Below, one piece after another: positions 1 through 34,464 of a DNA stretch of 34,464 nt. This DNA comes from Candidatus Gastranaerophilales bacterium. GTDB taxonomy: Bacteria > Cyanobacteriota > Vampirovibrionia > Gastranaerophilales > Gastranaerophilaceae. The translations under genes were made by a program, and so were the position numbers. How positions within the stretch are numbered: the first letter of the stretch is position 1; every line of letters begins with the position of its first letter. The notes under the pieces are model-generated. The model saw nothing but the letters and a program-made list of their open reading frames with translations, was not told the origin of the DNA and ran no database searches. The DNA is taken from contig CANQRT010000002.1 in NCBI GenBank assembly GCA_947626325.1, forward strand, positions 1 to 34,464. The letters are read 5' to 3'.

Positions 1-2
1 CG

Positions 3-368
3 GCTATAGGTGTGTGTATGATAGAAAAACATTTTACCCTTGATAAAAATATGCAAGGCCCTGATCATAAGGCTTCTATTAACCCTGAAGAATTAATTTT
101 ACTTTGCGAAAACGTAAGGCGAATTGAAAAAATGCTGGGCTGCGGAAAAAAAGTAGTTACTGAGTCGGAAGAAAAAAATAAAATCGCGGCAAGAAAATCT
201 ATTGTAGCAAAATGCGATATAAAAAAAGGAGAAATATTAACTACTAAAAATATTACGGTTAAGCGTCCAGGGAATGGTATTAGTCCTATGAAGTGGTATG
301 AAATACTGGGTAAAAAGGCTGAAAAAGATTTTAAAGAAGATGAGCTTATTACAGTGGAGGGGTTATAA
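3..368 (+). CDS. neuB: N-acetylneuraminate/nonulosonic acid synthase (NeuB family), C-terminal part including SAF domain; 5' end outside window
   Basis: Reading frame open from the window edge: AIGVCMIEKHFTLDKNMQGPDHKASINPEEL is the typical NeuB barrel end; the IAARKSIVA.CDIKKGEILTTKNITVKRPGNGISP SAF segment follows. Adjacent to neuC. Confidence 0.9.
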   Translation, partial: AIGVCMIEKHFTLDKNMQGPDHKASINPEELILLCENVRRIEKMLGCGKKVVTESEEKNKIAARKSIVAKCDIKKGEILTTKNITVKRPGNGISPMKWYEILGKKAEKDFKEDELITVEGL

Positions 369-1089
369 TGCTTTTTAAATATTATTGTTATACTATTTGG
401 AACGGTTTTATACAAATTATGTCTTATATAATACCAACACAAAAGGCTAAAAATGCTTTTATTCAAAAGTTAAATGTTCCAAGAAAACTTGTAATAAAAG
501 AAACAGTTAAAAAAATTATAAAAGACAAAATGCCGATTTTAAAAAATACTGCAAATGATACTAATACGGTTTGTCTTATCGGGCACTCGCAATTTCATAA
601 ATGGGATATAGAAGAACTTTTTGGCTTAAAGGTTAGAAATTGCGGAGTTAACGGAATTTCAATGGTAGAGTATCGTGAGCAGATTTTAGAAAAAAATCTA
701 TTAAACTGCAATTCAAAAATATATATAATTTTTGGCGGAACAAACGATATAGTGTATGATAGAACCCCTCAGCAAATATTAGAGGAGTTAAAAATACTTG
801 TTAATTACATAAAATCCAATGGGGGGGGAACAGGCAATGTTTACGTATTTATTATATAGCTACATTAAATGTCAATAACAGGCAGGATAGAGATAATAAT
901 GTTATAAACGAGCTTAATTCATATATAAAAGCAAATTTTCCTGACGATGTAAAATACATATCGGGAGATGAAATGAATGATGAAAATGGCAATATAAAGC
1001 CTGAATACACTATAGACGGTCTACATTTAAGCTCTTTAGGTTATGAAAAACTAAAAGAGATATTGGAAAAAAATATATGCAGCAATTAA
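368..1089 (+). CDS. SGNH/GDSL-type hydrolase, interrupted by a frameshift at a G8 tract (821-828); as sequenced it stops at 859
   Basis: Frame 1 part (368-859) carries CLIGHSQFHKWDIEEL and IYIIFGGTNDIVYDR (GxxND block). A second frame resumes after the tract, ...YYIATLNVNNRQDRDNNVINELNSYIK...YTIDGLHLSSLGYEKLKEILEKNICSN* (DGxHxS block), ending at 1089. Adding one G (G9) or removing two (G6) fuses the two frames. Confidence 0.8.
821..828 (+). repeat. Poly-G (G8) mononucleotide tract inside the SGNH hydrolase gene
   Basis: Direct read: aaatccaat GGGGGGGG aacaggc; an unusually long G run in AT-rich sequence. Confidence 0.95.
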
Positions 1090-2231
1090 AAAAAATAGCT
1101 TACATTACAGGTTCTCGTGCGGATTACGGGATAGTCAGAAGATATCTTAAACTTTTAAACCATGATAAAACAATTGATTTAAGAATAATTACAACAGGTG
1201 CGCTGTTATCTAATACATACGGACATCAGGTGGATTTAATAAAAAACGACGGATTTAAAATTGATGCTGAAATTTGCGTTCCTCTTAATTCTAATAAAGT
1301 ATCCGAGACCATAAAAACAATGGCAATAGCACTTAATAAAGCAGGAGATTGGTTTGAAAATAACAAATATGACCTTGTAATACTATTGGGTGACAGGTTT
1401 GAAATAATGTCTTTTGCAATAGCAGCAGCCATGCATAAACTTCCAATACTGCATTTGCACGGCGGAGAGGCTACTTATGCAAATTATGATGAATTTATTC
1501 GCCATTCAATTACTAAAATGAGCCTTTATCATTTTGCTTCTTGTGATAAGTATGCAAAAAGAATAGTTCAGCTTGGTGAAAATCCTAATAATGTATTTAA
1601 CTTAGGTGCTTTAGGAGCAGAAAATTGCTTGTTTATTGAGGAAAACAATGTTCCTAAGAATATAAAAGATTTAAAAAATTACTTTACGGTGCTTTTTCAT
1701 CCCGAAACACTTACTAATGTTAATCCGCTTGAGCAAATAAATGAGGTTTTATGTGCTATTCAGAAGTTTAAAAATTATAACTTTATCTTTTTAGGTTCAA
1801 ACGCTGATACATATTCTGACGTTATAAGAGGCAGAATTAAAGATTTTATAAAAAACAACTCTAACACTAAATATATAGAAAATTTGCCTACCTCGGGATA
1901 TCATTATTTATTAAAAAATTCGATATGTTTAATCGGCAATTCGTCATCAGGTATTATAGAAGCTCCATCTTTAGGTGTTTATACGATAAATATAGGCGAT
2001 AGACAAAAAGGAAGAATAAAAGGTAACAGCATAATTGATACTAAATGTAATTGTGAAGATATAATTCAGGCTATTTTAACTGTGCTTGATAACTCAAAAA
2101 ATATTAAGCCGATAAATCCATACTATAAGCCAAATACCGCTGAGGCATATTACAAAAAAACTCTTGAACTTTTAAAAAAGTTAAATAAAGATACAAAAGA
2201 ACCAAAAATATTTTACGATATTGACTTATAA
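1077..2231 (+). CDS. neuC: UDP-N-acetylglucosamine 2-epimerase, hydrolysing (NeuC/NnaA family)
   Basis: IAYITGSRADYGIVRRYLKLL, LVILLGDRFEIMSFAIAAAMHKLPILHLHGGE, CLIGNSSSGIIEAPSLGVYTINIGDRQKGRIKGNSII are hallmark NeuC blocks. Overlaps the 3' end of the SGNH frame. Confidence 0.95.
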   Translation: MQQLKKIAYITGSRADYGIVRRYLKLLNHDKTIDLRIITTGALLSNTYGHQVDLIKNDGFKIDAEICVPLNSNKVSETIKTMAIALNKAGDWFENNKYDLVILLGDRFEIMSFAIAAAMHKLPILHLHGGEATYANYDEFIRHSITKMSLYHFASCDKYAKRIVQLGENPNNVFNLGALGAENCLFIEENNVPKNIKDLKNYFTVLFHPETLTNVNPLEQINEVLCAIQKFKNYNFIFLGSNADTYSDVIRGRIKDFIKNNSNTKYIENLPTSGYHYLLKNSICLIGNSSSGIIEAPSLGVYTINIGDRQKGRIKGNSIIDTKCNCEDIIQAILTVLDNSKNIKPINPYYKPNTAEAYYKKTLELLKKLNKDTKEPKIFYDIDL

Positions 2232-2280
2232 TACCTATCAAGCCTACAATTAAAATGTAAGCTCTAATGGAGGGGTAGTA

Positions 2281-2916
2281 ATGAAAGTATTATTATTGAA
2301 CGGTTCACCGCATGAAAACGGAAATACATTTTTATCATTAAGTGAAATAGCAAAAACGCTAAAAGATGAGGGAATTGACTCTGAAATATTTTATATAGGA
2401 AAAGACCCTGTAGCTTCTTGCATGGGCTGCGGAGCTTGTGCAAAACTCCAAAGATGTGTATTTGATAAAGACAAAGTAAATGAATTTGTTAACAAAATGG
2501 CAGAGTCTGATGCTCTTATTGTTGGTTCTCCTGTACATTATGCAGGTGCAACAGGCGCAATTACTGCATTTTTAGGCAGAGCCTTTTTCTCTGGCTGGCG
2601 TTCTGGTAAAAATGTATTCAGGCTTAAACCTGCTGCAGCTGTTGCTGTTGCTAGACGTGCGGGGACAAGCTCTACTTTAGATCAATTAAATAAATATTTT
2701 GGAATTTCTCAAATGCCTGTAATATCTGGCAGATATTGGAATAATGTTCATGGACAGACTCAAGGACAAGTTAGTGAAGATTTTGAAGGGTTGCAAAATT
2801 TAAGGTATTTGGCAAGAAATATGGCATACTTCTTAAAATGCAAGGAAATAGCTAAAAATGCGGGTATTGAACCGCCTCAAGAAGAAGATGTTACTTTTAC
2901 TAATTTTGTCAGATAA
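2281..2916 (+). CDS. Flavodoxin-fold NADPH-dependent FMN reductase / iron-sulfur flavoprotein family
   Basis: MKVLLLNGSPHENGNTFLSL... with CMGCGACAKLQRCVFDKD; RBS-like ggagggg upstream. Confidence 0.85.
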   Translation: MKVLLLNGSPHENGNTFLSLSEIAKTLKDEGIDSEIFYIGKDPVASCMGCGACAKLQRCVFDKDKVNEFVNKMAESDALIVGSPVHYAGATGAITAFLGRAFFSGWRSGKNVFRLKPAAAVAVARRAGTSSTLDQLNKYFGISQMPVISGRYWNNVHGQTQGQVSEDFEGLQNLRYLARNMAYFLKCKEIAKNAGIEPPQEEDVTFTNFVR

Positions 2917-2945
2917 ACCCTAAGTAATATGATATAATTTAGTAT

Positions 2946-4382
2946 ATGTTAACATTTATATTTGGATTATTTATTTTATTTATCGGATATATCTTTTATT
3001 CAAGATATACCGAGAAGTGCTTTGGTATTACTAAAGATGACACTCCTGCTATTAAAATTAATGACGGCGTGGATTTTGTTCCGCTTTCAAAACGGAAAAA
3101 TATGCTTATACATTTGCTGAATATTGCAGGGCTCGGGCCTATTTTAGGTGCTATTCAGGGAATATTATTCGGGCCTGTTGCTTTTATATTAATCCCTTTA
3201 GGGTGTGTATTTATGGGCGGAGTGCATGATTATTTTTCAGGCATGTTATCTGTTCGTAATGACGGAGCTCAAATAACTGAGCTTATTAAAAAATATTTAG
3301 GCAAAGGTATGTATGTGTTTTTCATTATTGTTGTTAGTATTATGCTTTTGCTTTTGGCATCGGTTTTTGTGTATACAGCAGGTGATTTAACAGCAGAGCG
3401 ATTTTTTGCACAATCCGATTTTTCGCTGAATAATCCTGTTATTATAACAATATATGCGATTATTGCACTTTATTACATTTTAGCTACGCTTTTTCCAATT
3501 GATAAAATAATAGGCAGGTTTTATCCTGTATTCGGGCTTTTACTTTTAACTGGAACGGCGCTTGTTGTGTTAGGTTTTATTACCAAAGGAGTGCATTTAC
3601 AAAATATTGATTTTAATGCATTAAATCAACACCCGATGAAGGTGCATATACTGCCAATGTTTTTTATGACAGTAAGCTGCGGGCTGTTATCGGGGTTTCA
3701 TTCTACTCAATCCACTATTATTTCAAGGACAATAACAAGTGAAAAAGACGGCAGGCAGGTCTTTTACGGGATGATGTGCTTGGAGTCTTTAATTGCTATG
3801 GTTTGGGCTGCGGGTGCTATGCATGTTTATTCGTTAAATCTTGTTCCCAGTGCTATGGTGGGGAGCGTTAATGTTATTAATTCTATTGCAGATGTCTTTG
3901 TATTCCCTGCTCTGGCTTTTATTGTAACAATTGCCGTTGTGGTTCTTCCCATAACTTCTGGTGATACTGCTCTTCGCGGACTTAGAATGATTTTAGGCGA
4001 GACCTTTCATTTATCTCAGGCTCAAATTAAAAATAGACTTTTAATTATTATTCCTATTGCTTTTATAATTATTTCTGTAATCCTTTGGGCAAAATCAAAT
4101 GAGGGCAGTTTTGCTCTTGTTTGGAGATATTTTAACTTCGTTAATCAACTAATAGCGGTTCCGACATTTTTATATGCTTCGGTATTTCTTTATAAACGCG
4201 GTAAAAACTATTTTATGACCTTAATTCCTGGGTTGTTTTACATATTTATAACTTCCTTTTTTATCTTAAATTCAAAAATAGGATTTAATTTAGATTATAA
4301 AATTTCTAAAATAAGCGCAATTATAGTAACTTTTATAAGTTTATTTTTTATTTTCCGACTTTTACGCGAAGAGCGAAATTAA
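2946..4382 (+). CDS. cstA: CstA-family carbon starvation / peptide transporter
   Basis: DGVDFVPLSKRKNMLIHLLNIAGLGPILGAIQG..., many TM segments, GLLSGFHSTQSTIISRTITSEKDGRQVFYGMM. Confidence 0.9.
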   Translation: MLTFIFGLFILFIGYIFYSRYTEKCFGITKDDTPAIKINDGVDFVPLSKRKNMLIHLLNIAGLGPILGAIQGILFGPVAFILIPLGCVFMGGVHDYFSGMLSVRNDGAQITELIKKYLGKGMYVFFIIVVSIMLLLLASVFVYTAGDLTAERFFAQSDFSLNNPVIITIYAIIALYYILATLFPIDKIIGRFYPVFGLLLLTGTALVVLGFITKGVHLQNIDFNALNQHPMKVHILPMFFMTVSCGLLSGFHSTQSTIISRTITSEKDGRQVFYGMMCLESLIAMVWAAGAMHVYSLNLVPSAMVGSVNVINSIADVFVFPALAFIVTIAVVVLPITSGDTALRGLRMILGETFHLSQAQIKNRLLIIIPIAFIIISVILWAKSNEGSFALVWRYFNFVNQLIAVPTFLYASVFLYKRGKNYFMTLIPGLFYIFITSFFILNSKIGFNLDYKISKISAIIVTFISLFFIFRLLREERN

Positions 4383-6917
4383 TACCGACACCGTTCCTGC
4401 CGCCATGCGTAACATAAGTTTGAGTAAAACCTGAAAATCTTTCGCCCCATATTTTTCTAATACCTGCCCCGTATAATACAAAGGGTTTAACGCTTAAAGC
4501 TGGAATTGTTATATCATTTGCCGTAATTTTTGCTTTATCTGCAATATTCCAAACAAAATATGCACTTATGTAAGGCTGCCAGTGATTTTTAAGGTTTCCG
4601 AAAAGCTGAACTCCTGGTGCTACTTGCATTGCTTGTAACGGAGCAGTGTCTATGTACACATTAGCTGCATTTTTATAATTAAATGTGTTTACTAGAGTGT
4701 ATGACATAAGATAGTTTGGCTGAATAATAAATCGTCCCTCGTTTAATTCAAAATTGTAACCTGTTTTAGAAGCAACACCTGTCATAAACATACCAAAATT
4801 TTCACTGCCGTACATTGTATTTGCTTCACACCCGTTGGAGCTTACATTTGCTGTTAACCCTGTAAAAAAATTATTTTTATATGCCATGGCAACAGCACCT
4901 ATTGTTCCTCCGTTTTGGTAAATACTATTGCCGTTAAAGGCTTGGTGTGATCCGTTATAGGCAAAATATGGCCCCATACCAAGTTCCAATTCCTTTTTAG
5001 CGTAATTACATCGGACTCTAATCCCAAAAAAGAACCGTAAGCTACATTTGATACCCTTACTCCGTTTTTTAACGGTACTCTTTCAAGTATTGTATAAGGT
5101 CGAAACCAAGCGCATTTATTGTCGATTTGTTCTATTTGCGAGGTTAATATTCTGCCTTCTGCCGCATATCTGTTGCGGAATTTTAATGAAAGTCTTTCTT
5201 TATTAGTTAAAAGCATATACATATCCATTTTCCTAAATGCTTCTTCATAAGAATTTAATTGAGTTAAATAACCACCCAATTGTGCTGCTACTTGTGATAC
5301 ATATATAGCAGGGTTATAAATATCAGCGCCCTCAAGCCTTTCAAAAACAATTAAACCGTTTGCTTTGTCGTAATACGTATGATATTTATAAACTGGAGAA
5401 TTAACAACATCACCTGCCGTGTAAATTATTGCATCTTTTAATAATTCATATACACTTTGCTCGGTTTCATCGCTTATCGGTGCTACTGTAAATCGCTTTA
5501 CATCCGTTGTTGTCATTAGTTTTATATCTGATATATCAATATTAAAGCCGTTAGAATTAAATGAATTTGCGCTAAAGGTATCAACTGTCGGTTCTTCAAA
5601 ACTGCCGTCAAGCTTTAAGTCCATATTTTTGTGCAGTGTTAAATTCCCAAAATTTGTATTATGAATACTATCATCTCTTAAATCAACAGTTCCGCCGTAG
5701 TAGTTAAAATCAACAGTATTATCAAAATTGCCATAACTTGCGCCGTCTGAACTTTGAATTGGCTTTAATACTCCGCCGTACATATTTATTGTATTTCCCG
5801 ATACTTCGTTAGTTAATATAACATTTCCACTTCCGTTTTGATTAATATTTATATTTGAATTCTTGTAATAACTTGTATTTCCGCCTGATATTTTATCGTT
5901 AATAGTAATATCATAAGCGCCTGCATTAAGATATACTGTGCCGTTATCGTTATGTATAGCGTTAGAGCCTGTCATATCAGTGTTGCCTGAAAATGTTATT
6001 TCGCGCTCATCAGATGTCAAGTTAATTGTGCCTCCAAAATTGTAAATAGCTCCGCCCCTGCCTTGAGAGGTGTTATTTTCAAAATTTCCCGATAATTTAT
6101 TAATACGGCCGTAGTTCATAATAGCTCCGCCACCTATGTAGTCCCCGCTTTCTGTCGTCTTATTACCTTTAAAATCCCCTTTAATACTATCTATAGTACC
6201 TAAATTCATAATAGCTCCACCGCCTGCAGCGGCAGAATTTTCTTCAAAACTGCTCTCTATTTTTCCCATGTTTGCATAATTATATATAGCACCGCCTATT
6301 CCCTCATGAGATTGATTGCCTTTAAAATAAGCATTTGTTTCTTTAATATTGCCAAAATTACATATTGCTCCGCCTGTGCTTTTTTCCGTGGAGTTATTGT
6401 TAAAACTTCCTGAGAGTGAATTTATTGTTCCGTCATTATAAATAGCTCCTCCGTTATTATATGCGCTGTTATTATTAAACTCCCCCTTTACTTCCCCAAT
6501 ATTAGAACTGTTTACAACAACACCTCCATCTTCATCTGATGAGTTCTCAATAAAATTTCCGTTTAAAGTATCTATATGACAACCTGCACTGTTATTGACA
6601 ACTCCGCCCTTTTGGCTGTGAAAATCTTTTACCGTTATATCTTTTAAATTCATTGATTGATTTTCTTCCAAAATAAACCCCGAGCACCCGCAGCCGTTTA
6701 TTGTGTGACCTTGACCATTTAATGTCACACTTTTTTTAGCAGGACAGCCTATGGCACAATTTGCCTCCATATCGGAATTTAATTGTATTTCACTGTCTCC
6801 ATCTGGTACTGACAGGTTTTCTATCAGCTCATCATAATTATTTACATCGACTCCAAAAGCGGTTATTTGTATATTTAGCAAAAGAATTAGCGCTAAAATA
6901 ATTCTTTTTAACGACAT
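4348..6917 (-). CDS. Autotransporter-like outer-membrane protein AT1 with Pmp-like GGAI/FxxN passenger; frame interrupted at about 4994-4998
   Basis: Two overlapping ORFs (4899-6917 and 4348-4989) match contiguous parts of the intact paralog at 17151-19742 (GGYLTQLNSYEEAFRKMDMYML...; YNGSHQAFNGNSIYQNGGTIGAVAMAYK...GWGERFSGFTQ). Signal peptide MSLKRIILALILLLNIQITAFG. Confidence 0.8.
5990..6605 (-). repeat. Protein-level repeat array in the AT1 passenger: GGAI(Y/C/M)N ... FxxN
   Basis: GEFNNNSAYNNGGAIYNDG / GSFNNNSTEKSTGGAICNFG / AYFKGNQSHEGIGGAIYNYA / SSFEENSAAAGGGAIMNLG / GDFKGNKTTESGDYIGGGAIMNYG / GNFENNTSQGRGGAIYNFG. Confidence 0.85.
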
Positions 6918-7145
6918 AATTTTTTTCCGAATCTAGTGTCGCACTTTGCCGCCGACTGTCTTGAAATTTCTTTTCGCTCGGGATAGTCGCTCGCTCGACT
7001 TCGTCTTGCACTCGCTTTACCCTCGCTTACCGGACTTGCGTCCGTCCGAAATTCCGCTCATCGTCGCCGTACAAGTGCTCACCTTTTAAAGTTGCCACTC
7101 AAAATTTCGCTCACGTTGCTTATCGCGAAATTTTTTCGGACAATT
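6918..7145. other. GC-enriched non-coding block upstream of AT1 with iterated GAGCGR..AATTT motifs (minus strand)
   Basis: Visible composition shift (cgctcgctcgacttcgtcttgcactcgctttaccctcgcttaccgg) against AT-rich surroundings; in-frame TAG just upstream of the AT1 ATG rules out a coding extension. Confidence 0.6.
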
Positions 7146-7216
7146 TTAAACTAATTCAGATTAAATCCTTAAACAGTGCTTTTCATCCCTTTAGGCAGTA
7201 TCTTTTAGAATATACT

Positions 7217-7244
7217 TTTACAGCCGATTTAGTTATTGTATAAT
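7217..7244 (+). promoter_or_regulatory. Candidate sigma70-type promoter for the 7289-11784 operon
   Basis: TTTACA (7217-7222), 16-bp spacer, TATAAT (7239-7244). Confidence 0.6.
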
Positions 7245-7288
7245 ATAAATAAATTTGAATAAGTTTATTGTGCGAGTTGAGGTAATTA

Positions 7289-8335
7289 ATGAAAAAGTGT
7301 TTTACGATTTTTATATCAATTTTGTTTTTATTTTTAAATGTAAGTCCATGTTTTGCGTTAACAAAATTGTATTATGTTGAAAATGTAAATAAATCATCCG
7401 CTGCAAAGCTAGTTGAAAATGTTTTAACGGAAAAAGAATATACAATTAAGAAGAAAGACCCTTATTATGCTGTTTCAATAAATGAACCGATTAATTATTC
7501 CATTATTGTTTTACAGCAGGACGGAAATAATTTGTATTATTACTACAATTCAAATAATTCAAAAAAGAATGTAAATAAGGCAATAATAAAATATTTTAAG
7601 ACTCGTGATTTAAACTGTGAAGAAAGAGAAAATGAGCAATTGCTCCAGAATTTTGCAAATATTGCTCAAAGAACATTGACTGGTAAAAAGAAAACATACA
7701 CTTTTGAAGACACAACACCGCAAAAAGCACAAAATGTGCAATCTGTTAATGCGCCTCAATCACCTACTACATTAAAAGGTTTTGTAGGTAAAACAGGAAA
7801 AGGTGATACACTTGATATATATATTCAAAATGCAATAAATACAGCAACGGCAAGTGTTGGTGACAATGTTATCGGTGTTTTGCAGTCAGATTGGAAAACT
7901 GCTGATAATCATGTAATAGCACAGCAGGGAAGTTTATTAGAGGGGCAGATAGTTAAGGCTCACAGCGCTCAAATAGGAATGAGAAACGGGCTTGTTGAGT
8001 TGGTATTTAATAAATTAACTACTCCCGAGGGTAAAACCTACGATATTCGCACTAAAGAAGTAGAATTTAACGTGACAAATGAGGGTGTAGTAAAAGAGAA
8101 AGTCAGCAGTGTAGCAGTTGCTGCAATTACAGGTGCTGCTTTAGGTGCGCTATTTGGGTTGCTTGGCGGCGGTGGTTCTGAGGTATGGCAAGGAGCTGCT
8201 ATTGGGGCTGGTATTGGCGGCGGCGGTGCTGCTATTATGGGCGCAGCTGAAAAAGGTATTGATGCTGAAATCCCTGCTTATACTCAAGTTCAGGTAGTCT
8301 TAAAAAATGATGTTGATGTTGTTATTAACTATTAG
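7289..8335 (+). CDS. Secreted/envelope protein with C-terminal glycine-zipper segment; VirB10-like beta segment by eye
   Basis: Signal peptide MKKCFTIFISILFLFLNVSPCFA; VIAQQGSLLEGQIVKAHSAQIGMRNGLVELVFNKLTTPEGKTYDI; ITGAALGALFGLLGGGG...GAAIGAGIGGGGAAIMGAAEKG. Confidence 0.6.
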   Translation: MKKCFTIFISILFLFLNVSPCFALTKLYYVENVNKSSAAKLVENVLTEKEYTIKKKDPYYAVSINEPINYSIIVLQQDGNNLYYYYNSNNSKKNVNKAIIKYFKTRDLNCEERENEQLLQNFANIAQRTLTGKKKTYTFEDTTPQKAQNVQSVNAPQSPTTLKGFVGKTGKGDTLDIYIQNAINTATASVGDNVIGVLQSDWKTADNHVIAQQGSLLEGQIVKAHSAQIGMRNGLVELVFNKLTTPEGKTYDIRTKEVEFNVTNEGVVKEKVSSVAVAAITGAALGALFGLLGGGGSEVWQGAAIGAGIGGGGAAIMGAAEKGIDAEIPAYTQVQVVLKNDVDVVINY

Positions 8336-8344
8336 GAGATATCA

Positions 8345-9961
8345 ATGGCGTTTACCATAGTTACTAAAAATTCAGAAAAAACATTTAAAGGCAAAGAACT
8401 TGTTAATATTTCATCTAAAGAAGGGTATGACTACCTTGCGGACTTTGGTTTTAATTATATGCTTACCGTTAAATATGATGAAAAAACAAATAAATGCACA
8501 GTTTTAAATCAATTTCACTGTGATAAGCTTTTGTTTAAAGGTGAACCCTTGCCAGACACATTAGAGGTTGATAAAACCTGCAGGCTTTTAGTTAAAAATT
8601 CCGATGATTTTATACAAATAAAATTAAATGCTTCACCAGTTAAAATAAAGCCTGACAATAATAATGTTAAACTTGAAGCTGAAAAGTTTACAGAGGCTGA
8701 TGTTGCTGATGTATATGGGAATAAAGTTAATGCGTCAGCTAAATTAAAATTAGAAAAAAGAAAATCTGAAATTGAAGCAGCCCGCGTTGCTATCACTAAA
8801 CAGGTTTACTATCACATTAACGACTTAACCCGCAAGTTATCAATGAATTCAAAAGCTGGAATAGTGCTTCATATTGCTTTATTGTTAGCTTCTTTAATAT
8901 TAGCTTTTGGATGTGCTAATTATTTTGCAGGACTTGAGCTTAAACAGGCGGAAAATATAATTCACATGCCTATTAACACTAAGATTATTTTAGTCTTTAC
9001 GGCATTAATATATGCGGCAGGGCTTGTTTTAAAACAGGGAGTTTTCTTATATTTCCAAAATAAAATTAATTCCGTATCAATAACCAATAAAATAGGTGAA
9101 AAACTTATGCTCGGATTTTCTGTAATACTGTTTTGCGGAATTTATTTTATAAATTTATTATATTATTTAACACCAGAAACAATGCCGTTTTTTGCGGTAT
9201 TTATGTCATTATTTTTCACTATAATTGCTTCAACACTTGCTGTTGCCTGCGGTTATTATAAGAATAATAACGTAGAAATGTCTAAAGAACTCAATAAATA
9301 TGAGTACAGAGAAGATTTTGAAGCAGTTGTTAGAGAGTACCGTCATTGGATTGAGATGTATATTAATTCTTTAACAAATTCAAAGATTAACAATATAAAA
9401 GATACTTTATTTAATTTACAATTAAAATCGGCGGGTGAGATTGTGCTTGGTGTGCTTACGGCTCCATTTCTTGCTTACGGAGTATCTAATACCCTTGCAA
9501 TGTGTTTCCCAGAAGCTGCAGGGTGGGTTAGAATTTCAAGTTTAAAATTCAGCCCTGTTTTCTTAACTCTTGCTTCTTTAATGATTATCTTCGCATTTTT
9601 TATGTTTGTTAACGGATTTTTGTGCAGTAAAAAAATACAAGCTTCAAATGTAATAAAAAATGACGGATTTAGTAATTATCTTCAGCACGGTGTTGAAATA
9701 TACGGTCTACAGGGAGTAAAAAGAATAGATGCTGATATGCGCAGGTCTTTTATTATAGGACTTTGCGTTATTTTAATAGAATTCACTATGAATATTTCAT
9801 ATTTTATGCAGGAAATGGGCAGTGAAATTACGGGCATGGTGTTGAGCTTTTTAGGTGCGCTTGTGCCTACGGCGCTTTTAATTGCGGAAACCTATATGCT
9901 GTCTGGACTTAAATTTAAAATAGAGTCGGGCAATGAATTACTGGCTAAAATAGAAAGATAA
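8345..9961 (+). CDS. Polytopic membrane protein (about 8 predicted TM segments) with soluble N-terminal domain, unknown function
   Basis: Long ORF with hydrophobic segments (IVLHIALLLASLILAFGCANYFAGL, ILVFTALIYAAGLVL, LGFSVILFCGIYFINLL, etc.); start 9 nt after the previous stop. Confidence 0.7.
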   Translation: MAFTIVTKNSEKTFKGKELVNISSKEGYDYLADFGFNYMLTVKYDEKTNKCTVLNQFHCDKLLFKGEPLPDTLEVDKTCRLLVKNSDDFIQIKLNASPVKIKPDNNNVKLEAEKFTEADVADVYGNKVNASAKLKLEKRKSEIEAARVAITKQVYYHINDLTRKLSMNSKAGIVLHIALLLASLILAFGCANYFAGLELKQAENIIHMPINTKIILVFTALIYAAGLVLKQGVFLYFQNKINSVSITNKIGEKLMLGFSVILFCGIYFINLLYYLTPETMPFFAVFMSLFFTIIASTLAVACGYYKNNNVEMSKELNKYEYREDFEAVVREYRHWIEMYINSLTNSKINNIKDTLFNLQLKSAGEIVLGVLTAPFLAYGVSNTLAMCFPEAAGWVRISSLKFSPVFLTLASLMIIFAFFMFVNGFLCSKKIQASNVIKNDGFSNYLQHGVEIYGLQGVKRIDADMRRSFIIGLCVILIEFTMNISYFMQEMGSEITGMVLSFLGALVPTALLIAETYMLSGLKFKIESGNELLAKIER

Positions 9962-9964
9962 ACT

Positions 9965-10780
9965 GTGCAAAGAGCTTTTTTTACGATTTTAATAGTGATT
10001 TTAGTTGTTTTAACAATAATATTATGTGTTGTTAAACCTCAAATGCACAAGAATATATTAATTTATAACTCTGAATATCAAATAGCTTTAAAAGAGGATG
10101 AGCCTCAAAAACCTTTAGTTGAAAGATCAGTAGAGGTAATAAATAAAACTGTCGGTACAGTTAAGCAGGATGTGCCTCAAAAAACGCTAAATCAGCAGGC
10201 AAAAAATGATAATAAAATAGTTGTTAAGCAAACACTGCAAGTAAAATCCGAGGTTAAAAAAACGAATGCAAAACCTGTAGAAGTCTCACCTAAAGTGGTT
10301 AAAGAGGTAAAACCAATTCAGACAAAACAGGAAATTAAAAAAACAAATTCAATTGAAAATAAAGTGCCTCCAATTAATACAAATAATAATGTTCAAAAAA
10401 ATCAAAATATTGAGCAGAGCGAGGATATTATAAAGTGGAATAAATGGCGTTCTGATATTCAAAATCAAATTATGTGTGATGTAAAACTGCCTATGATACA
10501 AGAGGGAATAATTTTTAAATTTTCTTTTGATGTGGATAAATATGGTAAAATATCAAACGTAAAGACATGGTCAGAAAACTCAATGTATACTCCTTATGCA
10601 ATACAGTACATTGCGCCTGTAATAAGGAGTTATCAAGGGAAAAACTTATTAAATTTCCCCTCTGGCTCAAATAGGTATACAACGAGCGTAGAAGGCGGCT
10701 GGAAAATATCAAAGCAGGTTAAGTATTCAACGCCTCAAGACTTTAACGATACAGAAAAATTAAAAAAGATAATAAATTAA
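9965..10780 (+). CDS. TonB/TolA-like protein: N-terminal TM anchor, Lys/Val-rich linker, TonB-C-like domain
   Basis: GTG start; FFTILIVILVVLTIILCVV anchor; KPVEVSPKVVKEVKPIQTKQEIKK linker; WNKWRSDIQNQIMCDVKLP...FSFDVDKYGKISNVKTW. Confidence 0.6.
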   Translation: MQRAFFTILIVILVVLTIILCVVKPQMHKNILIYNSEYQIALKEDEPQKPLVERSVEVINKTVGTVKQDVPQKTLNQQAKNDNKIVVKQTLQVKSEVKKTNAKPVEVSPKVVKEVKPIQTKQEIKKTNSIENKVPPINTNNNVQKNQNIEQSEDIIKWNKWRSDIQNQIMCDVKLPMIQEGIIFKFSFDVDKYGKISNVKTWSENSMYTPYAIQYIAPVIRSYQGKNLLNFPSGSNRYTTSVEGGWKISKQVKYSTPQDFNDTEKLKKIIN

Positions 10781-10788
10781 GGTAAAAG

Positions 10789-11784
10789 ATGTATAAATGT
10801 AGTGATTGTGGCAGAGAATATCAAGAAAAACCTGATTTTTGCGAGTGCGGGAATAATATTTTTGAAGAAATTAATATAAATACTGCACCAAAAAGAACTG
10901 TTCAAAATCAGGAAATTGACCAGATCGTTCCAAATAATAACGATGATAAATTTTATATCTTTCTTGGTTTAATAATTTTTATAATGTTTTTTTTAGCTTT
11001 ACTATTTGTAGGGATAAAAAATATTAAAGCAAAAAACCAAACTGAAGAAAAACCTTCTGAAGTAAAAGAAGTTCAACAGGTAAAAACAGAAAATACAACA
11101 GCTGAAAGTCAATCAGCCCCAAAAGTAATAAAGCAGGTTTTTGTGGATACGTTAACCAATTTTGCACCAAAATCAGCGCCTGAACAAGTTCAAAAACCCG
11201 AGCAGCCCGTTAAAACAGCTAATCAGCCTAAAAAAACGGAAGCTGTAAAAAGTGTGGTTAAAGAGACTAAAAAACAGCAGACTAATCCTGTAAAAACTGC
11301 GCCAAAAACTGTTAAACCTGCACAAACAACTTCCCCGCAGCCAAAACCTCAACAGCTTGCGCAGGTTCAAATACCGAAGCAACAGACAACACAACCACAA
11401 AATACTGCACCGCAACAGACACAGCCATCATCTCAATTGCCATACTTGAAAATGCCTGTTCAAACCCCCGTTAATACTGCGGCATTAAAAAAAGAATTAT
11501 TGCAATATAAAATTTCATTAAGAAATAAAATAAGTGCAGATATTAATTTTATTAATGTTATAGGTGACGGAACCTGCGTGATAACTTTTAAAATAAGCTC
11601 ATCGGGTAAATTAACAAATAGAGCCTTTGCGAAACAATCAGATAATGAAAGTTTAAATGACGCAGTATATTCAGCAGTTATGCGTCACCCTGCTTTTAAT
11701 CCTCCGCCAACGGGGTATAAAAATGAAACGCTAAGATTAACAGTTAAAAAATTCGGTTCAAATTTTGAAGTGGATTTAAGTTAA
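10789..11784 (+). CDS. Zinc-ribbon-TM-Pro/Gln-rich linker-TonB-C-like protein
   Basis: MYKCSDCGREYQEKPDFCECGN zinc ribbon; FYIFLGLIIFIMFFLALLFVGI TM; QPKPQQLAQVQIPKQQTTQPQ linker; LRNKISADINF...CVITFKISSSGKLTNRAFAKQSDNESLNDAVYSAVMRHPAFNPPP TonB-like end. Confidence 0.7.
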   Translation: MYKCSDCGREYQEKPDFCECGNNIFEEININTAPKRTVQNQEIDQIVPNNNDDKFYIFLGLIIFIMFFLALLFVGIKNIKAKNQTEEKPSEVKEVQQVKTENTTAESQSAPKVIKQVFVDTLTNFAPKSAPEQVQKPEQPVKTANQPKKTEAVKSVVKETKKQQTNPVKTAPKTVKPAQTTSPQPKPQQLAQVQIPKQQTTQPQNTAPQQTQPSSQLPYLKMPVQTPVNTAALKKELLQYKISLRNKISADINFINVIGDGTCVITFKISSSGKLTNRAFAKQSDNESLNDAVYSAVMRHPAFNPPPTGYKNETLRLTVKKFGSNFEVDLS

Positions 11785-12692
11785 TCTTTTACATATTCAT
11801 AATACTGTTCGTTTTGAGGCTGTGTTTCAACATAAATATGTGTATCTGGTGCTGGATTTTGAATGGAATCGGTTATTACATTTATAAAACTGCCTATATC
11901 AACAGGGTTATATAAATGTCCGCCTGTTTCTGTTGCTAAACATCTTAAAGCGTTTGAGCTTGAAGAAACCAAAACAACATCAATTACAACATCTTTGCGC
12001 TGCTTCATTAATGCACGTGCAAAGGCACACGGGTCTCCTCCGCAGTTTTCACCGCCGTCAGTGATTAATATTATTTTTTTGGGCGAAGTTGTATCCATAC
12101 CTTTAAAGTCGTATTTTACTGCTTGTTCAAGTGACAAGGTAAGCGGAGTTGAACCGCCCAATTGAACCGAGCGCATTCCGCTGCTTAATGCTGCTGCATT
12201 ATCTGAAGCTATTGGTGTTACCTGCATGGTAGCAGAACATGAACCCGTTACTTTGCCTAAATAAGATTCTGTTCCGCTTTTTACTTTATAGCTTCCGTCT
12301 TTCTTTTTTACTACTTCCTTTACTTTACCCATAATGGGATTATACGGGTTATTTCCGCCGTCGTGGCCAAAGACTCTAAACCCTGTTTTAATTGTTGGAG
12401 GAAGCTGGGATATTATTCCTGCCATATAGCTTTTTGCGGCTTCTATCCAGTTATACATGCTTCCCGAGTAATCCATTACAATATCAATAGTGCCTACGTT
12501 ACCTGCTGTTGCTTGTTTTTTAGCAACATATTGCTGACCATAATAATTATTATATAGGTTTTGCGGTTTGCTATTTTGTGTTTGACCATTAGGTGCGGTT
12601 ACTTTTCCGCTCGTATTAACCTTGTATTTCTGCGCAAATGCGCTTAAACTTATTAACATTGTTACTATTAATACTGTTATAATTCTTTTCAT
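11781..12692 (-). CDS. Secreted von Willebrand factor type A (VWA) domain protein with MIDAS
   Basis: Signal peptide MKRIITVLIVTMLISLSAFA; IDIVMDYSGSMYNW (DxSxS) and IILITDGGENCGGDPCAFARAL. Confidence 0.85.
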   Translation of the reverse strand: MKRIITVLIVTMLISLSAFAQKYKVNTSGKVTAPNGQTQNSKPQNLYNNYYGQQYVAKKQATAGNVGTIDIVMDYSGSMYNWIEAAKSYMAGIISQLPPTIKTGFRVFGHDGGNNPYNPIMGKVKEVVKKKDGSYKVKSGTESYLGKVTGSCSATMQVTPIASDNAAALSSGMRSVQLGGSTPLTLSLEQAVKYDFKGMDTTSPKKIILITDGGENCGGDPCAFARALMKQRKDVVIDVVLVSSSSNALRCLATETGGHLYNPVDIGSFINVITDSIQNPAPDTHIYVETQPQNEQYYEYVKD

Positions 12693-12701
12693 ATCAGCCT
12701 C

Positions 12702-13394
12702 TTAATCCTTAAATTTATATTTTATTAAAGTAAAAATAGCGTGCAATCCGTCTTTCCAATTGATTTTTTTACCTTCGCTGTGCGCTCTGCCATTGTATGA
12801 TATTGCTACTTCCTTTATTTTTGCTTTTTTCTTCATTAATTTAGCAGTTATTTCTGGCTCAAAATCAAATCTATCAGATTTTATTTCTATTGATTGTATT
12901 ATTTCTTTTTTAAATGCTTTATAGCAGGTTTCCATATCGCTTATGGCACATCCATATAATACATTAGTTAATAAAGTTAAGAATTTATTTGCAAGTTTAT
13001 TTTTAAATATGAAATTTTCACTGTTTTCTGTATTTATAAAACGTGAGCCGTAGACAACATCGGCTTCATTATTAATAAGCAAAGGAAGCAGTTTATTATA
13101 ATCCTCGGGAGAGTATTCTAAATCAGCATCTTGAATTACGACAAAATCGCCTGTCGCTTCTTTTAAGGAGGTTCTTATTGCTGCGCCTTTCCCTTGGTTT
13201 TTTGAGTGAAATAATACTTTGTATTTACCCTCAAACTCTTTAATAATATCAGTAGTGCCGTCTGTTGAGGCATCATCTGTTATAATTATTTCTTTTTCAA
13301 GCCCGCAAAAATCCGCATTTTCAACTTTCTCCAGCAAAAGTTTCAATGTATCTTTTTCATTATATACGGGGATTATTATACTTACTTTTTGCAT
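12702..13394 (-). CDS. Glycosyltransferase family 2 (dolichol/undecaprenyl-phosphate sugar transferase-like)
   Basis: VSIIIPVYNEKDTLKLLLEKV, IIITDDASTDGTTDIIKEF, GKGAAIRTSLKEATGDFVVIQDADLEYSPEDY, VYGSRF. Confidence 0.88.
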   Translation of the reverse strand: MQKVSIIIPVYNEKDTLKLLLEKVENADFCGLEKEIIITDDASTDGTTDIIKEFEGKYKVLFHSKNQGKGAAIRTSLKEATGDFVVIQDADLEYSPEDYNKLLPLLINNEADVVYGSRFINTENSENFIFKNKLANKFLTLLTNVLYGCAISDMETCYKAFKKEIIQSIEIKSDRFDFEPEITAKLMKKKAKIKEVAISYNGRAHSEGKKINWKDGLHAIFTLIKYKFKD

Positions 13395-13489
13395 ATTTAA
13401 AAACCTTAAGATATATTGTATAATGAAACTGTCAGTTTGTTAAGAAATTTCCCAAATTGCATTAGGAACAGAGTTATTATTGGAGCTAT

Positions 13490-14119
13490 ATGTATAAAAT
13501 ATTGATAGTGGAAGACCATGCATTAATAAGGTTCGGGCTTAAAACAGCGTTTGAAACCAAAGAATTTATATCAGATATATACGAGGCTGACAACGCTCAA
13601 GACGCTTATAATATTGTAAAAAAAACGCATATTGATGCAGTTATAATGGATTTAGGACTGCCCGACACCAATGGGATTGAGGCTTCAAGGGAAATAAACA
13701 GGATTAATAAAGATATAAAAATTATAATATTAACTTCACATAACTCCGAGCAGGAAGTGTCGGAGTCCATAAAAGCAGGTGCAAGAGCTTATTGCAGTAA
13801 AGATATTAATCCCGACAGGCTTGCAGATATTGTAAATATGGTTATGGACGGTGCTTTATGGTTTGACCCAAAAGTAGCCGATACTGTTTTGAACTTAATT
13901 TCTGCTCCTAAGAAAAATGTAAAAATAAAAGATGATTATAATCTTACTGACCGAGAACATCAGGTATTGCAATATATATGCGACGGGCTGAATAACACTG
14001 AAATTTCAAAACTGCTTGATGTAAGTATTAACACAGTTAAAGTCCACGTAAGCAGTATTATTCAAAAACTTGGTGTTGATGACAGAACTCAGGTTGTTGT
14101 TAAAGCGCTAAATAAATAA
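13490..14119 (+). CDS. NarL/FixJ (LuxR-type HTH) response regulator
   Basis: YKILIVEDHALIRFGLKTAF, IDAVIMDLGLPDTNGIE, IIILTSHNSEQEV, LTDREHQVLQYICDGLNNTEISKLLDVSINTVKVHVSSIIQKLGVDDRTQVV. Confidence 0.93.
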   Translation: MYKILIVEDHALIRFGLKTAFETKEFISDIYEADNAQDAYNIVKKTHIDAVIMDLGLPDTNGIEASREINRINKDIKIIILTSHNSEQEVSESIKAGARAYCSKDINPDRLADIVNMVMDGALWFDPKVADTVLNLISAPKKNVKIKDDYNLTDREHQVLQYICDGLNNTEISKLLDVSINTVKVHVSSIIQKLGVDDRTQVVVKALNK

Positions 14120-15112
14120 TGATTTGAATAGTCCTTTAAAAAATTTTCTGTCAAACGAAAAGAAAATTCTTTTATAAATCAAGACTATATTTGCCCTGTT
14201 TAATTTTTCCTTAAAATACTGCTCATTTTCTTTAATAAATTTAAACATTTGGCTTCTGATTTTTTTATTGTTTCTAAAATATTTATTTTGGGTATGTTCT
14301 TTAAAATATTTTTTATTTCCCATAATAGGATTAGCCAAAGAATAATTAGAATTGTGGCGTCTATAGGCAAATAAAACCTTTTCAATTACTGCACTTGAGC
14401 CGATTAAATGGCAGAAAGAAAAAATAAATTTATCTGCTGTTATTTTTAACTTTTTGGAGTTTTCAAGCAATAAAAGCATATCGCAGACAGATTTTCTCAT
14501 CATAGCAGATGAAGTCGGGCCCCAGTGCCAAGAGGCAAAACTATATTTGTCATTATCTAATACTTTTACACTTGTTTCCGTTGTATTGATTGAATTTGCG
14601 CTTCTATATTCGTTTAATTCTTCATACGATTTTAATTTGATTTCAAGGTTTTCATTTATTTTAACGGGGCTGTCAGGGGAGTTAATTGTGTGCAAAACAT
14701 TGTTTTTATCAATTTCAGCTTGAGCGCAAGTTGTAAGAGCAACAGGGGTTTTAAGATGAGTTTCCATGTGTATTGTGCAGTATTCGGGAAAAAGCATATC
14801 ATCGCCGTCTATTGCACATACAAATTGACCTGATGCAGACTTTAATCCTTTTAAAAATGATTGAAACTGCCCGATATTTGTTTCATTTTGAAGAAATTTA
14901 ATATCAAGGTCGGCATTTTGTGAAATAAAATCAATAATTTTTTCTTTTGTATTGTCTTTAGAGTTGTCATCAACAACGATTATTTCAAAGTTTTTATATG
15001 TTTGATTTTTAATGCTTTTCAAGCAATCACACACAAAATCTTCAAAATTGTGTGTGATTACAATAAAAGATACTTTAGGTAAATTTAAAAAATCTTCCAT
15101 TATTCTAAACAA
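14108..15112 (-). CDS. Glycosyltransferase family 2
   Basis: VSFIVITHNFEDFVCDCLKSIKNQTYKNFEIIVVDDNSKDNTKEKI, SGQFVCAIDGDDMLFPEYC. Confidence 0.87.
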   Translation of the reverse strand: MFRIMEDFLNLPKVSFIVITHNFEDFVCDCLKSIKNQTYKNFEIIVVDDNSKDNTKEKIIDFISQNADLDIKFLQNETNIGQFQSFLKGLKSASGQFVCAIDGDDMLFPEYCTIHMETHLKTPVALTTCAQAEIDKNNVLHTINSPDSPVKINENLEIKLKSYEELNEYRSANSINTTETSVKVLDNDKYSFASWHWGPTSSAMMRKSVCDMLLLLENSKKLKITADKFIFSFCHLIGSSAVIEKVLFAYRRHNSNYSLANPIMGNKKYFKEHTQNKYFRNNKKIRSQMFKFIKENEQYFKEKLNRANIVLIYKRIFFSFDRKFFKGLFKSLFI

Positions 15113-16586
15113 TAGCTTTTTCTATACGATATTTTACTTTATCTTTTCCTAAAACTTCAAGGATTACGCCCATATCGGCGCCGTGGGTTCTGCCAGTCAG
15201 GGCAGCTCTTACTGTCCACATTGTTTCTTTAGGTTTAATTCCAAAGTTTTCTTTAAAATATGCTCTGAAATCAGCCAATTGCTCGTGCAATTTTTCTTCG
15301 TTGTTAAAGTCATAACCGTCTAATTGAGAGTCAAAATATTTCAATATATTTTGAGCCTGCTCAGTTGTGATGTTCTTTTCCTTAACGCCATCTTCATACT
15401 CAACATCTTTGCCGAAGAAATATGCGACATCGTTTGTTAAATCGGATAATATTGTAATAGGTTCGCGGGTTGCTTCTATTATTTTTTCAAGCTGAGCTTC
15501 AGTTATTTCATTTAAGTCATATTTACTCAAATACGGCTTTGCCAACTGTGTAAGCTTTTTAATATCCATTTTCTTAATATATTGACCGTTCATCCAGTTT
15601 AATTTGTCATATTCAAATATTGAGTTAGAAGAAGAAACTTCGTTAATTCTGAAATCTTGTGCAATTTCATCCAGAGTTTTAATTTCCTGCCCGTCAGACG
15701 GAGCCCAGCCTAACAGAGCAACAAAGTTTAACAGTGCTTCTGTTAAATATCCTTTTTCAACGAACTCCGAAACCGCAGTTGCGCCGTGGCGTTTGGAAAG
15801 TTTGCTTCTGTCGGGTGCAAGTATCATGCCTAAATGTCCAAACCTTGGTACTTCAGCACCCAACGCTTCATATATTAATATTTGTTTAAACGTATTTGAA
15901 ATATGGTCTTCTCCCCTTATAATGTGGGATATTTTCATTAACATATCATCAATAACGACGGCAAAATTGTAAGTAGGAGTTCCGTTTGATTTCATAATTA
16001 CAAAGTCGCCGATTAAACTTGTATCTTGATGCAAGTCGCCTTTTACAAGGTCGTCAAAATGTATTATCGGTGAGTCATGGAATGCTTTTTGCGCTTTTGA
16101 TATTGAAAAGCGAATAGCGGGTTTTCTGCCCTCTGCTCTATATTTAGCCTTTTGTTCCTCTGTTAAATTTTCGCATTTTTTAGAGTAAACATAAGCGCGT
16201 TTAGCCTTTGTAGCTTCTTCTTTTTCGGCTTCAAGTTCTTCTGGAGTGCAGAAGCATTCATAAGCGAAACCTTTATCCAAAAGCATTTGAGCGTACTTAG
16301 GATAAATGTCAAATCTTTCTGATTGAGTATAAGGGCCGTAAGCTCCGCCAACATCTGGGCCCTCGTCCCAGTTCAAGCCCAGAGCTTTTAAGCTGTCAAA
16401 AATGTTATCTATATATGCCTGACTTGTTCTTTCAGCGTCCGTATCTTCAATTCTTAAAACATACTTTCCGCCGTTTTTCTTAGCGAATAAATAGTTAAAC
16501 AAGGCTGTTCTTGCCGTTCCTATATGCAGATTACCGCTTGGTGACGGTGCAATTCTGACTCTAATTTCGTCCATTTTTCTCTCCAT
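15105..16586 (-). CDS. gltX: Glutamyl-tRNA synthetase
   Basis: VRIAPSPSGNLHIGTARTALFNYLFAKKNGGKYVLRIEDTDAERT and DRSKLSKRHGATAVSEF (KMSKS). Confidence 0.95.
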   Translation of the reverse strand: MERKMDEIRVRIAPSPSGNLHIGTARTALFNYLFAKKNGGKYVLRIEDTDAERTSQAYIDNIFDSLKALGLNWDEGPDVGGAYGPYTQSERFDIYPKYAQMLLDKGFAYECFCTPEELEAEKEEATKAKRAYVYSKKCENLTEEQKAKYRAEGRKPAIRFSISKAQKAFHDSPIIHFDDLVKGDLHQDTSLIGDFVIMKSNGTPTYNFAVVIDDMLMKISHIIRGEDHISNTFKQILIYEALGAEVPRFGHLGMILAPDRSKLSKRHGATAVSEFVEKGYLTEALLNFVALLGWAPSDGQEIKTLDEIAQDFRINEVSSSNSIFEYDKLNWMNGQYIKKMDIKKLTQLAKPYLSKYDLNEITEAQLEKIIEATREPITILSDLTNDVAYFFGKDVEYEDGVKEKNITTEQAQNILKYFDSQLDGYDFNNEEKLHEQLADFRAYFKENFGIKPKETMWTVRAALTGRTHGADMGVILEVLGKDKVKYRIEKAIV

Positions 16587-16677
16587 TTATCCTGTTATAA
16601 TTTAATTTTATTACAAAAAAATTAAAAAATAAAAACTATTCAAAACAAATAAAACAAATAATATAAACAAAATAAAG

Positions 16678-16855
16678 AAAACAAATAATATAAAAATTGC
16701 GTCCTGTCGCTGCGTATAGATAACTTCTAAACTCGGCTCGAGCTGCGGAACTCGCCTCACTTTGTGAGGCTCAAACAGTCCTCGCTTTGACACTGCCTCG
16801 CAAAGAAGTTTAACTATACTCCGCAATGGACTTTAATTTTTATATTATTTGTTTT
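16678..16855. repeat. Long imperfect palindrome A (about 178 bp)
   Basis: Perfect 21-bp terminal arms: AAAACAAATAATATAAAAATT (16678-16698) / AATTTTTATATTATTTGTTTT (16835-16855); inner pairing gtatagataacttct (16714-16728) / agaagtttaactatac (16804-16819); apex hairpin GCCTCAC-ttt-GTGAGGC (16754-16770). Confidence 0.85.
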
Positions 16856-16868
16856 TTAAAGTTCTAAC

Positions 16869-17023
16869 AAATCAAAAAAATAAAATCCTCTGCTCGGTAT
16901 TTGTTTCTATATTGCTAAACTCTGCCAAAGGCTCCGCTAAAATACGCTCCGCCTTGACGTTGCAGAGTTAAGCAATAAAAACGAAACAGAATACAGGCTT
17001 TCGGATTTTATTTTTTTTGATTT
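16869..17023. repeat. Long imperfect palindrome B (about 155 bp)
   Basis: Arms AAATCAAAAAAATAAAATCC (16869-16888) / GGATTTTATTTTTTTTGATTT (17003-17023), one A/T length difference; inner pairing attgctaaactctgc (16911-16925) / gcagagttaagcaat (16962-16976). Confidence 0.85.
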
Positions 17024-17102
17024 ATTTATAATTCTTACAGTAAAGATAGAAACGCAGTATCGGTTTTCAAACTTACTATCTTTATTGGAGTTTATTTTAT
17101 AT

Positions 17103-17134
17103 AAAAAAAAGCCCCTTATTCGGGGGCTTTTTTT
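17103..17134. terminator. Rho-independent terminator (serves AT2 on the minus strand; bidirectional in form)
   Basis: AAAAAAAAGCCCCTTATTCGGGGGCTTTTTTT directly after the AT2 stop. Confidence 0.85.
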
Positions 17135-17150
17135 AAAGTTGGAAATATCA

Positions 17151-19742
17151 TTATTTCTTAGCTATATATTTTTTCTCGCCAGTTGAGTTAGCGTGTTTAG
17201 GTTCAGCTTTACCCAAAGTCCATCTTAAACCAGCTTGGAACCCAACACCGCTTCTACCGCCAGCAGTAAAGAAGGTCTGGAAGAAACCAGTTAATCTTTC
17301 ACCCCAAGTTTTTCTGATACCAAAACCATATTTAACAAATGGTTTAACACTTAACTCAGGTAGTGTTGCATCAGAAGCATTAAATTCTGTTTTATCTAAA
17401 ACATTCCAAACAACACTAACACCAGCATAAGGCTGCCAGCCGTTATTTAAGTTTCCTATAAATTTCAAACCAGGTTCAAAAGCGATAGCGTGTAAAGGAT
17501 CACCATTAACTCTTATTCCAGATGAGGTTGTATAATCAAAAGTATTAACAAAAGAATAAGACATCATATAGCTTGGCTGGATAATAAATCTACCCTCAGC
17601 TAATTCCCAGTTATAACCAGTTTTAGCAGCGATACCAGACATTAATAAAGAAAAATCATCATTACCATATCTAGTATCAGCGTTAGCGATATTAGAACCA
17701 ACGTTAGCTGTAATACCAGCGAAGTAGTTATCTTTATAAGCCATACCGACTAAACCAAGAGTAGCGCCGTTTTGATAAATACCAATACCGTCATAAGCCT
17801 GGTGAGAACCGTTGTAACCCAAGTATGCACCAAACATACCGTCCCAACCGTGACCTAACTCCATAAGTTCACTTTCAGCGCCGAAGAAAGAGCCCCAAGC
17901 GACATTAGAAACTTTAGGCCCGTGATTAAGTTTAACATTTTCGAAAGTTGCATAAGGTCTAAACCAAGCAGAAGTGTTGTCGTAAGGAGTATTAGTCGGA
18001 TCAAAGACTAAGTTAGAGTCAGAAGCTGCGTATTTATTTCTATTTTTTAAAGCTTGACGTTGAGCCTTAGTCATTAACATATACATATCCATGTTGCGGA
18101 ATGCTTCATCGTAGGAATTTAACTGAGTTAAATAACCGCCGATTTGAGCAGCGATAGGAGCAGCCATAACAGCGGGGTTAAAATCATGGTAGCTGTTACC
18201 ACTTGGAGCAATTGATATTCCGTTAGAATCACTAGTTGCGGTAAACCACCTTAAAGGTGATAATACATCTTTAGAAATCCCTTCTTTAATACTTAAATCG
18301 TAGTTAACAGCGTCAGTTCCGTTAAATCCCAAAGCAGATTTAAGTTGTTTTTTAGTATAATAATGGCTTTGACTGTTCAGCGTATCAGGAATAATATTAA
18401 AGTCTTCTAAAGTTACTTGAATACCCGAAGGATTTGGACTCAATGATGCGCTGTTACCGTTTTTAAACACATCTGTTTGACCAGTTGCCATACTTAAATC
18501 AGAAGCAAGTAATGAACCGTTTGTTAAAGTAGTATGATTGCTTAAATCTTCAAATTTTCCATTAGCAGCATCCAAGCAAGAATTTTCTCCTACTGTAAAA
18601 TTATATGTTTCACCATAAGTAGTTCCTTGTCCGAGGTGAAGTTTACCGCCATTTTCCATTTTAATTGTTCCGTCAATCTTACCCTCGTTGTTAACGGTTG
18701 TTTTTTCACCTTTAATGGTTACTTCACTACCTTTATCACCTAAAGTACCTGTAGAATTAACAACAACGTTACCTTGAGTTTCTTCATTTCCGCCAATTGT
18801 ACCATTTTTTATTGTACCTGATGAATTAACAACCAAGTCGCCTGTAACTTCGCCCTCATCATTTCCAGTGTTAGTTAATTCTTGTTTTTGTAAATCTATA
18901 ACACCGCTATTATTAATTGTTGAGTTATCAAGGTCAATGCCGCCTGTAATATTACCAAAGTTATTAACTGTTGTATTACTTCCCTCTATGGATATGCTAG
19001 GTTCTTCATTAACACCGATAGTACCACCTTGGTTGTTAGTAATCACACCGCCTGTTGAATTGATTTCAGATTCTATTTTACCGCTGTTAACAACATTTCC
19101 GCCTTGGTTAAAGAGAGAACCGCTGCCGCCATCACCGCCTTTAATTGTTGCGTTAGCTTCGTTATAAATAGTACTGCCCTCTCCATTAACAACCGTACCA
19201 GAAATTTCACCCTTTGCTTCGTTATAAATAGTACCGCCGTTTTGGTTTTGGAGTCCTTTTTCTGCCCCCTCAGGTTCAATTCCGCTGTTTGTAATTTTAC
19301 CTGAGTTATGGATAACACCGCCGTCATTAAAAAGATTTCCTTTTATTTCACCTTTACTTTCACTTTCTCCACCATTAGAACCGTTATTTATAGTACCTTT
19401 GTTGGTAAACTCACCTTGTTCATTTGTTATTTTACCTTCATTATTGATGGTTCCGCCTTCTTCGTTTTTAATATAACCGTTTGTTTCGTTAGTGATTTCT
19501 CCGCCCTCTTTAACATTGAGAGTTCCGCCGTCTTTTACGTTATATCCCCCGTTATCTTTGTTTGTGGTTTTTCCTGATACATCGGTTACGCCTCCAACAT
19601 TTATAGGACCGCTGTTTGTGGTATCTCCGCCCATACTAAATCCCGCATTTGCAGGTAAAATTGAACTGTATTGAAATGCCATGCCTAAAAGCAATACTGC
19701 TATTAACACTTTTCTCTTCTTCATCTTTAATTCCTCTTTCAC
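17151..19742 (-). CDS. Autotransporter-like outer-membrane protein AT2 (likely start MKKRKV at about 19724)
   Basis: Signal peptide KKRKVLIAVLLLGMAFQYSSILPANA; Gly/Asn/Thr-rich repeat passenger (GGTINNEGKITNEQGEFTNKGTINN); C-terminal barrel PYAGVSVVWNVLDK...KPFVKYGFGIRKTWGERLTGFFQTFF..GLRWTLG. Confidence 0.88.
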   Translation of the reverse strand: MKEELKMKKRKVLIAVLLLGMAFQYSSILPANAGFSMGGDTTNSGPINVGGVTDVSGKTTNKDNGGYNVKDGGTLNVKEGGEITNETNGYIKNEEGGTINNEGKITNEQGEFTNKGTINNGSNGGESESKGEIKGNLFNDGGVIHNSGKITNSGIEPEGAEKGLQNQNGGTIYNEAKGEISGTVVNGEGSTIYNEANATIKGGDGGSGSLFNQGGNVVNSGKIESEINSTGGVITNNQGGTIGVNEEPSISIEGSNTTVNNFGNITGGIDLDNSTINNSGVIDLQKQELTNTGNDEGEVTGDLVVNSSGTIKNGTIGGNEETQGNVVVNSTGTLGDKGSEVTIKGEKTTVNNEGKIDGTIKMENGGKLHLGQGTTYGETYNFTVGENSCLDAANGKFEDLSNHTTLTNGSLLASDLSMATGQTDVFKNGNSASLSPNPSGIQVTLEDFNIIPDTLNSQSHYYTKKQLKSALGFNGTDAVNYDLSIKEGISKDVLSPLRWFTATSDSNGISIAPSGNSYHDFNPAVMAAPIAAQIGGYLTQLNSYDEAFRNMDMYMLMTKAQRQALKNRNKYAASDSNLVFDPTNTPYDNTSAWFRPYATFENVKLNHGPKVSNVAWGSFFGAESELMELGHGWDGMFGAYLGYNGSHQAYDGIGIYQNGATLGLVGMAYKDNYFAGITANVGSNIANADTRYGNDDFSLLMSGIAAKTGYNWELAEGRFIIQPSYMMSYSFVNTFDYTTSSGIRVNGDPLHAIAFEPGLKFIGNLNNGWQPYAGVSVVWNVLDKTEFNASDATLPELSVKPFVKYGFGIRKTWGERLTGFFQTFFTAGGRSGVGFQAGLRWTLGKAEPKHANSTGEKKYIAKK
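18695..19625 (-). repeat. Low-complexity T/I-x-N-x-G-x-I repeats of the AT2 passenger
   Basis: Repeated GGTIYNEAKGEISGTVVNGEGSTIYNEANATIKGG, VNNFGNITGG, INNSGVIDL, VNNEGKIDGTI. Confidence 0.75.
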
Positions 19743-19806
19743 GTCTTAATCTTTTTAAGCATAAAAATTAACCTTAAATGTGTCTATTAAGACTAATTTT
19801 TAATTT

Positions 19807-19835
19807 ATCATGTCATGTTATAACTAATTTGTCAA
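19807..19835 (-). promoter_or_regulatory. Candidate sigma70-type promoter for AT2
   Basis: Minus-strand TTGACA (19830-19835), 17-bp spacer, CATGAT (19807-19812, weak -10). Confidence 0.45.
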
Positions 19836-19902
19836 GAAAATTAATTTTATTAAAATCTTTTATCCTTTGGTTTAGACTGTATTCTTAAAAAAAAGGTTAT
19901 AT

Positions 19903-20235
19903 ATGGGTGAAATATCACAAAAATTAGGTTTAAGAATTAAAGAGCTGAGGGAAAGAAATCATTTAACTCAGTTTAAACTTGCCGAGCTTATTAATATGGA
20001 GCCTTCTAATCTTTCTAAAATAGAACGCGGTATTCAAATGCCTAAGGAAGAAACACTTGAAGCTATTATTAAGGTGCTTAATATTGAATTAAAAGAATTA
20101 TTTGATTTTCAACATTTTATGGAGCACGAGGATATATTAAAAATACTTATTGATATTTTAAAAAATTCAAACTTACAAGAACTTAGAGCTTATTATAAAA
20201 TGATTAATTCTGTTCGCGATTTGAATAATGTATAA
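19903..20235 (+). CDS. XRE-family HTH transcriptional regulator
   Basis: LGLRIKELRERNHLTQFKLAELINMEPSNLSKIERGIQMPKEETLEAIIKVL, a canonical HTH_3. Confidence 0.92.
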   Translation: MGEISQKLGLRIKELRERNHLTQFKLAELINMEPSNLSKIERGIQMPKEETLEAIIKVLNIELKELFDFQHFMEHEDILKILIDILKNSNLQELRAYYKMINSVRDLNNV

Positions 20236-20266
20236 AAAAAGACCTGTTAATTAACAGGTCTTTTTT
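20235..20266. terminator. Bidirectional rho-independent terminator between the XRE gene and nrdG
   Basis: Perfect palindrome AAAAAAGACCTGTTAATTAACAGGTCTTTTTT. Confidence 0.88.
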
Positions 20267-20271
20267 ATAAT

Positions 20272-20772
20272 TTATTTATTATTGTCATAATGTAAAACAA
20301 CTTCGCCTTTTTCAAGCGTCTTTTGAACATCTATAATACGCTGATTTGAGCTTCCAATCCAGCATAAATTATTGTCGTTCAATGCTTTTATAAATCTTCC
20401 ATCTACAAGAACATCAATATACTTCATCTTAGGATTTTGCTTGAATTCTTCCCATAAAAATCCTGTATAAACCCAAACTGTTTTACCTGGGTATTGTTCT
20501 TTGACTTTTCGCATAAGACGGAAAGTTTCACCACGGTTAAACGGGTGCAGAGGGTCACCGCCCGAAAATGTTATTCCCGATATATACGGTTTATCAAGCG
20601 CTTCAAAAAGCTCATTTTCAGCTGCCTCATCAAAAGGAAGCCCCCCTGTTATATCCCAGGTGACGGGGTTTTGACATCCCTCACATTGGTGGTTGCACCC
20701 TGCAACCCACAATACAACCCTTAGCCCGTCGCCGTTTAGCATATCATCTTTTGTTATATTATGGTAATTCAT
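20272..20772 (-). CDS. nrdG: Anaerobic ribonucleoside-triphosphate reductase activating protein
   Basis: DGLRVVLWVAGCNHQCEGCQNPVTWD (radical SAM CxxxCxxC), ISGITFSGGDPLHPFNR; immediately downstream of nrdD. Confidence 0.93.
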   Translation of the reverse strand: MNYHNITKDDMLNGDGLRVVLWVAGCNHQCEGCQNPVTWDITGGLPFDEAAENELFEALDKPYISGITFSGGDPLHPFNRGETFRLMRKVKEQYPGKTVWVYTGFLWEEFKQNPKMKYIDVLVDGRFIKALNDNNLCWIGSSNQRIIDVQKTLEKGEVVLHYDNNK

Positions 20773-20776
20773 ATCT

Positions 20777-22918
20777 TTACATACTTACTCTGTCTTTTAT
20801 CTCTTCCATTTTTGCTTCGTTAAGACGAGTATCACCTTTTACTCTGGAGTATGAAAGATAACCGTTCATCCTATCTATTTTTGTTAAATTTCTGCTTCCG
20901 CATTTCGGGCAGACATCCATGTTTAGTTCTTGGTGTCCGCAATCATCACAGTATGAAAGCGACAAGTTGACACCTTCATAAAATCCCATATCCATTGCTC
21001 TTTCAATCAAGGTTCTGATTGCTTCTTTGTTGTAAGAAACAGGATATTTTACATACTGGATTTTACCGCCGTTCATTAAGTTCCAAAATCTGTTTTCCAA
21101 ATCCTGCTTTTGTATTGGTGTTATATTTTCCGTTACGTGGCAGTGGAAGCTGTTGGAAACATATCCTCTATCTGATACATTCGGAACTATACCGTATTTT
21201 TCACGGAATTGAGTTACCTGCAACCCGCATAAGCTTTCAGCAGGGGTGCCGTATAGTGCGTATAAGTTTCCGTCTTCTTCCTTGAACTCGTTTACACGTT
21301 TATTAATAAATTCCATTACTTCAACGGCAAATTGACCGTCCTCTACAAGTGATTTACCATTATGGATTTGTTGAAGTTCATTTAATGCCGTAATACCAAA
21401 TGAAGCTGTTGCAGCCTTTAATAACGGTTTAATTTTGTCGTGGAAGCCTAAGTGACCGCCGTAAAATCCGCCTTCGCAGTATGCAAGAGGGTTCGTTGAA
21501 GCACGCATTTCACCCAAGTAATCGTAAGTTCTTATATGGATTTTTCTGATTAACTGCAAATAGTAATCAAGAACTTCATAAAAGTCTTTGCTTTCTTTTT
21601 TAGCTTTTGCATAAATCATAGGTAAATGCAAGCTGATAGCGCCGATATTAAACCTTCCTACAAATATAGGTTTATCGTTTTCATCAGCAGGCTTCATTCC
21701 GCCTTTTTCATACCATGGAGATAAGAAAGCTCTGCAGCCCATTGGGGATACTACTCTTTTATATTTTTTATACATACTTGCAACATAACCGTCGCCAGTT
21801 AAACTTAACCAGTCGGGGTACATTGACTTTTGCGAGCATTCTAAGCCTGCTTCAAATACATCTTCTAACACTCCGCCTTTGCCGTGGAGCTCTTTATCAT
21901 ATAAGAATACAAGTTTCGGGAACAGTACGGGTTTTTTGCATTCTTTCTTTCCTTGTCCGTTCTTTCTTGTATTTAATGCCGATATTGAAGCCATTTTTTC
22001 ATATTCGCTTGTCCCTAACCCAAAGGTTATTGTTATAAACGGATAATCGCCTCTTGATGAAGCAACGGTATTAAATTTATATTCCCAGCCTTGGAAGCCT
22101 TGGTCAAAATCTGTTTGAACATCATTTAACGCTTCTTTTCTTGCTTGTTCAAAATTTAAACCCATTGAAATATAACGCTCATACTGTTTGTTATATGTTT
22201 TTTCAGCATAAGGCGCAAGTAATTTATCGACTTCGGGAACTGTAAATCCGCCGTATTGCTGGCTTGCTGCTGCCATTACGATGTCGCCTATTACGTCAAA
22301 TGCTACGGCTAAAGTCTTTGGTTCATTGTACCAAAGGTTGCCCATTTCAAATCCGCCTTTTAATACTTCTGCTACATCAAATAAACAGCAGTTCATTGTG
22401 TCACGTCTTGCTGACATATCATGAATATATATATATCCGTCACGGATTGCCTGTAAATCTTCAACTGTTAAGAAGAATTTTTTGTATAATTCTTTATTTA
22501 ATTGATTAAATATTAATGAACGTTTTGTTGATACTAAAGCTGAATCGGAGTTTGAGTTTTCCTTATCACCGATATACATTATTTTTTGGCTTTCTTGATA
22601 TACTTTATCAAGCATTCTTACAAAGTCTTGCTTGTAATTACGATAGTTTCTGTAGCTTTGGCATACTTTAGGGTTAACGTTTTCCAGTGCTTCTTCTACT
22701 ATATTATGCATTTCTTGAATTTGTATTTCATTATGTCCGCTGTTTTTCACTTCTTTTTCAACAATAGAACAAATATCATTTAATTGTTCTTCTGTGAAAT
22801 CAATTAACACACGTCTTGCCGATTTTTTTACGGCATTTACAACTTTTTGCAGGTCAAATTTTTCTTTAGTGCCGTCTTTTTTTACAACATACAGCTGTTC
22901 TTTTTCTAAATTTGCCAT
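20777..22918 (-). CDS. nrdD: Anaerobic ribonucleoside-triphosphate reductase (class III)
   Basis: N-terminal ATP-cone; DTMNCCLFDVAEVLKGGFEMGN; CDDCGHQ..CPKCG zinc site; RMNGYLSYSRV glycyl-radical-type C-terminus. Confidence 0.95.
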   Translation of the reverse strand: MANLEKEQLYVVKKDGTKEKFDLQKVVNAVKKSARRVLIDFTEEQLNDICSIVEKEVKNSGHNEIQIQEMHNIVEEALENVNPKVCQSYRNYRNYKQDFVRMLDKVYQESQKIMYIGDKENSNSDSALVSTKRSLIFNQLNKELYKKFFLTVEDLQAIRDGYIYIHDMSARRDTMNCCLFDVAEVLKGGFEMGNLWYNEPKTLAVAFDVIGDIVMAAASQQYGGFTVPEVDKLLAPYAEKTYNKQYERYISMGLNFEQARKEALNDVQTDFDQGFQGWEYKFNTVASSRGDYPFITITFGLGTSEYEKMASISALNTRKNGQGKKECKKPVLFPKLVFLYDKELHGKGGVLEDVFEAGLECSQKSMYPDWLSLTGDGYVASMYKKYKRVVSPMGCRAFLSPWYEKGGMKPADENDKPIFVGRFNIGAISLHLPMIYAKAKKESKDFYEVLDYYLQLIRKIHIRTYDYLGEMRASTNPLAYCEGGFYGGHLGFHDKIKPLLKAATASFGITALNELQQIHNGKSLVEDGQFAVEVMEFINKRVNEFKEEDGNLYALYGTPAESLCGLQVTQFREKYGIVPNVSDRGYVSNSFHCHVTENITPIQKQDLENRFWNLMNGGKIQYVKYPVSYNKEAIRTLIERAMDMGFYEGVNLSLSYCDDCGHQELNMDVCPKCGSRNLTKIDRMNGYLSYSRVKGDTRLNEAKMEEIKDRVSM

Positions 22919-22948
22919 GACTTATCCCTCACCTTCTCCAAAGTAACC

Positions 22949-22976
22949 AAAAATACGTAATAAATTACGCATTTTT
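22949..22976. promoter_or_regulatory. Inverted repeat upstream of nrdD (candidate operator or leader hairpin)
   Basis: AAAAATACGTAAT-AA-ATTACGCATTTTT, 12/13 symmetric positions. Confidence 0.5.
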
Positions 22977-23080
22977 AGTTTTCTTATTTTTTCCCAAATC
23001 TCACAATTTGTTTTTTTATTTTACAATATTTTTTTAATAATGTAAATAAAAATATATACTTTAGATATTATTTTTTTTAA

Positions 23081-24355
23081 CTACGTTGTTGATGCTTCAT
23101 CAAAAGATTGCATATATTTTTTATTTTCTTCAAATCTTTGCTGTATTCTTTCATTTAATGTTGGAAAATCATTTTGTGAATATCTTTGCATTTCAGCTAT
23201 AACCATATCAGCATTGATTTTTTGCCCAGGCACCAGTTTGTGATTTTTTGCCTGACTTACAAATAATTCCAATTCCGCAGGTGTAAATACATACAAGTTA
23301 TCTTTCATAAATTTTGTAACTTTAGAATAATCAAAATCTTTTGTACTTTCCTGTTCATCATACTTGTAAAGTGTGTATTTTATCATATCTCCTACGGCAA
23401 AATCTTTCATATCGCCGACAGCTAATTTAAAATCGGCTCTGCCTGGACGTAACAGTGCTGCATCAATTAATTTCGGATTATTAGCTGTACCTATCCAAAC
23501 AGCACCTTTTTGAGCACATTTATCTGCACAGCTTAACATAGCCCTTACTTCTTTTATGCATTCGGGATTATCTATTCTGTCCATAAAGAAGTTATCAACA
23601 TCATCTTTAAAGTTTATTACGGTATATTTCCCTGTTTTATTAAAGTTTTCTTCTGCTTTTGCAAATGCTTGTTTTATATTTCTGACATTTTGAGCGTGGT
23701 TATTACCGTTTAATTCAACATCTTCAACTTTTATACCGAGATATCTTAAATGTTCGCAGACTTTTTCAGCCATATAAGATTTTCCTCCGCCTGTCGGGCC
23801 GTATAATAATACTCCATTTGGAATTTCGGCATGATAGCTTATATATTTATCATATTGTTTAGCAGCAAGCGGAGCTATTAAATCTACTGCGAGTCTGTAT
23901 TTTTCAACTCCGTAGCCTTGTACGGCATTTAATCCTATTTCATGCCCGTCGTTTGTGGGTTTTATAGCAGCTAAATTCATAAATCCATAATAATATTTTT
24001 TTGCACCTTCATAAGAAATTCTTAAATCTTTGGAAATTTGATTAATAGAATCTTCTGTTTCCTGCTTAACTCTTGCTTCTTCTTCAAGTCTTTGTTTTTC
24101 TTGACGGTTGCCTTGGTAAACGGCTGTGCCTATTACTCCTGCATATAATACTATATATCCTAAAATAAAAGGATCTATAAAACCGAATGAGGGTGATTTT
24201 CTGCCTTTTTGAATGCCGATAAGTGCTTTGCCATAACTGCCGTTTGACTGTTCTATGTTTGGTTGTGATATTGTATTTTCAACTTTTAACGGTTGATTTT
24301 GTTTTATTTGATTTGTGCGTATATGGTTTGCTCCGTTTATTGCGCTTATAATCAT
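23081..24355 (-). CDS. Membrane-anchored AAA ATPase (FtsH-like AAA module, no protease domain)
   Basis: GVLLYGPTGGGKSYMAEKV Walker A; YTVINFKDDVDNFF Walker B; GTANNPKLIDAALLRPGRADFKL SRH; hydrophobic segment FILGYIVLYAGVIGTAVY. Confidence 0.85.
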   Translation of the reverse strand: MIISAINGANHIRTNQIKQNQPLKVENTISQPNIEQSNGSYGKALIGIQKGRKSPSFGFIDPFILGYIVLYAGVIGTAVYQGNRQEKQRLEEEARVKQETEDSINQISKDLRISYEGAKKYYYGFMNLAAIKPTNDGHEIGLNAVQGYGVEKYRLAVDLIAPLAAKQYDKYISYHAEIPNGVLLYGPTGGGKSYMAEKVCEHLRYLGIKVEDVELNGNNHAQNVRNIKQAFAKAEENFNKTGKYTVINFKDDVDNFFMDRIDNPECIKEVRAMLSCADKCAQKGAVWIGTANNPKLIDAALLRPGRADFKLAVGDMKDFAVGDMIKYTLYKYDEQESTKDFDYSKVTKFMKDNLYVFTPAELELFVSQAKNHKLVPGQKINADMVIAEMQRYSQNDFPTLNERIQQRFEENKKYMQSFDEASTT

Positions 24356-25281
24356 AATATCCCTTTCTTGTTTAATATTTCTTGAGCTTCTGCCAATAAA
24401 TTATCACGTTTTGGCGAGTCTTTAAATCTCTTTATTAAGTCAATATATTTATTCCAAACGGAAATATCATCTTTTATTGAAGGAATTGTTACTATTTGAT
24501 GTTCCATTCTTCCCATTCTGGTAACTGCATTGTCTGCTTTTGTTATGTCGACAGCTTCTGCTATCCACGTGAAACCGCGTTTTCTGCAATCCTGCATTTT
24601 AATTAAAGAGCTTACAACACTGCTTGTTTTACCGCCGCTTAAATTTCTATCGCTTGCTATTTGGTCTAAATCTCTTACTACTATTGCTGTTCTTTGTTTT
24701 GTTGTATTAAATCTTTCCTCTGCTTTGTGTATTAAATCAACTATCGCACTGCTTATTTCATTTAAAGGTGTTTCTTTTGCCCTCGGAGCTTGCTCTATTT
24801 TATATCCTGCTTTTTCTAAATCACCAAGAAAACTTTTAATTGTTTCTTCTTTTCCTATTGAATTTGGCCCATAAAAGCATATTCCATTAACGCTTGCTTC
24901 TCCGTGTTCTGCAACATCTTTAATTAAAAAGGTTTTAGCATTTTCTACCATTTCACTTGTTATTGTTTTTTGCGGTATTTGAACATTATTTTGCACATTG
25001 TTTTCTATATTTTGTACTCCGCTTTGGATTACTGCCTTGCCTTCTTTAAGAACAGCTGCTTGATTTTTTTTGATTAATAATGCTGTTAATAATGCTCCTG
25101 CTGCTATTGCGAAGCCTATTATAAATTTTTTATTTTTCTTAATTTTTTCTTTTATGCTTTGAAGTTCAAACTTATCTGTACTTGGTTGATTAAGGCATGG
25201 TTTTGCAGCGGTCTGCGTTTTTAGTTTAATATCCCTAAAAACGTTACTATGTGAGTAATTCTCCCCAAAAGAAACTTTCAT
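24352..25281 (-). CDS. Degenerate AAA protein paired with the preceding ATPase
   Basis: GICFYGPNSIGKEETIKSFL (Walker A lacking the canonical GK[T/S]), TAIVVRDLDQIASD Walker B-like, AVDITKADNAVTRMGRMEHQIV; TM FIIGFAIAAGALLTALLI; 4-bp overlap with the downstream gene. Confidence 0.75.
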   Translation of the reverse strand: MKVSFGENYSHSNVFRDIKLKTQTAAKPCLNQPSTDKFELQSIKEKIKKNKKFIIGFAIAAGALLTALLIKKNQAAVLKEGKAVIQSGVQNIENNVQNNVQIPQKTITSEMVENAKTFLIKDVAEHGEASVNGICFYGPNSIGKEETIKSFLGDLEKAGYKIEQAPRAKETPLNEISSAIVDLIHKAEERFNTTKQRTAIVVRDLDQIASDRNLSGGKTSSVVSSLIKMQDCRKRGFTWIAEAVDITKADNAVTRMGRMEHQIVTIPSIKDDISVWNKYIDLIKRFKDSPKRDNLLAEAQEILNKKGIL

Positions 25282-25432
25282 GTTTATAAATTCCCCTCAT
25301 ATTACATTTTTTATTTTATCAAATTCTGTAATAATAAATATTAGCAGTATATAACTTTGAAATAATAATTTACATAAATAGGTTATTTTTGGACTAATTG
25401 CCAAAAGTTATCATATATTTTAAAATTAGCGT

Positions 25433-26401
25433 ATGAATTTAGCAGGTTATATTTTTAAGAGGATTATTCAAACGATACCGTTATTGTTTATGGTGTCGAT
25501 AATAAGTTTTTTCCTGATAAGGCTTGCACCTGTTGATCCGCTTGCCGAACTTAAATTAAATCCTTCTATTACACAAGAAACTCTTGATTATGAGGTTCAG
25601 CGTTTAGGACTAGATAAACCTGTTATTGTTCAATATGGACTTTGGCTAAAAAGTTTTGTTAAGGGCGATTTAGGTTATTGCACTACGGGCGAAAAGGTAT
25701 CTGATAAACTTTTAGAGCGTATTCCTAATACTCTTTTACTTACTGGATTTGTTATTATTTTTACGTGGCTTGTTGGTATTCCGCTTGGTATAGTTGCTGC
25801 CCTTAATTGGCGAAAGCCTGTTGATAGAATTTTAACTATACTTTCAAGTATAGGAATGGCAATTCCTTCTTTCTTTTTTGCCCTTTTGTTATTGATATTT
25901 GCCGTAAAAACAGGCTGGTTCCCAACGGGGGGAATTACAAGTTATAATTATTCCGAAATGACTCCGTTTCACAAGGTTTTAGATGTGTTTCATCATCTGG
26001 TTTTACCTGTTGTTGTGCTTTTTACTATTTCACTGTCAGGACTTCAACGTCAAATGAGAGGCAATTTACTTGACGTGCTTGAAGCTGATTATGTTAAATA
26101 TGCTCGTGCTAAAGGTTTGAGCGAAAATAAAGTTATTTATAAACACGCACTTAGAAACGCTATTAATCCTATGGTTACTTTATTAGGGTTTGAATTTGCT
26201 TCACTTTTAAGCGGGGCTGCCCTAACAGAGTATGTTTTTCAATTTCCTGGGCTTGGCAGACTTATTTTAGAAGCTGTTATGAAGTCTGATATTAATCTTG
26301 TTATGGCTTCTTTGATGATAGGTACAGTTATGCTGGTTTTGGGCAATCTGATTGCCGATATTCTCTTAAAATTGGTTGACCCTAGAGTGGAGGTTTCTTA
26401 A
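25433..26401 (+). CDS. ABC peptide/nickel transporter permease (DppB/OppB family)
   Basis: YIFKRIIQTIPLLFMVSIISFFLIRLAPVDP, VKYARAKGLSENKVIYKHALRNAINPMVTLLGFEF. Confidence 0.93.
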   Translation: MNLAGYIFKRIIQTIPLLFMVSIISFFLIRLAPVDPLAELKLNPSITQETLDYEVQRLGLDKPVIVQYGLWLKSFVKGDLGYCTTGEKVSDKLLERIPNTLLLTGFVIIFTWLVGIPLGIVAALNWRKPVDRILTILSSIGMAIPSFFFALLLLIFAVKTGWFPTGGITSYNYSEMTPFHKVLDVFHHLVLPVVVLFTISLSGLQRQMRGNLLDVLEADYVKYARAKGLSENKVIYKHALRNAINPMVTLLGFEFASLLSGAALTEYVFQFPGLGRLILEAVMKSDINLVMASLMIGTVMLVLGNLIADILLKLVDPRVEVS

Positions 26402-27498
26402 TGCCTGCATTGCCTGAGTTTAACGATATTCGAGATAAAAATATTTTTCAAAGCATAATGCAGGATAAATTTGCACGTATTGCGTTTTTTGTGCTTTTGT
26501 TTCTTTATATATCTGTATTTTTAGCGTCTTTTATAAGTCCATATCCTAAAGATTATTCAAATCGAAATAAGGCTTATGCACCACCATCTAAAATATATAT
26601 TATTAACGAAAAAGGCAGACTTTGCGCACCTTATACATACAATTACATTCGCAGTTTTGATAAAGAAACTTACGATACTAAATATACTGAGGATAGGACT
26701 CATAAGTATAAAGTTAAGTATTTTGCAAAGTGCGAAAAATATAAATTATTTGGATTAATTCCATTTAACAGGCATTTTTATAATGTTGAAAAGGATGGTG
26801 AACTCTATCTTTTAGGAACGGATATTAACGGACGTGATAATTTTTCAAGACTTTTATACGGCGGTCAGATTTCTTTAACAATAGGCTTTTTGGCATTATT
26901 GGTATCGTTTCCGCTTGGAATGCTTTATGGCGGAATTTCAGGTTATTTTGGCGGCAAAACTGATTTTATTATGATGAGGATAGCTGAAGCAATAATGTCT
27001 ATACCGAGTTTTTACCTTTTAATAATTCTTGCAGCGATATTACCAGCTAATATGACAAGTATTCAGCGTTTTGCTTTGATAGTCGTTATTCTTGCTTTGA
27101 TTGGCTGGGCAGGATTTTCGAGAGTGGTAAGAGGTATGGTGCTTTCTATCAAAAAAAGAGAATTTGTAACCGCCTCTGAGGCAATGGGCGCTTCTGCTTT
27201 CAGAACAATTGTTTTTCATATTCTGCCTCAAACATTAAGTTATGTTATTGTGGCAATGACTTTAAGTGTACCGTCTTATATTTTGTCAGAGTCGGGATTA
27301 AGTTTTTTAGGACTTGGTATTCAACAGCCCGACGCAAGCTGGGGTAATATGCTGAAAGAGGCGCAAGAATTTGCTAATGTCGTTTCTCGTCCTTGGCTTT
27401 TAACTCCAGGTTTTTTAATTTTTGTTGCAGTATTAGCCTTTAATTTAATTGGTGATACAATTAGAGATGCGTTGGATCCTAATAGTAGAGAAAGATAA
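26401..27498 (+). CDS. ABC peptide/nickel transporter permease (DppC/OppC family)
   Basis: LLGTDINGRDNFSRLLYGGQISLTIGFLALLVSFPLGMLYGGISGYFGGKTDFIMMR, EFVTASEAMGASAFRTIVFHILPQ. Confidence 0.93.
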   Translation: MPALPEFNDIRDKNIFQSIMQDKFARIAFFVLLFLYISVFLASFISPYPKDYSNRNKAYAPPSKIYIINEKGRLCAPYTYNYIRSFDKETYDTKYTEDRTHKYKVKYFAKCEKYKLFGLIPFNRHFYNVEKDGELYLLGTDINGRDNFSRLLYGGQISLTIGFLALLVSFPLGMLYGGISGYFGGKTDFIMMRIAEAIMSIPSFYLLIILAAILPANMTSIQRFALIVVILALIGWAGFSRVVRGMVLSIKKREFVTASEAMGASAFRTIVFHILPQTLSYVIVAMTLSVPSYILSESGLSFLGLGIQQPDASWGNMLKEAQEFANVVSRPWLLTPGFLIFVAVLAFNLIGDTIRDALDPNSRER

Positions 27499-27502
27499 TT
27501 AA

Positions 27503-28216
27503 ATGACAAACTTTTTACATTATTTTCAAATAGCGGACTCTGATATATTAATCAGAATTATTGTGTCAATTATTTTGGGCTTTTCTATCGGCTTAGAGCG
27601 TGAGCTAACCAATAAGTCTGCTGGTTTAAGAACTCAAATTATGGTATGCCTAGGTTCTTGTATTTTTACAATTTTATCAATATACGGATTTTCAACGGCA
27701 GTAAGCCTTTATCCTATGGGCGACCCTGCTAGAGTTGCTGCTCAAATAATTACTGGTATAGGTTTTATCGGTGCTGGTACTGTTTTAAGACAGGGGCTAA
27801 CTGTTACAGGGCTTACTACGGCTTCTACTTTATGGATTGCAGCTGCTGTCGGTATGGCTTGCGGATGCGGTAAAATCAGTATTGCAGTTGTCTCTGCTAT
27901 TCTTGCTATCGCTATTCTTGTTTTAATCCGTATTTTTGAATTTAAAATATTGCCTGGAAATCTTAAACACATGCGTAAAGTAAAGATATCTTTTATATGT
28001 AAATATAGTGATTACGAGGAAATTTATAAGAAACTTATTAATGCCTTTCCTGAAATTGTTGATTATAGCCATAAAACGGCTGATGAGGAGGCAGATTTAA
28101 TTAAAATTTCTGCAAAAGTCTGCAGTTGTGATAAATCCCCCGTGCTTTGTATTTATAAAAAACTTGAGGATATTAAAAATTTACATTCTGTTAGTGTTAA
28201 AGAGATTTTTGATTAA
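27503..28216 (+). CDS. MgtC/SapB family membrane protein
   Basis: LGFSIGLERELTNKSAGLRTQIMVCLGSCIFTILS, RVAAQIITGIGFIGAGTVLRQG..GLTTASTLWIAAAVGMACG. Confidence 0.92.
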   Translation: MTNFLHYFQIADSDILIRIIVSIILGFSIGLERELTNKSAGLRTQIMVCLGSCIFTILSIYGFSTAVSLYPMGDPARVAAQIITGIGFIGAGTVLRQGLTVTGLTTASTLWIAAAVGMACGCGKISIAVVSAILAIAILVLIRIFEFKILPGNLKHMRKVKISFICKYSDYEEIYKKLINAFPEIVDYSHKTADEEADLIKISAKVCSCDKSPVLCIYKKLEDIKNLHSVSVKEIFD

Positions 28217-28257
28217 TTCTTAAAAAAAATGTTATAATTATATTGGTTGATTGAAGT

Positions 28258-29088
28258 ATGGAAAAAACAGAAAAATTATATTCCGATATTCCGCCGACAA
28301 GGCTGAGACACCGTAAAGAAAAGTTTAGAAAAGCACATAACTATGCATTTTGGACTTGGGTTGCAGATGTTGTATTTTTTAGAATGCTCTCTCACCGATT
28401 TTATGCACTTAGAATTAAAAATCTTGAAGCGTTTAATGAAAAACGAGATAAAAACTTTCCGAGCATTATTTATGCTCCTCACATGAATTGGTGGGACGGA
28501 ATTGTTGGGTATAATCTTATGCGCAGAGCTTTTAAGGTTAAACCGCGTATGATGATTGAAGAAATGAACAGATTTCCGCTGTTTTCTTTTATTGGTGCTT
28601 TTCCTGTTAATAAAGCTTCGGCTCAAGCTGTTATGATTTCTTTAAAATATATTGTGGATAACTTAAAAGAGCCTGATTTGGGATTTTGGATTTTTCCGCA
28701 GGGTATTGTTAAACCGCCGAATTTTAGACCTATTGAATTTCAAACAGGCTTGGCTTATATAGCTCAAAATGTCGCTAAAAAACACGGCGGAGTTAATCTT
28801 ATTCCGCTTGCTGTTAATTATACCTTTTTACGTGAAGATAGACCTGAATGCTTAGCTCAAGTTGGTGAACCTATTATTATTACTTCTGAAAATGCTGATT
28901 TCGACAGGCATGAGTTTACAGTTAAACTTCAAAAAGAGTTTGAAAACCTTTGTGATGAACAATTGCATTCTTTTTCTAAAGGTGAAGTTACTGGTTATGA
29001 ATACATTTTTAGACAAGATTTGCCTTGGAATAGAAAAATTGAGAAAAAACTCAAAAATATTGCTATGAAAAATGTTGTTCAAGAGTAA
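28258..29088 (+). CDS. 1-acyl-glycerol-3-phosphate acyltransferase-like (PlsC family)
   Basis: IIYAPHMNWWDGIVG (HxxxxD variant), FPLFSFIGAFPVNK, LGFWIFPQGIVKPPNFRPIEFQTGLAYIA. Confidence 0.82.
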   Translation: MEKTEKLYSDIPPTRLRHRKEKFRKAHNYAFWTWVADVVFFRMLSHRFYALRIKNLEAFNEKRDKNFPSIIYAPHMNWWDGIVGYNLMRRAFKVKPRMMIEEMNRFPLFSFIGAFPVNKASAQAVMISLKYIVDNLKEPDLGFWIFPQGIVKPPNFRPIEFQTGLAYIAQNVAKKHGGVNLIPLAVNYTFLREDRPECLAQVGEPIIITSENADFDRHEFTVKLQKEFENLCDEQLHSFSKGEVTGYEYIFRQDLPWNRKIEKKLKNIAMKNVVQE

Positions 29089-29094
29089 ATTTTA

Positions 29095-29640
29095 TTAATT
29101 TGGGAAATATCCTATGTAGGGCAGGTTCCTAAAATAACCTTTGTAATCTAAGCCGTAGCCTACTACAAATTTATCATCTACCTCAAAACCGTAATAATCA
29201 GGCTCTATTTCTACCTGTCTTGCACATTTTTTATTCAATAACGATACAAATAAGACTTTTTTAGGATGATGTTTTATTTTAAATAAATCTGTTAAAAATC
29301 TTGCTGTAAGCCCTGTATCTATTATATCTTCAACAATTAACACATTTTTGTCCGCTAAGTTTGGCAGTGTTAAATCAATTGCCTGCAGATTATTTGATGA
29401 TTTTGTTTCGTTTCCGTAGCTTGATATTCTAATAAATTCCATTTGCACCATGTTTTTTAAATGTTTAACTAAGTCAGCGCAAAACATAACAGAACCTTTT
29501 AATACACAAATTACATATATTTCTTCATTTTGCGGAAAATTTTTTTCTATATCTCGTGACAGAATCTTTAATTTTTCTTGTATCTCGGCTTCACTTATTA
29601 AAACTTTAATATTTTTTAATGCTTTATCATTTTCAATCAT
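29095..29640 (-). CDS. hpt: Hypoxanthine phosphoribosyltransferase
   Basis: VICVLKGSVMFCADLVKHL, VLIVEDIIDTGLTARFLTDLF (PRPP motif), DYYGFEVDDKFVVGYGLDYKGYFRNLPYIG. Confidence 0.93.
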   Translation of the reverse strand: MIENDKALKNIKVLISEAEIQEKLKILSRDIEKNFPQNEEIYVICVLKGSVMFCADLVKHLKNMVQMEFIRISSYGNETKSSNNLQAIDLTLPNLADKNVLIVEDIIDTGLTARFLTDLFKIKHHPKKVLFVSLLNKKCARQVEIEPDYYGFEVDDKFVVGYGLDYKGYFRNLPYIGYFPN

Positions 29641-30994
29641 TATTTATTTTCTCCATGGTGAGCTTATATTGCGGAACATCATCAGCTCTAAGCTTTTCGC
29701 TGACTCCGCATTCTATTGCCCATAATACTTCTTTATCTTTACAAAGTAAAAGTATTTTATCTCTGTCGTGTTCTGGAATATTTTTATTTATAAAATATTT
29801 TTTTAACTTCATTTTCCCCTGCATGCCAAAGGGCTGGATTATATCTCCGTTTCTGCGGGTGCGCAAAGTTAAAGGGAACATTTCTTGTTTTATATCAACA
29901 TAAGCTTTTGGAGTTATTGCTTTTGGATATTTTTCAGGTTTTTCATTGTTTTTTTCAATTTTTACTTTATATTTTCCGCCTATAATATATTCGCCTGTTG
30001 TATTAATTTTAACTTCTTCTTCTATTTTTTCATAATTATCTGAATGAATGAAATACGTATATTTATGTGATACAAAAAGCCACAGGTCATTTGTTATTGA
30101 GAGCGTTTTACCTGTTTTTGAGTTTCTGTTTTCGGAAATAAAGTTTATTAATTCCTGTATTTTGCTAAAACTTGGCTCAAGTTCATTTTTTACCAGCAGT
30201 TTATACACAAAATGCTGTTTTATTGCAGAGTTTAATATTAAAAAGTTTTGTGTAAGCCATTTATTGCCTATGGTTATTTGCTTTTCAATATTTTCCATTA
30301 GTTCGTTTATTACTTTGTTGTTGCCTGAAGCTATTTCGGCAAGAGTTATTAATGAGTTCTCTATATTTGGATTAATTAATTTTATTGCGGGCATGATGTT
30401 GTGACGGATGTTGTTGCGTGCATATTTTGTATTTACGTTGCTTGAATCGTTATTTGGATATAATTCATTTTTTATGCAGTATTCTTCTATATCTTTGCGT
30501 GAAAAATTTAATATGGGACGTATTACTTTAAACCCGCCTAAGTCACGGACTTCGCGTATACCTTCAAGTCCATTTAGTCCTGTTCCTTTAATAATTCTAT
30601 ATAAAATTGTTTCTGCATTATCGCTTTTGGTGTGGGCGGTTAAAATTGCGTCAGCCTCAAATTCTTCTGCACAGCGTTTAAAAAAGTCATATCTCATTTC
30701 TCTAGCAATAAGCTCTGAGGCTTTCATGCCCTCTGCCAGAGTATCTGATATAAACGTAATATCATTTTCTTCACAAAATGCAAGACATCTTTCTTTTTCG
30801 GCTTCCGATTCTTTTCCACGCCAGTTGTGATTTAAGTGCGCAGCGACAAGTAAAAATCCGTACTCATGCGAAAGTTTATTCATTATATCTAAAAGGCACA
30901 TTGAATCCCAACCACCCGAAAAGCCTACTATAATTGTGCTTTCACAGCTGATATTTATATATTTTTCCAGTATATTTTTTACTGTTTCTTTCAT
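29633..30994 (-). CDS. tilS: tRNA(Ile)-lysidine synthetase
   Basis: IIVGFSGGWDSMCLLDIM PP-loop; LVAAHLNHNWRGKESEAE; LTAHTKSDNAETILYRIIKGTGLNGLEGI. Confidence 0.93.
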   Translation of the reverse strand: MKETVKNILEKYINISCESTIIVGFSGGWDSMCLLDIMNKLSHEYGFLLVAAHLNHNWRGKESEAEKERCLAFCEENDITFISDTLAEGMKASELIAREMRYDFFKRCAEEFEADAILTAHTKSDNAETILYRIIKGTGLNGLEGIREVRDLGGFKVIRPILNFSRKDIEEYCIKNELYPNNDSSNVNTKYARNNIRHNIMPAIKLINPNIENSLITLAEIASGNNKVINELMENIEKQITIGNKWLTQNFLILNSAIKQHFVYKLLVKNELEPSFSKIQELINFISENRNSKTGKTLSITNDLWLFVSHKYTYFIHSDNYEKIEEEVKINTTGEYIIGGKYKVKIEKNNEKPEKYPKAITPKAYVDIKQEMFPLTLRTRRNGDIIQPFGMQGKMKLKKYFINKNIPEHDRDKILLLCKDKEVLWAIECGVSEKLRADDVPQYKLTMEKINND

Positions 30995-31001
30995 ATTTTT
31001 A

Positions 31002-32624
31002 TTATATCAGATTTTCTCTTGTTTGGATTTGATGTTCTTTATTATATTTATCAAGCGCTTTAGCGCAAGCAGTTAAATCCCAAAATTCATTTTTTATGCT
31101 TATAAATCCTCCGTATGGAACTGCCATTTTATTTTCCATGTTTTTAGGTATAAAAAGCCATTCTCTAAAATTCAAATTCCCTTCATCTTGGCATTCATCG
31201 TAGTTTACAAGCAAAGTCTTTTGTTCATAATTATCTGAAAATAAAATGCTTGTGGGGGCATATATTCCGTGCCAGATGTATCTTCTCAGTTTATCATTAT
31301 AAAAACTTGATATTTCTTCGTGTTCAGAGGGGATATAAAGTAATTCGCCAGCTTTATTTAACTCTGAGCGCATATATTGTATGTTGTTATCCCAATAATA
31401 TGTATTAACATTTTGCCAGAGCGTTTGGGTTATACTGCACATTAAAACTATGCAAATTAAATTTAAATACTTATTTGGATTTTTAACTCCGCCAAACCTG
31501 TCTGTTAAATACATTATTATAAATACTATAGGCATAATGTAGCATGGAATTGTTCTAAAATGCTGTTCCCACATGGGATATACAGACATTAGAGGGGTGT
31601 TATATAATCTTATTAATAAATATACATATATTAATGAAATTAAAATTATACTTATAATACCAAGTTGTTTCTTTTTAAATGCAATTATTACAAGCAAGAT
31701 AACCGTTACAATTGTAATTAATAAATTCAAATCAAGGCAGTAGGGAATAAAATCGTGAGCTTCTTTTAAAAATCTTAAAAGTTCACTGCTTTCATTTGGA
31801 ACTTTAATCATATAAACGATATTAAAAAGGGATGCAAATAAAGCGCCCCAGCCTATTATAGTTTTAATTAGCTGGGTTTTATCGTCGTCATTTTTTAAGG
31901 CATAGTAAAAAGAAGCTATAAAAAAGATTATGCCTAAAACTGCAATATACTCATAAGTCGCAAACATCATTGTTATAAGGAATATAATTGCGAAAATATC
32001 TTTTTTTGTATATTCTATTTCGCCAGCAAGGTAATTCCATAAAATAAAACTGAGCATAGAGCCAAGCAGGCTTTCTACTACAGAAAATATTGAAAATGTT
32101 ATATTTATAGCTCCATATATAAATAAAGACCAGAAAAATATATCAAATCTTTTTGTCCGCTTTGACAGTTTATAATTCCAGATAAGCGCCAAAAATGGAA
32201 GTACAAACTGAGCAAAGGTATATATCATCATAAGTGCTTTTTTGCTGTGAATAAATAATATTTCATAGCAGAAAGTTGTAAATAACTGAGGGATTGCAAG
32301 CATAAAAAATCTGGGGTGAGCTGGGTCAAATGTAATAGCTAATTTATGATTTGCCATATTTTCAAGCTGCATTATCATATAAAACCCGCCGTCCTCATAC
32401 ATTCCGCGCATGGTAATAGAAGCATATACAATATATACTATGCTTACAGCAATGAAAATCCATTTTAGTATTATAAATTGTTTGCTTTTAATGATTTCTT
32501 CCATATTCGAATTATAAACTTTTCGGTAATGAAATACTATAGAAAATAAATTAAAATTAACAAATAATGTCAAAATGTAAGCACTCATGCCTTGGCGTGA
32601 AGCCTGAACAATAGTGCAAAACAT
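31002..32624 (-). CDS. Polytopic membrane protein, possibly a GT-C-like glycosyltransferase family member; likely start MEEIIKSK at about 32504
   Basis: About 10 or more hydrophobic helices; GGFYMIMQLENMANHKLAITFDPAHPRFF luminal-type segment. Confidence 0.6.
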   Translation of the reverse strand: MFCTIVQASRQGMSAYILTLFVNFNLFSIVFHYRKVYNSNMEEIIKSKQFIILKWIFIAVSIVYIVYASITMRGMYEDGGFYMIMQLENMANHKLAITFDPAHPRFFMLAIPQLFTTFCYEILFIHSKKALMMIYTFAQFVLPFLALIWNYKLSKRTKRFDIFFWSLFIYGAINITFSIFSVVESLLGSMLSFILWNYLAGEIEYTKKDIFAIIFLITMMFATYEYIAVLGIIFFIASFYYALKNDDDKTQLIKTIIGWGALFASLFNIVYMIKVPNESSELLRFLKEAHDFIPYCLDLNLLITIVTVILLVIIAFKKKQLGIISIILISLIYVYLLIRLYNTPLMSVYPMWEQHFRTIPCYIMPIVFIIMYLTDRFGGVKNPNKYLNLICIVLMCSITQTLWQNVNTYYWDNNIQYMRSELNKAGELLYIPSEHEEISSFYNDKLRRYIWHGIYAPTSILFSDNYEQKTLLVNYDECQDEGNLNFREWLFIPKNMENKMAVPYGGFISIKNEFWDLTACAKALDKYNKEHQIQTRENLI

Positions 32625-32646
32625 ATTATAGGAAAGGAGATTAACT

Positions 32647-33015
32647 ATGCTTTATAAAACTCTTGAAGTGGAAGATTTAATTGATTTAAAAGAAGCAGAT
32701 AGAGAAATGATAGATTTAATGGAGAATAACGGTGCGCATTTGAAACTGGTTGCGTTAAAAAAACATCAGGAACTTGAGCCTCACATGGCACATACAAATG
32801 TCACTATTTTTATTATTGATGGAGAACTTGAAATAAATTTCCCTGAAAATTCTACCTGCGAATGTCAGGCATGCGGATGTGATTTGCCTGATGAAGATGA
32901 TGAAAATGGAAGAAAATATAAATTAAAAAAAGGACAGTTGTTTTTGTTTGAAAAAGATACCCTGCATTCAATTAAAGCGCTGAAAGATACTTCATTCTTA
33001 CTCATTAAAATATAA
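32647..33015 (+). CDS. Small cupin-fold protein with Cys-rich insert
   Basis: HQELEPHMAHTNVTIFIIDGELEINFPENSTCECQACGCDLPDEDDE...KKGQLFLFEKDTLHSIKAL; RBS aggaaaggag. Confidence 0.75.
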   Translation: MLYKTLEVEDLIDLKEADREMIDLMENNGAHLKLVALKKHQELEPHMAHTNVTIFIIDGELEINFPENSTCECQACGCDLPDEDDENGRKYKLKKGQLFLFEKDTLHSIKALKDTSFLLIKI

Positions 33016-33020
33016 ATTGT

Positions 33021-33048
33021 AAACGGACTGTTAAAAGCAGTCCGTTTT
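33021..33048 (+). terminator. Rho-independent-like terminator downstream of the cupin gene
   Basis: AAACGGACTG-ttaaaag-CAGTCCGTTTT. Confidence 0.7.
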
Positions 33049-33089
33049 AGTTATAATAATAGGTAAATTTAATTAAACGGGAAATAAGT

Positions 33090-33797
33090 ATGAAAAAGAT
33101 ATTAGGATTTATTTTTGCTCTTTTTATATTGATTTATGGAATGGTAAATACAGCAATTGCAAAAGAGGTTTCTTCAGCCGAAATAATTAATGATATGTAT
33201 ATACAAAAGCGTATAAGCGACATTGGTTTAAGATTATTAAATGCTAATAAAATAGATGTAAGAATGATTTTTGTATATGACAGTAAAAACAGCAAATTAA
33301 ATCTTGAACCAGGATTAACAAAACGGCAAATTATAGCTTATGATAAATCAATTCAATTTGCCTCGGATGATGATGAAATAGCTGCATTTTTAGCCCGAGA
33401 AATATGTAAAACTGCAGAATCATATACAGGAGTTTGGCGCGGTATGGTTTCATCTGTACAAATTAAGTGCGCACCTAAAAAGTATGAAATATATTTTGAT
33501 AAAAGAGCAGTAGATTTTATGGTAAAAGCAGGATATAATCCGCTTGCGTTAATTACTTATATGAATAAAGCCTATCCGCAAAAGCGTTTTGACAGGTTCG
33601 GCAGAACAAATTTAACATCCAAAAGGCTTGCCAACGTTTATGAATATATTTACACAAAATATCCTTATTATTTGAAGAATAACGAATATTTAGAAAATGA
33701 AGCGTATCAAAATTTTCTGTTAACTTCGCTTGAAAACAGAAAAAAACTAATGGAAAAAGTTAAATCGGGTTCAAAAAAGGCAGTTGATTATGAATAG
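33090..33797 (+). CDS. Secreted M48-like protein lacking a recognisable HExxH (pseudopeptidase candidate)
   Basis: Signal peptide; IQFASDDDEIAAFLAREICKTAES; EIYFDKRAVDFMVKAGYNPLALITYMNKAYPQ resembles the M48 ExxxD-A(G)YxPxAL region. Confidence 0.55.
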   Translation: MKKILGFIFALFILIYGMVNTAIAKEVSSAEIINDMYIQKRISDIGLRLLNANKIDVRMIFVYDSKNSKLNLEPGLTKRQIIAYDKSIQFASDDDEIAAFLAREICKTAESYTGVWRGMVSSVQIKCAPKKYEIYFDKRAVDFMVKAGYNPLALITYMNKAYPQKRFDRFGRTNLTSKRLANVYEYIYTKYPYYLKNNEYLENEAYQNFLLTSLENRKKLMEKVKSGSKKAVDYE

Positions 33798-34383
33798 ATT
33801 AATAATTTTACTTGCTTTTTTATTATTTGGAAATCATTGTTTTGCAATAATGCAGGATGAAATTATGGATGAACTTTTAAAAGATATAAATCCTGCAAAA
33901 CCGCTTACTAATTTAAATTATAATTACGAAAATTTTAATGGTATTCCTATACAGCTTAAAATAACCGAAAAAATCACAACAAAAAAAGACGGAATATATG
34001 ATAATCAGCCTCTAACATTTAAGGTAAAGCAAAATGTAACATATAAAGGAAAAGTTATTTTAAGACAAGGAAGTATTGTTAATGCCGCTGTAGACAGTTA
34101 TTTAAGCCGAGGTATGAACGGAATACCAGCTGCAATTGTAATAGATAATTATCACATTGCAGGGATTGATAGTGCAAAAATAAAAGGCTTTTATAAAAAA
34201 CGAGGGTTAAATTTATCGTTAATGGTATTTCCTATAAAATGGGCTTTGACTCCAATTCCTGGTGTGGGTTCTTTAACAAACTTTATATTGGGCGGAAATG
34301 CTTCTATTACACCTAATGATACTATTATTATTTATTATTATCCTGATTGGGGTAAAATTGAAGAAAGCAGTCCTATTGACTAA
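33784..34383 (+). CDS. Secreted hypothetical protein, 14-bp overlap with the upstream gene
   Basis: Signal peptide MNRLIILLAFLLFGNHCFA; VTYKGKVILRQGSIVNAAVDSYLSRGMNGIPAAIVIDNYHIAG. Confidence 0.6.
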   Translation: MIMNRLIILLAFLLFGNHCFAIMQDEIMDELLKDINPAKPLTNLNYNYENFNGIPIQLKITEKITTKKDGIYDNQPLTFKVKQNVTYKGKVILRQGSIVNAAVDSYLSRGMNGIPAAIVIDNYHIAGIDSAKIKGFYKKRGLNLSLMVFPIKWALTPIPGVGSLTNFILGGNASITPNDTIIIYYYPDWGKIEESSPID

Positions 34384-34424
34384 TTTTTATTTTAAAATCT
34401 TAATTAAATAAAAGGATAAAATTT

Positions 34425-34464
34425 ATGGATGAAGTAATAAAACAATTAATACTAAAGCATACAG
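34425..34464 (+). CDS. Start of a further ORF, truncated by the window end
   Basis: aaaggat RBS-like then ATG GAT GAA GTA ATA AAA CAA TTA ATA CTA AAG CAT ACA; open to the edge. Confidence 0.45.
   Translation, partial: MDEVIKQLILKHT

Follow-up and report, generated by a model that had tools for sequence, protein, structure and literature searches.

A likely poly-G switch in a putative sialate O-acetylesterase gene of Candidatus Gastranaerophilales

A run of eight G residues interrupts the gene for an SGNH hydrolase in a sialic acid cluster of an uncultured Candidatus Gastranaerophilales bacterium, and the locus raises the question of whether this gene is dead, wrongly sequenced, or held in one setting of a reversible switch. 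The window, meaning the whole 34,464-nucleotide stretch of DNA that was analyzed, is contig C2 of a 1.59 Mb MAG in 198 contigs, whose closest named relatives are Candidatus Gastranaerophilales MAGs with the sample label Lapin (presumably rabbit gut). The contig starts inside neuB (N-acetylneuraminate synthase; 3' part, 3..368, plus strand), whose product scores above cut-off for the Pfam NeuB and SAF domains and shows 87% identity to the NeuB of G028, a genome of the same genus; the G028 protein passes model TIGR03569 (NeuB_NnaB). On the other side of the SGNH gene lies neuC (hydrolysing UDP-GlcNAc 2-epimerase; 1077..2231, plus strand), which scores 395.8 bits to TIGR03568 (NeuC_NnaA), with a cut-off of 235.9. 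These flanking genes bear out the sialic acid cluster proposed in an initial annotation of this DNA.

Read in the frame of its start codon, the 5' part of the SGNH gene (368..859, plus strand) ends at an early TAG, 857-859, and encodes 163 aa with 86-87% identity to an intact orthologue in G028. This OFF product retains the nucleophile block LIGHS and the GTND block (GTNDIVYD), is missing the D-x-x-H block, and falls below the Pfam cut-off. The 3' part (829..1089, plus strand) lies one frame step out of register; the second frame is open from the tract through TAA 1087-1089, encodes DGLHLSSLGYEKL, and supplies the Asp/His block (DGLHLS) and the natural stop, which overlaps the neuC start at 1077. 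Between the two parts is the G8 tract, the proposed slipped-strand switch, at 821..828 on the plus strand. No further stop or frameshift occurs between the tract and the natural SGNH stop, leaving the tract as the sole lesion. The initial annotation had placed a G8 run precisely at the SGNH frame break, with GTNDIVYD upstream, the missing C-terminal block downstream in another frame, and a stop overlapping the start of neuC, and each of these features was found where it was said to be. Its further proposal, that G9 would rejoin the halves into one protein, is matched by the G028 orthologue, which has G9 at the same place as the window tract in an intact 240 aa open reading frame, and whose protein aligns across both parts of the window gene. 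Tract length alone therefore sets the frame state, broken with G8 in the window and intact with G9 in G028, with no other lesion involved.

The intact orthologue scores 48.9 bits to Pfam model Lipase_GDSL_2 (cut-off 32.9), carries GHS, GTND, and DGLH blocks, and has a flavodoxin-like predicted fold (AlphaFold model, pLDDT 82) that matches a pneumococcal PAF-acetylhydrolase-like protein and a Bacteroides vulgatus sialate O-acetylesterase with E-values of 1e-10 to 1e-8. The match to the latter enzyme (Bacteroides, or Phocaeicola, vulgatus; PDB 6njc, 7pzg) has a TM score of 0.62-0.66 by query length with E 1e-9 to 1e-8, and phmmer finds the same relationship at E 7.5e-5 with ~20% identity. The same domain, at ~36% identity, makes up the C-terminal half of the Rodentibacter NeuA. 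For group B Streptococcus, review PMC8319020 describes O-acetyl groups being added to sialic acid monomers by NeuD and removed by the esterase domain of NeuA. Given the homology to the NeuA C-terminal domain and the fold match to a sialate O-acetylesterase, the SGNH protein most likely removes O-acetyl groups; it would be a sialate O-acetylesterase, equivalent to the C-terminal domain of NeuA but encoded as a separate protein. The activity is one that we infer from fold and context. A role as O-acetyltransferase was considered, and is less likely than that of an esterase in view of the same phmmer, fold, and NeuA domain matches. The initial annotation, which spoke of O-acetyl-type chemistry, thus had the kind of reaction right, with removal now more likely than addition. 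Residues 154-156 of the model, those encoded by the tract, have pLDDT below 50 and form part of a loop that connects a helix to a strand; gain or loss of whole codons should be tolerated there.

Relatives give a fuller view of the cluster. Its order in G028 is a polysialyltransferase-like gene, neuD, neuB, SGNH, neuA, neuC. The loci of both G028 and G066 contain all of neuD, neuB, SGNH, neuA, and neuC, and the window locus only neuB, SGNH, and neuC; neuA and neuD were not found beside neuB in the window genome because the contig ends there. In G028, neuD (sialic acid O-acetyltransferase; L011:4329-4983) is split by G10, and the adjoining SGNH esterase gene is in frame. The neuD gene of G226 ends in G9, and the G066 cluster (L012:1637-4241) includes two polysialyltransferase-like genes, one broken at G12 and one open with G11.

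The SGNH gene itself occurs in five of 383 family genomes, the window genome included, and all five copies carry a poly-G tract. Compared between species, with one genome per species, the tracts fall at two sites and have lengths of 8, 9, 9, 11, and 8, leaving two genes OFF and three ON. Between the window and G028 the residues flanking the shared tract have diverged and the tract has been retained. The tract lies near codon 26 in G066 (L012/L118; G9, in frame, ON) and in G171 (L013/L119; G11, out of frame, OFF), and near codon 29 in G226 (G8, in frame, ON). Homologues outside the group, from Massilimicrobiota and Rodentibacter, have no tract. Two tract sites and several lengths in a single gene demonstrate that tracts were repeatedly gained or retained, and rule against one accident. 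Comparison of the window and G028 genes gives a dN/dS of 0.10 for the 151 codons upstream of the tract and of 0.16 for the 79 codons downstream. By these ratios, purifying selection acts on both sides and persists on the downstream part, which goes untranslated in the present state, and the low values on either side of the break indicate that the window gene is no old pseudogene.

Taken by itself, the tract at 821-828, the one run of at least 8 in the whole window, is only weakly unusual. Dinucleotide shuffles of the window have a mean of 0.09 such runs, with one or more in 8 of 100. Elsewhere in the window, an autotransporter-like gene (4348-6917, minus strand) breaks into two overlapping frames within the part that encodes the beta-barrel, at ~4900-4990, near a short A run and away from any poly-G; its paralogue at 17151-19742 is intact.

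Across the window genome (G000), the excess of runs over chance is decisive. In 713,507 bases (~45% of the genome), examined in stretches chosen to cover every listed run of at least 8, there are 64 G/C runs of that length against ~1.6 expected from a first-order Markov model, which predicts ~1.2 runs at length 8 and 0.4 at length 9. Counts by length are 101 at five, seven at six, none at seven, four at eight, 33 at nine, 26 at ten, and one at eleven, and A/T runs decay smoothly with length. Because the G/C run lengths are bimodal, with a gap at seven, base composition cannot be their source. The earlier remark that a G8 run is rare in such AT-rich DNA is therefore weak for the window alone and well founded at the scale of the genome.

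A mechanical frame test places 46 of the 64 tracts within a clear ORF, 37 of them with G on the coding strand. Among these 37 sense-strand tracts, 23 are ON and 14 OFF, and state goes with length: 19 of 21 G9 tracts are ON, against 4 of 16 at other lengths (Fisher p = 8e-5). The tract genes encode glycosyltransferases of families 2 and 8, Caps_synth, DUF4422, and TupA-type ATP-grasp proteins, DegT aminotransferases, FkbM and other methyltransferases, hexapeptide acetyltransferases, radical SAM/SPASM proteins, and one outer-membrane repeat protein. They are mainly surface-glycan genes, unlike a background of 40 random genes, which were mostly housekeeping. A tandem pair of paralogues on contig C84 has G11 (OFF) in one member and G10 (ON) in the other. 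One family 2 glycosyltransferase gene contains both a G10 (L024:7412) and a G8 (L024:7467), the latter within a conserved Gly-Gly motif. Of the 92 tracts in G000 and G028 combined, 58 have C as their preceding base (p = 2.5e-20). The bias is seen for sense and antisense tracts alike, and base composition does not account for it.

Tract-rich genomes, defined by at least 20 runs of G9 or longer, make up 114 of 360 in the family, with a maximum of 176 runs, and none of 22 in other families of the order. Within the window's genus the number of such runs per genome ranges from 0 to 119. Tract-rich and tract-free species share this one genus, and MutS and MutL occur in both. Loss of mismatch repair was considered as a cause of the tracts and rejected: MutS is found in 54 of 58 relatives and MutL in 52 of 58, whether the genome has many tracts or few, so their loss is no source of raised mutability. 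A two-colour Illumina poly-G artefact was likewise rejected, as the tracts are nearly all interior to contigs, have tight lengths and coding sequence on both sides, and in some cases are conserved between independent MAGs. Runs of G9 also number in the tens in some large photosynthetic cyanobacteria, according to a count across the phylum, and our claim is therefore confined to this family, to its tract density and the genes in which the tracts lie.

A different pattern appears in G078 (L123-L132, L143-L162), where 60 of 63 G/C runs of at least 8 are exactly G10 and 62 of 63 have C on both sides. Many of these tracts fall within the leaders of prepilin-like genes (FTLAEVL motif), and start modules and pilin bodies occur in differing combinations on either side of the tract; among pairs compared across it, 33 are similar upstream only, 54 downstream only, and 10 on both sides. 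All 38 out-of-frame pilin-leader tracts of length 10 are shifted by the same step. The uniform G10 could reflect truncation of length in long reads or a recombination site; A/T runs decay normally with no sign of truncation, and are too short to test it. In G033 (L133-L142), which belongs to the window's genus, poly-G runs of 9-11 likewise lie in prepilin-like leaders, with 11 of 12 scored sites out of frame. It is conceivable, though we consider it unlikely, that poly-G in the family is more than a leftover of chance slippage, being established and maintained by a dedicated process that has as its mark a flank characteristic of the species (a preceding C; C-G10-C in G078), and that in some species the tracts join start modules to prepilin bodies, giving a large switchable pilin repertoire.

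For the window gene, the findings are best explained by a poly-G contingency locus that is OFF at G8, probably a switch for a sialate O-acetylesterase. The parsimonious mechanism would be slippage at replication, as established for the poly-G tracts of Campylobacter: the addition or loss of one G in the tract would shift the reading frame, tract lengths that join both halves would yield the full SGNH hydrolase, and G8 would yield a truncated product without the Asp/His block, which for that reason should be inactive. The full enzyme would strip O-acetyl groups off sialic acid monomers before their incorporation into a surface glycan, opposing NeuD, the acetyltransferase encoded in the sialic acid cluster, so that switching would alter the O-acetylated share of surface sialic acid. 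What the analysis shows is the tract with its frame break, orthologues in both states, selection acting on each half, tracts throughout the genome, and the fold; slippage in living cells, the esterase activity, and the effect at the surface are what we infer here. The slipped-strand phase variation suggested by the initial annotation is largely supported, by the intact G9 orthologue, the tracts in all five SGNH genes, the dN/dS values, and the tracts throughout the genome.

It is improbable that assembly or sequencing went wrong at this homopolymer and produced a false G8, with the gene intact in the cell. The window sequence is a MAG consensus, in which G8 may be merely the commonest length or be off by one, and only 4 of the 64 tracts in G000 have length 8; however, according to PMC6321876, Illumina sequences poly-G tracts of such length accurately, and error could not yield G9-G10 runs at many loci, mainly in glycan genes, with a gap at seven. 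Such an error, one of two alternatives named in the initial annotation, could hold for this one tract, but it cannot explain why all five orthologues carry a tract or why run lengths are bimodal, and even if the length is off by one, the tract and the orthologues stand. The other alternative, a fixed pseudogene permanently inactivated by a frameshift in a G-rich loop, is quite improbable. The assembled copy cannot encode a complete protein, and a gene this rare in the family can evidently be lost; against this stand the single lesion, the dN/dS values on its two sides, the tract kept in the intact G028 gene, the independent tracts in the same gene elsewhere, and dozens more in the genome, and it is on the dN/dS values and intact orthologues that the pseudogene explanation fails. 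Finally, RNA polymerase or ribosome slippage (programmed frameshifting) might express the SGNH protein despite G8, at a constant low level and with no switch. Such recoding could fit G078, with its nearly uniform G10 and its 38 pilin-leader tracts all one step out. For the SGNH gene it is highly improbable: fixed recoding needs no length variation, whereas the orthologues differ in length and three are in frame, and state tracks length in G000 and G028, where most G9 genes are in frame.

A phase-variable esterase gene in this setting invites comparison with systems already described. NeuO of E. coli K1 is a phage-borne transferase that acts on the polymer, and its switch is a heptanucleotide repeat; here, by contrast, the gene encodes an esterase and the repeat is a poly-G tract. 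Through NeuO, sialic acid O-acetylation phase-varies in what is termed capsule form variation (Deszo 2005, cited in PMC8319020). The clustering of neuB, neuC, neuA, and neuD and the pairing of an SGNH-type esterase with a transferase resemble the NeuD-NeuA systems known from group B Streptococcus and from E. coli K1 (PMC8319020). Unlike those systems, the Gastranaerophilales clade has its esterase as a separate gene, with poly-G in both the esterase gene and neuD; the passages of PMC8319020 consulted make no mention of phase variation of NeuA or NeuD. The larger pattern is that of the phasome of Campylobacter jejuni and related species, in which poly-G lengths peak at 9 (53%) and 10 (26%) and strains have 5-81 phase-variable genes (PMC6321876). 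Here too an AT-rich gut bacterium has tracts that peak at 9 and 10 (33 and 26 of 64 in G000), fall mostly within ORFs with the G run in sense orientation, mainly in surface-glycan genes, and occur in mixed ON and OFF states. Set against Campylobacter, the host is a non-photosynthetic member of the Cyanobacteriota, a family genome may have up to 176 runs of G9 or longer compared with those 5-81 genes, 58 of 92 tracts follow a C, and MutS and MutL are present. The literature that we searched contains no report of phase variation in Gastranaerophilales, apart from a flagellin paper in which Melainabacteria are co-mentioned in passing. Poly-G contingency loci are of a known kind (PMC6321876), the phylum is new for them, and the poly-G-controlled pair of sialate esterase and transferase is distinctive.

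Campylobacter and its relatives are the best-known carriers of large poly-G repertoires; those found here in uncultured gut Cyanobacteriota match or exceed theirs in scale. With the esterase and, in relatives, the opposing transferase both behind poly-G tracts, two independent switches may set the level of sialic acid O-acetylation. If the switch reading is true, these commensals would randomly diversify their surface glycans in every host, and the presence of a gene in a MAG would then not predict phenotype.

Follow-up and report, generated by a model that had tools for sequence, protein, structure and literature searches.

Small dispersed palindromes of bacterial genomes usually do not extend beyond one clade, or else RAYT transposases or parent insertion sequences account for them. 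The ERIC, YPAL and Rickettsia palindromic elements, for example, are each bound to a single clade. Integron attC sites are imperfect palindromes in which one strand is the folded, recognised form; the foot of the attC site is conserved (R′/R″ boxes RYYYAAC/GTTRRRY) and the top is variable. The palindromic units of REP and REPIN sequences tagged by GTAG or CGTC are 20-40 bp in length and display an unpaired tetranucleotide at the foot, and the CGTC repeats have no dedicated transposase (PMC3733652, PMC3116915). ERIC/IRU (127 bp), YPAL/RU-2 (~168 bp) and the Rickettsia palindromic elements are imperfect palindromes found intergenically (PMC2229807).

Two long palindromes, termed A and B, are found in the window (the whole 34,464-nucleotide stretch of DNA analysed) between gltX (15105-16586) and the autotransporter gene AT2 (17151-19742). 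Both genes are on the minus strand, so the gap is downstream of AT2 and upstream of gltX. Palindrome A (16678-16855, plus strand) is 178 bp in length. Its AT arms (16678-16698 and 16835-16855) match perfectly over 21 bp. No longer perfect inverted repeat occurs in the window at a range of up to 260 bp, and five local shuffles gave maxima of 12-14 bp. The apex of A (16742-16785, plus strand) consists of GCTGCGGAACTC (16742-16753), a small hairpin (16754-16770) formed by GCCTCAC (16754-16760), TTT and GTGAGGC (16764-16770), and TCAAACAGTCCTCGC (16771-16785). Palindrome B (16869-17023, plus strand; 155 bp) follows after a 13 bp spacer (16856-16868). It represents a second dispersed family, without the A apex, and its arms are slightly imperfect, with perfect blocks of 15 bp and 12 bp in a shifted register. 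When folded as RNA, A has an energy of −62.6 kcal/mol versus −32.9 ± 3.9 for dinucleotide shuffles (z −7.65); the corresponding values for B are −56.1 versus −25.4 (z −8.76).

A preliminary description of this DNA had placed A and B at these coordinates and had recognised the perfect terminal arms, the apex hairpin and the short separation of the two units, all of which stand. Its statement that A and B fill the gltX-AT2 gap does not. A further hairpin (17038-17087, plus strand) and the intrinsic terminator of AT2 (17104-17134), which is outside the palindromes, are located beyond B, and an AT-rich tract (16614-16677, plus strand) is to the left of A. The further hairpin is a stub of a third palindrome family, C, since C is present at full length in the equivalent position downstream of an AT2 paralogue on contig C57 of the same genome (locus L009); full-length C is also found in this position in another genome of the set (G028, L053). 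The AT-rich tract contains relatives of the A arm sequence with a 9-bp period, which are probably slippage copies of the arm. On contig C94 (L010, 1046-1190), a longer (TTTTATTTG)n array adjoins a copy of A and is apparently a slippage expansion of arm sequence. Locus L009 (C57, 7500-9038) displays the AT2 paralogue, with DNA 77% identical over ~890 bp, and then the same C-B-A cluster; the paralogue and its palindromes may have been duplicated together.

The census of copies is based on sequence searches of genomes, many of which are draft and fragmentary assemblies. The window's own genome (G000) is a 1.59-Mb assembly of 198 contigs that is 88% complete. It carries further copies of A on contigs C57, C94, C143, C60 and C48 and further copies of B on C57, C7 and C20, some with 98-100% identity across the alignment. 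Several contigs break off inside a palindrome copy; repeats break contigs in fragmentary assemblies. Matches were detected in 23 of the 35 genomes of the genus (order Gastranaerophilales), with up to 25 per genome, and here A and B are often side by side or in arrays. A sequence profile, with the loci fetched, yielded 91 unique full-length A-like copies. As for other families of the order, weak matches in G035, G038 and G041 resemble chance AT-rich similarity and the match in G048 is real.

A, B and C are dispersed, vary from species to species at matching gene junctions, and occur singly or as A/B/C mosaics. At one locus, two convergent genes are separated by 0-12 bp in many relatives (TAA/TTACTC), and in the window's genome (C20) ~208 bp of B is present exactly between the two convergent stop codons. 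At the corresponding locus of G003 (L201), the convergent genes enclose C-type palindromes, three in tandem, whose apices contain TTCG. In G017 (C6, L198), two small open reading frames without assigned function adjoin an inverted copy of B in the gap at this type of locus. At locus L011, A is found between a terminator and the next gene in seven species and is absent in G005, G001 and G011. The tRNA-Lys locus also varies: one type of A is present in G034 and G026, another in G017, G015, G028 and G000, and a third in G023; B is found in G012 and G020, in opposite orientations; G027 has nothing, and G010 displays a slippage deletion between TATTT repeats.

The palindromes also invert in place and vanish by deletion. 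In the orthologous gltX-AT2 gap of G017 the core of B is inverted relative to the window with the flanks in place, and downstream of the AT paralogue on C57 it is the core of A that is inverted. A 445-bp composite of two palindromes is found at two places in G026 with unrelated flanks. These composites offer the clearest junctions, and no target duplication is evident at them; as AT-rich flanks blur the insertion ends, this absence is weak evidence. Flanks are exchanged between species at composite palindromes (L352 and L353, at C2:131300 and 203300 of G026, versus L358 on C3 of G034); this suggests that copies recombined and thereby inverted a segment of the chromosome.

Copies differ in arm sequence, and within each copy the arms stay complementary. 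At a single L011 site, for instance, one species has arms of sequence CATAAGAAATAAAAATT and another has GGAATAAAAATAAATAAAAATT, and in both cases the partner arm matches. Over 84 copies, an arm scores 11.6 against its own partner versus 3.6 against partners of other copies, and the own partner beats every dissimilar copy in 45 of the 84. The A alignment shows changes on both sides at 21 of its 28 consensus pairs. Formation of the arms from target sequence was considered at the tRNA-Lys locus and rejected; arms of different copies align mutually and look gradually diverged. Together with the mechanism proposed below, A, B and the remnant of C are best explained as copies of small (~150-210 bp) non-autonomous mobile palindromes, a reading that on balance is probable.

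The apex of A, in which GCTGCGGAACTC and TCAAACAGTCCTCGC flank the small hairpin at the tip of long palindromes, is found far outside the genus. A scan with the pattern GCGGAACTC-N(4,34)-TCAAACAGTCC, which is exact and under-samples variants, detected the apex in at least 120 contig stretches from ~12 phyla; chance matches are estimated at ~15 in the whole collection. Carriers listed are Pseudomonadota, Patescibacteria, Bacillota, Actinomycetota, Bacteroidota, Myxococcota, Chloroflexota, Campylobacterota, Desulfobacterota, Omnitrophota, Nitrospirota and Gastranaerophilales (Cyanobacteriota in the wide sense). The matches lie at the tip of long palindromes, whose arms contain 44.7 paired bases on average. 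Conservation extends beyond the pattern itself: among the matches listed, CT precedes it in 116 of 127 and TCG follows it in 117 of 127. Copy number varies from 1 to 63 per genome in 42 carriers, and a reversed control pattern gave zero matches. The highest count, 63 exact copies in a 5.9-Mb genome, is in Myxococcota bacterium isolate Prado146 (G349), where many copies have a non-palindromic apex loop. Small genomes of Patescibacteria hold 11-22 copies, and the cultured species Dechloromonas hankyongensis carries a single exact one. Copies in the genus show covarying bases around the apex (e.g. GCTGCGG/TCCTCGC, GCCCCGT/ACGGGGC and GCTCGCA/TGCTCGC), and AACT and the TCAAACA stretch are almost fixed.

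Exact matches are patchy: within the phylum, only 3 of the 292 genomes have any, which disfavours a universal host factor as the recogniser of the apex. Searches with the core of A gave no match among 5,426 genomes of E. coli, nor in plasmid or phage collections, with plasmids displaying only partial, low-scoring matches that have another apex; viral contigs gave 7 matches among 2.9 million. The hosts sampled may be part of the reason for the lack of plasmid matches. Among the matches listed, 38 of 127 apex copies are inside an automatic open reading frame. The minus strand of apex copies with a GCTTCGC tip can be translated as ..LFERSEF.. and is a possible source of spurious hypothetical proteins. 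With Rfam 15 covariance models, all matches in 16500-17200 were below the gathering score, and a description of the apex family was not found in the literature searched, although other papers may have one.

The strand that folds can be read from the mismatches. These were counted in the arms only and in 76 clusters, so that relatives count once. On the motif strand, A.C exceeds G.T in 47 clusters versus 12 and C.T exceeds G.A in 44 versus 7, with a combined signal of 57 to 9 (p 1e-9). An excess of A.C and C.T on the motif strand represents tolerated G.T and G.A on the opposite strand, and we therefore infer that the opposite strand (CTGTTTGA..GAGTT), which for A in the window is the minus strand, folds and carries the function. 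The bottom strand is the more stable in 99 (DNA parameters) or 100 (RNA parameters) of 114, in agreement with this, although most of the figure comes from the shared apex and it is therefore not independent. Inside the genus the strand signal consists mostly of inherited G.A mismatches. Over the 25 outer consensus pairs of 91 genus copies there are 2083 Watson-Crick, 26 G.T and 46 A.C cells, so that the motif strand shows no preference for G.U. GC skew, as a test for the replication strand, gave a borderline result (p 0.05) that is left out of the argument.

A specific folded strand that tolerates G.U and G.A is also what would be expected if the repeats act as RNA, with CTGTTTGA..GAGTT transcribed, the long hairpin bound by a conserved RNA-binding protein and the spread secondary. 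Tandem GA pairs flank the apical stem, like protein-binding internal loops, and copies are mostly beside gene ends (convergent in 26 settings, same-direction in 35 and divergent in 5). In the same-direction settings, however, it is the motif strand that is sense in 22 of 35, versus 13 of 35 for the folded strand. G.U exceeds A.C 1.8-fold, versus 15 to 4 in a small control of terminator-like hairpins that differ in other mismatches too. In addition, there is no Rfam match, and reverse transcriptase is absent from the window's genome and from many carriers. As there is no read-through bias for the folded strand and the G.U ratio is below that of the terminator control, the evidence favours a single-stranded DNA hairpin over RNA, and action as RNA is considered unlikely.

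Several candidate drivers were examined and rejected. Reverse transcriptase was detected in 13 of 27 carriers and not in the window's genome, Y2 transposase in 2 of 27 carriers, and integron integrase (TIGR02249) over the cut-off in 2 of 27 carriers and in none of 11 genus genomes. An autonomous copy adjoining the elements was sought in a Pfam tally of 141 neighbouring proteins, which represent housekeeping genes with no recurrent mobile-element gene. A 1.3-kb stretch between inverted copies of A in G029 holds a prepilin-like gene and not a transposase, and no parent transposon of the palindromes was found. That no driver gene emerged agrees with an explanation in which there is no dedicated enzyme, and spread and change come solely from replication template switching and host hairpin repair; in-place inversion, concerted arms, tandem duplication and slippage deletion all fit. 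Such an origin leaves unexplained the invariance of the apical internal loop across phyla and the patchiness of exact matches within the phylum (the 3 genomes of 292 noted above), and we regard it as decidedly unlikely.

It might also be supposed that RAYT (Y1) transposases move the palindromes, which would then be long versions of REP/REPIN. A Y1 gene is present in 28 of the 42 carriers of other phyla; it is missing from the remaining 14, which include genomes with 11 and 14 copies. No match to Y1 (PF01797) was found in the 88% complete genome of the window, and within the genus Y1 is commoner in members without copies (8 of 12 genomes) than in those with copies (2 of 23), so that Y1/RAYT was rejected as the driver. 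The intergenic position, the paired and mosaic units, the hairpins and the lack of coding capacity are all REP-like, but there is no GTAG foot and the length is 150-210 bp, not 20-40. This explanation is very improbable and already stands contradicted, unless many carriers lost Y1 after the spread. Scarcely credible is the view that these are terminators or mRNA stabilisers, structured ends of transcription that are retained for gene-end function and do not move, a view in keeping with the few divergent settings (5, versus 26 convergent and 35 same-direction) and with the repeated filling of the same junctions, but not with the separate intrinsic terminators that adjoin the palindromes (17104-17134 and at L011), the orthologous junctions without copies or the absence of a T-run from the structure.

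For A, B and C as mobile palindromes, the following mechanism is proposed. The palindrome would extrude as a single-stranded DNA hairpin, formed in the window by the minus strand. A putative trans-acting protein, widespread but patchy, would recognise the apical internal loop CTGTTTGA / GAGTT around the small GC hairpin and would move the hairpin into intergenic DNA without evident target duplication. After insertion, template switching between the arms could keep them matched, resulting in concerted arm evolution, and could also flip the core and make tandem copies or deletions. A wider hypothesis is put forward more tentatively and falls somewhat short of probable: the repeats may constitute a superfamily that crosses phyla, with an invariant apical loop (AACTC / TCAAACAG) and free but matched arms, whose movement as a single-stranded DNA hairpin, specific to one strand, would depend on a putative protein other than Y1, Y2, integron integrase or reverse transcriptase.

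The preliminary description had offered selection on structure as a general reading, and mobile palindromic units, large structured RNAs or attachment sites as options. That structure is selected or maintained is supported by the compensatory changes in 21 of 28 A consensus pairs. The mobile option gains from the dispersed copies, the empty sites and the composite unit found twice. The RNA option is weakened, G.U not being favoured over A.C on the motif strand and orientation showing no bias towards transcribing the functional strand; the attachment-site option finds no support, integron integrase being without a match in this genome and ten genus members searched. The remark that no named family fits is borne out against Rfam and the literature searched. 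Further copies in the own genome and in the genus, covariation and well-matched arms were found, the opposite of a picture of missing copies, no covariation and eroded arms.

Of interest is an apex of 27 nucleotides (12 + 15 bases around a small hairpin) that is conserved in ~12 phyla while all else changes, with the usual drivers missing from many carriers. The apex element may be the sign of a mode of DNA spread that has so far gone unrecognised. A dedicated protein, if there is one, would represent a hairpin-moving enzyme of a new type, findable by phylogenetic profiling; even without such a protein, the palindromes provide a natural experiment in hairpin flipping, slipping and arm matching. 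Some of the short spurious proteins and assembly breaks seen in bacterial genomes may also be due to the family.

Comparison with known systems places the palindromes close to several of them. Like MITEs, they are short, non-coding, multi-copy and mobile and have terminal inverted repeats; unlike MITEs moved by transposases, their arm termini are copy-specific, with no parent transposon found. At the clearest junctions no target duplication is evident, although AT-rich flanks blur the ends there. They resemble attC sites in that one strand of an imperfect palindrome is folded, but the apex is conserved and the foot variable, and integron integrase was not found in 11 genus genomes; as the feet vary, constant attC R boxes are unlikely. 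ERIC, YPAL and the Rickettsia elements share the size class, the imperfect palindrome, the intergenic position and the lack of a long coding gene, and YPAL also shows empty and filled sites (PMC2229807). The comparison with ERIC was by genome matches: the core and apex of A went unmatched in the 5,426 genomes of E. coli, a species in which ERIC is present. YPAL and the Rickettsia elements were compared by their described features alone (PMC2229807), with no clear target duplication seen here. With REPs and REPINs, the palindromes share an extragenic position, presence in several phyla, convergent or same-direction gaps, and inverted pairs and mosaics (PMC3733652, PMC3116915). They differ from REPs in length (150-210 bp; A 178 bp, B 155 bp and ~208 bp for the filled versus empty C20 site) and in being conserved at the apex, with a foot free to vary, arms that pair to the ends and no unpaired GTAG or CGTC; from GTAG REPs they differ further in having no RAYT in the window's genome. 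On the best reading, the palindrome is mobile but non-autonomous and behaves like REP/REPIN elements without being one of them.
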